Source: Aureimonas phyllosphaerae (lineage in GTDB: Bacteria; Pseudomonadota; Alphaproteobacteria; Rhizobiales; Rhizobiaceae). Taken from it: a DNA stretch of 64,000 nt. Where the stretch lies: contig NZ_FOOA01000010.1 in the NCBI RefSeq assembly GCF_900113065.1, positions 62,001-126,000 on the forward strand, given 5' to 3'. Below the pieces are notes generated by a model. That model ran no database searches and was not told where the DNA came from. It saw only the letters and a program-made list of their open reading frames with translations. The position numbers and the translations under genes were made by a program. This document shows positions 1 through 64,000 of the stretch, piece after piece (positions within the stretch are counted from its first letter, which is position 1; every line of letters starts with the position of its first letter).

Positions 1-814
1 GGAGGTCGCCGTGGGCAGCGATCAGGTCGTCGTCCATGTCGCGCGGGTGCGAGGTCGTGTAGCGAAGGCGCGCAAGGCCCGGAACGGCGGCAAGCTCGCG
101 CAGGAGGCCGGCCAGCCCGATCGGTCGGCCGGACGCGTCCGTGCCGGCCCAGGCGTTGACGTTCTGGCCGAGCAGCGTCACCTCGCGCACGCCTGCCTCC
201 GCCAGCCGGCGCGCCTCGTCCATCACGGCGGAGTAAGGCCGCGAGACCTCGGAGCCGCGCGTGTAGGGCACGACGCAGAAGGTGCAGAACTTGTCGCAGC
301 CTTCCTGCACGGTCAGGAACGCGGTGACGCCGCGCCGGGCGATCGCCGACCTCGCCGAAGCCGGCAGATGGTCGAACTTGTCCTCGACGGCGTAGTCGGT
401 CTCGACCACGCGCTCGCCGCGGGCGACGCGCTTCAAAGCGTCCGGCAGGCGATGGTAGGTCTGCGGGCCGATCACCAGATCGACCACGGGCGCGCGCTCG
501 ATGATCTCGGCGCCCTCGGCCTGCGCGACGCATCCGGTCACGCCGACGCGAAGCTCGCGGCCAACCGCTGCCCGCTCGCTCTTCAGCACGCGGATGCGCC
601 CGAGCTCGGAATAGATCTTCTCGGCGGCCTTCTCGCGAATGTGGCAGGTGTTGAGGAGCACGAGATCGGCGTCCTCGATCACCTCGGTCTGCCGGTAGCC
701 ATCCCGCTCCAGCGCGTCGCCCATGCGCTGCGAATCGTAGACGTTCATCTGGCAGCCATAGGTCTTGATGAAGACCTTGCGTTCGCCGCGTGCGCTCTCG
801 TCGGTTGTGTCCAT
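1..814 (-). CDS. miaB: MiaB, tRNA methylthiotransferase (5' part only; runs off the window)
   Basis: Radical-SAM enzyme that adds the 2-methylthio group to i6A at tRNA position 37. Only the first 271 codons lie in the window; the stop is beyond base 1. The N-terminal UPF0004 domain starts with KTYGCQMN (Cys21), and the radical-SAM cluster motif CDKFCTFC gives Cys173, Cys177 and Cys180. The start at 814 is the first ATG before the [12 protein letters not shown] block. It is the last gene of the left-reading block plsC-rimI-tsaB, 160 bases after plsC. The C-terminal TRAM domain is not visible here. The identification from the two cysteine motifs is firm. Confidence 0.95.
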
Positions 815-974
815 GCGTCCTTTGCGGGCTCCGTCCCGTCCTGCCGAGCGGCGGGACGCTGGAACCCATCGGGAAGTCCTCGACGTCGCCGCACCGCCGC
901 GCAACGCCCGCCGGCCCGGCCTTCTCCCTTCTATATCGACCCCCAGCCCCTCCGACGCAAGCGACGTTTTCGCG

Positions 975-1850
975 TCAGGGGTTGCGTGCGGTTTCGTCAG
1001 CCGAAGGGAAGCCGAGGCTCGCGAGCAGCATCCGGCGCACCTCGGCCTCGCAGCGGCGGGCCACCGCCTTGCGATCGCTGCCGGGCGTGACGCGGATCGG
1101 CTCGCCGAAGGAAATCTCGACGTCGATCGCGCCCTCGCGCAAGAAGGCCGACAGATGGGGCATCAGCTCGACCTCGCCGGGCCAGGCCGCGAGCGGACGG
1201 CCGAAGCGCCCGAGCGCCATGCCGTTGGCGCCGACATAGGCGATCGCGACCGGCTGGACGAGCACCGCGTCGGCGCCGGACGCCTTCAGAGCCGCCTGCG
1301 CCGCCCCGAAGAGGGCCGTCTTGAACGGCAGCACCGTGTTGCCGTCCGAGGTCGTGCCCTCGGCAAACAGCACCATCGCGTCGCCCGCTCCCAGCCGTTC
1401 GGCGATGGAATCGGCCTGCGCACCGGTCCGCCCGCGCGCGCCCCGCTCGACGAAGACCGTGCGCTGGAGCCGTGCCAGAAGCCCGAAGATCGGCCAGCCC
1501 TCGACGTCGGACTTGGCGATGAAGGACAAGGGCATCACCGAGCCGAGCGCCATGATGTCGGCCCAGGACTGGTGGTTGGAGACGAGAAGAAGCGGGCGGC
1601 CGGCGGCCGGCGCGCCGCGACGGTGAACCCGCAGGCCCGCGACGCGCGCCGCGATGCGCTGCCACAGGAAGGGAAGATGCCCCGCAAGCTTCCACCGGAA
1701 GCGGATTGCGAGAAGCTGGAGGGGCGTCAGAACCAGCGTCGTCAGCGCCAGAACGAGGGCGATCGCGGCGAGGCGCGCCTGTGCTACGGGATCGCGCGAC
1801 GGTGAGCCCGTCTCCGCGACGCGTGCGCCCGCGTGGTCAGTAAGGGCCAA
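975..1850 (-). CDS. 1-acyl-sn-glycerol-3-phosphate acyltransferase (PlsC family)
   Basis: Membrane acyltransferase, 291 aa, that most likely makes phosphatidic acid from lysophosphatidic acid. Motif I NHQSWAD supplies the catalytic His93 and Asp98 (HX4D), and motif III EGT is at 164-166. A hydrophobic segment at about 27-48 anchors it. The start is TTG at 1850, overlapping the end of rimI by 14 bases; no ATG or GTG is in frame before the transmembrane segment and no clear ribosome binding site is seen, so the start is less certain than the gene. An OlsA-like role (lyso-ornithine lipid acylation) cannot be excluded, because olsB occurs elsewhere in the window. Confidence 0.9.
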
Positions 1851-2361
1851 GGGTCCGCTTCAGGATCAGGGCGTTCTGCCGCTGCCCGTCGGCGCCGACG
1901 TAGTAGGCCGGCCGCCGTCCGACCTCCTCGAAGCGCAGGTGCCGGTAGAGCTTGAGCGCCGGCGTGTTGGTCTCCTCGACCTCGAGGAAGAGGCTCGCGG
2001 CGCGCTCGGAATGAAGATGCTGGAGGACGTTGTCCATCAGGAGCCGTCCGAACCCCTTCCCCCGCGCCGCGCGGTCGACGACGATCGTGAGGATTTCCGC
2101 CTCGTCGGCGGCGGTGCGGAAGAGGACGACGCCGAGCGGCCGGACCTGCCCCGTGCGCCGCACGACGAAGCCGAAGGTGCCCTTCTGGGAGAGAAGCGCG
2201 GCGAATTCGTCGCCCGACCACGGCTGCGAAAAGGCTTGGCTATGCAGGGCCGCGGCCCATTCGACGTCGTCGGCCGCCATCGGCTCGGCGACATGGTCGA
2301 CCGGCGTGACGATGCTGTCCCAGAAGGACAGGGTCCAGGCCCATGGCAGATACCAGTACAT
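1837..2361 (-). CDS. rimI: RimI, ribosomal protein bS18 alanine N-acetyltransferase
   Basis: GNAT-fold acetyltransferase, 174 aa. The acetyl-CoA binding motif is RGKGFG (residues 100-105), preceded by the beta-strand ILTIVVD and followed by the family's LEVEETNTPALKLY segment. The ATG at 2361 has a good ribosome binding site (GGAGGAGG) just upstream. The first 20 residues (MYWYLPWAW...) precede the usual RimI start and are aromatic-rich. Location next to tsaB is the classical tsaB-rimI pairing, and plsC overlaps its 3' end. The assignment rests on the fold plus context; the acceptor protein is inferred. Confidence 0.9.
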   Translation of the reverse strand: MYWYLPWAWTLSFWDSIVTPVDHVAEPMAADDVEWAAALHSQAFSQPWSGDEFAALLSQKGTFGFVVRRTGQVRPLGVVLFRTAADEAEILTIVVDRAARGKGFGRLLMDNVLQHLHSERAASLFLEVEETNTPALKLYRHLRFEEVGRRPAYYVGADGQRQNALILKRTLGPY

Positions 2362-2425
2362 GCCCTCCTCCTCCGGAAGGATCGCGGCCGGACCGGAATC
2401 GCCGGCCAAGCCACGACTATCGGCC

Positions 2426-3130
2426 TCAAGGGTTAACGGCGCCTGTCGAAGCCGCGGCCCGAAGACCCGCCGGCGTCTGCGCCTTGGCGTCCGCCCCTCG
2501 TAAGTAGAGCGGAAGCGGGGGTGCGGCGACGGGGCGGGGCGCGGCAAGACGCGCGAGAGCGCGGATCGGCGCCGAGCCTTCCTGGCTGGCGATGCGGGCC
2601 GCGTCGAGCCCGAGCCGTTCCGCGACGAGCGCGGCGCCCGACCCGACAAGACGAAGATCGCCGGGCGCCAGCACCGCGAGCCCGGCGAGAGCGTCCGGCG
2701 CGAGCGCCTGCGGCTCGGCGAGCACTGCGCCGCCGCGATCGAACAGGGCCGCGTAGACCTCGCCGCGCTTGGCGTCGTGGACGGCCAGCACCGGCGCCTC
2801 GCCCCAGAAGGGTTCGGCCTGCGCCTCCAGCGTGGTGACGCCGACGCTCGGTATCCCGAGCGAAAGCTCGAAGCCCCGCGCGGCGGCGACTGCCACGCGG
2901 ATGCCGGTGAAGGAGCCGGGACCGATGCCGACGCCGAGCTTGGCGATGTCGCCCCAGGCCGCGCCGGCGAGCTCAAGCGCCTTGGCCACCGTGTCCATCA
3001 GGACCTCGGCATGGCCGCGGCCGATCACCGGATCGAGGGCGGACAGAACCCGGCCGTCGTCAAGACGCAGAACCGCCGCCGAGCAGCGCTCGCCCGCCGT
3101 GTCGATCGCCAGAAGCAGGCCGCCGCTCAT
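2426..3130 (-). CDS. tsaB: TsaB, t6A37 tRNA biosynthesis protein
   Basis: Non-catalytic ASKHA-fold partner of TsaD in making N6-threonylcarbamoyladenosine at tRNA position 37. The 234-aa protein shows the family opening LLLAIDTAGERCSAAV, the GRGHAEVLMD segment and the loop GIGPGSFTGIRV (about residues 68-79). It lies 64 bases upstream of rimI and 16 bases downstream of the nfu gene, all reading left, so the three probably form one transcript. The ATPase partner TsaE is encoded 42 kb away as a fusion (44688-46241); TsaC and TsaD are not in this window. Confidence 0.93.
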   Translation of the reverse strand: MSGGLLLAIDTAGERCSAAVLRLDDGRVLSALDPVIGRGHAEVLMDTVAKALELAGAAWGDIAKLGVGIGPGSFTGIRVAVAAARGFELSLGIPSVGVTTLEAQAEPFWGEAPVLAVHDAKRGEVYAALFDRGGAVLAEPQALAPDALAGLAVLAPGDLRLVGSGAALVAERLGLDAARIASQEGSAPIRALARLAAPRPVAAPPLPLYLRGADAKAQTPAGLRAAASTGAVNP

Positions 3131-3146
3131 CGGACGGTCCGGCCGG

Positions 3147-3728
3147 TCAGGCCGCTTCCATCGCCTCCACGGCCTCGACCTCGGGCACGAAGTGGCGCAG
3201 GAGGTTCTCGATGCCGTGCTTCAGGGTCGCGGTGGAGGACGGGCAGCCGGCGCACGAGCCGCGCATGTTGAGGAACACGACGCCGTCGCGGAAGCCGCGG
3301 AAGGTGATGTCGCCGCCGTCCTGCGCGACCGCCGGGCGCACCCGGGTCTCGAGCAGTTCCTTGATGGTCGAGACGACGGTCTCGTCGCCCGGCTCGAAGA
3401 ACTCCTCGCCCGAATCGTGATCTTGTGCGCCGCCCGCAGCGCCCGGCGCCATCACCGGCTCGCCCGACAGGAAGTGCTCCATCAGACCCGCGAGGATCGC
3501 CGGCTTGAGGTGCTGCCAGCCGGTCTCGTCCTTGGTGACGGTGACGAAGTCGTAGCCGAAGAAGACGCTACGGACGCCCTCGATGCCCATCAGCTTGGCG
3601 GCGAGCTTCGAGCGCGCGGCGGCGTCGGCCGCGTCGAGGAACTCCGCCGTGCCGTTCTCCAGCACCACCCGGCCGGGCAGGAACTTCAGGGTCTGCGGAT
3701 TGGGGGTGGATTCGGTCTGGATGAACAT
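3147..3728 (-). CDS. NifU-family Fe-S scaffold/carrier protein (Nfu)
   Basis: 193 aa. The N-terminal Nfu_N domain (about 1-90, beginning MFIQTESTPNPQTLKFLPG) is followed by a linker and the C-terminal NifU domain, whose CAGC motif (Cys159, Cys162) binds the iron-sulfur cluster. It should pass [4Fe-4S] clusters to apo-enzymes in the cytoplasm; MiaB, encoded in the same block, is one such Fe-S enzyme. Start at 3728 is the ATG at the conserved MFIQTE. First gene of the left-reading tsaB-rimI-plsC-miaB run, with a 174-base intergenic region shared with the divergent HPP gene. Confidence 0.93.
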   Translation of the reverse strand: MFIQTESTPNPQTLKFLPGRVVLENGTAEFLDAADAAARSKLAAKLMGIEGVRSVFFGYDFVTVTKDETGWQHLKPAILAGLMEHFLSGEPVMAPGAAGGAQDHDSGEEFFEPGDETVVSTIKELLETRVRPAVAQDGGDITFRGFRDGVVFLNMRGSCAGCPSSTATLKHGIENLLRHFVPEVEAVEAMEAA

Positions 3729-3902
3729 GGGCACGCCTCGGTTCAGCGGCGGAAAGTCGTGACCTTCAGATAATCGCCACGGGCTGCGGCCGCAAGCGAA
3801 CGGCGGAAAGACGCTGCGTTCGGAAGCCAAGGCAGGCTTGCATCCGGGCGTTCCCTCAGCGATGGAACGGCCTCGCCCGCCCTCGAACCCGCTGGCTGCC
3901 CG

Positions 3903-5066
3903 ATGATCGCGCTCGCCCGACGCTTCCTGCCCGACCTTCCCGCCGTCAGCTGGCAGGAGCGGCTGCGTGTCGTCCTCGGCGCGCTCCTCGGGCTGCTCGT
4001 GACGGGCCTCGTCTGCCGGGCGGCGGTGGGTTCGGGCTCGGCGCTGCCGATCCTCGTCGCGCCGATGGGTGCCTCGACGGTGCTCCTCTTCGCGGTGCCG
4101 GCGAGCCCGCTGGCGCAGCCCTGGTCGATCCTCGGCGGCAATACGATCGCCGCGCTGATCGGGGTCGGCGTGCGGATGCTGGTGCCCGATCCGATGCTGG
4201 CGGCGGCGACGGCAGGCGCGGCGGCGATCCTCGCGATGCTCTTCCTGCGCTGCCTCCATCCGCCGAGCGGCGCGGTGGCGCTGACGGCGGTGCTCGGCGG
4301 CCCGGCGGTCTTCGACCTCGGCTTCGGCTTCGCCCTATGGCCGGTCGCGGCGAACTCGGCGCTCCTCCTCCTCACAGCGCTTGCCTACAACAACCTGACC
4401 GGCCGCCCCTATCCGCACCGCGCGCCGCGCCCGGCGGCCGGCCACGCTACACAAGACCCGCCGCCGAGCGAGCGCATCGGCTTCTCGACCGCCGATCTCG
4501 ACGCGGCGCTTGCCGAGACCGACCAGCTCCTCGACATCTCGCGGGCCGACCTCGAGGCGCTCCTGCGGCGCACGGAGCTCCATTCCTTCGCGCGCCGGGC
4601 GCGGGCGACGCGGGCGGTCGACATCATGTCGCGCGATGTCGTCGCGATCTCGCCCGACGCCTCGTTTCGCGAAGCGCTCGATCTCCTGCGCCGCCATCAC
4701 ATCAAGGCGCTGCCGGTGACGGACGACAGCGCGCGCGTCGTCGGCATCCTCACGCAGACCGATCTTCTCGACAAAGCGGCCTGGGACGCACGCGGCCCGC
4801 GCATGGGCGCCCGCGAGCGGGTGGTGCTGACGATGCGGCGCGGCCGGGCGCCCGCCGCCAGCGTCGCCGACATCATGACGGCGCCGGTGACGACGATCGG
4901 GCCGGACGACGCGATCGCCGACGTCGTCCCGGCGATGTCCGCGCTCGGCATCCACCACCTGCCCGTCACCGGACCGGACGGACGCCTCGTCGGCATCGTC
5001 TCGCAGACCGACCTCGTCGTAGCGCTTCTCGCCGATGCCGCGCGGCGCGGCGAGCCGGCGGACTGA
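3903..5066 (+). CDS. HPP-family integral membrane protein with two CBS domains
   Basis: 387 aa. The N-terminal part (about 20-165) carries the HPP domain, with several hydrophobic helices and the signature CLHPPSGAVAL (His119-Pro120-Pro121). The C-terminal half has two CBS domains (about 238-297 and 325-382), each with the VVGILTQTD / LVGIVSQTD core, which normally bind adenosine nucleotides. HPP proteins include plant plastid nitrite transporters, so an anion transport role gated by nucleotides is plausible but unproven. It stands alone, reading right, and converges on the PepSY gene. No strong ribosome binding site precedes the ATG. Confidence 0.88.
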   Translation: MIALARRFLPDLPAVSWQERLRVVLGALLGLLVTGLVCRAAVGSGSALPILVAPMGASTVLLFAVPASPLAQPWSILGGNTIAALIGVGVRMLVPDPMLAAATAGAAAILAMLFLRCLHPPSGAVALTAVLGGPAVFDLGFGFALWPVAANSALLLLTALAYNNLTGRPYPHRAPRPAAGHATQDPPPSERIGFSTADLDAALAETDQLLDISRADLEALLRRTELHSFARRARATRAVDIMSRDVVAISPDASFREALDLLRRHHIKALPVTDDSARVVGILTQTDLLDKAAWDARGPRMGARERVVLTMRRGRAPAASVADIMTAPVTTIGPDDAIADVVPAMSALGIHHLPVTGPDGRLVGIVSQTDLVVALLADAARRGEPAD

Positions 5067-5070
5067 CGCG

Positions 5071-5096
5071 AAAAGGGCGACGCCGCGGCGCCGCCC
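5071..5096 (-). terminator. Rho-independent terminator of the PepSY gene
   Basis: Left-reading hairpin with arms GGGCGGCGCC and GGCGTCGCCC (one G-T pair) and a very short loop, followed by TTTT. It lies 24 bases past the stop of the gene at 5121 and in the short gap where two genes converge. Confidence 0.5.
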
Positions 5097-5120
5097 CGTC
5101 CCTTCACCGCTGCCGAACGA

Positions 5121-6008
5121 TCAGCTCTCGAAGCGCTCCTTGCGCAGCGATCCGTCGGCGTTGAGCTCGATGCGCACGTCGCGGCCCGCGGCGTCCTTCG
5201 CATCGGCCTCGACGTGGTTCTTCTTCACCTCGAAGTCGCCGCCATAGGTGTAGCCGAGCTTCTCGATCGCGGCGCGCGCCGCGTCCTCGGCCATCGGCGC
5301 GACGTAGGGCTCGCGCTCGGCAAGGCGGTTGTCCTCATCGACCTTGACCGCCCACACCTTGCCCGTGGCGTCCTTGGCGGTGAACTCGGCGTGGTGCTTC
5401 TTGGTGTCGGTGAGGGTCACCTCGCTGTAGCCGGCATCCGTCAGCGCCTTGGTGGCCGCCGCCTCGTCGACGCCGCCGCCGAACCAGCCGCGACCCGCGC
5501 GCTCCTCGCGGGGCGGCGGCGGGCCGTCCTCGCCGCGGGGGCCATGGCGCGGACCGTCGCGATCGGGACCACGCCCCGGGCCGCCGGGGCCGCGCGGGCC
5601 GTCACGCTCCGGGCGCGGGCGCTCCAGCGCGATGCGCTCGGCGCCGCCCACGCTGATCGAGCGGGCATCGATCTGGCCGCGCGCGAAGCGCCCGTCGACC
5701 GACACCGCGTCGCCGACCTTCACGAGATCGCCGCGCTCGCCGCGCGGTCCGAGTTCGACCAGCGTGCGGCCGGTCGCATCCTCCAAGACGAAGCGGTTGC
5801 CGAAGACCTCGGCGACGCGGCCATCGAGGCGAAGATCGTTCATGTCGCGAAGCTCGTTGACGGTGGCGGTGCGGGGAGCGGGCGGGGCAGGAGGCGTCGC
5901 GCCGGTCGTCGGCGCGCCTTGCGCGAAAGCCAGCGTCGAGCCGGCGAGGAGCGGAACCGCGAGGGCGGCGAGGCCGAAGCGGCGCTTGGGCGAGAGGGTC
6001 GTCTTCAT
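5121..6008 (-). CDS. Secreted PepSY-domain protein with Gly/Pro/Arg linker
   Basis: 295 aa. Signal peptide 1-30 (KRRFGLAALAVPLLAGSTLAFAQ). Residues 48-125 look like a small OB-like beta barrel (LDGRVAEVFGNRFVLEDATG). A low-complexity linker follows at about 130-175, rich in Gly, Pro, Arg and Asp, and then two PepSY-type repeats (about 178-240 and 245-292, with YSEVTLTDTKKHHAEF and YTYGGDFEVKKNHVEA). Such proteins are periplasmic and often sit beside envelope-sensing two-component genes, as here: a regulator and kinase are divergently encoded. The ATG at 6008 is preferred over an in-frame TTG at 6017 because AAGGA lies at the right distance. Confidence 0.8.
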   Translation of the reverse strand: MKTTLSPKRRFGLAALAVPLLAGSTLAFAQGAPTTGATPPAPPAPRTATVNELRDMNDLRLDGRVAEVFGNRFVLEDATGRTLVELGPRGERGDLVKVGDAVSVDGRFARGQIDARSISVGGAERIALERPRPERDGPRGPGGPGRGPDRDGPRHGPRGEDGPPPPREERAGRGWFGGGVDEAAATKALTDAGYSEVTLTDTKKHHAEFTAKDATGKVWAVKVDEDNRLAEREPYVAPMAEDAARAAIEKLGYTYGGDFEVKKNHVEADAKDAAGRDVRIELNADGSLRKERFES

Positions 6009-6058
6009 GATCGACAAATCCTTGTCGGTTGCTGATGACGCTCCTTCTATCCCCCCGC

Positions 6059-6099
6059 CTGAAACCCCTCCTGAACCGCGCGGTTCAGATTCCGTTCAG
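6059..6099. promoter_or_regulatory. Probable response-regulator operator between the PepSY gene and the two-component operon
   Basis: An 18-base perfect palindrome (arms CTGAACCGC and GCGGTTCAG, 6071-6088) is flanked by further half-sites: CTGAA at 6059 and GTTCAG at 6094. GTTCAG at 6083 and 6094 is repeated with an 11-base period, the spacing typical of OmpR/PhoP-type regulators binding tandem half-sites. The site is 51-91 bases from both divergent starts, so it could control both. Confidence 0.6.
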
Positions 6100-6149
6100 C
6101 TGCCCGGACTAGGCGGGGCGGCTATCCAATCAAAGGACGAACCCCTCCC

Positions 6150-6821
6150 ATGCGCGTGCTTCTGATCGAGGACGACGCGGGCCTGGCCGCCGAGATCGCG
6201 GGCGCGCTGCGGGCCGAGAACTTCGCGGTCGATCATGCCGACAACGGCATCGACGGCCTGCATCTCGGCGATACCGAGCTCTTCGACGCCGCGGTGCTCG
6301 ACCTCGGCCTGCCGGGCCTCGGCGGCATCGAGGTGCTGCGCGGCTGGCGAACTGCCAAACGCGACCTGCCGGTTCTCATCCTCACCGCGCGCGACGGCTG
6401 GAGCGACAAGGTGCAGGGGTTCAAGGCGGGTGCCGACGACTATCTCGTCAAGCCGTTCCGCGTCGAGGAGCTGGTGATGCGCCTGCGCGCGCTGGTGCGC
6501 CGCTCGCGCGGCCATGCCGACGCGCGCATCGCCTGCGGCCCCCTCACCTTCGACGCGCAGGTCGGCACGTTCGAGCGCGACGGCCTGCCCTTGAAGCTCA
6601 CCGCGCTGGAATGGCGCGTCCTCTCCTGCCTGATGCTGCGCAAGGAGATCGTCGTGCCGCGCGCCGACCTCATCGAGCGCGTCTACGAGGGCGACGCCGA
6701 AGTCGATTCCAATTCCGTCGAGGTCATCATCGCGCGGCTTCGCCGCAAGATCGGCCATGCGATGATCGAGACCGTGCGCGGCCTCGGCTATCGCCTCACG
6801 GCCGGCGAGGCGGCCGGATGA
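6150..6821 (+). CDS. OmpR-family response regulator
   Basis: 223 aa. Receiver domain (1-115) with the acidic pair Asp8/Asp9, phospho-acceptor Asp51 (LDLGLPG), Thr79 and Lys101 (KPF). The C-terminal winged-helix DNA-binding domain (about 125-218) has the VEVIIARLRRKIG recognition helix and ends in the GLGYRL hairpin. It resembles QseB/PhoP-type regulators. Its stop overlaps the kinase start (ATGA at 6818-6821), so the two are translationally coupled. The tandem palindromic site just upstream suggests autoregulation together with the divergent PepSY gene. The stimulus is unknown. Confidence 0.93.
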   Translation: MRVLLIEDDAGLAAEIAGALRAENFAVDHADNGIDGLHLGDTELFDAAVLDLGLPGLGGIEVLRGWRTAKRDLPVLILTARDGWSDKVQGFKAGADDYLVKPFRVEELVMRLRALVRRSRGHADARIACGPLTFDAQVGTFERDGLPLKLTALEWRVLSCLMLRKEIVVPRADLIERVYEGDAEVDSNSVEVIIARLRRKIGHAMIETVRGLGYRLTAGEAAG

Positions 6822-8287
6822 CGCCGCATCGCCCGCCGCCCCCTCCGCCGCCCCCCCGCGGCCCTCCGCCTCCACCGGCCCGCCGCCCGCGCGCGCTGCG
6901 CGATCTGTCGCTCCGGGCGCGGCTGACCTTATCGGCGGCGCTCTTCGTGCTCGCCGCCATCGTCGTCACGGGTGTCCTCATCGGAACCGTGCTGGAGCGG
7001 TTCGTGCGCGGCGAGGTGGCCGGGCGGCTCGACCTGCAGATCGCGACGCTCCAGACCGCGCTGCTAACGCCCCCACCGCCCGACGAACCGCGTCGCGGAC
7101 GGCGCCCGCCCGAGCCGCCTTCGCTCGCCCGCGCGCTCGCCGAGGTCGACGGCGCCCCGTTCGACAGGCCGCGCGGCGACTGGTTCTGGCAGGTGGACGT
7201 GGACGGTCGTATGCTTGCACGCTCCCGCTCGCTTGGGGGGCGCGATCTCGTCCACGAGGACGACGCCTCGTCGATCGGCGGCGGCCCTGACCGGCTGGAT
7301 CTCGGGTGCGGGCCGGACGGCCAGGCGATCGTCCTGCGTGAAGACGAGATCGCGTTACCGGGCGGCCGGGAGGCCCGCATTCTGGTGGCCGCTCCCCGCG
7401 GGGCGATCGACAATCCGCTGCGCGACGTCACGCTTCAGGTCGCGGCCACGTTGGCGGGCCTCGGCGCGCTGCTCGTCGCCGCCATCTTCGCGCAGGTCCG
7501 TTTCGGCCTGAAGCCGCTCGACCGGCTGCGCACGGCGCTCGTTCGCGTGCGCTCGGGCGAGCGCGAGACGGTGGAGGGGCGCTACCCCGCCGAGCTCGAA
7601 CCGCTGCAGCGCGAGCTCAACGCGCTGATCGAACAGGACGCGGCCAACCTCCGCCAGTCGCGGCTTCATGTCGCCAATCTCGCGCATGGCCTCAAGACGC
7701 CGCTCGCGACGCTCTCGGCCGCTGCCGAACGCCTGCCCGATCCGGACGCGCGCGCCCGCTTCCTCGACCTCTCCGCCCTGATGGACCGGCGGGTGCGCCA
7801 TCACCTGCGCCGCGCCCGCTCCGCAGCGCTGGGCGGCCCCGTGCGCCAGCGCACGGATCTCGCCCGTCACGCCGAGGACCTCGCCTCGACGCTCCGGAAG
7901 TTCGATCCGCGCGTGGCGATCGAGACCCGGCCGGCGCCCGGCCTCTTCGTCGCGGTCGACCAGGAGGATCTCGACGAGATGCTCGGCAATCTTCTCGACA
8001 ACGCCTGCCGGCACGCGTCCGGACGCGTGGTTCTGGAGACTGCGCAGGAGGGCGCGCAGGCCGTCGTACGCATCGCCGACGACGGGCGGGGTCTCTCGAC
8101 GGACGAGATCGCCGCGGTCCTCCAGCCCGGCCGCCGCCTCGACGAGACGCGCCCCGGCCACGGGTTCGGCCTGCCGATCACCGCCGAGATCGCCGGCCTC
8201 TACGGCGGGCGTCTCGCTCTCGGCCGCGCGCCGGAGGGCGGGCTCGAGGTGCGGCTAACGCTGCCGCTCTCGGCCGCCGGCGCCTGA
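6818..8287 (+). CDS. PhoQ/QseC-like sensor histidine kinase with polyproline N-terminus
   Basis: 489 aa. Two membrane helices (about 36-59 and 205-226) bracket a periplasmic sensor of about 145 residues, followed by HAMP (about 228-275) and an H-box ANLAHGLKTPL with phospho-acceptor His290. The N-box (NLLDNACRHA) and glycine boxes (DDGRGLS, GHGFGLPI) are intact. The LAHGLKTPL form of the H-box is the one seen in PhoQ-type kinases. The cytoplasmic N-terminus is unusual: eight prolines in a row (6-13) and five more at 16-20, which should stall ribosomes without EF-P. The ATG at 6818 overlaps the regulator stop. Confidence 0.92.
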   Translation: MTPHRPPPPPPPPRGPPPPPARRPRALRDLSLRARLTLSAALFVLAAIVVTGVLIGTVLERFVRGEVAGRLDLQIATLQTALLTPPPPDEPRRGRRPPEPPSLARALAEVDGAPFDRPRGDWFWQVDVDGRMLARSRSLGGRDLVHEDDASSIGGGPDRLDLGCGPDGQAIVLREDEIALPGGREARILVAAPRGAIDNPLRDVTLQVAATLAGLGALLVAAIFAQVRFGLKPLDRLRTALVRVRSGERETVEGRYPAELEPLQRELNALIEQDAANLRQSRLHVANLAHGLKTPLATLSAAAERLPDPDARARFLDLSALMDRRVRHHLRRARSAALGGPVRQRTDLARHAEDLASTLRKFDPRVAIETRPAPGLFVAVDQEDLDEMLGNLLDNACRHASGRVVLETAQEGAQAVVRIADDGRGLSTDEIAAVLQPGRRLDETRPGHGFGLPITAEIAGLYGGRLALGRAPEGGLEVRLTLPLSAAGA

Positions 8288-8290
8288 CCG

Positions 8291-8782
8291 CTAGCAGAGG
8301 CTTTCGATGTCCTCGTCGGTGAGCGTCGCCGGCACGATCGTGACCGGGACCGGGAAGGCCGAGCCCGAGCCCGCCACGGCCGAGACCAGCGGCCCCGGCC
8401 CTTCCGCGGCGTCGCTCGCAGCCAATACCAGGATCGCGATCTCGCGGTCGGCCTCGATCAGGCCGCGGATTTCCGCCACCGTCTTGCCCTCACGCACCAG
8501 CGTCTCGGGTTCGATGCCGACCGCCTCGCGCACCTCGTCGGTCACCCGCGCCATGCGCGTTTCCGCCTCTTCCATTGCCTCGGCGCGCATGATGTCGCCG
8601 ACCCCCAGCCATTGCTGGAAGTCCGCGCCGTCGATCACATACAGGAACACGACCGCGCCGCCTGACGCCTTGGCGCGCCGCGCCGCATAGGCGGCGGCAC
8701 GCCCGCATTCGGGCGTCTCGTCGATGACGGCCAAGAACTTGCGGCGGCCGCCTTCGCCGCGCCCGAGTCGCTTCGATACCAT
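8291..8782 (-). CDS. Universal stress protein (UspA family)
   Basis: 163 aa, one Usp domain beginning KFLAVIDETPECGRAAAYAARRA and containing the family's VREGKTVAEIRGLIEADREIAILVLAAS segment. The usual C-terminal ATP loop (G-2X-G-9X-G-S/T) is represented by GPGPLVSAVAGSGSAFPVPVTIVP, so nucleotide binding is possible but not certain. It converges with the kinase gene, with 3 bases between the stops, and reads in the same direction as trpS. A structured 175-base repeat separates it from trpS. Confidence 0.88.
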   Translation of the reverse strand: MVSKRLGRGEGGRRKFLAVIDETPECGRAAAYAARRAKASGGAVVFLYVIDGADFQQWLGVGDIMRAEAMEEAETRMARVTDEVREAVGIEPETLVREGKTVAEIRGLIEADREIAILVLAASDAAEGPGPLVSAVAGSGSAFPVPVTIVPATLTDEDIESLC

Positions 8783-8835
8783 GGCCGGACCATGACAGCG
8801 CCGCGCCGGGGCGGCAAGCGGGTGGGGGTGGTCAT

Positions 8836-9010
8836 GGGGCTCCGCCCCAAACCCCGCCAGGGGAAATGATTTCCCCTGGACCCCTCCTCATTTGAGGCGT
8901 GTCCATGATGGGGAAGGGCCGGTGGCCCTTCCCCATCATGGAAATGGTCCCAAACGAAAAGAAGGGTTCGGGAATTCTTTCCCGAGCGGGGACCGGGGCG
9001 GCAGCCCCGC
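8836..9010 (-). repeat. Structured 175-base intergenic repeat, copy A
   Basis: Starts 7 bases after the trpS stop when read leftward. It contains several hairpins, including a perfect 18-base-pair stem with a 3-base loop at 8903-8941, CCAGGGGAAA pairing with TTTCCCCTGG (8858-8879, with flanking mismatch), and CGGGAA/TTCCCG around 8970-8984. Copy B at 47021-47195 has the same length with 13 substitutions and no indels. It is not protein coding on either strand as far as I can tell. Possible roles are a 3' RNA-processing or termination element, or a mobile palindromic repeat. Confidence 0.85.
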
Positions 9011-9017
9011 AACCACC

Positions 9018-10085
9018 CTACCCGTTCAGCAGCCCGACGATGGACTTGACGTCGCCGAGCGTGCGGCTGGCGATGGCGCGGGCGCGCTCCGCGCCGTCGC
9101 GCAGGGTCCGGTCGATCTCGGCGGGATCGTCGAGGATGCGGCGCATCTCGGTCGCGATCGGCGCGAGCTTGGCGACCGCGAGGTCGGCCAGGGCCGGCTT
9201 GAACTCGGAGAACGGGCGGCCGCCGTATTCGCCGAGGATGTCGGCCTTCGAGCGGTTGTCGAGCGCGGCGAAGATGCCGACGAGGTTGTCGGCCTCGGGG
9301 CGCCCGGCGAGGCCCGCGGTCTCGGAGGGCAGCGCGTCCGGATCGGTCTTCGCCTTGCGGATCTTGCGCGCGATCGTCTCGGCGTCGTCCGTCAGGTTGA
9401 TGCGGCTGAGGTCGGACGGGTCGGACTTCGACATCTTCTTCGAGCCGTCCTTGAAGCTCATGACACGCGTCGCCGGCCCCTCGATCAGGGGATCGGTCAT
9501 CGGGAAGTAGCCCTGCACGGTCTCGTCCCCCATCGCGATTGGGTGCCCGAGGCCCTTGCCCGCGATGCGGTCAGAGTAGTCGTGGTTGAACTTGGCGGCG
9601 ATGTCGCGCGTCAGCTCCAGATGCTGCTTCTGGTCCTCGCCGACCGGCACCAGCGTCGCACGATAGGCGAGGATGTCGGCGGCCATCAGGCTCGGATAGG
9701 CGAAGAGGCCGAGCGAGGCGCGCTCGCGGTCCTTGCCGGCCTTCTCCTTGAACTGCGTCATGCGCTCCATCCAGCCGAGGCGGGCGACGCAGTTGAAGAT
9801 CCAGGCGAGCTCGGCATGCTCGGGCACCCGGCTCTGGTTGAAGAGGATGTGCTTCTTCGGGTCGATGCCGCTCGCGATGAAGGCGGCGGCCACCTCGCGA
9901 ATCGAGCGCTCCAGTTCCTCCGGCTCCTGGAACACCGTGATCGCATGGAGATCGACCACGCAGAACAGGCAGGGGTATTCGTCCTGCAGCGCGACCCAGC
10001 GCCGGATCGCGCCGAGATAGTTGCCGAGATGCAGGTTTCCGGTCGGCTGGACGCCGGAGAACACGAGCGGCTGGAACGCGGCCAT
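9018..10085 (-). CDS. trpS: TrpS, tryptophanyl-tRNA synthetase
   Basis: Class I aminoacyl-tRNA synthetase, 355 aa, charging tRNA-Trp in the cytoplasm. The HIGH motif appears as HLGN (19-22, in [13 protein letters not shown]) and the KMSKS loop is exact at 217-221. [16 protein letters not shown] is the tryptophanyl-specific region. Length matches the bacterial family. It reads left; usp lies downstream beyond the structured repeat, and a divergent DUF3597 gene lies upstream, inserted between trpS and murJ, which are direct neighbours in many rhizobia. Confidence 0.97.
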
Positions 10086-10295
10086 GGGACAGCTCCGAAG
10101 GCTTCAGCGGCCGTCGCGGCCGGTCGCGCGCTTATGGCGAAGCGGGACGCGCGCGGCAAGTCGCGCCGTGTCTGCTGGTTCTCGTCATTGAGCGAACGCA
10201 GGGCGTCGCTGGGAACCAACCGCACAACCCTTGCGTCTTCGCTGCACACCCGCTGCGCCCGGCAGCGGCCGCATGAGACACGAGGACACCGCCCC

Positions 10296-10850
10296 ATGAG
10301 CTTCTTCGACCGCATCAAGTCCAAGATCTTCGGCTCCGCCCACGCCGAGACGCCCGCCACCGAAGCCGCGCCGCAGGCCGGCACCGGCCCCGCGGCGACG
10401 CCGGCCTCGACCAGCCTTGGCGGCACCGCCGCGCCCGCCGGCCAAGCGACCGCGCCGAGCCCGCAGATCACGGCGCCCGCGAGCGGCGCGCCGGGGACCT
10501 CCGAGGTCGTATCGCCCGCAACGGCCGGAACGTCGAGCCCGGTCGCCTCGACGCCCGGCGCCTCCAGCCTTCCCGCCTCGGCTCCGGCCGGCGCGGTGGA
10601 TGTCGCCGCGATCCTCGACGGCAAAGCCAAGGGGGCCGGCCAGACGCTCAACTGGCGTCACTCGATCGTCGATCTCCTGAAGCTCCTCGACCTCGATTCC
10701 AGCCTCTCGGCCCGGCAGGAGCTGGCGGAGGAGCTCGGCTACACCGGCGACCACAACGATTCGGCCGCGATGAACACGTGGCTGCACCGGCAGGTGATGA
10801 CGAAGCTCGCCGCCAACGGCGGTACGGTGCCGGCCGAGCTGCGCGACTGA
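10296..10850 (+). CDS. DUF3597 protein
   Basis: 184 aa with the DUF3597 pattern: a short N-terminus MSFFDRIKSKIFG, a flexible stretch rich in Ala, Pro, Ser and Thr (about 20-95), and a conserved helical C-terminal domain (about 98-184) with LNWRHSIVDLLKLLDLDSS, ELGYTGD and MNTWLHRQVMTKLAANGG. No signal peptide or membrane helix. The domain's function is not known; it is often seen as a LysM-free relative of small cell-wall associated proteins, but that is not shown here. It reads right between left-reading trpS and murJ, an insertion into that pair. Confidence 0.85.
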   Translation: MSFFDRIKSKIFGSAHAETPATEAAPQAGTGPAATPASTSLGGTAAPAGQATAPSPQITAPASGAPGTSEVVSPATAGTSSPVASTPGASSLPASAPAGAVDVAAILDGKAKGAGQTLNWRHSIVDLLKLLDLDSSLSARQELAEELGYTGDHNDSAAMNTWLHRQVMTKLAANGGTVPAELRD

Positions 10851-10863
10851 CGATCTTGGAGCC

Positions 10864-10885
10864 GGGCGGCCCTAACCGGCCGCCC
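10864..10885. terminator. Possible hairpin terminator after the DUF3597 gene
   Basis: Perfect stem GGGCGGCC / GGCCGCCC with a 6-base loop, 13 bases after the DUF3597 stop and overlapping the murJ stop codon. There is no T run on either side, so intrinsic termination is uncertain. Confidence 0.3.
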
Positions 10886-12482
10886 GCTTCCGCCGCAGGA
10901 GCTTCAGCACCATGGCCCGGTCGGCCGCCCCGGTGAGGAAGGCCAGCACGAAGTAGATCAGCATCGCGACGCCCGCCAGCGCCAGAACGGCCAGCGACTG
11001 GTGGATGACGTTGGGGTCCGCCCCCATCCAGCGCTCCAGCGCCTCCAGCATCACGAGGAGCGCGCCGCCCATCAGCGCCGCCGAGAGGAACACCAGCCCG
11101 GCGCGGCGCAGGAGCTTGCCGTCGACGTGCCAGAGCCCTTGGCGCCGCAGTCCCTCGAACAGGAGGGCCGCGTTGATCCAACCGGCGAGCGTGGTCGCCG
11201 CCGCGATGCCGCGCTCGGCGTAGAACCAGAACAGGACGAAGGACAGGACGGTGTTGGCGAGCGCCGAGATGCCGGTGACGATCATCGGCGTGCGCGTGTT
11301 CTCGCGCGCGAAGTAGCCGGGCGAGAAGACCTTGATGAGAACGAAGGCCGGCAGGCCGAGGGCGTAGAGGCCGAGGACGGCGGCGACCTTCTCGGTCGTG
11401 TCCGGCCCGAACGCGCCGCGCTCGTAGATCAGCCGGATGATCGGCTCCGGCATGACGAAGAGCGCGACGGCCGCCGGCACGGTCAGGAACAGCGCGAACT
11501 CGAGCGAGCGGTTCTGCGTGTGCTGCGCCTCCTCCAGCCGACCCGCCTTCAGGGCGCGTGCGAGCTCGGGCAGAAGCACGACGCCGATCGCGACGCCCAC
11601 CATGCCGAGCGGCAGCTGATAGGGCCGGTCGGCATAGGTGAGGATCGACACGGCGCCGGGCTGGTAGGAGGCGATCGCCTGGCCGACAAAGAGGTTGATC
11701 TGGGTGATGCCGCCGATCAGCGCGGCGGGACCGGCCAGAATCAGGAGCCGCTTCAGGCCCGGCGTCCAGCGCGGCCGGCCGAGCGAGACCGAGAAGCCAG
11801 CGAGCCGCATGGCGAGCGTCACCATCAGAAGCTGCCCGACGCCCGCGGCGAGCACGCCCCAGCTCATCAGGAAGCCGATCGTCTGCTGGTCGGCCTTCGT
11901 CCACCACGCGTAGGCGAGGACGCCGATCAGGATGAAGTTGAGGAGGGTCGGCGCGGCCGCGGCGGCGAAGAAGCGGCGGAACGCGTTGAGGATGCCCGAC
12001 ACCATCGCCATCAGCGACATGCAGGCGAGATAGGGAAACATGATGCGCGAGAAGGCGACGGTGATGCCGAAGCGGTCCTCGCAGGAGAGCTGCTGGCGAA
12101 GCGTCTCGGGATCGTCGATGCAGGCGGCAAGGCCCGGCGCGATGATGGTCTTCACCAGGAACGGCATGAAGATCATGGCGACGACGGTCAGCCCCATCAG
12201 CACCACGAAGAGGGTCGCGAAGATCTCGGACGCGAAGCGCCGCGCGCCGGCCTCGCCCTCCTCCTCCAGCGAGCGGGCGAAAAGCGGGATGAAGGCGGCG
12301 TTGAACGCGCCTTCCGCAAACAGGCGCCGGAAGAGGTTGGGAAAGCGGAAGGCGAGGTTGAAGGCGTCCGCGACCGGCCCGATGCCGAGCGCGGAGGCCA
12401 TCATCATCTCGCGCGTGAAGCCGAAGACGCGGCTGACGAGCGTCGCGCCGCCGACGGTCGCGAATTTCTTGAGAAGGCTCAA
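10872..12482 (-). CDS. murJ: MurJ, lipid II flippase
   Basis: 536-aa polytopic membrane protein of the MVF/MOP superfamily that flips lipid II for peptidoglycan synthesis. The N-terminus SLLKKFATVGGATLVSRVFGFTREMMMA is the family signature, and about 14 hydrophobic helices are visible along the sequence. The start is TTG at 12482, which overlaps the glnD stop (TTGA); the next in-frame ATG would remove the conserved first helix, so TTG is right despite a weak ribosome binding site. It forms an operon with glnD, a common rhizobial arrangement. Confidence 0.95.
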   Translation of the reverse strand: MSLLKKFATVGGATLVSRVFGFTREMMMASALGIGPVADAFNLAFRFPNLFRRLFAEGAFNAAFIPLFARSLEEEGEAGARRFASEIFATLFVVLMGLTVVAMIFMPFLVKTIIAPGLAACIDDPETLRQQLSCEDRFGITVAFSRIMFPYLACMSLMAMVSGILNAFRRFFAAAAAPTLLNFILIGVLAYAWWTKADQQTIGFLMSWGVLAAGVGQLLMVTLAMRLAGFSVSLGRPRWTPGLKRLLILAGPAALIGGITQINLFVGQAIASYQPGAVSILTYADRPYQLPLGMVGVAIGVVLLPELARALKAGRLEEAQHTQNRSLEFALFLTVPAAVALFVMPEPIIRLIYERGAFGPDTTEKVAAVLGLYALGLPAFVLIKVFSPGYFARENTRTPMIVTGISALANTVLSFVLFWFYAERGIAAATTLAGWINAALLFEGLRRQGLWHVDGKLLRRAGLVFLSAALMGGALLVMLEALERWMGADPNVIHQSLAVLALAGVAMLIYFVLAFLTGAADRAMVLKLLRRKRAAG

Positions 12483-15346
12483 CTGACGATCCCGAAGGCA
12501 ACCGGCGTCGGCTTGACGGAGGGGGAGGAAAGCTCGCCGTCCGGGTCCTCGAAGACCGAGAGGAGACGGCGGCGGATGCGGTCCGAACGTCCCTCGCCCG
12601 TCACCTTCATGCCGAGGAGATCGGTCACGTAGAAGACGTCGACCACCTTCTCGCCGTAGGTCGAGATATGGGCCGAGCGGATGTCGAGCGAGAGGTCGGA
12701 GATCGCGCCGGTGAGATCGGCCAGAAGCCCTGGCCGGTCAAGCCCCTCGACCTCCAGCACCGTCAGGCGGTTCGACAGCTCGTTGTGGATGTCGATGCGC
12801 GGGGGAAAGGCGAAGGACGGGCTGGTGCGGGGCGAACGACGACGGGCGATCAGCGCCGGGATCGCCTCGCGCCCGTTGAGGAGGCTCTCGATCGTGGCGG
12901 CGATGCGCGTCGCGCGGCGGAGCTCGTCGGCGTCCTCCGCGAACTCGCGGTTGAGCGTGACGATGTCGAGAGCCCGTCCGTCGGTCATCGTGAAGATCTG
13001 CGCGTCGGCGATGTTGGCGCCAGCCGAGGCGCAGCCGCCGGCGATCAGCGACAGGAGGCGCGGATGGTCGGGCGCCAGAACCGTGATCTCGGTCACGCCC
13101 CGGAACTTATCGGTGCGCGCGATGGTGGCGAAGGTCCGCGCGCCCGCGTCGGCGTCGCGCACGAACTCCGCATGGCGCACCTGCTCGTCGATCGGCACCG
13201 ACAGGAAGTAGTTCTGGTAGTGGTGGTCGACCGCCGCCTCGCGCGCCTCCGCGTCCCAGGCCGACAGGCGGGCGCGCAGCTCGGCCTTGGCGGCCTGCGT
13301 GCGCTGCTCGCGCGAGGATTCCGAATATCCGCCGGTGAGCATCGGCTCGGTTTCGGCGTAGAGCGTGCGGATGAGCTGGCCCTTCCAGCCGTTCCAGACG
13401 CCCGGGCCGACCGCGCGGATGTCGCAGACCGTCAGGATCGTCAGAAGCTTCAGCCGGTCCAGCGTCTGCACGCGCGCGGCGAAATCGCGGATCGTCTTGT
13501 GGTCGTTGAGGTCCCGCTGCTGCGCCACCATCGACATCACGAGGTGGTCGCGCACCAGCCAGGCGACGAGTTCGGTCTCGCCGGCATCCAGCCCGAGGCG
13601 CGGGCAGAGCTCCTCGGCGATCTCGGCGCCCGCGACCGAATGGTCCTCCGGCCTTCCTTTGGCGATGTCGTGGATGAGAAGCGCGACGTAGAGCGGCACG
13701 CGGTCGCGGATCGTCGAGATGAAGCCGGAGGTCACCGGCAGCTCGCCGCCGAGATTGCCGCGCTCGAGCTTGGAGAGTTCCGCGATCGAGCGCAGGAGAT
13801 GCTCGTCCACCGTGTAGTGGTGGTACATGTTGAACTGCATCATCGCGACGATCTTGCCGAAGTCGGGCACGAAGCGGCCGAGCACCCCGGCCTCGTTCAT
13901 CCGGCGCAGGTGGAAGGCCGGATCCTCGCGGTCGGTCAGGACGTCGATGAAGAGGGAGTTGGCCTCCGGATTGCGGCGCAGGTCGTTGTCGATCAGGCGC
14001 AGCGAACGGCGGATCAGCTTCAGGGCGTCCGGGTGGTACTCCAGCCGATGGACCGCCGCGAGCTTGAAGATGCGCAGGAGGTTGACCGGATCAGCCGCGA
14101 AGACGTGCCGGTCGGCCACGTTGATGCGGCCGTTGTCGACGAGGAACGACAGCGTGCCGGGAATGTGGCGCGAGCGGCGGCGCAGCGACTGGACGAAGCC
14201 GCGGATGCCCGGCACGTCCTTGGCCTTCTCCTCCTCCAGCGCCGCGCAGAAGATGCCGGTGAGGTCGCCGACGTCTTTCGCGATCAGGAAGTAGTGCTTC
14301 ATGAAGCGTTCGACGTCGGTGAGGCCGGGATGCGACGTGTAGCCGAGACGCGCGGCGATCTCCGGCTGGATGTCGAAGGACAGGCGCTCCTCGGCCTTGC
14401 CGGTCAGGAAGTGCATGTGGCAGCGCACGGCCCAGAGGAAGTCCTCGGCCTTGCCGAAGATCTGGCCCTCGCGCCGCGAGAAGACGCCGGCCGCCACCAG
14501 CGCCTCGCGCGTGTCGACGCGATAGTGGTCCTTGGCGATCCAGAACAGGGTGTGGAGGTCGCGAAGCCCGCCCTTGCCTTCCTTGACGTTGGGCTCGACG
14601 AGATAGCGCGTGTCGCCGCCCTTGGCGTGGCGCGCATCGCGCTCGGCGAGCTTGGCGGCGATGAAGGCGCGGCCCGTACCCTCGACCACCTCGGCGTCGA
14701 AGCGGCGGCCGAGTTCGGCGAAGAGTTCGGCATCGCCGCAGATCAGCCGCCGCTCCAGGATCGCGGTACGGATGGTGAAATCGCTCTCCGACAGGCGCAC
14801 GCTCTCCTCGACCGAGCGGGTCGCGTGGCCGACCTTCAGGCCGAGGTCCCAGAGAAGGTAGAGAAGATACTCGGCGACCTGCTCGCCGAGCGCCGTCTGC
14901 TTGTAGGGCAGGAGAAACAGGAGATCGATGTCGGAGCCGGGCGCGAGCGTCCCGCGCCCGTAGCCGCCGACGGCGAGGATCGCCATGCGCTCGCCGGACG
15001 AGAGGTTCGTGGCGGCGAAGACGTGGTGGAGGGCGAAATCGTAGACGGCGCGGATCAACTCGTCCTGCAGCGCCGAGATGCGCGCGGCGCAGGGCAGCCC
15101 CCCACCGTCGGCGAACAGCATCGCCTCCGCGGCCTTCCGTCCGGCGACATTGGCGGCCTTGAGGACGGCCAGCACCTTGGCACGAACCTCGGGCGTCGCG
15201 CAGGCCCCCGGCTTTTCCGACGGCACGAGGGCCCAGAGCGCCGCGCGCAGCGCCGCCGGGTCGACGATCTCGGCAAGGCGCAGGTCCTCGCCGTCGAGCG
15301 GGTGGCGCGCCGCAAAGCGGATGCCGGGTTTGGAAGAAACGCTCAT
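12479..15346 (-). CDS. glnD: GlnD, PII uridylyltransferase / uridylyl-removing enzyme
   Basis: 955-aa bifunctional nitrogen sensor that uridylylates PII proteins when glutamine is low and removes UMP when it is high. The nucleotidyltransferase motif GGYGRGTLAPGSDIDLLFL (about 127-145) gives metal-binding Asp139 and Asp141. An HD hydrolase domain has LLIHDIAKGRPEDHS, and two C-terminal ACT domains (about 750-820 and 865-940, with LTVLEVEGLDRPGLLADLTGAI) sense glutamine. All domains look intact. Overlaps murJ by 4 bases. PII genes are not in the window, but ptsN and rpoN, other nitrogen-control genes, are. Confidence 0.97.
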   Translation of the reverse strand: MSVSSKPGIRFAARHPLDGEDLRLAEIVDPAALRAALWALVPSEKPGACATPEVRAKVLAVLKAANVAGRKAAEAMLFADGGGLPCAARISALQDELIRAVYDFALHHVFAATNLSSGERMAILAVGGYGRGTLAPGSDIDLLFLLPYKQTALGEQVAEYLLYLLWDLGLKVGHATRSVEESVRLSESDFTIRTAILERRLICGDAELFAELGRRFDAEVVEGTGRAFIAAKLAERDARHAKGGDTRYLVEPNVKEGKGGLRDLHTLFWIAKDHYRVDTREALVAAGVFSRREGQIFGKAEDFLWAVRCHMHFLTGKAEERLSFDIQPEIAARLGYTSHPGLTDVERFMKHYFLIAKDVGDLTGIFCAALEEEKAKDVPGIRGFVQSLRRRSRHIPGTLSFLVDNGRINVADRHVFAADPVNLLRIFKLAAVHRLEYHPDALKLIRRSLRLIDNDLRRNPEANSLFIDVLTDREDPAFHLRRMNEAGVLGRFVPDFGKIVAMMQFNMYHHYTVDEHLLRSIAELSKLERGNLGGELPVTSGFISTIRDRVPLYVALLIHDIAKGRPEDHSVAGAEIAEELCPRLGLDAGETELVAWLVRDHLVMSMVAQQRDLNDHKTIRDFAARVQTLDRLKLLTILTVCDIRAVGPGVWNGWKGQLIRTLYAETEPMLTGGYSESSREQRTQAAKAELRARLSAWDAEAREAAVDHHYQNYFLSVPIDEQVRHAEFVRDADAGARTFATIARTDKFRGVTEITVLAPDHPRLLSLIAGGCASAGANIADAQIFTMTDGRALDIVTLNREFAEDADELRRATRIAATIESLLNGREAIPALIARRRSPRTSPSFAFPPRIDIHNELSNRLTVLEVEGLDRPGLLADLTGAISDLSLDIRSAHISTYGEKVVDVFYVTDLLGMKVTGEGRSDRIRRRLLSVFEDPDGELSSPSVKPTPVAFGIVS

Positions 15347-15452
15347 CGGACTGCCTCATGCCGGCGCAACGCCGCCGCCGGTCGAAGGGCATGACAGCCC
15401 GTCCGTCCGGCGGCGGCGCTCTAGCATGGGCGAGCGGCCCTGACAAAAGGTT

Positions 15453-15478
15453 GCGCCGGGAGGGCCTCCACCCGGCGC
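15453..15478 (-). terminator. Rho-independent terminator of the SDR gene
   Basis: Left-reading hairpin with perfect 8-base arms GCGCCGGG / CCCGGCGC and a 10-base loop, followed by AACCTTTTG. It lies just after the stop at 15487 and before glnD's upstream region. Confidence 0.5.
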
Positions 15479-15486
15479 GTCCGCGT

Positions 15487-16332
15487 TCAGGCGCCGACGA
15501 TGGTCCCGCCGTTCGGGTGCATCACCTGTCCGGTGAAGTAGGAGCCGTCCTCGGAGGCGAGGAACAGGAGTGCGGAGGCGACCTCGTTCGGCTGGCCGGC
15601 CCGCTTCATCGGCACCTGGCTGCCGAAGCTCGCGACCTTCTCCTCGTCCATCGCCATCGGGATGAAGGGCGTCCAGATCGGACCGGGCGCGACGCCGTTC
15701 ACGCGGATGCCCTTTTCCACGAGGTTGGAGGCCATCGAGCGCGTGAAGGCGGTGATGGCACCCTTGGTCGAGGAGTAGTCGATCAGGGTGTCGTTGCCCT
15801 TGTAGGAGTTGACCGAGGTCACGTTGACGATGGCCGCCCCGCTCTTCAGGTGATCGAGCGCGGCCTGCGTCATGTAGAAGTAGCCGTAGATGTTGGTCTC
15901 GAAGGTTTTGGCGAGCTGCTCCTCCGAAATCTCGCGCAGGTCCTCCACCTCTTCCTGGTGGGCGGCGTTGTTGACGAGGATGTCGAGCTTGCCGAACGTG
16001 GCGACGGTCTTTTCGACGGCGTCCTTGCAGGCGGCCTTGGAGCGCACGTTGCCCTTGATCAGGAGCGCCTTGCGGCCCTCGCGCTCGACCAGCGCCTTGG
16101 TCTCCTCGGCGTCGCGGTCCTCGTCGAGATAGAGGATCGCGACATCGGCGCCCTCGCGCGCGAAGAGGACGGCGGTGGCGCGACCGATGCCGGAATCCCC
16201 GCCCGTGATGATCGCCGTCTTGCCGGCAAGGCGACCGGATCCGGGAAAGCGCGGCTCATAGTCCGGCCGCGGCGTCATCTCGTGCTCGAGGCCGGGATCG
16301 CGGGACTGGTGCTGGGCGGGAAAGTTCGACAT
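15487..16332 (-). CDS. SDR family oxidoreductase (YghA/general-stress type)
   Basis: 281 aa, Rossmann-fold short-chain dehydrogenase. Cofactor motif TGGDSGIG at 43-50 and catalytic Ser173, Tyr186 and Lys190 (YSSTK). The 35-residue N-terminal extension rich in Pro and Asp (HQSRDPGLEHEMTPRPDYEP) is typical of the YghA/YhdF subgroup, members of which are linked to general stress and need NADP(H). The start at 16332 is supported by AGAAGGAG just upstream. The natural substrate is unknown. It is a single gene with its own terminator. Confidence 0.9.
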   Translation of the reverse strand: MSNFPAQHQSRDPGLEHEMTPRPDYEPRFPGSGRLAGKTAIITGGDSGIGRATAVLFAREGADVAILYLDEDRDAEETKALVEREGRKALLIKGNVRSKAACKDAVEKTVATFGKLDILVNNAAHQEEVEDLREISEEQLAKTFETNIYGYFYMTQAALDHLKSGAAIVNVTSVNSYKGNDTLIDYSSTKGAITAFTRSMASNLVEKGIRVNGVAPGPIWTPFIPMAMDEEKVASFGSQVPMKRAGQPNEVASALLFLASEDGSYFTGQVMHPNGGTIVGA

Positions 16333-16456
16333 GGCGCATGGCTCCTTCTGCGCGCCACCGGGGCGGCGCATCCGGGCAAGGAAGGCCGACGCGCCGCGGG
16401 CGTTCCCGCCCGGCTCCCCGCACAAAGCGTGGCCGGGTAACGATCCGCGCGGCGCG

Positions 16457-19189
16457 TCAGGGCTTGGTGGCGACGAGCCCCTTCAGTCGATAGAGCGCTT
16501 CCAGCGCCTCGCGTGGGGTCAGGGCGTCCGGGTCGAGCGCTGCGAGCGCGTCCAGCGCGGGCGACGGCGGTGGGGCGGCAGGCGCGCGGGCGGCCTGCGA
16601 GAAGAGCGGCAGGTCGTCGAGGAAGGCGGTGCGCTTCTCGCCCTGGCCGGACCGCTCCAATTCCGACAGGATCTGCCGCGCCCGCTCGACCACGGCCGGC
16701 GGCAGGCCGGCAAGGCGCGCGACCTGGACACCGTAGGAGCGGTCGGCGACACCCGACGTCACCTCATGGAGGAAGATCACCTCGCCTTCCCACTCCTTGA
16801 CGCGCACCGTCGCGTTGCGCAGGCGCTTCAGCCGCGCGGCCAGCGCCGTCATCTCGTGGAAGTGGGTGGCAAAAAGCGCGCGGGCCCGGTTCACCTCGTG
16901 CAGGTGCTCGACCGACGCAAAGGCGATCGACAGGCCGTCATAGGTCGAGGTGCCGCGTCCGATCTCGTCGAGCACGACCAGCGTACGCTCGGTCGCCTGG
17001 TTGAGGATCGCAGCGGTCTCGACCATCTCGACCATGAAGGTCGAGCGACCTTCGGCGAGGTCGTCGGACGCGCCGACGCGGCTGAACAGGCGATCCACGA
17101 CGCCGATATGGGCCTTCGTCGCCGGCACGAAGGCGCCGATCTGCGCGAGCACCGCGATCAGCGCGTTCTGGCGCAGGAAGGTCGACTTGCCGCCCATGTT
17201 GGGACCGGTGATCAGCCAGATCGCGCCGGCACCGCCCGCCTTGCCGGACACACCCTGCGGGGGCGACAGGTCGCAGTCGTTGGCGACGAAGGACTGACCG
17301 CCGCCCTTCAGCGCCGCCTCGACCACCGGATGGCGACCGCACTCGATGAAGAAGGCGAGCGTGCCGTCGACGACGGGCCTAACCCAGTCCGCGGCGACCG
17401 CGAGTTCGGCGAGCCCCGCCGACACGTCGATCACGGCGAGCGCGTCGCTGACGGCGCGGATGGCGTCGATCTCGGCGAGCACCGCGTCGCGCAAGCCCGA
17501 GAAGAGCGCAAGCTCGATCGCGAGAGCCTTGGAGCCCGCCTCGGTGATGCGCGCCTCGAGATCGGCGAGTTCCGGCGTCGAGAAGCGCATGGCGGAGGCG
17601 AGCGTCTGGCGATGGTGGAAGGCGCCCCCCGCCAGCATCGCCGGCCCCTGCGCCTCCGGCACCTCGACGAAATAGCCGAGCACGTTGTTGTGCTTGACCT
17701 TCAGGGAGCGGATGCCGGTCTCGCCGGCATAGCGCGCCTGCAGTTCGGCGACGACGCGGCGCGAGTGGTCGCGCAGCGCCCGCGTCTCGTCGAGATCGGG
17801 ATCGGCCCCGGCGCGCACGAAGCCGCCGTCGCGGCGCTGCAGCGGCAGATCGTCGGCGAGCGTGTCGGTGAGGCTTACGGCGAGCGCCAGCGGCCGGGCC
17901 TCGAGCGCTGCGAGCGCCTCGGCCAGCTCGTGCCCGAGGTCCGCGCCAGCGAGTTCGCGCGCGATCGCGCCGGCCCGCTCCAACCCTTCGGCGAGCGCGC
18001 CGAGATCGCGTGGGCCACCACGATCGAGGCCAAGCCGCGACAGGGCGCGGTCGATGTCGGGCAGGCCGCGCAGGCATTCGCGCAGGCGACGGCGCAGCGT
18101 GCCCTCCTCCGCCAAAACCGCCACGCTGTCCTGCCGTTCGGAAATCCCAGCCGGATCGGTCAGCGGCAGGGCGAGGCGCGCGCCCAGAAGTCGGGAGCCC
18201 GCGCCCGTCAGGCAGCGGTCGATCGTGGCGAGCAGCGAGCCCTGCCGCTTGCCCGCGACGGTGCGCGTCAGCTCGAGGCTCGCGCGCGTCGCCGGGTCGA
18301 TCCTAAGATACGAGCCCGCTTCCACGCGGCGCGGCGGCGAGAGCGGCGGATGCGCCTTCAGCTGCGTGCGGGCGAGATAGGCGAGAAGCGCCGCGCCCGC
18401 CGACAGCTCGGCCCGCCCGAACGTGCCGAACCCGTCCAGCGTGGAGACGCCGAAGAAACGGCACAGGCGCTCCTCGGCCGTCGCGCCGTCGAAGAGCACC
18501 GCCGGCTCGACGCGCAGGCGCCGCCCGAGCCGCTGCACGAGCGGGCCGAGCGCCTCGTCGGTGGCCAGCGTGTCGGCGACCACGACCTCGGACGGCTCCA
18601 TCGCCAAGACGTCGGCAGAAAGCTGATCGGCGCTCGTCTGCGCGATGCGGAAGAGGCCGGTCGACAGGTCGGTCCAAGCGATCGCATAGGCGCCCGCGGC
18701 CCCGCCGATCCGCGACAGGCACATGAGGTAGTTCGGCCGGCCGGGCTCGAGCAACGTTTCCTCGGTGATCGTGCCGGGCGTGACGAGACGCACCACGTCG
18801 CGCCGCACCACCGACTTGCCGCCACGCTTCTTGGCCTCGGCGGGGTCCTCGACTTGTTCGCAGACCGCGACGCGAAAGCCGAGGCCGATTAGCTTCTGCA
18901 GGTAGTCGTCGGAGGAGACGACCGGCACGCCCGCCATCGGGATGTCGGCGCCCAGATGCTTCCCGCGCTTGGTCAAGGTGATGCCGAGTGCGGCGGAGGC
19001 CGCCACCGCGTCGTCGAAGAACAGCTCGTAGAAGTCGCCCATCCGATAGAACAGGAGGCAGTCGGCGTGGCGCTCCTTGATCTCCAGGAACTGCGCCATC
19101 ATCGGCGTCGGCGCGGCGTCGCCCACGGCGCCTGAGCCCGCGTGGGGGGCCTGTGGCGGTTCGCGGTCGGGTCGCAGGATGTCGAGCAT
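16457..19189 (-). CDS. mutS: MutS, DNA mismatch recognition ATPase
   Basis: About 910 aa. The N-terminal mismatch-binding domain contains the F-x-E loop and [15 protein letters not shown]. The C-terminal ATPase has Walker [12 protein letters not shown], Walker [17 protein letters not shown] and the [11 protein letters not shown] segment. Length fits the family. I chose the ATG at 19189 (MLDILRPD) because the 32 codons between it and an upstream ATG at 19285 have ordinary third-position composition, unlike the strongly G/C-biased coding region; neither start has a good ribosome binding site. It acts with MutL, which is not in the window. Confidence 0.96.
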
Positions 19190-19414
19190 GGGTGCATGGA
19201 TAGCGGCGCCCGTCGCCTCGCGGAAGACGCCCGCACCCTGCCGTCCCCAGGATTCCGGAGGGAACACGCAACGTTCATTCGGCATTCAACAACCGCATGC
19301 GAGACTGATGGTCTGCAGGCGTCCATGATTTTGCCGAAGGCTGGTGCTAGAACGCGATCAGGATGGATTTTGCTCGATGCGCGGTGCTGAAGGCTGCGCG
19401 TCCGGGGACAGGCG

Positions 19415-19720
19415 ATGACACGGATCGACGGATTTTCGAGGATCGGCGGGGCGGCGCTGGCGGCGCTCCTTCTCATGGGCGGCGCCGGTGCGGCGCTGGC
19501 GCAGGACCAGAAGGAGCGGGTCAACGTCTACCAGTACGCGGTCGACCACCCGCAGGCCGACGCGCAGATGAGAAGCGCGCCGAGCCTCGGCGCCTCGGTT
19601 CCCCAGGCGGTGGAACTGGCCCGCGTCGAGGGCGACCAGGACTATGGCTACTTCTACTTCGACGGGCGCCCGGTGCTGGTCGACATGCGCACCCGCTCCG
19701 TGGTCCGCGTCGACCAGTAG
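19415..19720 (+). CDS. Small secreted protein, DUF1236-like
   Basis: 101 aa. Signal peptide (about 1-30, RIGGAALAALLLMGGAGAALAQ). The C-terminus YFYFDGRPVLVDMRTRSVVRVDQ matches the pattern of DUF1236-type periplasmic proteins common in rhizobia (a Tyr-rich strand, then RPVLVxxRTRxVV). Function unknown. It reads right between left-reading mutS and olsB and ends 25 bases from the olsB stop. Confidence 0.7.
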   Translation: MTRIDGFSRIGGAALAALLLMGGAGAALAQDQKERVNVYQYAVDHPQADAQMRSAPSLGASVPQAVELARVEGDQDYGYFYFDGRPVLVDMRTRSVVRVDQ

Positions 19721-19744
19721 GGATCGGCTCGCAGCCGGGCGGGC

Positions 19745-20662
19745 TCAGGCCGCGAAGCGGCTCGCGTCGGCCCCATAGTGACTGACATAGCGAGGGTTGA
19801 TCCGCGACACCGGTAGCACCACGAGAACGTCGGTGGTGCCGAACTGGTGGTCGACCACCGCATCCTCGCCGACATAGCCGCCGATCCGCAGGTAGCCCTT
19901 CAGGAGCGGCGGCAGCGTGCCCAGCGCACGTTTGGGATCGGCGCAGACGGTGCCGGCCGGCAGCGTCGAGCGGCGTCCGGTGACCGCGCGCACGCGCCAT
20001 TCGTCCGGCGCCGGCGCACTGTCGCGCAGGAGCGCCAGGGCATCGGACAGCTTGGTCAGGTCCGTGCCGGCGAGCGAGGCGCAGCCGAACAGGACGTCGA
20101 TCCGGTGCTCCAGCACATAGGCCCAGATGCCCTGCCACAGGAGCTCGACGGTGCGCTTGCCGCGATAGTCGGGCAGGACGCAGGAGCGGCCGAGTTCGAG
20201 GAAGCGAAGCCCGGCATGGCGGGCGACCAGACGGTCGATCTCGAACTCGCCGGCCGTGTAGAAGCCGGGCGAGCGGCCCTTGGTGGCCTGGCGCAGGAGG
20301 CGATAGGTGCCGACGATCTGCGCCGTGCCCTCGCCCGCCCTCGCGCGGTCGAAGACGAGAAGATGGTCGCAGAAACGATCGAAGCCGTCGGCGTCGCGAC
20401 GCGTCACCTTCTGGAGCGGCGAGGGCTTGGCGCTCATCTCCTCGTAGAAGACCTGGTAGCGCAGTTCCTGCGCCGCGCGGATCTCCGCCTTGGTGCGGGC
20501 GAGCCGCACCTCGAGCCCGCCCAGACGCCCGAGGACCGGCGCGCGCGGGTCGAGCGGCGCGGTGAGGCTGCGCGGCGCCGAGGGGATCAGCGAGAGCATG
20601 CGCTTCGACAAGGGCTCGCCGGTGCGGGCGGCGTGCGAACCGAGGGTGGCGGCAAATCCCAT
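19745..20662 (-). CDS. olsB: OlsB-like L-ornithine N-alpha-acyltransferase
   Basis: 305 aa. GNAT-related acyltransferase that transfers a 3-hydroxy fatty acid from acyl-ACP to ornithine, the first step of ornithine lipid synthesis. The core runs LRYQVFYEEMSA, FDRFCDHLLVFD, YRLLRQ, EFEIDRLV and FLELGRSCVLPDYRGKRTVELLWQGI, as in the OlsB/PF13444 family. The ATG at 20662 has AGGAG eight bases upstream and is preferred over an in-frame start 30 bases earlier. OlsA, the second enzyme, is not adjacent; the PlsC-like protein at 975 is one candidate. Confidence 0.85.
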   Translation of the reverse strand: MGFAATLGSHAARTGEPLSKRMLSLIPSAPRSLTAPLDPRAPVLGRLGGLEVRLARTKAEIRAAQELRYQVFYEEMSAKPSPLQKVTRRDADGFDRFCDHLLVFDRARAGEGTAQIVGTYRLLRQATKGRSPGFYTAGEFEIDRLVARHAGLRFLELGRSCVLPDYRGKRTVELLWQGIWAYVLEHRIDVLFGCASLAGTDLTKLSDALALLRDSAPAPDEWRVRAVTGRRSTLPAGTVCADPKRALGTLPPLLKGYLRIGGYVGEDAVVDHQFGTTDVLVVLPVSRINPRYVSHYGADASRFAA

Positions 20663-20804
20663 CTTCGCGTCTCCTGCTGCCGATCGAACCATCGGGTCGC
20701 CCTCGAATTAGCCGATGGCGGCGACGGTTTCGTGACGAGCGTCTCGCGTCGAGACGGCCGCTCCGGATCGCCCGCCCCGTGTTTCCGCTCCTTTCACGAA
20801 AACG

Positions 20805-21302
20805 TCAACTGTCCGCCGTCTTGCCCCCCTCGGCGTCGCGCTTCTTCCGGTGGAGGACGAACTCGTCGAGGAGGATCAGCGCCGCGCCGACCGAGATGAA
20901 CGCATCGGCGAGGTTGAAGACGGCAAAGCTCCAGACCGGCGTGTGGAAGAGGATGTAGTCGACGACATAGCCGAGCGAGACGCGGTCGATCAGGTTGCCG
21001 ATCGCGCCGCCCACGATGATGGCGAAGCCGAACTGCGTGAGCTTGCGGTCGGCGGGCGTGTTCCACCAGAGCCAGCCGACGAAGCCGAGCACCACGACCG
21101 AGATCGCGGCAAGGCCAAGGCCGTGGAAGCCGTCGAGCATCGAGAAGGCGATGCCCTCGTTGCGGGCGTGGAAGAGGGCGAGGAACGGCAGGACCTCGAT
21201 CGCCTCGCCGAGCCCCATCGTGTCGACGACGAGGCGCTTGATGCCTTGGTCGAGCGCCACCGCGAGCGCGACGATCGAAAGGGCGGACAGGAGACGGGGC
21301 AT
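20805..21302 (-). CDS. lspA: LspA, lipoprotein signal peptidase II
   Basis: 165-aa inner-membrane aspartyl protease that cleaves prolipoprotein signal peptides after lipid attachment. Four hydrophobic helices. Motifs [28 protein letters not shown] (catalytic Asp115) and [10 protein letters not shown] (catalytic Asp133) are all intact. The ATG at 21302 overlaps the stop of the upstream methyltransferase (TGATG), so the pair is translationally coupled. A long polar C-terminus ([15 protein letters not shown]) extends past the last helix. Confidence 0.96.
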
Positions 21303-22168
21303 CACAGCGAGAGGCTCCCGCGGCGCGCTTCGAAGATCATCAGGCCGGTGGCGACCGCAAGGTTCAGGCTGTCGGCGCGCCCGACCTGCGGAATGCGTAC
21401 CAGCGTGTCGCAGGCGCTGGCGAGCGCGTCGGACAGGCCGGACTGCTCGTTGCCCATCAGGAGGAGCGTCGGCTTCGACCCGTAGGCGGGCTTACGGAAG
21501 TCGGTCTCGCCGCGCATGTGCGTGCCGACGACGAGACCCGAAAAGCTCTTGCGGAACGCGAGGAAGGCGGCCTCGTCGACCTTGGCGACGGGCACGGCGA
21601 AGATCGAGCCCATCGTCGCGCGCACGGCCTCCAGCGAGAACGGATCGACGCTCTCGCCGACCAGGACGACCCCCTTGGCCCCCGCGGCATCGGCGGTGCG
21701 CAGGATCGTGCCGAGATTGCCGGGATCGCGCACCCGGTCGAGGACGACCAGCAGCCCGTCGCGCCCGAGGTCGATCCGGTCGAGCCGCGCCGTCTTCTGG
21801 CGGAACACGCCGATCGCGCTCTGCGGGTTGTCGCGACGCGAGATGGCGGCGAGCACCTTGTCGCTGGCCTCCAGGACGTCGGCGCCGCCGGCCACCGTGC
21901 GCGCAGCGGTCTTCGACAGGAGGTCGGAATGCAGCTGCGTCTTGGCGGCGATCAGGGTGTCGATCGTCCAGCCCGCGTCGAGCGCGTCGATCACGAGCTT
22001 CAGCCCTTCGGCGAGAAACAGGCCGGTCTCCTCGCGGTGCTTCTTGAGCGCGAGGTTGCGGATGTCCTTGACGATCGGGTTGGAGACGCTCGTCACCTCC
22101 TTGACCCGACCGGGCGCCGAGGTGGCGGGGCGGCGGGGAGTTTCGCGGTCGGTCAAGCGGACACCCAT
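21302..22168 (-). CDS. TrmH/SpoU-family RNA 2'-O-methyltransferase
   Basis: 288 aa. N-terminal substrate-binding domain (about 30-120, [26 protein letters not shown]) followed by the SPOUT knot with its three motifs: [32 protein letters not shown] and [14 protein letters not shown]. This layout matches 23S rRNA methyltransferases such as RlmB, but the modified nucleotide cannot be told. The ATG at 22168 lies inside the 3' end of the upstream methyltransferase (16-base overlap), and the stop overlaps lspA. Confidence 0.92.
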
Positions 22169-23283
22169 CTGGAAAAAAGCGAGGTGGACAGGTGACGGGC
22201 GTCCTCGCCCTCCTCCCGGATGACAAGTTCGCCCGATTCCACCGTGCCGCCAAGGCCCCGCATCGCCTCGCCCATCAGCGCCGAGAGCGAATAGAACGAC
22301 GATCGGATCGAATAGGCGGTGAGGACGAGCGCGAGCGGACGGTCCGACAGGAGCTGGCGCATCAGGACGAGAAGATGCGGCAGATCCTCGAAGAGCTGCC
22401 AGACCTCGCCCTTGGGCCCGCGGCCGAATTTCGGCGGATCGAGGAGGATGATGTCGTAGGCCGAGCCGCGGCGCGCCTCGCGCTCGGCATAGCGCACGGC
22501 ATCCTCGCAGATCCAGCGGATCGGCGCGCCGGACAGGCCGGCAAGCTCGGCATTCTCGCGCGCCCAGCCGATGGCGCGCTTGGAGGCGTCGACATGCGTG
22601 ACCTCGGCGCCCGCGCGCGCGGCCAGAAGCGAGGCGAGGCCAGTGTAGCCGAAAAGGTTGAGGACGCGCACGGGCCGCTGGTGCCGCTCGCGCTCGCGCT
22701 CGCGCTCGATCGTCTCGGTCATGAAGCGCCAGTGCACGGCCTGCTCGGGGAACACGCCGACATGCCGGAACGAGGTGAAGCGGCCGAGATAGGGCAGGCC
22801 GTCCTGGCGCATCGGCCAGGTCTCGCCGAGCGGCGTCGCGGGGAAGCGCCAGCGGCCGGCGCCCTCCTCGTCGGTGTCGCCGGTGAAGATCGCATCGGCA
22901 CCGTCCCAGCGGGCGGCCGCCATGCGCCGGGGCCAGATCGCCTGGTTCTCGGGGCGCCGGATCGTCAGCGGTCCGTAGCGCTCGAGCTTCTCGCCGTCGC
23001 CCGAATCCAGAAGCGCGTAGTCGGCGCCCGGCTCGACCTCGAGGACGACCGGCGCCCGGAACGCGGGACGCTCGCCCTTCGGCCACTCGACGGCCGGACG
23101 GTCGCGCCGGTTCTCGCGCGCGATCTCCTCGACGCTTTCGCGCCGGGGCGGCTCGGCCACGGCGGCCGGCGCCGGCGGGCGCGGCCTCTCTCCGGTCGGC
23201 TTGGCCGATCGGGGCGCCGGCCGCTCCGCCGGGCGCTCGCGCCGACCGGACTTGCCCGGCCCCTTGGGTCTGTCGTTCCTCAT
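22153..23283 (-). CDS. Class I SAM-dependent methyltransferase (RlmI-like)
   Basis: 376 aa. The first 85 residues are a disordered, basic, proline-rich arm. The SAM-binding motif is VLNLFGYTGLASLLAARAGAEVTHVD, and the catalytic-site motif is ILLDPPKFGRG, as in the rRNA methyltransferase family COG1092. Just before the SAM motif is a run of eight alternating Glu and Arg encoded by four tandem CGCTCG hexamers. The start at 23283 follows only a weak ribosome binding site. RNA (rRNA) is the expected substrate. First gene of a three-gene operon with the SpoU enzyme and lspA. Confidence 0.88.
   Translation of the reverse strand: MRNDRPKGPGKSGRRERPAERPAPRSAKPTGERPRPPAPAAVAEPPRRESVEEIARENRRDRPAVEWPKGERPAFRAPVVLEVEPGADYALLDSGDGEKLERYGPLTIRRPENQAIWPRRMAAARWDGADAIFTGDTDEEGAGRWRFPATPLGETWPMRQDGLPYLGRFTSFRHVGVFPEQAVHWRFMTETIERERERERHQRPVRVLNLFGYTGLASLLAARAGAEVTHVDASKRAIGWARENAELAGLSGAPIRWICEDAVRYAEREARRGSAYDIILLDPPKFGRGPKGEVWQLFEDLPHLLVLMRQLLSDRPLALVLTAYSIRSSFYSLSALMGEAMRGLGGTVESGELVIREEGEDARHLSTSLFSRWVSA
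22685..22708. repeat. Four tandem CGCTCG hexamers inside a methyltransferase gene
   Basis: Perfect hexanucleotide repeat, four units, encoding alternating Glu-Arg on the left-reading strand. Gain or loss of units would keep the reading frame. Confidence 0.85.
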
Positions 23284-23399
23284 TGGCGGCTCATAGCGTA
23301 TCGCGGGGGCGGACGGCAAACGGTGCCGGCTTGGCAAAGCGCCTCGCCGGTTCCATTCTCCCGCCGTGCCGGCCACAGGGCCGGCGGGGAGGATAGGAC

Positions 23400-23873
23400 A
23401 TGGATCTGAAGGGCGAATACCGCCTGCCCGCGCCGCGCGAGACGGTCTGGGCGCTGCTCAACGACCCGGCGGTTCTGAAGGCGTGCATCCCGGGCTGCCA
23501 GGAACTGGAGGTGACCGGCGAGAACGAGATGGCGGCGACCGTCGTCGCCAAGGTCGGCCCGGTGAAAGCGACCTTCACGGGCCAGGTGCGGCTGGAGAAC
23601 ATCGTCCCGCCGGAGAGCTATTCCATCGTTGGCGAGGGCAAGGGCGGCATCGCGGGCTTCGCATCGGGCGGCGCCGACGTGCATCTGGCCGACGAGGGCG
23701 CCGAGACGGTCCTCACCTATACGGTGGACGCGAAGGTCGGCGGCAAGATCGCGCAGCTCGGCGGTCGCCTCGTCGATTCGTCAGCCAAGAAGCTCGCCGG
23801 CCAATTCTTCGACAACCTTGCCGCCCGCGTCAGCGGCCGGGAGCCGGCGTCCTCCGAGGCGGCCGACGCCTGA
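23400..23873 (+). CDS. CoxG-like SRPBCC protein
   Basis: 157 aa of the CoxG family (carbon monoxide dehydrogenase subunit G), a START-like lipid/hydrophobe-binding fold. Family features are MDLKGEYRLPAPRETVWALLNDPAVLKACIPGCQEL at the N-terminus, VKATFTGQVRLENIVPPESY in the middle, and a long C-terminal helix with GGRLVDSSAKKLAGQFFDNL. In carboxydotrophs CoxG helps anchor CO dehydrogenase to the membrane, but no cox genes are near, so a general role is more likely. It reads right and converges on lapA with 3 bases between the stops. Confidence 0.88.
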   Translation: MDLKGEYRLPAPRETVWALLNDPAVLKACIPGCQELEVTGENEMAATVVAKVGPVKATFTGQVRLENIVPPESYSIVGEGKGGIAGFASGGADVHLADEGAETVLTYTVDAKVGGKIAQLGGRLVDSSAKKLAGQFFDNLAARVSGREPASSEAADA

Positions 23874-23876
23874 CCC

Positions 23877-24269
23877 TCAGACCGCGGCCGGGCCGGACAG
23901 GGCCGGCCGCACCTCGCCGGGCGCGGCGATCGCGGGACCGGAGGTGCGGACCTGCTCCTCGCGCATGCGACGCAGGCGCTCGTTGCCGATGGCGACCTCG
24001 TGTCGGAGATTCTCGACCTCGTCGGTCCGGCGCGCGGCGCGAGCGCGGTAGTGGTGCTGAGTGAACCAGGTGCCGAGACCGCCCAGGATCAGGCCGAGGA
24101 TCACCGCGCCGATCAGGAGCACGAAGAGCGGAACCTCGTAGACGAACTGCGGCATGGTGCCGATCGGATCGAGCGACACGGGCACCGGCGCCCGGTTGGC
24201 GACGCAGAACACCACGAGCAGGATGGCCAGCGGCCCGAGCACGAGGAGGGTGAGGATCTTCGAGATCAT
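23877..24269 (-). CDS. LapA-domain (DUF1049) inner-membrane protein
   Basis: 130 aa. Two hydrophobic helices (about 5-25 and 46-70) with a short loop, then a charged coiled coil (RAARRTDEVENLRHEVAIGNERLRRMREE) facing the cytoplasm. This is the LapA/LapB-type layout; in E. coli the pair tunes LPS assembly. lapB is not adjacent here. It lies 130 bases downstream of ihfB in the same direction, a common ihfB-lapA order. Confidence 0.82.
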   Translation of the reverse strand: MISKILTLLVLGPLAILLVVFCVANRAPVPVSLDPIGTMPQFVYEVPLFVLLIGAVILGLILGGLGTWFTQHHYRARAARRTDEVENLRHEVAIGNERLRRMREEQVRTSGPAIAAPGEVRPALSGPAAV

Positions 24270-24399
24270 GGTCTGTCCGTCTTGAAGGGCGCGGGGCGAC
24301 GGGCCGCCCGGCCGCACGCCCGCGGGTCCGGGCATCGGATGTAGGTATGAAGGGGGAGCCCCGCGTCAATCGCCGGGCGGACGAGAGCCCGAGGAGGGC

Positions 24400-24681
24400 T
24401 CAGGCGTCGTTCAGGCGCTCGCGCAGTTCCTTGCCGGTCTTGAAGAAGGGCACCCACTTCTCCTCCACCTCCACCGCCTCGCCGGTGCGCGGGTTGCGGC
24501 CGGCGCGTGGCGGGCGATTCTTCACCGAGAAGGCGCCGAAGCCGCGCAGCTCGACCCGGTTGCCGTCGCAGAGCGCCTGCGTGATCTCGTCGAAGATCGC
24601 GTTCACGATGGTCTCGACATCCCGCTGGTAGAGATGCGGATTGCGGCCGGCGATGATCTGCACGAGTTCTGACTTGATCAC
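24400..24681 (-). CDS. ihfB: IhfB, integration host factor beta subunit
   Basis: 93 aa, nucleoid DNA-bending protein of the HU/IHF family. It starts [25 protein letters not shown] and has the arm [36 protein letters not shown] with the DNA-intercalating proline region. The start is GTG at 24681, matching the usual family length, with GGGGA just upstream. It pairs with IhfA, not in the window. The order sppA-ihfB-lapA is conserved in proteobacteria and holds here. Confidence 0.96.
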
Positions 24682-24792
24682 GATACGTTGTCCCCGGAGC
24701 GCAACCCGAAGGCGCAGCGGGCCCGCGCCCCACACGCGAAACCCAAAACGCCTGCAACTTCAATTGGATGACACGGCTCGGCCGTGCGCCTG

Positions 24793-25749
24793 CTAGTGGC
24801 CGGGAGGCTGCCAGAGCGATACCATCCCGTCAAGGCGGCCGGTGGCGCCGGCCACGGCCTGCGCGAGGCCGGAGGCGGCGGGATCGAAGCCGAGAAGGCT
24901 GACGGCGAGGGCCCGGGCGCCGGACGACAGGCCCCAGCGCCCCTCGCTTTCGGGCTCGCGTTCCACGATCTCGAGCCCCTTGGGCACGCCACGCTCGTCC
25001 TCCAGCCAACGCCGCACTTCCGCCTCGCCGCCGAGCGCATCGACCAGCCGGTTGGCGAGTCCCTGCTCGCCCGAGAAGACAGAGCCGTCGGCGAGCGCGT
25101 CGGTCTCGGCCGGCGTGAAGCCACGCCGTTCGGTGACGAGGCGCTTGAACCAGTCGAACGAACTGTTGACGAGCCTGCCGATCATCTCGCGCGCTTCCGG
25201 CGGCGCGGGATCGAAGGGCGAGGGCTCCGCCTTCAGGGGCGAGGATTTCACCGCCGCGACGTCGACGCCGATTCGGCCGAGGAGCACGGAGGCGTCGACA
25301 TACTGGAACAGGACGCCGATCGAGCCGACGATCGAGGAATGGTGCGCGACGATCCGGTCGGTCGCCATCGCCACCATGTAGCCGGCGGAGGCCGCGAGCT
25401 GTCCGACCTCGGCCGCCACGGGCTTCGCCTCGGCCAGACGCCGAACCGCGTGGAACAGCGTCTCGCCCCCGACCGTGGTGCCGCCCGGCGAGTTGACCTT
25501 GACGATCACCGCCTTCACCGCGTCGTCCTCGGCGAGATCCTCGAGAAGGTCGAGCATCTTGCGGTCTTCGGTGATGACGCCCGAGATCTCGACGCGCGCG
25601 ATCGTGGGGCCGAGCCCTGCGCCCGGCTGCCAGCCGGCGGCCAGGACCGCCAGGAGCACCGCGAGCGCCAGGCCGCAGAGCGCCACCACGCGCCAGAACG
25701 ACAGCTTGCGGCGCAGCCGCCGCCGGTCGATGATCCCTTGTGCGTCCAT
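24793..25749 (-). CDS. sppA: SppA, signal peptide peptidase (S49)
   Basis: 318 aa, the short one-domain form. An N-terminal membrane helix (about 20-38) puts the catalytic domain in the periplasm. Nucleophile Ser121 (QLAASAGYMVA) and general base Lys173 (KSSPLKAEP) are 52 residues apart, as in the characterised short SppA enzymes. The oxyanion glycine segment NSPGG (86-90) is present. It degrades cleaved signal peptides in the membrane. Read left, it precedes ihfB by 111 bases and is divergent from lptC. Confidence 0.93.
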   Translation of the reverse strand: MDAQGIIDRRRLRRKLSFWRVVALCGLALAVLLAVLAAGWQPGAGLGPTIARVEISGVITEDRKMLDLLEDLAEDDAVKAVIVKVNSPGGTTVGGETLFHAVRRLAEAKPVAAEVGQLAASAGYMVAMATDRIVAHHSSIVGSIGVLFQYVDASVLLGRIGVDVAAVKSSPLKAEPSPFDPAPPEAREMIGRLVNSSFDWFKRLVTERRGFTPAETDALADGSVFSGEQGLANRLVDALGGEAEVRRWLEDERGVPKGLEIVEREPESEGRWGLSSGARALAVSLLGFDPAASGLAQAVAGATGRLDGMVSLWQPPGH

Positions 25750-25865
25750 GCCGCGCCCCGCCTGACCCCGAACTTTCGGGGGTCAGCGATAGACGGACCT
25801 ACGCGCCTTGCCAAGCGTCGCCTGGGCCGCACCCGGAGCGTTCGCGCCGGGCCTCGCGCGGAATG

Positions 25866-25884
25866 GTTTTACCATGTAAAAACC
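25866..25884. promoter_or_regulatory. AT-rich inverted repeat between sppA and lptC
   Basis: GGTTTTAC and GTAAAAACC face each other across three bases, in a 35-base patch that is clearly AT-rich for this genome and ends in CTATAT. It is 117 bases from the sppA start and about 90 from lptC, and is the likeliest promoter or operator region for one or both. Confidence 0.4.
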
Positions 25885-25974
25885 CTATATCGCGCATAAA
25901 CGACGCGGGATGCGGAGCCGCCTTCCGGCCGCGCAACCGCATTTCCCCGTCCGATTCGTTCCGGAGCCCCCTTC

Positions 25975-26694
25975 ATTCTCGACGCACCCGACAGGCAGAC
26001 CAGGCAGGCGAGCGCCGCGCGCGACGAACTGGCCCTCGGCAACGTCGCCGAGCGGCCGGCCGACGCGTTCGACCGCGCGCAGGTCCATTCGCGGCGCGTG
26101 CGCTGGCTCAAGATCGGCCTGCCGCTGGTCGCCAGCGCCATCGTCCTCGCCGGCGCGGTCACCATCTGGCTGGCGCGCAGCCTGCCCGCCGACATCGCCT
26201 TCGCCTCGACCTCGATCGAGGACGGCCGCCTTGTGATGCGCGACCCGCGCATGTCGGGCGTCGACGGCAACGACCGACCCTTCTCGATGGTGGCGAGCCG
26301 CGCGATCCAGGCACTCGGCGGCTCCAGCATCGATCTCGAGGGCGTGCGGGCCAATCTGACGGTGGACGACAGCACGACGGCCGAACTGACCGCCGCGAAG
26401 GGCCGGTTCGACACCCGCACCAACATGCTGCGGCTCTACGACCAGATCGCGGTCGACACGACGAGCGGCATCCGCATTCGCATGCAGAGCGCCGACGTGT
26501 CGCTCGAGGGCGGCTCCCTGACCGGCACCGGCCCGGTCGAGATCTCGACCAGCGACCAGCGCCTGGAAGCGGGCAACGTCTCCATCTCGGACGGCGGCAA
26601 GACGCTGTCCTTCGGCAACCGGGTCAAGCTGACCCTTCTTCCGCAGTCCCTTCCCACCGGGGGCGAGGCCCCCTCGAGCGAGCCAGGACCATGA
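25975..26694 (+). CDS. lptC: LptC, LPS export periplasmic protein (start uncertain)
   Basis: Inner-membrane-anchored protein that links LptB2FG to LptA. The membrane helix WLKIGLPLVASAIVLAGAVTIWLA is followed by the LptC beta-jellyroll (SIEDGRLVMRDPRMSGVDGNDRPFSMVASRAIQ). The frame stays strongly coding upstream of the first GTG (26098): about 37 of 39 codons end in G or C, and the peptide DAFDRAQVHSRRVRWLK fits the rhizobial LptC N-terminus. No ATG, GTG or TTG occurs between the in-frame stop at 25897 and 26098. ATT at 25975 follows GGAG by eight bases and is my best guess; GTG 26098 is the conservative choice (198 aa). Confidence 0.75.
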   Translation: MLDAPDRQTRQASAARDELALGNVAERPADAFDRAQVHSRRVRWLKIGLPLVASAIVLAGAVTIWLARSLPADIAFASTSIEDGRLVMRDPRMSGVDGNDRPFSMVASRAIQALGGSSIDLEGVRANLTVDDSTTAELTAAKGRFDTRTNMLRLYDQIAVDTTSGIRIRMQSADVSLEGGSLTGTGPVEISTSDQRLEAGNVSISDGGKTLSFGNRVKLTLLPQSLPTGGEAPSSEPGP

Positions 26695-27305
26695 CATCGA
26701 TCCATCGCCTGCCCGTCGTGCTGGCCATCCTCGGAACGCTCGCCCTCGCCGGGGCAGCCGGCGCGCAGCAGCAGTCGCAGGGCTTCGGCAACTCCTTCGG
26801 GGGCCTGCAGGTCAAGGGCGACCAACCGGTCGCCATCGAATCGAACCAGCTCGACGTCGACGATGGCCAGTCGCTCGCTACCTTCTCGGGCGACGTCAGC
26901 GTGCGCCAGGGCCCGACCTCGATGAATGCCGAGAAGCTTCTGGTCTATTACGTACGCAATAAGGAGGGCGAAGCGCAGCCGGCCGCCCAGCGCTCCAACA
27001 TGCCGGGCGGCTCGGGCGACATCAGCCGCCTCGAGGCCACCGGCAAGGTGACGATCCGCTCGGCCGACCAGGTGGCGACCGCCAACAAGGCAGAGTTCGA
27101 CATGGCGACGCAGGTGGCACTGCTGACCGGCGACGTGGTGCTCAGCCAGGGCAAGAACGTGGCGACCGGCTGCGTCCTGCGCATCCAGATGGACACCGGC
27201 GTCGCGCGCCTGCAGAGCAACAACTGCAACGGCGCCTCGGGCGGCGGCGGGCGGGTGCGCATGCTTCTGTCGCCGGGCGCGAACGGCGCCGCCGGCACCA
27301 ACTGA
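26691..27305 (+). CDS. lptA: LptA, LPS transport periplasmic protein
   Basis: 204 aa. Signal peptide 1-25 ending AAGAQ. The OstA/LptA repeat begins QPVAIESNQLDVDDGQSLATFSGDVSVRQG and continues with ISRLEATGKVTIRSADQVATANKAEFD and VALLTGDVVLSQG, the jellyroll that carries LPS across the periplasm. Two cysteines near the C-terminus (GCVLRI and NNCNG) could form a disulfide. The ATG at 26691 overlaps the lptC stop (ATGA). Confidence 0.93.
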   Translation: MTSIHRLPVVLAILGTLALAGAAGAQQQSQGFGNSFGGLQVKGDQPVAIESNQLDVDDGQSLATFSGDVSVRQGPTSMNAEKLLVYYVRNKEGEAQPAAQRSNMPGGSGDISRLEATGKVTIRSADQVATANKAEFDMATQVALLTGDVVLSQGKNVATGCVLRIQMDTGVARLQSNNCNGASGGGGRVRMLLSPGANGAAGTN

Positions 27306-27372
27306 CGCCTCTCCCTGCTTGATTCCCCGGGCGGCATGGCCTCGTGCCGGTCGCCCAGACCCCGGACGCTTC

Positions 27373-28185
27373 GTGGCCGATCAGATCGACACCCCCACTC
27401 GCCGTCCCCTCGGCGATCTCCGCGAGACCGCCATGCCCGGCGAGGCGCGGGCACATCCGTCCGCCGGCACGCTGGTGGCGCGCGGCATCACCAAGACCTA
27501 CCGAGGCCGGCGGGTCGTCGACAGCGTCGACGTCGCCGTGCGGCGCGGCGAGGCGGTCGGGCTTCTCGGCCCGAACGGCGCGGGCAAGACCACCTGCTTC
27601 TACATGATCACCGGCCTCGTGCCGGTCGACGGCGGGCGCATCGAGCTCGACGGCCACGACATCACCGGCGTGCCCATGTACCGGCGCGCGCGCCTTGGGA
27701 TCGGCTACCTGCCGCAGGAGGCCTCGATCTTCCGCGGCCTGTCGGTGGAGGACAATATCCGCGCCGTGCTCGAGATGGTCGAGCCCTCGAAGGCGGAGCG
27801 CGAGCGCCAACTCACTGCGCTTCTGGAGGAGTTCCACATCGGGCACCTGCGCAAGCAGCCCTCGACCGCGCTGTCCGGCGGCGAGCGGCGGCGCTGCGAG
27901 ATCGCGCGCGCGCTCGCCTCGCGCCCGACCTTCATGCTGCTCGACGAGCCCTTCGCGGGCGTCGATCCGATCGCCGTCGCCGACATCCAGGAACTCGTGC
28001 GGCACCTCACGCGACGCGGGATCGGCGTCCTCATCACCGACCACAACGTGCGCGAGACGCTGGGGCTCATCGACCGCGCCTACATCATGCACGCCGGCGC
28101 CGTCCTTACCCACGGCGCGCCGCAGGACATCGTGGACAATCCCGACGTCCGGCGAATCTATCTCGGCGAGCAGTTCACCTATTGA
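27373..28185 (+). CDS. lptB: LptB, LPS export ABC ATPase
   Basis: About 270 aa. Complete ABC ATPase: Walker A GLLGPNGAGKTT, Q-loop GYLPQEASIFRGL, signature LSGGERRRCEIARAL, Walker B FMLLDEPFAGVDP and H-switch TDHNVRE. It powers LPS extraction with LptF and LptG, which are not in the window. The start is GTG 27373 or ATG 27433; neither has a strong ribosome binding site, and the codons between are only mildly biased. It lies 67 bases after lptA and 108 before rpoN, the standard rhizobial lptCAB-rpoN order. Confidence 0.95.
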   Translation: MADQIDTPTRRPLGDLRETAMPGEARAHPSAGTLVARGITKTYRGRRVVDSVDVAVRRGEAVGLLGPNGAGKTTCFYMITGLVPVDGGRIELDGHDITGVPMYRRARLGIGYLPQEASIFRGLSVEDNIRAVLEMVEPSKAERERQLTALLEEFHIGHLRKQPSTALSGGERRRCEIARALASRPTFMLLDEPFAGVDPIAVADIQELVRHLTRRGIGVLITDHNVRETLGLIDRAYIMHAGAVLTHGAPQDIVDNPDVRRIYLGEQFTY

Positions 28186-28209
28186 CGATTTCCAACGCGG
28201 CGCTAGCGC

Positions 28210-28245
28210 GCTTGTCTTGACAAGCAAGATGCGGACCAGTTTCCT
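28210..28245 (+). promoter_or_regulatory. Candidate rpoN promoter with inverted repeat over the -35 box
   Basis: A perfect consensus -35 TTGACA (28217-28222) is embedded in an inverted repeat GCTTGTC-TT-GACAAGC (28210-28225). With a 17-base spacer the -10 would be TTTCCT, which is weak. It is in the lptB-rpoN gap, 49-84 bases before the rpoN start. Confidence 0.45.
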
Positions 28246-28293
28246 TTCGAGGCTTGCCCCTGGCTGACGGGCGCCCTGGAAGGGAGGATCGCC

Positions 28294-29745
28294 GTGAACT
28301 TGTCGATGAACCTCCAGGTGCGTCAGAGCCAGTCGCTCACGATGACGCCCCAGCTTCTGCAGTCGATCCGGCTTCTGCAGTTCCACCACGTCGAGCTTCT
28401 CGCCTTCCTGCAGCGCGAGGCCGACGCGAACCCGCTTCTCGAGCTCGTGCCGCCCGCCGAAGCTGCCCCGCCGGTGCCGCCGACGGAGCCGGCCGTTCCA
28501 ACCACCGATCCCGTGCCGCTGTCCGGCTGGCAGGACGACGGTTCGGCGTTCCGGGACGGCGCCGGGCCCGAGGGTGAGCACCATGCGGACGCCGCCGACC
28601 GGCTCCTCGACACGCGCGGGGCGGGCTCCGCGGCGCCCGGCCCCGATGCGGGGTCCTGGGAAGACCGGATCGGCGAAGATGCGCCTTCGCTGCACGCTCA
28701 TGCGCTCGCCGAGATCGCGGAGGTCTTTGCACAGGGCGAGGAGCGTCGATTGGCCGAGCTTTGGTTCGCCGATCTCGACGCCTCCGGCTTCCTCGATGCC
28801 GAACTCGGTCTGCCGGCCGACCTCCTGCCGCTTCTCGTCCGGCTTCAGGACGAGGCCGAGCCGGCCGGGCTCTTCGCCCGCTCGCTGGAGGAGTGCCTGG
28901 CGATCCAGCTCCGCCGGCGCGACCGGTTCGACCCGGTGATGGCAACGGTGATCGCCAATCTGCCGCTTCTCGCCAAGCGGGACTTTGCGGCCCTCTCGCG
29001 CCTCACCGGCGAGAGCGAGGCGGAGCTTCTCGACATCCTCGGCGAGATCCGCGCCCTCGACCCGCGGCCAGGCTCCGCCTTCTCGCTCGACGCGCCGGCG
29101 GTCGTCGTGCCCGATGCGGTCGTGACGCGCGAGGCGGCGGCGCCGAACGGCTGGCGGGTGTCGCTCAACCCGGAAGCCTTCCCGCGCCTTCGGGTTCATC
29201 TGGAGCGTGGCGGAGTGTCCGGCGCCGAGGAGCGGACGTTCCTTGCCCAATGCCGGCAGTCCGCCGGCTGGCTGCAGCGCTCGCTCGAGGGGCGTGCGCG
29301 CACCATCCTGAAAGTGGCCGACGAGATCGTGCGCCAGCAGAGCGCCTTCCTGTCGCGCGGCGGCGGCCATCTGAAGCCGATGACGCTGATGGACGTGGCG
29401 GCGGCCGTCGGCATGCACGAATCGACGATCAGCCGCGTCACCGCCGGCAAGTATCTCGCGACACCGCGCGGGACGATGGAGATGAAGGCCTTCTTCTCCG
29501 GGGCGATCGCCGCCAGCGACGGGGGCGACGCGCATTCGGCCGAAAGCGTGAAGCTGCGCATCCGCGCGCTCGTCGCCGCGGAGGGCGCCGGCGGCGTCCT
29601 GTCCGACGACGATATCGCCGCGCGGCTGAAGGAGGAGGGCATCGATCTCGCCCGGCGCACCGTCGCCAAATACCGCGAGGCGCTCGGCATCGCCTCCTCG
29701 GTGCAGCGGCGCCGCGAGATGAAGGCGCGCCGGCTCGCCGTCTGA
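28294..29745 (+). CDS. rpoN: RpoN, sigma-54 factor
   Basis: 483 aa. Region I is the Gln/Leu-rich activator-interacting segment (QVRQSQSLTMTPQLLQSIRLLQFHHVEL, about 8-35), followed by an acidic Pro-rich linker and the core-binding domain. The C-terminal helix-turn-helix (AAAVGMHESTISRVTAGKYLATPRG) and the invariant RpoN box ARRTVAKYRE near the end recognise -24/-12 promoters. GTG start at 28294 with GGGAGG upstream. It controls nitrogen and related regulons. hpf and ptsN follow, the classical rpoN cluster. Confidence 0.97.
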   Translation: MNLSMNLQVRQSQSLTMTPQLLQSIRLLQFHHVELLAFLQREADANPLLELVPPAEAAPPVPPTEPAVPTTDPVPLSGWQDDGSAFRDGAGPEGEHHADAADRLLDTRGAGSAAPGPDAGSWEDRIGEDAPSLHAHALAEIAEVFAQGEERRLAELWFADLDASGFLDAELGLPADLLPLLVRLQDEAEPAGLFARSLEECLAIQLRRRDRFDPVMATVIANLPLLAKRDFAALSRLTGESEAELLDILGEIRALDPRPGSAFSLDAPAVVVPDAVVTREAAAPNGWRVSLNPEAFPRLRVHLERGGVSGAEERTFLAQCRQSAGWLQRSLEGRARTILKVADEIVRQQSAFLSRGGGHLKPMTLMDVAAAVGMHESTISRVTAGKYLATPRGTMEMKAFFSGAIAASDGGDAHSAESVKLRIRALVAAEGAGGVLSDDDIAARLKEEGIDLARRTVAKYREALGIASSVQRRREMKARRLAV

Positions 29746-29909
29746 CGCGTTCCGGGATTTTTGAGCGCGCGGGCCTTGGCCCCGTCACCGATTTGGGATC
29801 GAATGATTCCCCCGGCAGGCCGGAACGAAATGGTCGCGCGAAGTCTTCGATATGACGGCGACCAAGAGCCTTCGAAGGCCCGTCGCCGGACGAATGGAAG
29901 GAGACACGA

Positions 29910-30485
29910 ATGGGACTTCGCGTATCGGGCCGACACATGGACGTCGGCGAAGCCTTTCGCTCGCGCATCGAGGATCGGCTGAACGACTTGGTCGCCAAGT
30001 ACTTCGACGGAAATTTCTCCGGCGCCACCGTTCTGTCCAAGGAGGGCGCGCGCTACAGCGCGGACATCACGCTCCATCTGGACAGCGGCGTCGACTTTCA
30101 GGCCACCGCCGATACCCACGACCCGGAATCGAGCTTCACCGAAGCGTCCGAAAAGATCGAGAAGCGCCTGCGACGCTACAAGCGCCGCCTGAAGGACCAC
30201 AAGGCGAACGCAGCGGCATCGCGCGAGATCGCCTACACGGTCATCAGCTCGGTGCCCGAGGAGGATGACGAGGTGCCGGAGGATTTCGCGCCCGCGGTGA
30301 TCGCCGAGACCTCGCTCGTCATGGGCACGATGAGCGTCGCCAGCGCCGTGATGGAACTCGACCGCCGCGACGGGCCGGTCGTGGTGTTCAAGAACGGCGC
30401 CACGGAGGAGGTCAACATCGTCTACCGCCGCCCGGACGGCAATGTCGGCTGGATCGACCCCTCGACATTGCGGGCCCGGGTCTGA
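29910..30485 (+). CDS. hpf: Long-form ribosome hibernation promoting factor (HPF)
   Basis: 191 aa. The N-terminal S30AE domain (about 1-105, VSGRHMDVGEAFRSRIEDRLNDLVAKYF) binds the decoding region of the 30S subunit. The C-terminal dimerisation domain (about 130-190) carries ALITMSVASAVMELDRRDGPVVVFKNG-like sequence and the terminal YRRPDGNVGWIDP. The long form dimerises 70S ribosomes into 100S particles. Start ATG 29910 with GGAAGGAG upstream. Position after rpoN is the reason such proteins were once called sigma-54 modulation proteins. Confidence 0.95.
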   Translation: MGLRVSGRHMDVGEAFRSRIEDRLNDLVAKYFDGNFSGATVLSKEGARYSADITLHLDSGVDFQATADTHDPESSFTEASEKIEKRLRRYKRRLKDHKANAAASREIAYTVISSVPEEDDEVPEDFAPAVIAETSLVMGTMSVASAVMELDRRDGPVVVFKNGATEEVNIVYRRPDGNVGWIDPSTLRARV

Positions 30486-30504
30486 TACCCGCCGCACGGA
30501 TGAT

Positions 30505-30530
30505 CGGCCGGACCCCAAAAGGTCCGGCCG
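30505..30530 (+). terminator. Hairpin after hpf
   Basis: Perfect 10-base stem CGGCCGGACC / GGTCCGGCCG with the loop CCAAAA, 20 bases after the hpf stop. Only ACGTTT follows, so it may attenuate or protect the 3' end rather than fully terminate before ptsN. Confidence 0.5.
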
Positions 30531-30631
30531 ACGTTTATCGGCGTGTCCGGGAAGGGCTGCGCAAGGTTTGTCCGGCACGATCATCCCCGCCGAGGGCTGC
30601 GCGGACCGGTTGAGCGGAAGGCATTGACGAC

Positions 30632-31096
30632 GTGGAGCTGGCCGAACTGATCCGGGAGGACGCGATCCTTCCCTCGCTGAAGGCGCATTCCAAGAAGCAG
30701 GTGCTGCAGGACCTTTCCGAGCGCGCCGCCGCGCTGAGCGGGCTCGACGCACGCGACATCTTCGAGACCGTGATCGCCCGCGAGAAGCTCGGCTCCACCG
30801 GCATCGGCCACGGCATCGCCATTCCGCACGGCAAGATCTCCGGTGTCCAGCGCATCCAGGGCGTCTTCGCGCGCCTTGCCAAGCCGATCGACTTCGAGGC
30901 GCTGGACGACCAGCCCGTCGACCTCGTCTTCCTCCTGATCGCGCCGGAAGGCTCGGGCGCCGACCACCTCAAGGCCCTCTCGAAGATCGCCCGCCTCCTG
31001 CGCGATCCGCGCACGGTGAACGAGCTGCGCGCCTCGCGCGACGCGAGCTCGCTCCACCACCTAATGACCCATCAGGCGCCGCCGCACGCGGCCTGA
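30632..31096 (+). CDS. ptsN: PtsN, nitrogen PTS enzyme IIA
   Basis: 154 aa. Phosphoryl acceptor His66 lies in GIGHGIAIPHGK, the family hallmark. It takes phosphate from an NPr/HPr-type carrier and acts as a regulator (potassium transport, stringent response, carbon/nitrogen balance) rather than in sugar uptake. GTG start at 30632. It follows rpoN-hpf, and the HPr, EIIA-Man and HPr kinase encoded at 39000-40423 are probably partners. EI-Ntr (PtsP) is not in the window. Confidence 0.95.
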   Translation: MELAELIREDAILPSLKAHSKKQVLQDLSERAAALSGLDARDIFETVIAREKLGSTGIGHGIAIPHGKISGVQRIQGVFARLAKPIDFEALDDQPVDLVFLLIAPEGSGADHLKALSKIARLLRDPRTVNELRASRDASSLHHLMTHQAPPHAA

Positions 31097-31107
31097 CGAG
31101 CGCGCAG

Positions 31108-31139
31108 GAAAAAACCGGCGCGGACAGGGTCCGGCCGGT
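31108..31139 (-). terminator. Rho-independent terminator of the Hsp20-DUF1150 operon
   Basis: Left-reading hairpin with arms GTCCGCGCCGGT / ACCGGCCGGAC (one bulged base), followed by TTTTTT. It lies 26 bases after the DUF1150 stop and also sits in the convergent gap with ptsN. Confidence 0.7.
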
Positions 31140-31164
31140 CTCTCATCGCCTTATCGGTGCCAGG

Positions 31165-31413
31165 TCAGTGAATGCTGACCGTCAGCAGTTCGTTCTCGGT
31201 AGCGCTCGCCAGGATTGAACCGCGGTCGTCGGAGACCGCCAGCGGCGTTCCGTCGGCGGAGAACAGCGCCCAGAGCTTCAGCCCCGGACGGATCGACTGG
31301 GCGGAAGGGAAACGGGCACGGATGTCGTCGGACGACATGCGGCGCAGATAAGCCAGATGCCCCTCGCCGATGGAGGCGAGGTCGGACGGGGTGATCGAAT
31401 TCGTACGGGTCAT
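31165..31413 (-). CDS. DUF1150 family protein
   Basis: 82 aa. Small soluble protein with the DUF1150 pattern: LASIGEGHLAYLRRMSSDDI, then LKLWALFSADGTPLAVSDDRGSILASATENELLTVSIH. The function is not known, but the gene regularly follows Hsp20 genes in alphaproteobacteria, as here (43 bases after it). The ATG at 31413 has AGGAG at ideal spacing; an in-frame start 21 bases earlier is less likely. Confidence 0.85.
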   Translation of the reverse strand: MTRTNSITPSDLASIGEGHLAYLRRMSSDDIRARFPSAQSIRPGLKLWALFSADGTPLAVSDDRGSILASATENELLTVSIH

Positions 31414-31456
31414 GGGCGTCTCCTGTAGAGGCAAACGGGAGATCGGGTCCGAGGTT

Positions 31457-31912
31457 TCAATCCTCGACGGTAATCTCGATCTTTTTCACAACGCGCTCTG
31501 GCTCGGGCTTCACGAGATCAATCATCAGAAGACCGTTCTTCAGCTGGGCGCCGAGGATGCGCATGCCGTCCGCGAAGAGAAAGCTCTTCTGGAACTGGCG
31601 TGCGGCGATCCCCCGATGAAGGAAATCGCGCTCCTCCCGGTCGCTCTGCGAGCCCCGGATCGTCAGCTGGTTGTCTTCCGTCGTGATCTCGAGGTCTTCC
31701 GTCTGGAAGCCGGCGACCGCAAGCGTGATGCGAATGGCGGGTTCCCCGCCGGTCCCGTCGCGCGCAGCGCCTTCGCGCTCGCCCGGGGCACGGATGCGCT
31801 CGATGTTGAACGGGGGATAGCCATCGCTGGCCTTGCCCATCCGCTCGAGCATCCGCTCCACCCCGTCGAAACCGAGAAGCAGCGGACTAGAAAACGGCGT
31901 CATCCTGTTCAT
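31457..31912 (-). CDS. Hsp20/alpha-crystallin family small heat-shock protein
   Basis: 151 aa. ATP-independent holdase. The alpha-crystallin domain spans about 38-140 (YPPFNIERI ... IRITLAVAGFQTEDLEITTEDNQLTIRGSQ ... FLHRGIAARQFQKSFLFADGMRILGAQLKNGLLMIDL), with the IRGSQ strand and the pairing loop intact. The C-terminal I-x-I motif appears as IEITV. The N-terminus MNRMTPFSSPLLLGFDGVERMLERM fits the rhizobial class. Start ATG 31912. A promoter-like sequence and a folded leader lie upstream, consistent with heat control. Confidence 0.93.
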   Translation of the reverse strand: MNRMTPFSSPLLLGFDGVERMLERMGKASDGYPPFNIERIRAPGEREGAARDGTGGEPAIRITLAVAGFQTEDLEITTEDNQLTIRGSQSDREERDFLHRGIAARQFQKSFLFADGMRILGAQLKNGLLMIDLVKPEPERVVKKIEITVED

Positions 31913-31985
31913 GTCACGGCAAGCCCTTGTCTCAAGCGACTTGTCGGTCGGGGCCCTGATGCGGCACCCCGCTCGACCTGTCCGA

Positions 31986-32014
31986 GATATGGCGACCCGA
32001 AGGGCTGCGTTCAA
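31986..32014 (-). promoter_or_regulatory. Candidate promoter of the Hsp20 operon
   Basis: Left-reading TTGAAC (-35), 17-base spacer, CATATC (-10). The predicted transcript start is near 31979, giving a leader of about 65 bases. The boxes could serve the housekeeping sigma factor or RpoH. Confidence 0.5.
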
Positions 32015-32081
32015 TGCGCGCCGCCCCTCTGCGGCCCCGTCATCATTGAGCGCCTCAAAGATTGACGAAGGCTTGTCCCTC

Positions 32082-32573
32082 TCAGGTCACCGGACCCGGC
32101 TTGAACTGCATGGCCACGCCGTTGATGCAGTGACGCTTGCCGGTCGGGGGCGGCCCGTCATCGAAGACATGACCGAGATGGCCACCGCAGCGCGCGCAAT
32201 GCACCTCGGTGCGTGGATAGACCAGGACGTAGTCGGTCCGGTTGCCGATCGCCCCGGCGACTGGCGCCCAGAAGCTCGGCCAGCCCGTTCCCGAATCGAA
32301 CTTCGTGGCGGACGAATAGAGCGCGTTGTCGCAGCCCGCGCAGTGGAAGAGGCCGCTCGTCTTCACATTGTTGAGCGGGCTCGAATAGGGCCGTTCGGTC
32401 GCCTCCTGGCGCAGCACCGCGTACTGGTCGGAGGTCAGGCGGCTCTTCCAGTCGGCGTCGCTCAGGGTGAAGGGAAAGGTTTCCGCTCGGGCCGCGCCGC
32501 CGCCCCGCAGCGCGAGGGCTGAAGCCCCGAGCCCGAAGGCCGCGAAGCCGAGAAGGAACTGTCGACGCTGCAT
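32082..32573 (-). CDS. msrB: Tat-exported peptide methionine-(R)-S-oxide reductase MsrB
   Basis: 163 aa. The N-terminus MQRRQFLLGFAAFGLGASALAL is a twin-arginine signal, so the enzyme should work in the periplasm. Zinc ligands Cys78, Cys81, Cys126 and Cys129 are intact, and the catalytic cysteine is Cys149 (GKRHCINGVA). The usual resolving cysteine in SGCGWPSF is replaced by Thr96 (SGTGWPSF), so recycling must use another route. Start ATG 32573 with GGGAG upstream. A fasciclin-domain gene lies upstream in the same direction, separated by a strong terminator. Confidence 0.93.
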   Translation of the reverse strand: MQRRQFLLGFAAFGLGASALALRGGGAARAETFPFTLSDADWKSRLTSDQYAVLRQEATERPYSSPLNNVKTSGLFHCAGCDNALYSSATKFDSGTGWPSFWAPVAGAIGNRTDYVLVYPRTEVHCARCGGHLGHVFDDGPPPTGKRHCINGVAMQFKPGPVT

Positions 32574-32606
32574 GGCATGGCTCCCGTGCGTGATGGATGA
32601 AACGGA

Positions 32607-32640
32607 GACGGCCCCGCCCCCATGTGGAGGCGGGGCCGTC
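32607..32640 (-). terminator. Strong hairpin terminator after the fasciclin gene
   Basis: Perfect 12-base stem GACGGCCCCGCC / GGCGGGGCCGTC with a 10-base loop, 19 bases past the stop at 32660, followed by TCCGTTTC. It separates the fasciclin gene from msrB. Confidence 0.7.
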
Positions 32641-32659
32641 GGCAATCCATAAGACTTGA

Positions 32660-33217
32660 TCAGGGCATCAGTACGGTGTCGATGACGTGCACGACGCCGT
32701 TCTTCTGCATCACGTCGGCCTGGGTGACGGTCGCGACATTGCCCTTGGCGTCGGTGATCGTCAGCTTCTTGCCCTTCATCGCGAGCGTCAGGGTCTCGCC
32801 CTCGACGGTCTTCACGACATGCTTGCCGCCGTCGTCCTTGATCATCTTCATCGCCGCCTCGGCCGTCGCCTTGGCCGGAACGACATGGTAGGTCAGGATC
32901 TTCGTCAGCATCGCCTTGTTCTCGGGCTTCACCAGCATCTCGACGGTGCCGGCCGGCAGCTTGGCGAAGGCCTTGTCGTCGGGCGCGAAGACCGTGAAGG
33001 GACCCTTGCCGTCGAGCGTCTTGACGAGGCCGGCCGCCTTCACCGCCGCCACCAGCGTCTTCAGGTTCTTGGCGTTCGGGGCATTCTCGGCGATCGTCTT
33101 GGAGGCGTACATCGGCGCGCCGCCGACCATCACGCTCTTGCCCTGCGCCATCGCGCCACCGGCCGTGCCGAGGAGGAGCGAGGCGACGACGACACTGCGG
33201 AACAGCTTGGAGATCAT
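32660..33217 (-). CDS. Secreted fasciclin (FAS1) domain protein
   Basis: 185 aa. Signal peptide about 1-24 (VVVASLLLGTAGGAMAQ). A single FAS1 domain (about 45-183) with the two conserved blocks GPFTVFAPDDKAFAKLP and NGVVHVIDTVLMP, and YHVVPAKATAEA between them. FAS1 proteins mediate adhesion or surface interactions; in rhizobia some are symbiosis-related, but nothing here shows that. The ATG at 33217 has AGGGG upstream. A single-gene unit ending in a strong terminator. Confidence 0.93.
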   Translation of the reverse strand: MISKLFRSVVVASLLLGTAGGAMAQGKSVMVGGAPMYASKTIAENAPNAKNLKTLVAAVKAAGLVKTLDGKGPFTVFAPDDKAFAKLPAGTVEMLVKPENKAMLTKILTYHVVPAKATAEAAMKMIKDDGGKHVVKTVEGETLTLAMKGKKLTITDAKGNVATVTQADVMQKNGVVHVIDTVLMP

Positions 33218-33342
33218 GGGTCCGTTTCCCCTGTTGGTGCCCTCCCATCGAGGGGCATCAGGAGCTACGAGGGCGATGATGCGCCGGATGCAGAAAAAAT
33301 GATCCGCGATCAACTTTTGTTTAGGAGCCGTCCGACGGGACG

Positions 33343-33786
33343 TCAGTCGTCGACGCGGCCGCGCATCCGTTTGACGGTCGAGCGCCCCTTCTTCGCCTCC
33401 AGCCGCCGCTCCACCGAGCCGCGCGTCGGCCGCGTCTTCTTGCGCGGCGGCGGGGGCGGCACGAGCGCCTCGCGCACGAGGGCGACGAGCCGCTCGCGCG
33501 CGTCCTCGCGGTTGCGCTCCTGCGTGCGGAAGCGGGAGGCCTCGATCAGCACCTCCCCGGCCTTGGTCGCGCGCTGACCCGCAAGGCGCAGAAGCCGCGC
33601 CTTCACCTCGTCGCCAAGAACCGTGGACGCGGCGCCGGCAAAGCGCAGCTGAACCGCGGTCGCCACCTTGTTGACGTTCTGGCCGCCGGGCCCGGCCGAG
33701 CGGATGAAGCTCTCCTCGAGCTCGTCGTCGGGAATGGTGATGCGGGCGTTCACGGGCAGGCCTTTGGCGGAACCGGGCTCTGCCAT
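33343..33786 (-). CDS. arfB: ArfB, alternative ribosome-rescue factor (class I release-factor like)
   Basis: 147 aa. The release-factor catalytic domain has the GGQ tripeptide at 34-36 (SAGPGGQNVNKVATAVQL), which hydrolyses peptidyl-tRNA. The C-terminal basic tail (RKKTRPTRGSVERRLEAKKGRSTVKRMRGR) enters the empty mRNA channel of stalled ribosomes, the defining feature of ArfB/YaeJ. Start ATG 33786 with GAGGAG ten bases upstream. Stands alone between pckA and the fasciclin gene. Confidence 0.95.
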   Translation of the reverse strand: MAEPGSAKGLPVNARITIPDDELEESFIRSAGPGGQNVNKVATAVQLRFAGAASTVLGDEVKARLLRLAGQRATKAGEVLIEASRFRTQERNREDARERLVALVREALVPPPPPRKKTRPTRGSVERRLEAKKGRSTVKRMRGRVDD

Positions 33787-33851
33787 GGGTCGTGTCTCCT
33801 CGAGCGTTCGCGGCGGCAACGCCGCCATCTCACCCGTGGTTGCCGCAAACG

Positions 33852-33887
33852 AAAGGGGCCCGCAACCCGAAGGTCGCGAGCCCCTTT
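33852..33887 (-). terminator. Hairpin terminator after pckA
   Basis: Arms AAAGGGGC / GCCCCTTT with an inner CGC/GCG extension, 24 bases downstream of the pckA stop reading left; the 3' arm ends TTTCGTTTG. Confidence 0.5.
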
Positions 33888-33910
33888 GCCTCCTCCCAGA
33901 GGACTCTTCG

Positions 33911-35521
<1,611 letters not shown>

Positions 35522-35818
35522 GTGCCTGCTCCTCGAAAAAACACCGGGCCGCCCCGGCATGAGCCAAGCAAATATCGCCGATACCGGCGGGCGGCAACTG
35601 TCGAAAAGCTACGGAAATACATGGTCTTCTCAATATCAAACGATTTAAAACATGATGGACCCCACCTAAATCGGTTCAACGCTTCGCTTCAATCGGATAA
35701 ACTCAAGCAAAAATTATTTTGCCGTTCGCTGGCATTCGAGGGGTTCTGCCGCGTGCCGGGGCACTTTTCGCCGCGCGGCGCGTTGAGAGGCCGAGGTTCA
35801 GGCACGAAAGGACGAGAC
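35522..35818. promoter_or_regulatory. AT-rich divergent control region of pckA and the flavin-fold gene
   Basis: 297 bases with no gene. The middle (about 35600-35725) is strikingly AT-rich compared with the rest of the window. It holds several promoter-like hexamers, such as GATAAA near 35695 and TTGAAC/TTGAAG on the pckA strand near 35675-35690, plus a direct repeat of ATCGG around a TTCAACGC/TTCGCTTCA core. I could not assign boxes with confidence. Confidence 0.4.
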
Positions 35819-36298
35819 ATGGCCGAGTCGGCAAACGAGAAGTTCTGGGACATGATCGGGGACTTCGAGACCTGCATGGTCACGACGCGCGACGGCCGGC
35901 AGCTGCGCTCGCGGCCGATGGCGCCGAAGATCTCGCGCGAGCGCGGTGAGATCCTGTTCGTCACCGACCGCAGCTCCCACAAGGTGGACGAGATCCAGGC
36001 GGACGATCAGGTCGCCTGCTCCTTCGTGAAGAAGGAAGAGTATGTCGCCGTTTCCGGCACCGCGAGCGTGACCACCGACCGCGCGCGCATCGACGAAGCG
36101 TGGGATCCGCAGGCGGAGGCCTGGATGCCGGGCGGCAAGGACGGACCCGACACCGCCATCCTCGTGATCCGCCCGCATCAGGCCGAAATCTGGGACGTGA
36201 CCTCCAACAAGATCACGCAGGCCTGGGAGTTCGCGAAGGCCTATGTCGGCGACAAGCCGCGGCCGGACACCACCGAGAACGTCAAGGTCAACCTCTGA
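35819..36298 (+). CDS. Pyridoxamine 5'-phosphate oxidase-fold general stress protein
   Basis: 159 aa, split-barrel FMN-binding fold of the general stress protein 26 type (COG3871). Characteristic stretches are [52 protein letters not shown] and the final [17 protein letters not shown]. Likely binds FMN or FAD; the substrate is unknown. The ATG at 35819 is preceded by AAAGGACGAG. It lies between pckA and chvI, 190 bases before chvI. Confidence 0.87.
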
Positions 36299-36371
36299 AC
36301 CGACCCGCGCAGGCGTTCCGGCGGGACGCGGAAATGCTTTAGGCGTTGCAAAAGCGCCACGAACGCCACAT

Positions 36372-36390
36372 TTCCCTTTCAGACAGGGAA
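36372..36390. promoter_or_regulatory. Inverted repeat upstream of chvI
   Basis: TTCCCT and AGGGAA separated by 7 bases, about 100 bases before the chvI start, next to TTGCAAAAG at 36345. A possible operator or promoter element; the regulator is unknown. Confidence 0.35.
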
Positions 36391-36488
36391 TCGGGTCCGC
36401 GTCGGCGACGATGCGGACACCGGGCGTTTCCGGCGCTTCGCTGGGTCGAAGGCGAGCGCCCGCCCGCCGGAACAGGAGTTGTAACGAG

Positions 36489-37193
36489 ATGCCGACGATC
36501 GCGCTGGTGGATGACGACCGCAACATCCTGACGTCCGTGTCGATCGCGCTGGAGAACGAGGGCTACCGGGTCGAGACCTACACCGACGGCGCCTCGGCGC
36601 TGGAAGGTCTGTCGGCCCGGCCGCCGCATCTGGCCATCTTCGACATCAAGATGCCGCGCATGGACGGCATGGAGCTCCTGCGACGCCTGCGCCAGAAGAG
36701 CGACCTGCCGGTGATCTTCCTGACCTCGAAGGACGAGGAGATCGACGAGCTCTTCGGTCTCAAGATGGGGGCCGACGACTACATCCGCAAACCCTTCTCG
36801 CAGCGGCTCCTCGTCGAGCGCGTGCGCGCCATCCTTCGCCGCGGCGCCCCGCGCGAGGCGCAGGCCGGCAAGCCGGGTGCCGCGCCCGAGTCCTCGCTGG
36901 AACGCGGCCAGCTGGTGATGGATCAGGAGCGCCACACCTGCACCTGGATGGGCCAGCCGGTGACGCTCACCGTCACCGAGTTCCTGATCCTGCACTCGCT
37001 CGCCCAGCGTCCGGGTGTCGTGAAGAGCCGCGACGCCCTGATGGACGCGGCCTACGACGAGCAGGTCTATGTCGACGACCGCACGATCGACAGCCACATC
37101 AAGCGCCTGCGCAAGAAGTTCAAGGCAATCGACGACGACTTCGACATGATCGAGACGCTCTACGGCGTGGGCTATCGCTTCCGCGAAGTCTGA
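36489..37193 (+). CDS. chvI: ChvI, envelope-stress response regulator
   Basis: 234 aa, OmpR family. Receiver domain with acidic LVDDDRN, phospho-acceptor Asp52 ([10 protein letters not shown]) and the KPF lysine. Winged-helix domain ends [12 protein letters not shown]. The start [22 protein letters not shown] is close to the ChvI proteins of Agrobacterium and Sinorhizobium, where ExoR-ChvG-ChvI controls acid response, exopolysaccharide and motility. ATG 36489 follows AGGAG. chvG begins 13 bases after its stop, so they form one operon. ExoR is not encoded here. Confidence 0.95.
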
Positions 37194-37206
37194 TGGACCG
37201 CCGGCC

Positions 37207-39003
37207 TTGACGGCGACGGACACATCCGAGACGGGACGCACAGCGGCCGCGCGCCGGCGGGTGGGTCGCTGGCGGCGAAAGCCGCTGGTGCGCCGGCTTC
37301 TGATCCGCGCCCGGCGCCTTCTCGGCCACTCGGTGTTCTCCTCGCTGACGCGGCGCATCGTCTTCCTCAACCTCGTCGCGCTGATCGTCCTCGTCTCCGG
37401 CATCCTCTATCTCAACCAGTTCCGCGCCGGGCTGATCGACGCGCGCGTCGAGAGCCTTCTCACGCAGGGCGAGATCATCGCGAGCGCCATCGCCTCCTCG
37501 GCGACGGTCGAGACCGATTCAATCACCGTCGACCCCGAGCGGCTGCTGGAGCTTCAGGCTGGCGCGACACTTCAGCCCAATCCCGACCAGTCGGAATCGC
37601 TCGACTTTCCGATCAATCCCGAGCGCGTCGCCCCCCTCCTGCGGCGGCTGATCTCGCCGACCCGCACGCGCGCTCGCCTCTACGATCGCGACGCCAACCT
37701 CATCCTCGATTCGCGCCATCTCTACTCGCGCGGCCAGATCCTGCGCTACGACCTGCCGCCGGTGGAGAGCGAAGAGGAAACCGGCATCTTCGCCTGGATC
37801 AGCCGCGAGACGGGCCGCCTCCTCGGCCATGGCGATCTCCCCGTCTACAAGGAGACGCCAGGCGGCTCGGGCTCGACCTATCCGGAGGTGATGAGCGCGC
37901 TCACCGGCGGCCCCCGCGCGCTCGTCCGCTCCACCGAGAACGGCGAGCTGATCGTCTCCGTCGCCGTGCCGATCCAGCGCTTCCGCGCGGTGCTCGGCGT
38001 CCTCCTCCTGTCGACGCAAGGCGGCGACATCGACAAGATCGTGCAGGCCGAGCGCATGGCGATCGTGCGCACCTTCGCGGTCGCCGCGATGGTGACGGTG
38101 ATCCTTTCGGCGCTGCTCGCCTCCACCATCGCGACCCCGCTCCGCCGCCTGTCGGCCGCTGCGATCCGCGTGCGCCGGGGCGTCACCGCGCGCGAGGAGA
38201 TCCCCGACTTCGGCGACCGCGCCGACGAGGTCGGCCATCTCGCCTCGGCGATCCGCGACATGACCAATGCGCTATATGCCCGCATGGACGCGATCGAGAG
38301 CTTTGCCGCCGACGTCAGCCACGAGTTGAAGAACCCGCTGACATCGCTGCGCTCGGCGGTCGAGACGCTGCCCCTCGCGCGCAATGAAAGCTCGCGCGAG
38401 CGTCTGCTCGCCGTGATCCAGCACGACGTGAAGCGCCTCGACCGGCTGATCACGGACATTGCCGATGCCTCGCGCCTCGACGCCGAGCTGGCGCGCGAGG
38501 TGGCAGGCGAGGTCGATCTCGCCGGCCTCGTCGGCTCGGTGGTGGACGGGGCGCGTGCCCATCTGAAGCCGGAGCAGCGCATTGCGATCGAGTTGACCGT
38601 CGCGCCACTGCCGCCCGGCAAGACCTACCGCGTCGCCGGCCACGACCTCCGCCTCAGCCAGGTCTTCACCAACCTCATCGACAACGCGCGCTCCTTCGTG
38701 CCGCCCGAAGACGGGCGCATCCTGGTGCGCCTGCAGCGCCGCACTCGCGCCTGCGTGGTCACGATCGAGGACAACGGGCCCGGCATCCAGGCCGAGAAGA
38801 TCGACCGCATCTTCGAGCGCTTCTACACCGATCGTCCGGGTGCCGAATCCTTCGGCCAGAACTCCGGTCTCGGCCTGTCGATCTCGCGCCAGATCGTCGA
38901 GGCGCACGGCGGCGAGATCCGCGCGGAGAACATGGCCGATCCCAAGGCGCCCGGCACCATCGCGGGCGCTCGCTTCACCGTCGAGCTTCCGGCCGACACG
39001 TGA
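37207..39003 (+). CDS. chvG: ChvG, envelope-sensing histidine kinase
   Basis: 598 aa. Basic cytoplasmic N-terminus, two membrane helices (about 53-72 and 285-312) around a large periplasmic sensor domain, HAMP, then H-box FAADVSHELKNPL with phospho-acceptor His372. N-box (QVFTNLIDNARSF) and glycine boxes (EDNGPGI, GLGLSIS) are intact. Start is TTG 37207, without an obvious ribosome binding site. The stop overlaps hprK (GTGA). The periplasmic domain is the part expected to bind ExoR. Confidence 0.94.
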   Translation: MTATDTSETGRTAAARRRVGRWRRKPLVRRLLIRARRLLGHSVFSSLTRRIVFLNLVALIVLVSGILYLNQFRAGLIDARVESLLTQGEIIASAIASSATVETDSITVDPERLLELQAGATLQPNPDQSESLDFPINPERVAPLLRRLISPTRTRARLYDRDANLILDSRHLYSRGQILRYDLPPVESEEETGIFAWISRETGRLLGHGDLPVYKETPGGSGSTYPEVMSALTGGPRALVRSTENGELIVSVAVPIQRFRAVLGVLLLSTQGGDIDKIVQAERMAIVRTFAVAAMVTVILSALLASTIATPLRRLSAAAIRVRRGVTAREEIPDFGDRADEVGHLASAIRDMTNALYARMDAIESFAADVSHELKNPLTSLRSAVETLPLARNESSRERLLAVIQHDVKRLDRLITDIADASRLDAELAREVAGEVDLAGLVGSVVDGARAHLKPEQRIAIELTVAPLPPGKTYRVAGHDLRLSQVFTNLIDNARSFVPPEDGRILVRLQRRTRACVVTIEDNGPGIQAEKIDRIFERFYTDRPGAESFGQNSGLGLSISRQIVEAHGGEIRAENMADPKAPGTIAGARFTVELPADT

Positions 39004-39467
39004 GCGCAAGGGTCAACCTCCATGCGAGCGCGCTGCGCCTTGGCGGGCGGGGCCTTCTCGTGCGTGGGCCCTCGGGCAGCGGCAAGTCCTCCCTCGCGCT
39101 CGCCGCTCTCGCCCGGGGCGGCGCCGCAGGTCTCGAGGCCGTCCTCGTGTCGGACGATCAGGTCTTCGTCGAGCCGCGAGGCGCGCAACTCTACGGGGAG
39201 GCTCCGGCGGCCACCGCCGGGCTGATCGAGGTGCGCGGCATCGGTCTCCTGTCCCGGCCGCATGTCGCCGAGACCGGTCTCGACCTCGTGGTCGATCTCG
39301 TGCCGCGCGGCTCGATCGAGCGCCTGCCGGAGGAAGGCTCCGTGATCCTCCTAGGGATCGGGATTCGACGGATTGTGCTGCCCGAGCGCGATCCGTCCTT
39401 TGCCGCCGACGTCCTTCTGACCCTCGTCGCGACGCCCTCGTTCTGGACCGCCACGCGCGCCGGTTGA
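39000..39467 (+). CDS. hprK: Short-form HPr kinase/phosphorylase
   Basis: 155 aa, only the C-terminal kinase domain; the N-terminal domain of firmicute HprK is absent, as is usual in alphaproteobacteria. P-loop GPSGSGKSS at 23-31 and the downstream signature LIEVRGIGLLSRPHV are intact. It should phosphorylate HPr on a serine; Ser68 of the HPr encoded at 40088 is the matching site. GTG start overlaps the chvG stop by 4 bases, coupling it to the envelope two-component system. Confidence 0.92.
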   Translation: MSARVNLHASALRLGGRGLLVRGPSGSGKSSLALAALARGGAAGLEAVLVSDDQVFVEPRGAQLYGEAPAATAGLIEVRGIGLLSRPHVAETGLDLVVDLVPRGSIERLPEEGSVILLGIGIRRIVLPERDPSFAADVLLTLVATPSFWTATRAG

Positions 39468-39567
39468 TATCGCGTCGCAGCATTCGCGTCGCGGCTTCGT
39501 GAATGAGGAAAAAGTCCCGGAATGCAGGCGTTCGGCGCCAGTCTGGAAAGATTCCGAGGGGTGTGAC

Positions 39568-39606
39568 TTGCTGCGTCTTGCAGCAATCTGGCCGCAAGCG
39601 CACAAT
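39568..39606 (+). promoter_or_regulatory. Candidate promoter of the EIIA-Man/HPr genes with an overlapping hairpin
   Basis: TTGCAG (-35, 39578) and CACAAT (-10, 39601) are 17 bases apart. A 7-base inverted repeat TTGCTGC-GTCTT-GCAGCAA (39568-39586) overlaps the -35 box, so a repressor or activator could act here. Confidence 0.45.
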
Positions 39607-39647
39607 CCGTTGCACAGGGAAGTGGCGGAGTCCGGGATGGTCGACGT

Positions 39648-40049
39648 ATGATAGGACTGGTGCTGGTGACGCATGGCCAGCTCGCGCGTGAATTCAAGCT
39701 CGCCGTGGAGCATGTGGTCGGCCGCCAGGAGGCGTTCGAGACCATCTGCATCGGTCCCGACGACGACATGGAGCAGCGGCGGCTGGACATCCTCCAGGCG
39801 GTCCGCGAGGCCGAGCGCGGCAAGGGCGTGATCATCCTGACCGACATGTTCGGCGGCACCCCGTCCAACCTCGCCATCTCGGTGATGGACGAAGGCAACA
39901 TCGATGTCCTTGCGGGCGTCAATCTGCCGATGCTGATCAAGCTCGCCAGCGTGCGCGGCGAGAAGCCGATGGCCGACGCGCTCGTCGCCGCCCAAGATGC
40001 CGGCCGCAAGTACATCGCCGTCGCAAGCCGCATCCTCAGCGGCAAGTAG
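39648..40049 (+). CDS. EIIA of the mannose-family PTS (regulatory)
   Basis: 133 aa, single EIIA-Man domain with phospho-acceptor His9 (LVLVTHGQLAREF) and the motif GVIILTDMFGGTPSNLA. There is no IIB, IIC or IID gene nearby, so it is a regulatory phospho-carrier in the incomplete PTS of rhizobia, not a sugar importer. It lies 180 bases after hprK with its own candidate promoter and 38 bases before HPr. Confidence 0.93.
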   Translation: MIGLVLVTHGQLAREFKLAVEHVVGRQEAFETICIGPDDDMEQRRLDILQAVREAERGKGVIILTDMFGGTPSNLAISVMDEGNIDVLAGVNLPMLIKLASVRGEKPMADALVAAQDAGRKYIAVASRILSGK

Positions 40050-40087
40050 CTCTCGAACAGGTTCAACGGATCATCGGCGGCCGAGCC

Positions 40088-40423
40088 ATGGACAAGTCAG
40101 AACACTTCCCCTCGCCGCCCGAATCGCTTCAAGCCGGCTCGCCCGCCTCCGGCCCGGTCGAGCAGACGATGACCATCGTCAACCGCAAGGGCCTCCATGC
40201 CCGCGCCTCGGCTAAGTTCGTGCAGCTCGCCGAACAGTTCGACTGCGACATCACCATCTCGCGCGAGGGCCTGTCGGTCGGCGGCCAGTCGATCATGGGC
40301 CTGATGATGCTGGCGGCCGGCCAGGGGACCACGATCGACGTGCGCGCCGAGGGCCACGACGCCGACAAGGCCGTGGCGGCGATCTCGGCGCTGGTCGCGG
40401 ACCGGTTCGGCGAGGACTGCTGA
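40088..40423 (+). CDS. HPr family phosphocarrier protein
   Basis: 111 aa. HPr fold with phospho-acceptor His37 (NRKGLHARASAKF) and the regulatory serine Ser68 in GGQSIMGLMML, exactly 31 residues later as in HPr (His15/Ser46). An N-terminal extension of about 27 residues (rich in Ser, Pro and Glu) precedes the domain; an internal ATG at 40169 would remove it. Phosphate comes from EI-Ntr and goes to PtsN and the mannose EIIA; HprK modifies Ser68. Confidence 0.93.
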   Translation: MDKSEHFPSPPESLQAGSPASGPVEQTMTIVNRKGLHARASAKFVQLAEQFDCDITISREGLSVGGQSIMGLMMLAAGQGTTIDVRAEGHDADKAVAAISALVADRFGEDC

Positions 40424-40436
40424 CCGCCGAGATAAC

Positions 40437-40458
40437 GATATAAGGATTTCCTTATATC
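40437..40458. promoter_or_regulatory. Palindromic operator candidate upstream of ahcY
   Basis: Perfect inverted repeat with 10-base arms GATATAAGGA and TCCTTATATC around TT, about 83-104 bases before the ahcY start. It is AT-rich in a GC-rich genome and symmetrical, as expected for a dimeric repressor such as the ArsR-type regulators known to control the SAM cycle in proteobacteria. The family assignment is inference. Confidence 0.6.
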
Positions 40459-40540
40459 CTCTCTCCTGCTAAGGAAGCGCCTTGAACGGCGGCACCGGAC
40501 GGCTCGGCCGAGCCTGCTGCCCCATCCAAGGAGCTTCCGC

Positions 40541-41941
40541 ATGGCCAATACGGGCGATTTCGTCGTCAAGGATCTTTCGCTGGCCGATTGGGGCCGCAAG
40601 GAACTCGACATCGCGGAAACCGAGATGCCGGGCCTCATGGCCTGCCGCGAGGAGTTCGGCGCCGACCAGCCGCTGCGGGGCGCGCGCATCACCGGCTCGC
40701 TGCACATGACCATCCAGACCGCGGTCCTGATCGAGACCCTGCAGGCGCTCGGCGCCAAGGTTCGCTGGGCCTCGTGCAACATCTTCTCGACGCAGGACCA
40801 CGCCGCGGCCGCGATCGCCGCGACCGGCACGCCGGTCTTCGCCGTCAAGGGCGAGAGCCTCGAGGAATACTGGGACTACACCGACCGGATCTTCCAGTGG
40901 CCGGACGGCGAGCCCTCCAACATGATCCTCGACGACGGCGGCGACGCCACGATGTACATCCTGACCGGCGCGCGCGCGGAAGCCGGCGAGGACGTCCTGT
41001 CGAATCCCGGCTCCGAGGAGGAGGAAGTCCTCTTCGCGCAGATCCGCAAGCGCCTCGCGGCCACCCCCGGCTTCTTCGCCCGCCAGCGCGACGCCATCAA
41101 GGGCGTGACGGAGGAGACGACGACGGGCGTCAACCGCCTCTACCAGCTGCAGAAGCGCGGCCTCCTGCCCTTCCCGGCGATCAACGTCAACGACTCGGTG
41201 ACGAAGTCGAAGTTCGACAACAAGTACGGCTGCAAGGAATCGCTCGTCGACGGCATCCGCCGCGCGACCGACGTAATGATGGCCGGCAAGGTGGCCGTGG
41301 TCTGCGGATACGGCGACGTCGGCAAGGGCTCGGCCGCCTCGCTCCAGGGCGCGGGCGCGCGCGTGAAGGTGACCGAGGTCGATCCGATCTGCGCGCTGCA
41401 GGCGGCGATGGACGGGTTCGAGGTCGTCACCCTCGAGGACGCCGCGCCGACAGCCGACATCATCATCACGACCACCGGCAACAAGGATGTCGTGACGCTC
41501 GACACGATGCGCACCGTCAAGGACATGTGCATCGTCGGCAACATCGGCCACTTCGACAACGAGATCCAGGTGGCGAGCCTTCGCAACCTGCAGTGGATCA
41601 ACATCAAGCCGCAGGTCGACATGGTGACCTTCCCGGACGGCAAGCGCATGCTGCTTCTGTCGGAGGGCCGTCTCCTCAACCTCGGCAACGCGACCGGCCA
41701 CCCGTCCTTCGTGATGTCGGCGTCCTTCACCAACCAGACGCTGGCGCAGATCGAGCTCTTCACCAAGGGCGAGAAGTACGAGAACCAGGTCTATGTCCTG
41801 CCCAAGCACCTCGACGAGAAGGTCGCGCGCCTCCACCTCGACAAGCTCGGCGCCCGGCTTTCCACCCTCTCGGAGGATCAGGCCGCCTATATCGGCGTGA
41901 CGCCGCAGGGCCCGTTCAAGGCCGAGCACTATCGTTACTGA
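40541..41941 (+). CDS. ahcY: AhcY, S-adenosyl-L-homocysteine hydrolase
   Basis: 466 aa. Splits S-adenosylhomocysteine to adenosine and homocysteine, closing the methylation cycle. The NAD-binding motif is [10 protein letters not shown] and the substrate-site segment is [13 protein letters not shown]. It has the bacterial insertion near [24 protein letters not shown] and ends PFKAEHYRY, the canonical C-terminus with the NAD-contacting Lys and Tyr. ATG 40541 with AAGGAG upstream. A symmetrical operator-like site precedes it and a terminator follows; divL is next. Confidence 0.97.
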
Positions 41942-41987
41942 TGACGGACCGGCCACCCGTCGCGATGGCGGGGGCCGCATAGCAAGA

Positions 41988-42026
41988 GGGCGTCGGGGGC
42001 AAGCCCCCCGGCGCCTTTTCTTTTTT
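41988..42026 (+). terminator. Rho-independent terminator of ahcY
   Basis: GC-rich hairpin, GGGCGTCGGGGGC pairing with CCCCCCGGCGCC around AAG, followed by TTTTCTTTTTT. Located 47 bases after the ahcY stop. Confidence 0.9.
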
Positions 42027-42156
42027 CCGATGCGTGTCCGATCGACGCTTTGCGGACGGTTATCCACCGTTTAGATTCGCCTGCATGCCTGCCGTTGGGG
42101 AGCGGGGGCGCTTACGGGGACACCCGCCTCGCTCGAGGGGCGGCTGAAAGGACGCG

Positions 42157-44691
42157 ATGCGGACGCGCGAATCAGTGCAGGAGGCGGGTCGGGGGACCTG
42201 CTCGTTGAAAGCTGGCCGGAACGCCAAGTGGCGACGGGACGCGTGGGCTCCGCTGCTGGCGTCGGCGGTCCTCGTTCTCGGCAACGGTCCGGCGCGGGCG
42301 CAGGCCGAGGCCCAGCCGCTCGCCGCCGAGCCGCTCCTCTATCTCGCCCTCGTGGCCCTGACGATCGGCGCGGCGATGATCGCGGCCTTCTGGCTGATCC
42401 GCCAGCAGGCTGCGACCGCCGAGGAGAATGTCCGGCTCCGCGCGGAACTCGCCGACGCGCTGACTGAGGCCGACCGGCGCGCCGGCCTCCTCAACGACGA
42501 TCACCAGCGCCTCGTCGTCTATGCCGGCACCGGCGCCCCGGACATCATCGGAACGCTGCCGAAGAATCTTGGCGTCCCCAGCGATTCCGCCGGCTTCCTC
42601 GACTTCTCCGGCTGGATGGATGCCGGCGAGGCGCGCCGGCTGGAAGCCGCGATCGCGCAGCTTCGCACCCGCGCCGAGCCCTTCCGCCTCGAGATCGAGC
42701 GCCCGGACGGGCGGCTGATCGAGGCCTCGGGCCGCACCGTCGGCGCGCTCGCCACCGTGCGCTTCGCCCCCCTGTCGGGCCTGCGCGAGGAACTGGCGGC
42801 GCTTAAAGTGGAGAACGCCCGCACCAACGGCATGATCGAGACGATGCAGTCGCTGTTCGACGCGGCGCCCCTGCCGATGTGGGTGCGCGACGCCGACGAG
42901 CGCCTGATCTGGGTGAACGACGCCTATGCCAAGGCCGTCGATGCGCCGGGCGTCACCGGCGCCGTCACCGCGCAGACCGAGTTCCTGAACGAGCAGGATC
43001 GCACCCGCATCGCCGCGACGCGCCGTCAGGCCAGCCACTTCAGCGACCGGCTCAGCGCCGTGGTCGAGGCCGACCGGCGCAACTTCCACGTCGTCGATGC
43101 GGCTGGTCCGTTCGGCGCGGCGGGGCTTGCGATCGACATCTCCGACGCCGAGGCGATCCGGCGCGAGCTCGACGAGACCGTACGCTCGCACTCCGAGACG
43201 CTGGACCAGCTAACGACCGCCATCGCGCGCTTCGACGACAAGACGCGTCTCCTCTATCACAACGCGGCCTTCGCCCGGCTGTTCGACCTGTCGACGACCT
43301 ATCTCGAGACCGCGCCCGACCACATCGGTATCCTCGACCAGCTGCGCTCGCGCGGCATCCTGCCGGACGACCGCCCCTTGCGCGACGTCAAGGCCGACAT
43401 CCTCGCCGCGCACCGCGCGACGCAGCCGACCGAGGCGCTCTGGCACCTGACCGACGGGCGCACGCTGCGCGTCTTCGCCAGCCCCGAGCCGCGCGGCGGC
43501 GCGAGCTGGGTGTTCGAGGACCTCACCGAGAAGCTGCAGCTGGAGTCGCGCCTCAACGCGCTGGTGCGCCTGCAGGGCGAGACGCTGGACTATCTGCGCG
43601 AGGGTGTCGCCGTGTTCGGCCAGGACGGGCGCCTGCGCCTGTCCAACCCGATCTTCGCCGAACTCTGGGGCCTGTCGGCCGAGTTCCTCGCCGCCAAGCC
43701 GCACATCCGCTCCTTCGCGGCCACCGCCTCGGTTTCGATCCGCGCGCCGCTCGGCGGCGAGGCCGGCCCGACCTGGGCGACCTTCTCCCATGCCGTCACC
43801 GCCTTCGACGAGGGCGCGCGCGAGGCCGAGAGCGGCGAGATCGAGCTGTCGGACGGGCGCGTCCAGGCCTACGGCATCGTGCCGCTGCCGAACGGCCAGA
43901 CCATGCTCACCTTCACCGACATCTCGGACGCGCGCGAGGCCGAGCGCATGCTGCGCGAGCGTAACGACGCGCTGGAGAACGCCGCGCGCCTCAAGAGCGA
44001 CTTCGTCCAGCACGTCAACTACGAGCTGCGCTCGCCGCTGACCAATATCATCGGCTTCTCCGCGCTCCTGCGCTCGCCCGAGACGGGGCCGCTGAACGAC
44101 CGCCAGTCGGAATATCTCGACTATATCGGCACCTCGACCTCGTCGCTCCTGACCATCGTCAACGACATCCTGGATCTCGCGACGATCGACGCCGGCATCA
44201 TGGACCTCGATCTCACCGACGTCGACGTCGCCGGCACGGTCGGCCATGCCGCCGACGGCGTGCGCGACCGGTTCCGCGAGAACGACATCATCCTCAACAT
44301 CGACCTCAGCCGCGCCGGCTCGACCTTCCGTGCCGACGGGCACCGCGTCACGCAGATCCTGTTCAACCTCCTGTCGAACGCCGCCAACTTCGCGCCGGCG
44401 GGCTCGACGGTGAACCTCAAGGCCGTGCGCAGCAACGGCGAGATGGTGTTCAGCGTCTCCGACCAGGGTCCCGGCATCGCGCCCGGCGAGGTCGCGCGCC
44501 TGTTCGAGCGCTTCGAGACCAATCCATCCGGCGGGCGGCAGTCGGGGGCCGGACTCGGCCTGTCCATCGTGCGCTCCTTCGTCGAGCTGCACGGCGGCCG
44601 GGTCGAGATCCAGTCGGGCCCGAAGGGCGGCACGACCGTGACCTGCCGCTTCCCGCTCGGCCGCGACGAGCAGGACCTCGCCGCCGAATGA
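42157..44691 (+). CDS. divL: DivL-like cell-cycle sensor with tyrosine in the H-box
   Basis: 844 aa. Two membrane helices (about 30-48 and 60-82), a coiled-coil stretch, several PAS-type domains (about 225-580), then a histidine-kinase core. The H-box reads QHVNYELRSPLTNIIGF: the phospho-acceptor histidine is replaced by Tyr622, the hallmark of DivL. The N-box (QILFNLLSNAANFAPAG) and glycine boxes (DQGPGIAPGE, GAGLGLSIVRS) are intact. In Caulobacter DivL binds DivK~P and controls CckA, hence CtrA activity. The stop overlaps tsaE (ATGA). ahcY-divL-tsaE is a known rhizobial order. Confidence 0.9.
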   Translation: MRTRESVQEAGRGTCSLKAGRNAKWRRDAWAPLLASAVLVLGNGPARAQAEAQPLAAEPLLYLALVALTIGAAMIAAFWLIRQQAATAEENVRLRAELADALTEADRRAGLLNDDHQRLVVYAGTGAPDIIGTLPKNLGVPSDSAGFLDFSGWMDAGEARRLEAAIAQLRTRAEPFRLEIERPDGRLIEASGRTVGALATVRFAPLSGLREELAALKVENARTNGMIETMQSLFDAAPLPMWVRDADERLIWVNDAYAKAVDAPGVTGAVTAQTEFLNEQDRTRIAATRRQASHFSDRLSAVVEADRRNFHVVDAAGPFGAAGLAIDISDAEAIRRELDETVRSHSETLDQLTTAIARFDDKTRLLYHNAAFARLFDLSTTYLETAPDHIGILDQLRSRGILPDDRPLRDVKADILAAHRATQPTEALWHLTDGRTLRVFASPEPRGGASWVFEDLTEKLQLESRLNALVRLQGETLDYLREGVAVFGQDGRLRLSNPIFAELWGLSAEFLAAKPHIRSFAATASVSIRAPLGGEAGPTWATFSHAVTAFDEGAREAESGEIELSDGRVQAYGIVPLPNGQTMLTFTDISDAREAERMLRERNDALENAARLKSDFVQHVNYELRSPLTNIIGFSALLRSPETGPLNDRQSEYLDYIGTSTSSLLTIVNDILDLATIDAGIMDLDLTDVDVAGTVGHAADGVRDRFRENDIILNIDLSRAGSTFRADGHRVTQILFNLLSNAANFAPAGSTVNLKAVRSNGEMVFSVSDQGPGIAPGEVARLFERFETNPSGGRQSGAGLGLSIVRSFVELHGGRVEIQSGPKGGTTVTCRFPLGRDEQDLAAE

Positions 44692-46241
44692 CGGACGCTT
44701 CGGGCGCGTTCGCCGACGAGATCCGCACCTTCACGCTGGACCTTGCCGACGAGGCCGCGACGATCCGGCTGGCGCGCCTCCTCGCGCCGCTCCTCAACAC
44801 GGGCGACGTCGTCGCCCTGTCGGGGCCGCTCGGCGCCGGCAAGACGACGCTCGCCAGGGCGCTCATCCGGGCCGTGGCCGGCGATCCCGACCTCGAGGTC
44901 CCCTCGCCCACCTACACGCTGGTGCAGCTCTATCCGACGCGCCCGCGCATCAGCCACTTCGACCTCTACCGGATCGGCGATCCCGACGAACTCGTTGAAC
45001 TCGGCTTCGACGAAGCGGCCGAGACCGGCATCGTGCTGGCCGAATGGCCGGAGCACGCGCCGGATGTCCTGCGCGCCGCCAACCTACGCCTCACGCTTGC
45101 GGACCGGCCCGGCGGCGGGCGGCAGGTGGCGATACACGCGCTCCCCGAGGCCGCGGCCCGCATCGAACGCCCGCTGGCGCTCCACGCGTTCCTCGCGGCG
45201 TCCGGCGAAGGCGACGCCGACCGCAAGCCCTTTCCGGGCGACGCCTCCGCGCGCCGCTACGAGGTGCTGACCACCGCAGCCGGGCGGCCCCTCATCCTGA
45301 TGGATTCGCCCGATCTCGTGCTCGGCCCCCCGGTGCGGGACGGGCGCGCCTATGCCGAGATCGCCCGTTCGGCCCGCAACACGGTGCCCTTCGTCGCGGT
45401 CGCCGGGGCGCTGCGCGAGCGCGGGCTGGCGACGCCCCAGATCGAAGCCTTCGATACGTCGCGCGGTTTTGTCCTGATGGAGGACCTCGGCCGCGAGGGT
45501 GTCCTCGACGCGGACGGTCGCCCTATCCCGGAGCGCTACGAGACGGCGATGCTGACGCTCGCCCATCTCCACGCGACGCCGTTCGATCCGCATCTCGTGC
45601 TGCCGGACGGACGCCCCTACGAGGTGCCGCCGTTCGACCACGCCGCCATGGCGATCGAGGCGAGCCTCCTCGTCGACTGGTACCTGCCGCACGTCTTCGG
45701 CCGGCCCGAGACGCAAGGCGAGCGCTCTGCCTTCGAATCCGTCTGGTCCCGGCTGTTCACGGCCCTCGACACGGCCGAGCGCCACATCGTCCAGCGCGAC
45801 GTTCAGGCGCCCAATCTCGTCTGGCGCGCTGAGCGGACCGGTCTGGACCGCATCGCCTTCCTCGACTTCCAGGACGCGATGGTCGGCCCCTCGGCCTACG
45901 ACGTCGCCGCCCTTGCCCACGACCCGCGCGTCACGATCGAGCCGGCGCTGGAAGGCCGCCTGCGCGGCGCCTATGTCGACGCGCGCCGCAAAGCCGATCC
46001 CGCCTTCGACGAGGCCGGCTTCGCCGCCGCCTATGCGATCATGGCGGCGCAACGCCAGACCAAGATTCTCGGCATCTTCGTCCGGTTGCTCCTTCGCGAC
46101 GGCAAGCCGCAATACCTGCGTCACATTCCCCGGATTAAAGCCTATCTCAGGACGATCCTGACCCATCCGGCGCTCGGCGAACTGGCCAGTCTCTACGAGG
46201 CATGGCACCTTCTGGACGAAGCCGACGCCCCACACCGCTAA
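44688..46241 (+). CDS. Fusion of TsaE (t6A ATPase) and an AmgK-type sugar kinase
   Basis: 517 aa. Residues 1-150 are TsaE: P-loop GPLGAGKTT at 46-54, PSPTYTLVQLY, HFDLYRI and LAEWPE. Residues 175-510 form an aminoglycoside-phosphotransferase-fold kinase with the catalytic loop HIVQRDVQAPNLVW and metal motif FLDFQDAMVGPSAYD. The kinase resembles AmgK, which phosphorylates MurNAc/GlcNAc at C1 in cell-wall recycling, and the next gene is a MurU-like nucleotidyltransferase. The fusion couples t6A synthesis to peptidoglycan salvage. ATG overlaps the divL stop. Confidence 0.93.
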   Translation: MTDASGAFADEIRTFTLDLADEAATIRLARLLAPLLNTGDVVALSGPLGAGKTTLARALIRAVAGDPDLEVPSPTYTLVQLYPTRPRISHFDLYRIGDPDELVELGFDEAAETGIVLAEWPEHAPDVLRAANLRLTLADRPGGGRQVAIHALPEAAARIERPLALHAFLAASGEGDADRKPFPGDASARRYEVLTTAAGRPLILMDSPDLVLGPPVRDGRAYAEIARSARNTVPFVAVAGALRERGLATPQIEAFDTSRGFVLMEDLGREGVLDADGRPIPERYETAMLTLAHLHATPFDPHLVLPDGRPYEVPPFDHAAMAIEASLLVDWYLPHVFGRPETQGERSAFESVWSRLFTALDTAERHIVQRDVQAPNLVWRAERTGLDRIAFLDFQDAMVGPSAYDVAALAHDPRVTIEPALEGRLRGAYVDARRKADPAFDEAGFAAAYAIMAAQRQTKILGIFVRLLLRDGKPQYLRHIPRIKAYLRTILTHPALGELASLYEAWHLLDEADAPHR

Positions 46242-46250
46242 GAGCCCGAC

Positions 46251-47021
46251 GTGAACGCCCGCATCATTCCCGCCCGCCTGCCCCGCGCCCCGAAGCCGAA
46301 GACCGCGATGATTCTCGCCGCGGGTCTCGGCAAGCGCATGCGCCCGATCACCTCGACCATCCCGAAGCCGCTGGTCGAGATTCGCGGCAAGGCGCTGATC
46401 GACTACGGCCTCGACGCGCTCGCCCGCAACGGCGTCGAGCGCGTCGTCGTCAACGTCCACTACATGGCCGACCTGATGCGCGCGCACCTGCGCAAGCGCC
46501 GCGACATGGAGGTGCTGGTCTCCGACGAGAGCGACAAGCTGCTTGAATCGGGCGGCGGCATCGTGCGCGCCCTGCCGCTGATCGGCGACGATCCGTTCTA
46601 TCTCATCAATTCCGACACGTTCTGGATCGACGGCTACCGCGACAACCTCGACCTCCTCGCCGATCTCTGGAATCCCGACGAGGCCGATATGTCGCTCCTC
46701 ATCGCCGAGATGCGGCAGGCCACCGGCTACGAGGGGCGCGGCGACTTTACCATGGATCGCGAAGGACGCCTGCGCCGCGTCGCCGAGCGGGACATGAGCC
46801 CCTTCATCTATGCCGGCGCCGGCATCCTGAAGCCCGACCTCTTCCGCGACCTGCCGGAGGAGACCTTCTCGCTCAATCGCGTCTTCGACCGATCCATCGA
46901 GGCCGAGCGCCTCTTCGGCGTGCGCCTCGACGGGCTCTGGATCACCGTCGGCACCCCCCGCGCCATCGCCGAGGCCGAGGCCGCCTTCACCGCCAGCGCG
47001 ACGCGGGCCGAGCGGGCGTAG
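46251..47021 (+). CDS. murU: MurU-like sugar-1-phosphate nucleotidyltransferase
   Basis: 256 aa. Nucleotidyltransferase fold with the pyrophosphorylase signature LAAGLGKRMRPITSTIPKPLVEI (about 21-43) and metal-binding Asp in LINSDTFW. With the AmgK-type kinase just upstream (9-base gap) it should turn MurNAc-1-P into UDP-MurNAc, bypassing de novo synthesis and the fosfomycin target MurA, as shown for Pseudomonas AmgK/MurU; specificity here is inferred. GTG start. Its stop codon overlaps the beginning of structured repeat copy B. Confidence 0.88.
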   Translation: MNARIIPARLPRAPKPKTAMILAAGLGKRMRPITSTIPKPLVEIRGKALIDYGLDALARNGVERVVVNVHYMADLMRAHLRKRRDMEVLVSDESDKLLESGGGIVRALPLIGDDPFYLINSDTFWIDGYRDNLDLLADLWNPDEADMSLLIAEMRQATGYEGRGDFTMDREGRLRRVAERDMSPFIYAGAGILKPDLFRDLPEETFSLNRVFDRSIEAERLFGVRLDGLWITVGTPRAIAEAEAAFTASATRAERA

Positions 47022-47195
47022 CGGGGCTGCCGCCCCGATCCCCGCTCGGGAAAGAATTCCCGAACCCTTCTTTTCGTTTGGGACCATTTCCGAGATGGGG
47101 AAGGGCCAGCGGCCCTTCCCCATCTCGGACACGTTTCAAATGAAGAGGGGTCCAGGGGAAATCATTTCCCCTGGCGGGGTGCGGGGTGGAACCCC
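47021..47195 (+). repeat. Structured 175-base intergenic repeat, copy B
   Basis: Begins at the last base of the murU stop. Perfect 18-base-pair stem with a 3-base loop at 47090-47128, a GGGAAA/TTTCCC-type stem near 47156-47174 and smaller hairpins. Aligned to the reverse complement of 8836-9010 it has 13 substitutions and no gaps. Relative to the upstream gene it has the same orientation and nearly the same distance from the stop as copy A. Confidence 0.85.
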
Positions 47196-47223
47196 GCCAT
47201 CCCCATCGGCTAGGGTGGCCGTG

Positions 47224-50200
47224 ATGCCCTCGCATGTCTTTTCCATAGCCCCTGCCCTGCCGTTCCTGCCGACGCTGGCGCGCGGCGTGCTGGATGGGCG
47301 TTTCCTGCCCGGCGAGGACTTTACCGCCGATCCCCTGGCGCTCGCCGGACTGACCATCCTGGTGCCGACGCGCCGCGCGGCGCGCTCCCTGGCGGGCGAG
47401 TTCGCGCGGGCGATGGGCGGTGGATCGGCGATCCTGCCCTCGATCCGCACGCTGGCGGAAGCCGACGAGGGCGCGGCCTTCGTCGATCTCGGCGAGACGC
47501 TGGCGCCGGCGATGGACCCGTTGGAGCGGCACCTCCTGCTCGCGCGTCTCGTGCGCTTCTGGAAGGACGGGCTGAACCGGCAGGCTTTGCGCCTTCTCGC
47601 GAACGAGGAGATCGTGCTGCCGGCCTCGGCGGCGGACGCCCTCTATTCGGCCGAGGACCTCTGCGCCTTTCTGGACGAGGCGGTGACGGAAGAGGCGGGC
47701 CTGCACAAGCTGACAGGCCTTGCGCCCGATCGCCTCGCCGAATGGTGGCAGCTGACGCTGACCTTCCTGTCGATCCTGTCGGAGCAGTGGCCGGCGATCC
47801 TGAAGGAGCGCGGGGTCGAGGACCGCGCGAGCTTGCGCCGCCGCTGGTTTGACGCGGAAGCGGAGCGGCTCCAAGCCAGCGGCTCGCGCGGGCCGATCCT
47901 CGTCGCGGGCTCGACGGCGACGGCGCCCTCGACGCTGCGCTTCCTGCGCGCGGTGGCGGGGCTGCCGAACGGCGCGGTGATCCTGCCGGGCGTCGATTGC
48001 CATCTCGACGAAAAGAGCTTCGATGCGATCGATCGCTCCCGCTCCATCGCGGCGCCGGGCCACCCGCAGCATGCCCTGAAGCGCATCCTGCAGGGGCTTC
48101 TGGTGGAGCGCGAGGGCATCGAGCTCCTGTGTCCCGACCGGGGCCATCCGCTTCTGGCGCGTGAGAAGTTCCTGTCCGACGCGCTGCGCCCGGCCGAAAC
48201 CACCGACGCCTGGTCCGATGCCGATCGCCTGCATGGCGGCGAGGCGCTGGACGGGCTTGAGCTGATCGAGGCGGCGGACGAGCGCGAGGAGGCGCTGGCG
48301 ATCGCCGTGGCGATCCGCAACGCGCTGACCGACCCGTCCGCGACCGTCGCGCTGACGACGCCCGACCGCAACCTTGCCCGGCGCGTGTCGGCCGAGCTCG
48401 AGCGTTTCGGCGTCGCCGCCAACGATTCCGCCGGCCGCCCGCTGCACGCGACGCCGCCGGGCACCTTCTGCCTGCTCGCGCTGTCGGTCGCGTTGGAGCC
48501 GGGCGACCCGATCACCCTCCTGTCGCTCTTGAAGCACCCGCTCCTGCGGCTCGGGCTCGCACCGGCGCGCGCACGCGAGGCGGCACGCACGATCGAGCTG
48601 ATCGCGCTGCGCGGCGGCTGCGGCGTCGCGGACGGAGCGAGGCTCGCGAAGCTCTTTGCCGAACGTCGCAAGGCCGCGGAGGCCGAGGACGGCCGTGCCC
48701 CGCGCCCAGTGCAGCTCGTGCCGGTCGAGGACCGCGACGCCGCGCAGGCGCTCGCCGAACGGCTGGAGGCGGCGCTCCAGCCCCTGTCCGACCTGCGCGA
48801 CGGGGGCGAGCAGGAGCTCGCCGACTACGCCGTCTGCCTGACGCGCGTTCTGGAAGCGCTGGCGGCAGGCGAGGACGGCGCGCCGACGGCCCTCTATGCC
48901 GAAGAGGCGGGCGCGGCCTTGCGCGACATGCTGCGCGCCTTCGTGGCCGCGCCGGAAACCGGCTTCGCCTTCCGCGCGCCCGAGTTGCCCGACGTGGCGC
49001 TGGCGCTGATGCGCTCGATCAACGTGCGGCCGCGCGGTGGGCTGTCGCAGCGCGTCTTCATCTGGGGCGCGCTGGAGGCGCGGCTGCAGAGTGTCGACGT
49101 GATGATCCTCGGCGGGCTGAACGAGGGCACATGGCCCGGCACGGCGCGCTCCGACGCCTTCCTGTCGCGCATCATGCGTTCGGAGATCGAGCTCGATCCG
49201 CCGGAGCGCCGCATCGGCCTTGCGGCCCACGACATCTGGATGGCGCTCGGCGCCTGCCGCGTCGTGATGGCGCGCTCGCACCGCGCCGGCGGCGCGCCGG
49301 CCATCCCCTCGCGCTGGCTCCAGCGCATCCTGACGCTGGCGGGACCGGACGGTGCGAGCGCCCTGCGCACCCGCGGCGAGACCTACCTCCACCATGCGCG
49401 CCGGCTCGACGAGCGGGCGGAGGAGCCGCGCGCGCCGCGGCCGGAACCCAAGCCCCCGATGGACCGGCGGCCGATCCGCCATTCCTTCACCGAGGTCGAG
49501 ACGCTGGTGCGCGACCCCTATGCGGTCTACGCCCGCCGCGTCCTGCGGCTCGATCCCCTGCCCGAGATGATCCGCGCCCCAGGCGCGCCGGAGCGCGGCG
49601 ACCTCTACCACGCGATTCTCCGCCGCTTCGTGGACGACGGCATCGATCCGGATGCCGAGGACGCACGGGCGCGGCTCCTCGCCATCGCGCGCGCGGCCTT
49701 CGACGATGCCGCCCTGCCGCCCGAGATCGAGGCCGTCTGGTGGCCGCGCATGGAGACGCTGGCGACCAACATGATCGCCTGGGAGCGCGAACGCGCGCCG
49801 GACGTCGCCGAGCGCCTGACCGAGGTGAAGGGCGCCTTCGACCTGCCCGGGATCGGCGTCGGTTTCCATGGCTATGCCGACCGCATCGACCGGATGCGCG
49901 ACGGCTCGGTGGAGATCATCGACTACAAGACCGGCACCACGCCGTCGGTAAAGCAGGCGCGCACGCTCCTCAGCCCGCAGCTTCCGCTGGAAGGCGCGAT
50001 GGCGCGGCTCGGCGGCTTTGAAAAGCTCGGCCCGGCGTCCTCCGTGCGCGACCTCCTCTACGTGCGCCTGCGCGAGCGCGACTTCTACGAGGAACGCCTC
50101 GCGCACAACGGCGGCCGAACGGGCGAGCCGCAGTCGGGCGACGACCTGTCGGATGCCGCGCTCGGTGCCTTCCGGGGCTTGGCGGCCGCCTATCGCAACC

Positions 50201-50334
50201 CGGAGAAGGGCTATCTGTCGCGCGCCCGCCCCTTCCAGGCCGGAGACTTCTCGGGCCCCTACGACCATCTGGCCCGGGCGCGGGAATGGACGGCGGCGGG
50301 TGCCGGCGCCGCAGACGAGGACGCAGCGGAATGA
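47224..50334 (+). CDS. addB: AddB, double-strand-break repair helicase/nuclease subunit
   Basis: 1036 aa. With AddA it forms the helicase-nuclease that resects DNA ends for RecA. The C-terminal PD-(D/E)XK nuclease has the active-site motif IIDYKTGTTPSV (Asp900, Lys902). The N-terminal helicase-like part begins LTILVPTRRAARSLAGEF where other AddB proteins have a P-loop, and the iron-sulfur cysteines of firmicute AddB are not evident, as in other alphaproteobacterial AddB. ATG 47224; earlier in-frame triplets fall inside the repeat element. Overlaps addA by 4 bases. Confidence 0.93.
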   Translation: MPSHVFSIAPALPFLPTLARGVLDGRFLPGEDFTADPLALAGLTILVPTRRAARSLAGEFARAMGGGSAILPSIRTLAEADEGAAFVDLGETLAPAMDPLERHLLLARLVRFWKDGLNRQALRLLANEEIVLPASAADALYSAEDLCAFLDEAVTEEAGLHKLTGLAPDRLAEWWQLTLTFLSILSEQWPAILKERGVEDRASLRRRWFDAEAERLQASGSRGPILVAGSTATAPSTLRFLRAVAGLPNGAVILPGVDCHLDEKSFDAIDRSRSIAAPGHPQHALKRILQGLLVEREGIELLCPDRGHPLLAREKFLSDALRPAETTDAWSDADRLHGGEALDGLELIEAADEREEALAIAVAIRNALTDPSATVALTTPDRNLARRVSAELERFGVAANDSAGRPLHATPPGTFCLLALSVALEPGDPITLLSLLKHPLLRLGLAPARAREAARTIELIALRGGCGVADGARLAKLFAERRKAAEAEDGRAPRPVQLVPVEDRDAAQALAERLEAALQPLSDLRDGGEQELADYAVCLTRVLEALAAGEDGAPTALYAEEAGAALRDMLRAFVAAPETGFAFRAPELPDVALALMRSINVRPRGGLSQRVFIWGALEARLQSVDVMILGGLNEGTWPGTARSDAFLSRIMRSEIELDPPERRIGLAAHDIWMALGACRVVMARSHRAGGAPAIPSRWLQRILTLAGPDGASALRTRGETYLHHARRLDERAEEPRAPRPEPKPPMDRRPIRHSFTEVETLVRDPYAVYARRVLRLDPLPEMIRAPGAPERGDLYHAILRRFVDDGIDPDAEDARARLLAIARAAFDDAALPPEIEAVWWPRMETLATNMIAWERERAPDVAERLTEVKGAFDLPGIGVGFHGYADRIDRMRDGSVEIIDYKTGTTPSVKQARTLLSPQLPLEGAMARLGGFEKLGPASSVRDLLYVRLRERDFYEERLAHNGGRTGEPQSGDDLSDAALGAFRGLAAAYRNPEKGYLSRARPFQAGDFSGPYDHLARAREWTAAGAGAADEDAAE

Positions 50335-53300
50335 GCGAGGTGCTTCCCACCACGATCGAGGCGCAGCGCATCGCCTCCGATCCCGCACGCTCGGTCTTCG
50401 TCGCGGCGAACGCCGGATCTGGCAAGACGCACGTCCTCACCGAGCGCGTCGTGCGGCTGCTTCTGGCGGGCGCCGAGCCATCCAAGATCCTGTGCCTCAC
50501 CTACACCAAGGCGGCGGCGGCCGAGATGCAGACCCGCGTCTTCGCACGCCTCTCGCACTGGGCGGTGACGGACGAGGCGACGCTGTCCAAGGCGATCGGC
50601 GATCTCGACAAGCGCGCACCGTCGCGGGAACGCCTCGCCGAGGCGCGGCGCCTCTTCGCGCGCGCGCTCGAGGCGCCGGGCGGGCTGAAGATCCAGACCA
50701 TTCACGCCTTCTGCGAGGCGGTGCTCCACCAGTTTCCGCTGGAAGCCAATATCCCCGGCCATTTCGAGGTGCTGGACGACACCGAGAGTGCGCTGCTTCT
50801 TGCCGAAGCCCGGCGCATGCTGATCTCGGGTGCGCGCACGACCCCGGACGATCCCGGCGGGCAGGACGCGGAGGACGCGGCGATCGCGCACGCCTTCGCC
50901 GATGCCCTGTCGATGGCGGGCGAATGGGGCCTCGACACGCTGCTCGGCGAGATCGTCGGGCGCCGCGACCGGCTGCGCCGGCATCTGGAAGCCGTCGGCG
51001 GCCGCGAGGCGGCCGAGGAGCGCCTGCGACGGGCGCTCGGTCTTCAGCCCGGCGAAACGGAGGCGAGCGCGCTCGGCGCGGCGATCGATCCGCCGGGCTT
51101 CGAGGACAGCTTTCGCGAGGCTCTGACTGAAGCCGCCGAGCGCAGCGGCAAGGCGACCGACGCGAAGCTCGCCGCCAAGATCGCCCTCGTCGAGAGCGCC
51201 GCAACGCCGGAGGCGCGGTTTGCCGCTCTCTGCTCGGTCGTCTTCAAGGCCGATGGCGGACGCTACAAGGCGTCAAGCGTCGCGACCAAGGCCGTATCGG
51301 GCGCCTTCGCCGACTTCGAGGAGCGGCTGGAGACGCTCGCCGAGTTCCTGGAGGAGCGGCGCGAGCGGCTCGCCACCTTGCGCCTCGCGCGTGCGAGCGG
51401 CGCGGCCCTCACCATCGCCGAAAAGCTCGAGGCGGACTACGCGGCGCTCAAGCGCCGGCGCGGGCGGCTCGACTTCGAGGACCTGATCGTGCGCACCGCC
51501 GATCTTCTGCTACGCGCGGACGCCTCGGCCTGGGTTCATTTCAAGCTCGACCAGGGCATCGACCATGTGCTCGTCGACGAGGCGCAGGATACGAGCCCGC
51601 GCCAGTGGCAGGTGGTGCGCCAGCTGGTCGAGGAGTTCTTCGCCGGCGCCTCGGCGAGCGTCAGGCCGCGCACGGTCTTCGCAGTCGGCGACGAGAAGCA
51701 GTCGATCTATTCGTTCCAGGGCGCCTCGCCGGAGATGTTCGACGCCGAGCGGCGCTATCTGCGCTCTCTCGCCGAGGGCGGGGACCGGCCGTTCGCGGCC
51801 GTCGAGCTTCACCAGTCCTTCCGCTCCGTGCCGGAGATCCTGCGGGCGGTGGATCAGGTCTTCGCCGACGCCGCCGACCGGCGCGGCCTCCAGTCGGAGG
51901 ACGCTCCCCCCGTCCACGTCTCGACGCGCACCGCCGATCCCGGCCTGATCGAGGTCTGGCCGGTCGTCGTGCCGGCGACCGTTCCCCAGCACGAGGACTG
52001 GCTGACGCCGGTCGATCTCCAGCCGGAATCCTCGCCCGCCCATCGCCTTGCCGCGCGCATCGCAAGCCGCATCAGGGACTGGATCGGCCGTCCGATCCGC
52101 GTGAAGGGAAAGCTGAGGCCGCTCGACGCCGGCGATGTCCTGATCCTCGTTCGCAAGCGCTCCGGCTTCGTCGCGGCGATGGGCGCGGCGCTGCGGGCCG
52201 CAGGCATTCCCGCCGCGGGCGCCGACCGACTGGTGATTACCGACCACATCGCCGTCGCCGACCTCGTCGCGCTCGGGCGCACCGTGTCGAACGCCGAGGA
52301 CGAGCTGTCGCTCGCCGCCGCCTTGAAAAGCCCGCTCTTCGGCTTCAGCGACGACGAACTGATGGCGCTCGCCCTGTCGCGCAAGGGCACGAAGCAGCCC
52401 GAGGCGCTCTACTTCGCGCTGCGCCGCCTCGCGCGGCCGGGCGGCGCGGAACGCGTGCCCGCCTTCGTGACGGGTGCGGCGCGCGAGCGGCTGCGCGACA
52501 AGGCCGCCCGCGCCTTCGACCGGCTGGAGGAGCTGCGCCGTCGCGCCGGCTTCGAGACCGTCTTCACCTTCTTCGCGCGCATCCTCGGCCCCGAGGAGGG
52601 CCGCGCGAAGCTCGTCGCGCGGCTCGGCCGCGATGCCGGCGACGTGGTGGACGCGTTCCTCGATCTGGCGCTCGCCGAAGAGCAGGCGGGGCGCGGCGGA
52701 CTGGAGGCGTTCCTCGCCGATCTCGCCGCCTCGCCGCCCGAAATCAAGCGCGAGATGGAGCATGGGCGCGGCGAGGTGCGTATCATGACAACGCACGCTT
52801 CCAAGGGACTGGAGGCGCCGGTAGTCTTCCTGGTCGATCCGGGCTCGGCCCCGTTCAGCCATTCGCACGGCGCCAAGCTCATGGAATGGTCGGATATGCC
52901 CGGCCTGCCGCCCGGAATGCCGCCGGGATTTCTCTGGTGCCCGGACCTGTCGGCACGCGATGCGGCGGTCACGCGCCTGCGGGAGGCCGAACGCGCGCGC
53001 GCCGAGGACGAGTATCGCCGTCTCCTCTATGTCGGGCTGACGCGCGCGGCCGACCGGCTGGTGGTCTGCGGCCTGTCGGGCGTACGCGGGCCGGACGAGG
53101 CGTCCTGGCTGCAGAAGGTCGAGGCGGCCCTCAAGCCGCACGCGCGCGAGATCAAGGACACCGGCACGGGCGAGACCATCGCCTGGCGCCTCGGCTCGGA
53201 ACTGGAGGGGGACGCCCTTCCGCCGATAGCGGCGTCCGACGCGCCGGTCTTCCGCGCGCTCGACCTGTCGAAGCTTGCGCCCGAGGACCTGCCGCCGCGT

Positions 53301-53957
53301 CCGCTGCAGCCATCCACGGCATCGGGCGGTAGCCGGATCGAGGTCGCGGCGATGGACGACGAAGGGGCCTTGTCGGCCTCGCCGGTGCTGGGCGCGGCGG
53401 GGCGGCCCGGCACCGGCGTGCGACGCGGCCTTCTTCTCCATCGCCTCCTTCAGGCATTGCCAGACCTCGCCCCGGAGGCGCGCGAAGTGGCAGCGCATGA
53501 CTTCGCCCGGCGCGAAGGCCGAGCGCTGGGCGAGGAGGAAGCCACCCGCATCGCGGGCCAGGCGCTCGCGATCCTCGACGAGCCCGCCTGCGCCCCCTTC
53601 TTCGGCCCCGGCAACCGGGCGGAGGTGGCGGTGGCTGGCGAGATCGAGCTCGGCGGGCGACGCTATGCCGTCAGCGGTGCGATCGACCGGCTGGCGGTGA
53701 CGGCGGATGCCGTTCACATCCTCGACTACAAGACGAACAGACCGTTTCCCGAATCGCTTGCCGCGGTTCCTGCCGCCCATCTCCTGCAGCTCGCGCTCTA
53801 TGCCGAGATGGTGCGTCCACTCTTCAAAGGCCGACGGATCCGGGCCGCGCTCCTCTACAGCGAGGGACCACGACTGATCGAGGTGACGGAACAGGCGATG
53901 GCCGAGGCGCTGGCCGAGCGGGCGGCCCGCAGCGCTGCGGGGGGCGCGGCGGCTTGA
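50331..53957 (+). CDS. addA: AddA, UvrD-type helicase/nuclease
   Basis: 1208 aa. Superfamily 1 helicase: Walker [12 protein letters not shown] (Lys32), motif [17 protein letters not shown], motif [16 protein letters not shown], motif [15 protein letters not shown] and motif [15 protein letters not shown]. The C-terminal RecB-type nuclease has [11 protein letters not shown] (Asp1132, Lys1134). This is AddAB, not RecBCD. The ATG at 50331 overlaps the addB stop. The Chi sequence recognised by this pair is unknown. Confidence 0.96.
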
Positions 53958-54085
53958 ACCGGCCGCTCCTCCCTTCTACCTATGGAGCACCCGAGACCGG
54001 CCCCAGGCGATTCCCGCGCGCCGGCTCTTTCTCGAACCATCGCGCAATGGCTTCACTCGCAGCCCTTGCGTCATCGGAGCGCCCC

Positions 54086-54406
54086 ATGGCCACCAAGAAG
54101 ACCGACAGTTCCTCGTTCCAGTCCGACGTCCTGGAGGCCGGCAAGCCGGTCGTCGTCGACTTCTGGGCGGAGTGGTGCGGCCCCTGCAAGATGATCGCGC
54201 CGAGCCTCGAGGAGATTTCCGAGGAGAACGACAAGGTGTCGATCGTGAAGGTCAACATCGACGAGAACCCGGATCTTGCCGCGCAGTTCGGCGTGCGCTC
54301 GATCCCGACGTTGATGCTCTTCAATCCCGGCCAGGAGCCGGTGGTGAAGGTCGGCGCTGCCGCCAAGAGCCAGCTTCTCGCCTGGATCAATCAGAACGCC
54401 GCCTGA
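54086..54406 (+). CDS. trxA: Thioredoxin TrxA
   Basis: 106 aa. Canonical thioredoxin with active site WAEWCGPCK (Cys31, Cys34), cis-proline in RSIPTL, and no signal peptide. Cytoplasmic dithiol reductant for ribonucleotide reductase, MsrA/B and others. ATG 54086, 128 bases after addA; a perfect terminator follows. In rhizobia trxA regularly lies between addA and folC, as here. Confidence 0.97.
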
Positions 54407-54430
54407 GCCTCCGGCTCACGGCAACCAGAA

Positions 54431-54462
54431 GCCCGCGCCGCTTGCCGGTCGCGGGCTTTTTT
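54431..54462 (+). terminator. Rho-independent terminator of trxA
   Basis: Hairpin GCCCGCG / CGCGGGC with a 12-base loop, followed by six T. It lies in the gap where trxA and folC converge. Confidence 0.85.
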
Positions 54463-54471
54463 CGTGAGGTT

Positions 54472-55809
54472 TCAGCGCGGCGCGAGGCCGCTCTCGGCGA
54501 GGACGTCGCCGGCGAGATAGAGCGAGCCGCAGATCAGGAAGCGCGGGGCCGGCCCGCCGCGCCAGTGCGAGGCGACGCGGCGGATCGCCGCCGACACGTC
54601 GGCCGCCGGCTCGGCGTCGAGCCCGGCCTCCAACGCCGCGTCCGCCAGCACCACCGGGTCGACGCCGGCATCCGACGAGCGGATCGGCACGGTGAAGGCA
54701 TGGCGCGCCATGCCCGCGAAGGCCTCGAAGAAGCCCTTGGGCTCCTTGGTGTTCAGCATGCCGGCGATCAGGACCAGAGGGCGCGACACCCGCTCCTCCA
54801 TGTCGGCCATCGCCTCGGCGATGACGAGGCCGGCGCCCGGATTGTGCCCGCCGTCGAGCCAGATTTCCGAGCCCTCGGGCGCCAGCGCGACCAGCGGACC
54901 GGCGGTGATGCGCTGGAGGCGGCCGGGCCACTCGGCCGCCGCAATGCCACGCTCGATCTCGGTGGCGCTCGGGCTGAAGCCGGCGGCGCGCACGGCGGCG
55001 ATCGCGGTTGCGGCGTTGCCGATCTGGTGGCGGCCGGGAAGGCGCGGCAGCGCGAGGTCAAGAAGCCCGTACTCGTCCTGATAGACGAGGCGGCCGCGCT
55101 CGGAGATCGCGTGGAACTCCTGCCCATGGATGAAGACCGGCGCGCCGGTGCGCCGGGCGTGGTCGCGCAGGACCTCGAGCGCCGTCGGCTCCGTCTGCGG
55201 GCCGATCACGACGGGCGAGCCGCGCTTGAAGATGCCGGCCTTCTCGGCGGCGATCAGTTCGACGCGGTCGCCGAGGTAGGCCTGATGGTCGAGCGAGATC
55301 GAGGTGACCGCGGTCACCGCCGGGCGATCCACCACGTTGGTCGCGTCGAAGCGACCGCCGAGGCCGACCTCGAGCAGCACGGCATCGGCTGGGTGCTCGG
55401 AGAACAGGAGAAAGGCGACGGCGCTGAGGAGCTCGAAGACGGTCAGCGTCTCGTCGCCGTTGGCGGCTGCCGCGCGCCGCACCGTCTCGGCGAGAAGCGC
55501 GTCGTCGACCAGCGCACCGCGCGCGCCCGCAGGGCCGGCCATCCGGTAGCGCTCGTGCCAGTCGACGAGATGGGGCGAGGTATGGACGTGAACGCCCTTG
55601 CCCGCCGCTTCGAGGATCGCGCGCGCGAAGGCGACCGTCGATCCCTTGCCGTTGGTGCCGGCGACATGGATCACCGGCGGGAGCCGATGCTGCGGCTCAC
55701 TGAGGGCTGTAAGAAGCCGACGGATGCGGTCGAGGCCGAGATCGATGCCCTTCGGCATGCGCTCGTGGAGGCGGGCGATCTCGCCCGCCGCAAGGCTGGT
55801 CGCGCTCAT
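54472..55809 (-). CDS. folC: FolC, dihydrofolate/folylpolyglutamate synthase
   Basis: 445 aa. Mur-ligase-type ATPase: P-loop VIHVAGTNGKGST (46-58), the FDATNVV segment with metal-binding residues, and the C-terminal glutamate-ligase domain starting at GPLVALAPEGSEIWLDGGHNPGAG. Adds glutamate to dihydropteroate and folates. Reads left, 8 bases after accD, so they share a transcript. Confidence 0.95.
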   Translation of the reverse strand: MSATSLAAGEIARLHERMPKGIDLGLDRIRRLLTALSEPQHRLPPVIHVAGTNGKGSTVAFARAILEAAGKGVHVHTSPHLVDWHERYRMAGPAGARGALVDDALLAETVRRAAAANGDETLTVFELLSAVAFLLFSEHPADAVLLEVGLGGRFDATNVVDRPAVTAVTSISLDHQAYLGDRVELIAAEKAGIFKRGSPVVIGPQTEPTALEVLRDHARRTGAPVFIHGQEFHAISERGRLVYQDEYGLLDLALPRLPGRHQIGNAATAIAAVRAAGFSPSATEIERGIAAAEWPGRLQRITAGPLVALAPEGSEIWLDGGHNPGAGLVIAEAMADMEERVSRPLVLIAGMLNTKEPKGFFEAFAGMARHAFTVPIRSSDAGVDPVVLADAALEAGLDAEPAADVSAAIRRVASHWRGGPAPRFLICGSLYLAGDVLAESGLAPR

Positions 55810-55817
55810 CGCGCCCG

Positions 55818-56729
55818 TCAGGCCGCCGCTGCGGGTTCGGCAGACGGCGTCACCTCTTCGGCGGGCACGGCCAACGGCGCCTTCGTCAGCACCTTGAGAA
55901 GGCGGGCGATCGTGCCCTTCAGCTCATGCCGGTGGACGACCATGTCCACCATGCCGTGCTCCATCAGGTATTCGGAGCGCTGGAACCCCTCGGGCAGCTT
56001 CTCGCGGATGGTCTGCTCGATGACGCGCGGACCGGCAAAGCCGATCAGGGCGCCGGGCTCGGCGATGTGGACATCGCCGAGCATCGCGTAGGACGCGGTG
56101 ACGCCGCCCGTCGTCGGGTTGGTGAGGACGACGATGTAGGGAAGCCCCGCCTCCTTCACCATGTCGACGGCGACCGTCGTGCGCGGCAGTTGCATCAGCG
56201 ACAGGATGCCCTCCTGCATACGCGCGCCGCCTGAGGAGGCGAAGAGCACGAGCGGGCGCGAGCGCTCCACCGCCGTCTCGGCCGCGGTGACGATCGCCTC
56301 GCCCGCCGCCATGCCGAGCGAGCCGCCCATGAAGGCGAAGTCCTGTACGGCGGCGACGATCGGCAGCGCCTCGATCGCACCGCAGGCGACGAGGACGGAA
56401 TCCTCCATGCCGGTCTTGGCCTTGGAGTCCTTCAGGCGATCGACATAGCGGCGCTCGTCACGGAACTTCAGCGGGTCGACCGGCACCTTCTCCAGCGTGA
56501 TCTCCTCGAAGATCCCGTCGTCGAAGAAGGTCGTCAGCCGGTCGCGCGCGCCGATGCGCATGTGGAAGCCCGAGGACGGGATCACGAACTGGTTGGCCTC
56601 GAGGTCCTTGTGGAAGACCATCTCTCCGGTCTCGGGACACTTGATCCAGAGGTTTTCCGGCACCTCGCGCGGCTGCTGGCCGAGAAGGCTCGAAATCTTC
56701 GGGCGGACGTAGTTGGTGATCCAGTTCAC
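55818..56729 (-). CDS. accD: AccD, acetyl-CoA carboxylase carboxyltransferase beta subunit
   Basis: 303 aa. Crotonase-fold subunit that, with AccA, transfers CO2 from biotin to acetyl-CoA in fatty acid synthesis. The carboxyltransferase core is intact (EFAFMGG-like [56 protein letters not shown]). The N-terminal zinc ribbon is degenerate: of the four cysteines present in E. coli AccD, only Cys31 remains and Thr34, Ile50 and Ser53 occupy the others. GTG start at 56729 with AAGGA upstream. trpA lies upstream, folC downstream. Confidence 0.96.
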
Positions 56730-56809
56730 GGGAGCCTGGTCCTTCGAAACACGTGCGGCGGGCGCGGCGCTGCGGCGGCCCGGCCTTCGACTGCTAGATG
56801 GCGGCCTTT

Positions 56810-57637
56810 TCAGGCGGCCGCAAGGCGGGCGTCCCGAAGGCCGCCGGCGAGATCGCGCACCAGCCCGGTCACGGCCTCGACCATGGCCGGCGTCCCGCCG
56901 TCCCGCGCCGCCTCGATCGCGGCGACCAGCGCCGAACCGACCACGACGCCGTCGGCGTGGCGACCGATCGCGCCAGCCTGCTCGGCCGTGCGCACGCCGA
57001 AGCCGACGCAGACCGGAAGCGGCGTCTTCGCCTTGATGCGCCCGACGGCGGCCGCGACGGCGGTCGTGTCCGGGGCCGCGGAACCGGTGATGCCGTTGAC
57101 CGAGACGTAGTAGACGAAGCCGGACGTGTTCTTCAGAACCGCCGGAAGGCGCCGCTCGTCGGTGGTCGGCGTCGCCAGGCGGATGAAGTTGAGGCCGCCT
57201 TCGATCGCCGGAAGGCAAAGCTCGCCGTCCATCTCGGGCGGCAGGTCGACGACGATCAGGCCGTCGACGCCCGCGTTCTTCGCGTCGGCCACGAAGCGCT
57301 CGACACCGTAGATGAAGACCGGATTGTAGTAGCCCATCAGGATGATCGGCGTCGCATCGTCCTCCTGCCGGAAGGCGCGCACCGTTTCGAGCGTACGGCC
57401 GAGCGTCTCGCCGGCCTGCAGCGCACGGAGCCCCGCGCGCTGGATCGCCGGGCCGTCGGCCATCGGATCGGAGAAGGGCATGCCGAGCTCGATCAGGTCG
57501 GCGCCGGCGCCGGGCAGCGCCCGCAGGATCTCCAGCGTCGTGCCGGCATCGGGGTCGCCCGCCATGATGAAGGTGACGAGCGCGGGGCGTCCTTCCGCCT
57601 TCAGTGCCTCGAAGCGCGTCTCGATGCGTGTGGTCAT
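56810..57637 (-). CDS. trpA: TrpA, tryptophan synthase alpha subunit
   Basis: 275 aa. TIM barrel that cleaves indole-3-glycerol phosphate. Catalytic Glu50 ([11 protein letters not shown]) and Asp61 (ADGPAIQ) are in place, and the phosphate-binding end is VGFGVRT...[11 protein letters not shown]. Start ATG 57637. It lies 19 bases after cutA, which separates it from trpB. Confidence 0.96.
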
Positions 57638-57656
57638 GGTGTGCCCCGGCCGTTCG

Positions 57657-57986
57657 TCATGAAGATGCGATACAGGCGTCGGCGATCCATCTCAAGGTCG
57701 GCGCATCCGCCATCACGGCCTGTCCCGTGATCGCCGGCACCTCGTAGGGATGGAGCGCGCGGATCGCGCCGGCCACCGGCTCGAAGAGGTCGGCGCGCGT
57801 CTTCAGGACCAGCACGACCTCGCGCGCGCTCTCCAGCGCGCCGTTCCAGCGGTAGCGGCTCTCGACCGGCGCTGATAGCTGCGCGCAGGCAACGAGCTGC
57901 CGGCCGAGCAGGCTGTCGGCGATCTCGCGCGCCGTCGCCTCGTCGGGACAGGCGACGGTGACGTCGAGCGCGCCGGGATGCGTCAC
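57657..57986 (-). CDS. cutA: CutA-type divalent-cation tolerance protein
   Basis: 109 aa, ferredoxin-like trimeric protein. The family motifs [29 protein letters not shown] and LHPYEVPAI are intact. Originally linked to copper tolerance in E. coli; the molecular role is unsettled. The start is GTG 57986, overlapping the trpB stop by 4 bases (GTGA), so it is translated together with trpB. An insertion within the usual trpB-trpA pair. Confidence 0.9.
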
Positions 57987-59206
57987 ATCTCGAGGCCCAT
58001 CCGGGCCGCGATCGTGTTGACGTCCTTGTCGCCGCGCCCCGACAGGCAGAGCACGATCGACTGTTCGCGGCCCATGGTCTTCGCGAGCTTCCCGACATGG
58101 GCGAGACCGTGGGCGGATTCGAGCGCCGGGATGATGCCCTCGAGACGCGTGCACAGGTGGAAGGCGTCGACCGCTTCCTCGTCGGTCACCGGCACGTAGG
58201 TGACGCGGCCGGTGTCGCGCAGCCAGGAATGCTCGGGGCCGACGCCGGGATAGTCGAGTCCGGCCGAGATCGAGTGGCCTTCCATGATCTGCCCGGCGGC
58301 ATCCTGCAGGAGGTAGGTGCGGTTGCCGTGAAGGACGCCCGGCCGCCCGCCGCTCATCGAGGAGGCGTGGCCGTTCTCGATGTGGATGCCGTGGCCGCCG
58401 GCTTCCGCGCCGTAGATCGCGACGGACGGATCGTCGAGGAAGGCGCGGAACATGCCGATGGCATTGGAGCCGCCGCCGACGCAGGCGACCACCGCGTCGG
58501 GCAGCGCGCCGGTCTCGTCCAGCATCTGCTGGCGCGTCTCGTCGCCGATCACCTGCTGGAAGTCGCGCACCATGGCGGGATAGGGATGCGGGCCGGCGGC
58601 CGTGCCGATAAGGTAGTAGGTGTCGGCGACGTTGGTGACCCAGTCGCGCAGCGCCTCGTTCATCGCGTCCTTCAGCGTGCCGGCGCCCGCCGTCACCGCC
58701 CGCACCTCGGCGCCGAGCAGCTTCATGCGGAAGACGTTGGGCTTCTGACGCTCGACGTCGGTGGCGCCCATGAAGACGACGCAGGGCATGCCGAAGCGCG
58801 CGCAGACGGTGGCCGTCGCCACGCCGTGCTGGCCGGCACCCGTCTCGGCGATGATGCGCGTCTTGCCCATGCGGCGGGCGAGCAGGATCTGGCCGAGGCA
58901 GTTGTTGATCTTGTGCGAACCGGTGTGGTTCAGTTCCTCGCGCTTGAAGTAGACACGGGCGCCGCCGAAATGCTCGGTCAGCCGCTCGGCGAAATAGAGC
59001 GGGCTTGGGCGGCCGGTGTAGTGCGTCTGCAGGTCGCCGAGCTCGGCGCGGAAGGCCGGGTCGGTCTTGGCCGTGCGATAGGCCTCCTCGAGATCGAGAA
59101 TGATCGGCATCAGCGTTTCCGCGACGAAACGGCCGCCGAACTGGCCGAACAGACCGTCCTCGTCGGGCCCCACGCGGAAGGAGTTCGGGGTCGGGATCTC
59201 GGTCAT
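57983..59206 (-). CDS. trpB: TrpB, tryptophan synthase beta subunit
   Basis: 407 aa. PLP enzyme joining indole and serine to tryptophan. Schiff-base lysine Lys99 in [10 protein letters not shown], phosphate-binding [10 protein letters not shown] and the metal/monovalent-cation loop are present. ATG 59206 overlaps the trpF stop by 4 bases. Fully normal length. Confidence 0.97.
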
Positions 59207-59892
59207 GCGAACCTGCGCTTTTCTTCGTGAAGGGGGAGCGGGCCGGCCTCGACGGCCGCTTCGAAGGCGTCGAACAGGCGGTGGATCAGGCCGTCGTCCT
59301 TGACGCCCGGCTCGCGCTCGACGCCCGACGAGACATCGAGCCCGCGCGGCGCGACGCGCCGCACGGCGGCCTCGATCGTATCCGGGTTGATGCCGCCCGA
59401 CAGCGTGAAGTCGCGGCTCTCGAGGGCGTCGAGAAGGCCCCAGTCGAAGGACACGCCGTTGCCGCCGGGAATGTTCGAGGTCTTGGGCGCGCGCGCGTCG
59501 AGAAGGATACGGTCGGCGACAGGACGGAAGCGTTCGATCTCCTCGAGATCGGCCATTGAGGTCACGGGGATCGCCTTCATCACGGTGGCCCCGGTCAACG
59601 CCTGCACCGCGGCGACGCGCGCCGCCGTCTCGGACCCGTGCAGTTGGATCACGTCGGGGCGGACGCGGGTGGCGAGCCGCTTCAGGAACTCGTCGTCGGC
59701 ATCGACGGTGACGACCGTCACCAGCGCCCGGCCGCCGACATGGGCGCGCAGGCGGATCATGTCCTCGATCGAGAGGTGGCGCGGGCTGCGTTCGAAATGG
59801 ACGAAGCCCACCTCCGAACAGCCGCGCGCGAGCACCGTGTCGATATGGCCTTCGGTCTTGAGGCCGCAGATCTTGATATGCGGGCGGGTCAC
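59203..59892 (-). CDS. trpF: TrpF, phosphoribosylanthranilate isomerase
   Basis: 229 aa. TIM barrel; general base Cys9 in IKICGLK and general acid Asp in RILLDARAP (near 128). [31 protein letters not shown] is the phosphate-binding end. GTG at 59892 starts the conserved RPHIKICG; an in-frame GTG at 59937 is rejected because the 15 codons between lack the G/C third-position bias of the gene. First gene of a trpF-trpB-cutA-trpA run. Confidence 0.94.
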
Positions 59893-59983
59893 GCTGGCAG
59901 ACGCTTTCGAATGCGGAAACGACGATTCAACAGGCACTTATCGCGCCGGAGACCCCACGGTGTAAAGCGCGGGGGCGTCCGGC

Positions 59984-60742
59984 TCAGGGTTCGAAGTCGA
60001 AGGCATGTAACTCCGCGCCCCGCTCCTTCAACCAGCGCCGCCCGGCCTCGGTTTCCGGGCAGAGGCTGCGGCACAGGGTCCAGAAGGCCGGCGCATGGTT
60101 CATCTCGCGAAAATGCGCCACTTCGTGGGCGGCGAGATAATCGAGGACCACCGGCGGCGCCATGACGATGCGCCACGAAAATGCGAGCCGGCGGTCGGCC
60201 GTGCACGAACCCCAGCGGCTGGTGGTGTCCTTCAGCGTCAGCGAGCGCGGCAGGAGACCGACCGTCGTGGCATGGCGATCGACCGCCGCCTGCAGGTCGC
60301 GCCGCGCCTCCCGCTTCAGGACGTCGCGCACACGGCGCGCGAGATGCGGCAGGTCGCCGCCAACGCGCAAGGTCGCCTCCCCGCCCGCCGTCTCGAAGCG
60401 CGCGGTGCGGCAGGCCGGATCGTGCAGGAGGCGGTGAGGGACGCCGCGCACGGGCAGGAGCATTCCCGGCGCGATGCGGACGCGGCCGGGCGCCACGGTC
60501 AGGCGCTCCTCGGCCCAGCCGCGGTGGCGGTCGAGAAAGGCGAGCACCGTCCGGACGGGGGTGCGGCGCGGCACGGTGAGGCGCAGCGCGCCGCCGCCGG
60601 GCGCCAGCCGCATGATGATGCGCCGCGCGGTCGGGTGCTCGCGGACCTCGAGGCGCACCGGCCGGTCGCCGAGAACCAGCGTCTCGGGAAGGGCGGGCCT
60701 CGGCCCGCGTCCCGTCAGCCGTTCCAGGAGTCCTCGTGTCAT
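59984..60742 (-). CDS. YgjP-like (M48-related) zinc metallopeptidase
   Basis: 252 aa, PF01863 family (YgjP/WLM-like). Zinc site HEVAH at 206-210 with a third ligand at His216 (MNHAPAFW), plus the preceding SRWGSCTADRRLAFSWRI segment that defines the family. Cytoplasmic, no signal peptide. Substrates are not known. The ATG at 60742 lacks a clear ribosome binding site; an in-frame start 87 bases upstream would add a non-conserved arm. Confidence 0.88.
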   Translation of the reverse strand: MTRGLLERLTGRGPRPALPETLVLGDRPVRLEVREHPTARRIIMRLAPGGGALRLTVPRRTPVRTVLAFLDRHRGWAEERLTVAPGRVRIAPGMLLPVRGVPHRLLHDPACRTARFETAGGEATLRVGGDLPHLARRVRDVLKREARRDLQAAVDRHATTVGLLPRSLTLKDTTSRWGSCTADRRLAFSWRIVMAPPVVLDYLAAHEVAHFREMNHAPAFWTLCRSLCPETEAGRRWLKERGAELHAFDFEP

Positions 60743-60810
60743 CGCCCGCCGCTTCGCATCGTCCCGAGCGGCTTCATACGCCGCACCCGGCGCGTCCGGC
60801 AACGCCCATG

Positions 60811-60840
60811 AAAAAGGCCGCCGGCACAATGCCGGCGGCC
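60811..60840 (-). terminator. Rho-independent terminator of the DUF2852 gene
   Basis: Left-reading perfect 10-base stem GGCCGCCGGC / GCCGGCGGCC with a 5-base loop, followed by TTTTT. It lies 27 bases after the stop at 60867. Confidence 0.85.
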
Positions 60841-60866
60841 CGATCGATCGGAGAGTTTTCCGACGC

Positions 60867-61310
60867 TTAGCGGACGTCGACGAACTCGGCGTCCACCACG
60901 TCGCCCTTGCGCTTGCGCGAGGTCATGAAGCGGTCGAACTCCTCCTGGTCCTTGGCGCGGCGAAGCTCGCGCGCATAGGCCTCGAAGTCGGCGCTCATGC
61001 GGTGGAGCTTGGCGCGCTCCTCGTCGAGGCGCTTCAGCTCGGCCTCGCGCCAGTCGTCGAAGGCGACGTTGCCGGTGCGCTCGGCCGCAAACGGCATGCG
61101 CGCGCCCGAGCGGCGGAAGGTCGCGGCGACGCTGTCGGTCGCCCGGCCGACGTCGCGGCGGAAGACCTCGAGGCGGTCGCCCCAGAGAATGTAGGCGATC
61201 ATGGCCAGGCCGAGCGGCCAGTACACGATGAAGCCCAGAACCATCAGCGCGATCGTAGCCGGCGTCCAGGCGGGACGGATCAAAGCTTGTGACGTCATGT
61301 CGGTGTCCAT
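60867..61310 (-). CDS. DUF2852 membrane protein
   Basis: 147 aa. One strong hydrophobic segment (about 19-40, TIALMVLGFIVYWPLGLAMIAYILW), then a charged helical cytoplasmic domain (FDDWREAELKRLDEERAKLHRMSADFEAYARELRRAKDQEEFDRF) and a basic end. This is the DUF2852 pattern common in rhizobia. Function unknown. ATG 61310 and ATG 61298 are both possible starts; neither ribosome binding site is decisive. Confidence 0.82.
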   Translation of the reverse strand: MDTDMTSQALIRPAWTPATIALMVLGFIVYWPLGLAMIAYILWGDRLEVFRRDVGRATDSVAATFRRSGARMPFAAERTGNVAFDDWREAELKRLDEERAKLHRMSADFEAYARELRRAKDQEEFDRFMTSRKRKGDVVDAEFVDVR

Positions 61311-61399
61311 CAACCAGTGCCCATGGGAAGCGGGCGAGGATCCCGCTTCATGAGATGGTGACGGATTTCTTTCGCTTCAACGCAAGACGACGTGAGACG

Positions 61400-63007
61400 T
61401 CAGCGACCGTGCTTCTTGGCCTCGCGAATGGCGTCGAGCAGGATCGGCGCGCCCGACAGGTGGTCGCCTCCCCCGTCCGGCACCGGCGGCGCGGGCGGCT
61501 CGAAGCTGCCGTGCGTCTCGACCGCAGCGAAGGGCACATCGCCCGACACCGCGATCACCGACGGTACGTCATCCCCTGCCTGCGGCGCCTCGTCCGACGC
61601 GGAGCTATCCGGCGCGGAACCGTCGTGGGTCTCGGCCCCGCCGAACGGTACGTCGCCCGACACGGCGACGGCCGAGGCCACGGCATCCTCCGGCAGACTC
61701 GCCTCGTCGAGCGCGGCGGGCGGCTGGAGGCTCGCCTCGTCGGCGGCCTCCTCGGCGACCGGCGCCGTCGGCGCAGCGCGATGGCCGTGCGTCAGCGCGA
61801 AGTCGACGATGCGCGGCGCGATCTCGGCGCGGAAGCGCGAGCCGTTGAAGACGCCGTAATGGCCGACCTTCGGCTGGAGGTAGTGGACGCGCATGTCGTC
61901 GGGGATGTTGTGGCAGAGGTCGTGCGCGGCACGCGTCTGGCCGACGCCGGAAATGTCGTCGTTCTCGCCCTCGACGGTGAGGAGGGCCGTGCGCCGGATC
62001 TTGCCCATGTCCAGCCGCTTGCCGTGATGGGTGATCGTGCCGCGCGGCAGCGAGTGCTTGATGAAGACCTCTTCCACCGTCTGGAGGTAGAATTCGGCGG
62101 TGAGGTCCATCACCGCGTTGTATTCGTCGTAGAAGGTGCGGTGCTTCTCGGCGGAATCCCCGTCGTTCTTCACGAGGTGCCAGAAGAAGTCCTTGTGGGC
62201 GATGAGGTGCCGGTCGAGGTTCATCGACATGAAGCCGGTGAGCTGCAGGAAGCCGGGATAGACCTCGCGCATGAAGCCGGGTTGGGGAAACGGCACCTTC
62301 ATGATGACGTTCTGGCGGAACCAGTCGATGCCCTTGTCCTTGGCGAGCTTGTTGACCGCCGTCGGGTTGACGCGCGTGTCGATCGGACCGCCCATCAGCG
62401 TCATCGTCGCGGGGTGGCAGGGATTCTCGTCCTCCTCCATCCGGGCGACGGCCATCATCACCGGCACCGCCGGCTGGCAGACGCCGATGACGTTCACGCC
62501 GGGGCCGAGGAAGCGCAGCATCTCGATGACGTAGTCGACATAGGTGTCGAGGTCGAAGCGGCCGGCCGACAGCGGCACGGTGCGCGCGTCCTGCCAGTCA
62601 GTGATGTAGATCTCGCCGTAGGGCAGGAGCGCCTCGACCGTGCCGCGAAGCAGCGTGGCGTAGTGGCCCGACATCGGGGCGACGATCAGGAAGCGCGGGT
62701 CGGGCTTGCGGCCTTCGGGCAGCGCCCGCTCGAAATGGAGAAGCGTGCCGAACGGCTTCTGCCAGACCGGCTTGTCGACGACCGGCACGCGCATGCCGTC
62801 GACGAACGTGTCGTGGAGGTCGAAGGACGGCTTGCCGTAGACGCGCGTGGTGCGCTCGAAGAGCTCGGCCATCGCGGCCACCGTGCGGCCCATCTCGGTA
62901 TGCGAGATCGGGTTCAGCGGGTTCTGGTAGATCGCCTTCGTCGCGTCGGCCACCGCGCGGAAGGGGGCGAGGACCGCGTGGTTCCACTCGTAGAATTCGT
63001 ACAACAT
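61400..63007 (-). CDS. phaZ: Intracellular polyhydroxyalkanoate depolymerase (PhaZ)
   Basis: 535 aa. Alpha/beta hydrolase that mobilises stored PHA granules. The nucleophile is Cys177 in the lipase-box-like VNVIGVCQPAVP; an acidic residue in LLTVEGENDDISG and the histidine in KVGHYGVFNG complete the likely triad. The catalytic part (1-400) is full length. A C-terminal tail of about 130 residues, rich in Ala, Glu, Asp and Pro, follows and holds two copies of an AVSGDVPF...ETH motif 37-38 residues apart. ATG 63007 with GGGAG upstream. Confidence 0.93.
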   Translation of the reverse strand: MLYEFYEWNHAVLAPFRAVADATKAIYQNPLNPISHTEMGRTVAAMAELFERTTRVYGKPSFDLHDTFVDGMRVPVVDKPVWQKPFGTLLHFERALPEGRKPDPRFLIVAPMSGHYATLLRGTVEALLPYGEIYITDWQDARTVPLSAGRFDLDTYVDYVIEMLRFLGPGVNVIGVCQPAVPVMMAVARMEEDENPCHPATMTLMGGPIDTRVNPTAVNKLAKDKGIDWFRQNVIMKVPFPQPGFMREVYPGFLQLTGFMSMNLDRHLIAHKDFFWHLVKNDGDSAEKHRTFYDEYNAVMDLTAEFYLQTVEEVFIKHSLPRGTITHHGKRLDMGKIRRTALLTVEGENDDISGVGQTRAAHDLCHNIPDDMRVHYLQPKVGHYGVFNGSRFRAEIAPRIVDFALTHGHRAAPTAPVAEEAADEASLQPPAALDEASLPEDAVASAVAVSGDVPFGGAETHDGSAPDSSASDEAPQAGDDVPSVIAVSGDVPFAAVETHGSFEPPAPPVPDGGGDHLSGAPILLDAIREAKKHGR

Positions 63008-63121
63008 GCACTCCCACGACGACGGAACGGAATGAGCCGAAACGGCCCGGTCTGTAGAACATGGCACCGAATTGGTGCCGTGCAAGTTAATTGCCCGACT
63101 AACGCCTTGAACGCACTGCCG

Positions 63122-63691
63122 TCACAGCCAACGGACCATGACGATCCGCGAGCCGTCCGGGGCTCCGGCCGGCCATTCCACATCGCGTCGCTGGCGCAGG
63201 GCTGGCGTGAGATCGGCCTCATCGACCGCGACGAAGCGCCTTTGCGCATAGAACGCTTCGCCGATCGGCAGGCCGCGGGCCGTGGAGAGACCCACCGCCC
63301 GGTGGAAGAACCATCCCGCCCGCTCCACCACGCTGGCCAGAAGCGCCGAGCCGAGGCCGCGACGGCCGTGGGCGGGATCGACGCCGAGGCCCGACAGCCA
63401 GTAGCAGCCGCTCGCGGCCGGGTCCTTTGTGAGGTCGGCAAGGTCCGCGGCGGCCGCAAAGCCCACCGCCTCGCCGCCCTTCGCCTCCGCAACGAAGACC
63501 TCGTGCGCAAGGAGGAACGGCACGAAGCGCTCGATCGGCGTGGGGCCGGTGTCCGGGATGTGTCCGGCCTCGATCAGGAGCCGGTCGGCCGCGGCGTCGA
63601 TCGCGCGCAGCCGCTCGGCCTCGCCCGGCTCCATCATGCGGATGCGGTAGCCCTCGGGCGCCATGCCGCGGAACGCCTTGCGTCCGTTCAA
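63122..63691 (-). CDS. GNAT-family N-acetyltransferase
   Basis: 189 aa. Acetyl-CoA loop VDPAHGRRGLGSALL (about 102-116) and the usual beta-strand pattern. The acceptor is unknown. The TTG at 63691 overlaps the DUF1330 stop (TTGA); an ATG at 63664 is the alternative. The codons between show coding bias, favouring the longer form. The gene is co-directional with, and coupled to, DUF1330. Confidence 0.85.
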   Translation of the reverse strand: MNGRKAFRGMAPEGYRIRMMEPGEAERLRAIDAAADRLLIEAGHIPDTGPTPIERFVPFLLAHEVFVAEAKGGEAVGFAAAADLADLTKDPAASGCYWLSGLGVDPAHGRRGLGSALLASVVERAGWFFHRAVGLSTARGLPIGEAFYAQRRFVAVDEADLTPALRQRRDVEWPAGAPDGSRIVMVRWL

Positions 63692-63984
63692 CTCGGCTCG
63701 TGGCCTTCGACGATCACGATGTCGGCCTCCGAGACCGCCTCGCGGATCGCCTTCGCCGCCTGGTATTCGGCCGAGTTGTAGCAGGCCATCGCGTCCTCCA
63801 TCGAGGCGAACTCGATGACGACGTTGCGGGTCCGCGACGAGCCCTCCAGCGCCTGGAACGGGCCGCCGCGCACGAGGAAGCGTGCGCCGAAGCGCTGCAT
63901 CGCCGGGGCCGCCGTCGTCACGTAGTCCGGGTAGCGCTCGGGGTCGTGGACGTCGACGCGGGCGATCCAGTAGGCCTTCGGCAT
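63688..63984 (-). CDS. DUF1330 protein
   Basis: 98 aa, dimeric alpha-beta barrel fold. Family stretches: AYWIARVDVHDPERYPDYVTTA, FGARFLVRGGPFQALEG, and IEFASMEDAMACYNSAEYQAAKAIRE. Function unknown, possibly a small-molecule enzyme. ATG 63984 has AGGAG at ideal spacing, just inside the window edge. Confidence 0.92.
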   Translation of the reverse strand: MPKAYWIARVDVHDPERYPDYVTTAAPAMQRFGARFLVRGGPFQALEGSSRTRNVVIEFASMEDAMACYNSAEYQAAKAIREAVSEADIVIVEGHEPS

Positions 63985-64000
63985 GGGTGGTCTCCTGTTC

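Follow-up and report, generated by a model that had tools for sequence, protein, structure and literature searches.

A clade-restricted palindromic element of Aureimonas that lies in both orientations at conserved loci and may keep its pairing at the DNA level

Introduction

The ERIC/IRU elements of Enterobacteria are long imperfect palindromes that occur in multiple copies between genes, often near gene ends. When base changes in such a fold compensate each other, they are usually taken as proof of a selected RNA fold. If a stem is under selection as RNA, G-U pairs on the transcribed strand can be tolerated, whereas A-C pairs cannot.

Shorter repeats have also been described. The accessible part of PMC2817692 presents BIMEs as palindromic intergenic repeats of alternating orientation, and that of PMC3733652 gives REP-type repeats a length of 20–40 bp and a high copy number. 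According to the available portion of PMC8604942, template switching makes the two arms of an inverted repeat alike and can invert the spacer between them, which is mostly short. The corresponding portion of PMC8794818 proposes that template switching creates and keeps RNA hairpins, while calling its role in maintaining short stems "less clear" and the evidence circumstantial. Here we describe two copies of a palindromic element in a 64-kb stretch of Aureimonas DNA (the window, meaning the whole stretch analysed) and the relatives of these copies across the genus.

Structure of the element

Copy A lies on the minus strand at 8836..9010, between trpS and a UspA-like gene, and copy B on the plus strand at 47021..47195, with its first base serving as the final base of the upstream gene's stop codon. 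From sequence resemblance, we take the neighbours of copy A to be trpS, encoding tryptophanyl-tRNA synthetase, upstream (9018..10085, minus strand) and a UspA-like gene downstream (8291..8782, minus strand). On the same basis, copy B presumably sits between a nucleotidyltransferase gene upstream (46251..47021, plus strand) and an addB-like gene downstream (47224..50334, plus strand; start inferred from element-less orthologs). All 21 genus genomes contain a match to trpS and one to the nucleotidyltransferase gene. Realignment of the two copies reproduced the gapless 175-base pair with 13 differences of the preliminary description.

The element consists of HP1, HP2, a central 19-bp hairpin, HP4 and HP5, and its right half repeats the left in inverted, diverged form. 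In copy A, as placed by the fold and the family alignment on the minus strand, the outer hairpin HP1 (CGGGGC-TGCC-GCCCCG, 8994..9009) is followed by HP2 (TCGGGAA-AGAA-TTCCCGA, then ACCCTTCTTTT; 8968..8985) and by the left arm of a long-range helix (8951..8967), which pairs with a right arm at 8880..8894. Between these arms stands the central hairpin, with a 19-bp stem and a 3-nt loop (8902..8942). HP4 (CCAGGGGAAA-TCA-TTTCCCCTGG, 8857..8879), the opposite-half counterpart of HP2, and the outer hairpin HP5 (GGGGC-GGA-GCCCC, 8836..8848) complete the element. The same parts occur on the plus strand in copy B: HP1 (47022..47037), HP2 with a T-rich tail (47046..47063), the long-range helix (left arm 47064..47080, right arm 47137..47151), the central hairpin (47089..47129; 19-bp stem, 3-nt loop), HP4 (47152..47174) and HP5 (47183..47195). 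Copies from this genome match their own reverse complement at 71–73%, so each copy is built from two diverged modules in inverted orientation, with the central hairpin between them. Measured against shuffles, the window copies gave z = -9.2 for the DNA fold and z = -11.6 for the RNA fold.

Among the matches listed, the element has a median length of 170 (5–95% range 148–177) and is mostly 150–180 bp long. The sequence of the central hairpin is hypervariable between copies with its pairing retained, and the 19-bp length and 3-nt loop are nearly invariant, even where the internal loop is shortened. Some copies (L116, L151-L154, L164, L035 and L036) have the flanks of the central stem swapped, with GTCC...GGAAA for TTTCC...GGACA, as if the central hairpin alone might have inverted relative to the arms.

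Some of the differences between copies A and B are paired. In the central stem, element positions 72/106 change from A-T to G-C and 73/105 from T-A to A-T; these are the two adjacent paired changes noted in the preliminary description, although the stem had been given there as 18 bp. The C-G to T-A change reported for the GGGGC-GGA-GCCCC stem was confirmed at 167/171. A CCTCA-AA-TGAGG hairpin (positions 114–125) fared less well. Its paired changes are present (C-G to T-A at 115/124, alongside a change to T-G at 114/125), but the hairpin is absent from the family consensus fold, in which the element's left arm is the partner of the hairpin's right arm. Its five pairs form in 22–34 of the 39–47 countable copies among 49 aligned, and since they form in just part of the copies, less weight can be given to its two paired changes.

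Distribution in Aureimonas

Of the 21 Aureimonas genomes searched with blastn and a covariance model (R2), 14 contain the element; the genomes are mostly drafts, and one is a metagenome bin. Of 52 copies extracted at that stage, 49 went into R2, with a 53rd sitting at a locus edge; an earlier model, R1, had a poorer structure and was left out of the searches. The 14 genomes carry at least 129 copies, with 4–17 per genome among the matches listed. In a family-wide sample of 101 genomes searched with R2 under stricter filters, two were positive, both of them Aureimonas, and none of the 99 others. The covariance-model search of this genome and its relatives, which had been proposed at the outset, thereby confined the element to one Aureimonas branch in the genomes sampled. 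An exact scan of 84,980 species genomes with a 27-base pattern returned 26 stretches, all from Aureimonas.

The nucleotidyltransferase of the seven element-less genus genomes is 70–75% identical to that of the window, compared with 82–100% in element-bearing genomes. An unrooted hslV tree also splits the two groups, with a support of 0.92. TrpS identity fails to separate them (73–81% in element-less and 79–100% in element-bearing genomes).

The element had not been recognised as a named family, and this still holds: no Rfam family reached its gathering score in the window, and a literature search that reached few subscription journals found no name for such a repeat in Aureimonas or other alphaproteobacteria. 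The main text of PMC12306157, to the extent available, contained no match to genus search terms.

Covariation and wobble pairs

When 49 copies were aligned with MAFFT without regard to structure, 95.8% of cells were paired, and 28 of 65 pairs showed changes on both sides. Cells changed on both sides numbered 279, compared with 76.5 in shuffles, which ignore relatedness, and at most 72 in slid structures. The covariation, for which the preliminary description had called for a statistical test, is family-wide and exceeds both shuffles and slid partners. That description had also considered that many copies might exist whose substitutions break the stems; many copies were found, yet their substitutions keep the stems. 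In the central stem, 2173 of 2261 pairs are Watson-Crick, with 107 distinct forms in 119 readable copies among the matches listed; the other 10 of the 129 listed copies were omitted from this count because they were truncated (4) or carried a stem shift (6). All four pair types occur at stem positions 10–17 from the loop. Compensated differences lie next to each other more often than expected (3565 versus 2377, in pairs that are not independent).

One explanation is that the fold is selected in transcripts, with the element serving as a structured RNA or 3'-end element in the manner of a two-way terminator, an RNase barrier or an mRNA stabiliser. We regard this as rather unlikely, in part because the central stem shows no preference for G-T on either the element or the sense strand. 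On the element strand of 119 copies it contains 30 G-T and 41 A-C pairs; read in the sense direction of tandem genes, it contains 20 and 18, and between convergent genes 5 and 7. With G-T about as frequent as A-C, pairing in this stem looks strand-symmetric.

The other helices gave mixed counts. With a mechanical placement of the helices, possible in up to 123 copies, HP2 had 5 G-T and 28 A-C pairs, which argues against selection in RNA, and HP4 had 16 and 6, which argues for it; the counts were 3 and 5 for HP1 and 2 and 6 for HP5. In the 49-copy alignment, G-T and A-C pairs numbered 0 and 1 in HP2, 6 and 6 in HP4, and 9 and 7 in HP5. The long-range helix in the same alignment had 111 G-T and 21 A-C pairs, which favours an RNA fold. 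However, a single fixed column accounts for 47 of the 111, and conservation of the T-rich left arm would produce such an excess as well. We do not take it as proof of RNA, although the element may have an RNA role.

Gene context and constraint

The placement of the element among genes also bears on selection in transcripts. A simple context caller left 40 of the 129 listed copies ambiguous; the 89 clearly called contexts comprise 35 convergent, 49 tandem and 5 divergent, and the element typically lies 5–30 nt past a stop codon. This placement is as expected of a 3'-end element, as is the terminator-like HP2 with its T-rich tail, which gave one match in each window copy and, in copy A, is the sole terminator-like site found in 8750-9060. 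On the other side, orientation relative to the genes is near random. The commonest locus, occupied in all 14 genomes (by a shortened copy in G018), lies between divergent genes that we take from sequence resemblance to be hslV and hisB, where there is no gene end. In addition, locus B looks like an operon junction. The divergent hslV–hisB locus and the operon-like locus B together argue against a single simple terminator role.

Given a central stem without wobble bias and a near-random orientation, selection for an RNA fold is unsupported in that stem. The preliminary description had offered two readings of the paired changes, a selected fold or an element that is copied and repaired while its strand is folded. 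While the covariation itself is real, the second of these readings fits better with the matched arms, the flips in place and the exchange between copies described below.

Ortholog pairs that look unreplaced differ little within the element. Copy A and its ortholog in G002, which are 99% alike, have 2 differences in 183 positions, compared with 10% at neighbouring 4-fold sites. Corresponding values are 0/162 against 12–14% for L013/L145, 5/163 against 9–12% for L013/L139, 5/163 against 11–15% for L139/L145, 9/184 against 14% for L004/L028 and 20/216 against 18% for L138/L143. Copy B in G010, with its centre replaced, differs at 25/181 (14%) against 10.5%. The element is thus about threefold or more below 4-fold divergence in 5 of 7 ortholog pairs, a contrast that is biased by the choice of pairs mostly for looking unreplaced and that also speaks for a structured RNA. 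That unreplaced copies have diverged so little hints that the element may also do something, and a function as symmetric DNA or as a transcript-end structure is weakly supported.

Orientation and exchange

Flanking DNA grouped the 129 listed copies into 31 clusters, two of which split, so that there are about 33 loci; 29 of these have two or more copies. Among the matches listed, 17 of the 29 multi-copy loci carry the element in one orientation in some species and in the other in others; one well-sampled locus, with 11 copies, is never flipped. In eight close genome pairs, orthologous copies of 145 nt or more share their orientation in 31 cases and are flipped in 25, counts that are not independent since some of the eight pairs share a genome. 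Copy A has the same orientation in G000 and G002 and is flipped in G010, where its centre differs; copy B lies alike in G010 and flipped in G002. The clearest flipped orthologs are L008/L140, L082/L131 and L151/L162, and several flipped orthologs have distinctive centres in common. A block of about 8.5 kb between two elements (L221/L222) is inverted in G018 relative to G000 and is bounded by the elements.

Copies have also been exchanged. The nearest relative among the 129 listed copies is an ortholog for 36, a copy in the same genome for 41 and a copy at another locus elsewhere for 52, and the mean distance is 0.297 within genomes and 0.363 between them. For distances between orthologs, copies shorter than 145 nt were excluded. 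Flipped orthologs are 0.298 apart (140 pairs), compared with 0.349 for non-orthologs; orthologs lying alike, at 0.329 (196 pairs) compared with 0.357, are hardly closer than non-orthologs, so replacement blurs the distinction between inversion and exchange. That a locus can carry either orientation and that copies are exchanged are both observed directly, and template switching or homologous recombination may have been the cause.

These flips could instead be the work of a putative dedicated recombinase that inverts the elements as switches. We consider such site-specific inversion highly improbable. It would account for the near-even orientation among three species that differ by 9–18% at 4-fold sites, for the conserved outer hairpins and for the tandem contexts, which divide 24 to 25 by orientation. 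However, flips are often accompanied by a changed centre and by changed bases just outside the element, unlike the clean product of a recombinase, and a scan limited to sigma-70-like promoters found none in the two window copies.

The flanks of the element are more complementary than random (11.8 versus 8.1). We considered flank inverted repeats as the cause of flipping and rejected them, as they do not predict which loci flip (p = 0.37). At L008/L140, where G000 and G010 differ in orientation, both convergent stop codons differ together (TAG/TAA versus TGA/TGA); they are parts of the inverted repeat that flanks the flipped element. Inversion of the 3-nt loop was seen in 39 of 353 near-identical stem pairs, compared with 29.2 expected, which is not significant (p = 0.10). 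Among unreplaced ortholog pairs whose stems differ, the two closest are L001/L024 and L004/L028; their stem differences are one-sided, so the copying step itself has gone uncaught.

Entry and decay

Genomes outside the branch have no element at the sites orthologous to loci A and B. The genes at locus B are about 5–12 nt apart in six of the seven element-less genomes (G003 was unreadable). One arm or degenerate copies are left there in G004, G006 and G020, and spacers judged by eye to be unrelated occur in G009, G013, G016 and G019. In G013 (L207), a different palindromic repeat, GGAGCATTTCC ... GGAAATGCT, replaces the element at this locus; we take it to be of a kind found in rhizobia. At locus A, all that G004 retains is an outer hairpin, while the spacers of G006, G008, G009 and G020 are short. 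One G010 copy (L191) has lost its centre. Together, the remnants, short spacers and lost centre make the element look like an old insertion that is decaying by internal deletion. In the element-less branch, the hslV–hisB spacers (L260, L262 and L263) contain a native inverted repeat, GCAAACCGG ... GGTTTGG or AGTTTG. This repeat sits roughly where the other branch has its element, and the element may therefore have entered a pre-existing palindrome.

The absence of the element from loci A and B outside the branch would also suit a still active MITE whose copies re-enter the same hot spots either way round, moved by a putative enzyme. Clade restriction agrees with this, as do the many loci occupied, among the matches listed, only in G001 and G011, and independent hits on a preferred site would yield random orientation. 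Even so, we find ongoing movement decidedly unlikely. A search for the Y1 transposase (PF01797), the only type covered, was negative in all 21 genomes, while controls were positive in 5 of 14; on this ground we also rejected a REP driven by a RAYT. We could read no target duplication at the sites examined and found no recent clean empty site; the singleton L113 was tried, and the neighbourhood on its other side lacked conserved synteny. The distinctive centres that several flipped orthologs share likewise argue against independent insertion. A plasmid or phage origin was considered and rejected, as the element had no match in phage or plasmid records and its pattern no exact match in viral contigs, which also weighs against a mobile MITE.

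Discussion

We think it somewhat probable that the element is a clade-restricted, ERIC-like palindrome that is now mostly stationary and is kept palindromic, flipped and exchanged through DNA template switching or recombination. The element would have entered intergenic spacers in an ancestor of one Aureimonas branch and, as its orthologous loci and its absence from two loci outside the branch show, has since been inherited mainly at fixed positions. Pairing may be upheld at the DNA level, with a strand folding back during replication so that one arm templates the other. A mutation in a single arm would then be either erased or copied to the partner arm, which could give rise to compensatory changes without selection on RNA. 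The same template switching, or recombination between the inverted arms, could turn the entire element around at its locus, and central hairpins would be swapped when copies exchange sequence; such replacement is observed, and the enzymes involved are conjectural. A bolder version, which we judge unlikely, is that the several to over a dozen palindromes of each genome invert in living populations and rewrite the fixed-length 19-bp hairpin by hairpin-templated DNA synthesis. The family would then record template switching across the genome, and a dedicated enzyme and regulation of the adjacent genes might be involved.

With at least 129 copies at about 33 loci, overwhelming covariation and a main stem without wobble preference, the family suggests that copying of DNA can mimic what counts as proof of an RNA fold. 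Its replicate loci, two orientations and measurable distances between species make it a natural test case for template switching. It also calls for caution in covariation-based RNA discovery, where G-U should be compared with A-C and orientation checked before an RNA is claimed.

Compared with known systems, the Aureimonas element resembles ERIC/IRU in being a long imperfect palindrome that is intergenic and present in multiple copies, a likeness of description rather than of sequence; it differs in its host clade, its hypervariable centre and its flips of orientation at conserved loci. It is palindromic and intergenic like REP, BIME and REPIN sequences, but at about 150–180 bp, with several hairpins and 4–17 copies per genome among the matches listed, it is unlike REP or the REPIN-RAYT system. 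With intrinsic terminators it shares a hairpin and a T-rich tail after stop codons, whereas a few bases separate its stem from the T tract, one locus lies between divergent genes and orientation is near random. As in the template-switching quasipalindromes of the accessible parts of PMC8604942 and PMC8794818, it has matched arms and multi-base paired changes, and its arms appear to have been homogenised in the same way, seen here as an outcome rather than as an event. Its whole-element flips may parallel the inverted spacers described there, but the spacers in PMC8604942 are short and here about 175 bp would flip. The cases in those parts involve a few bases in yeast genes and rRNA loops, whereas the Aureimonas units are about 175 bp long and occupy many loci.
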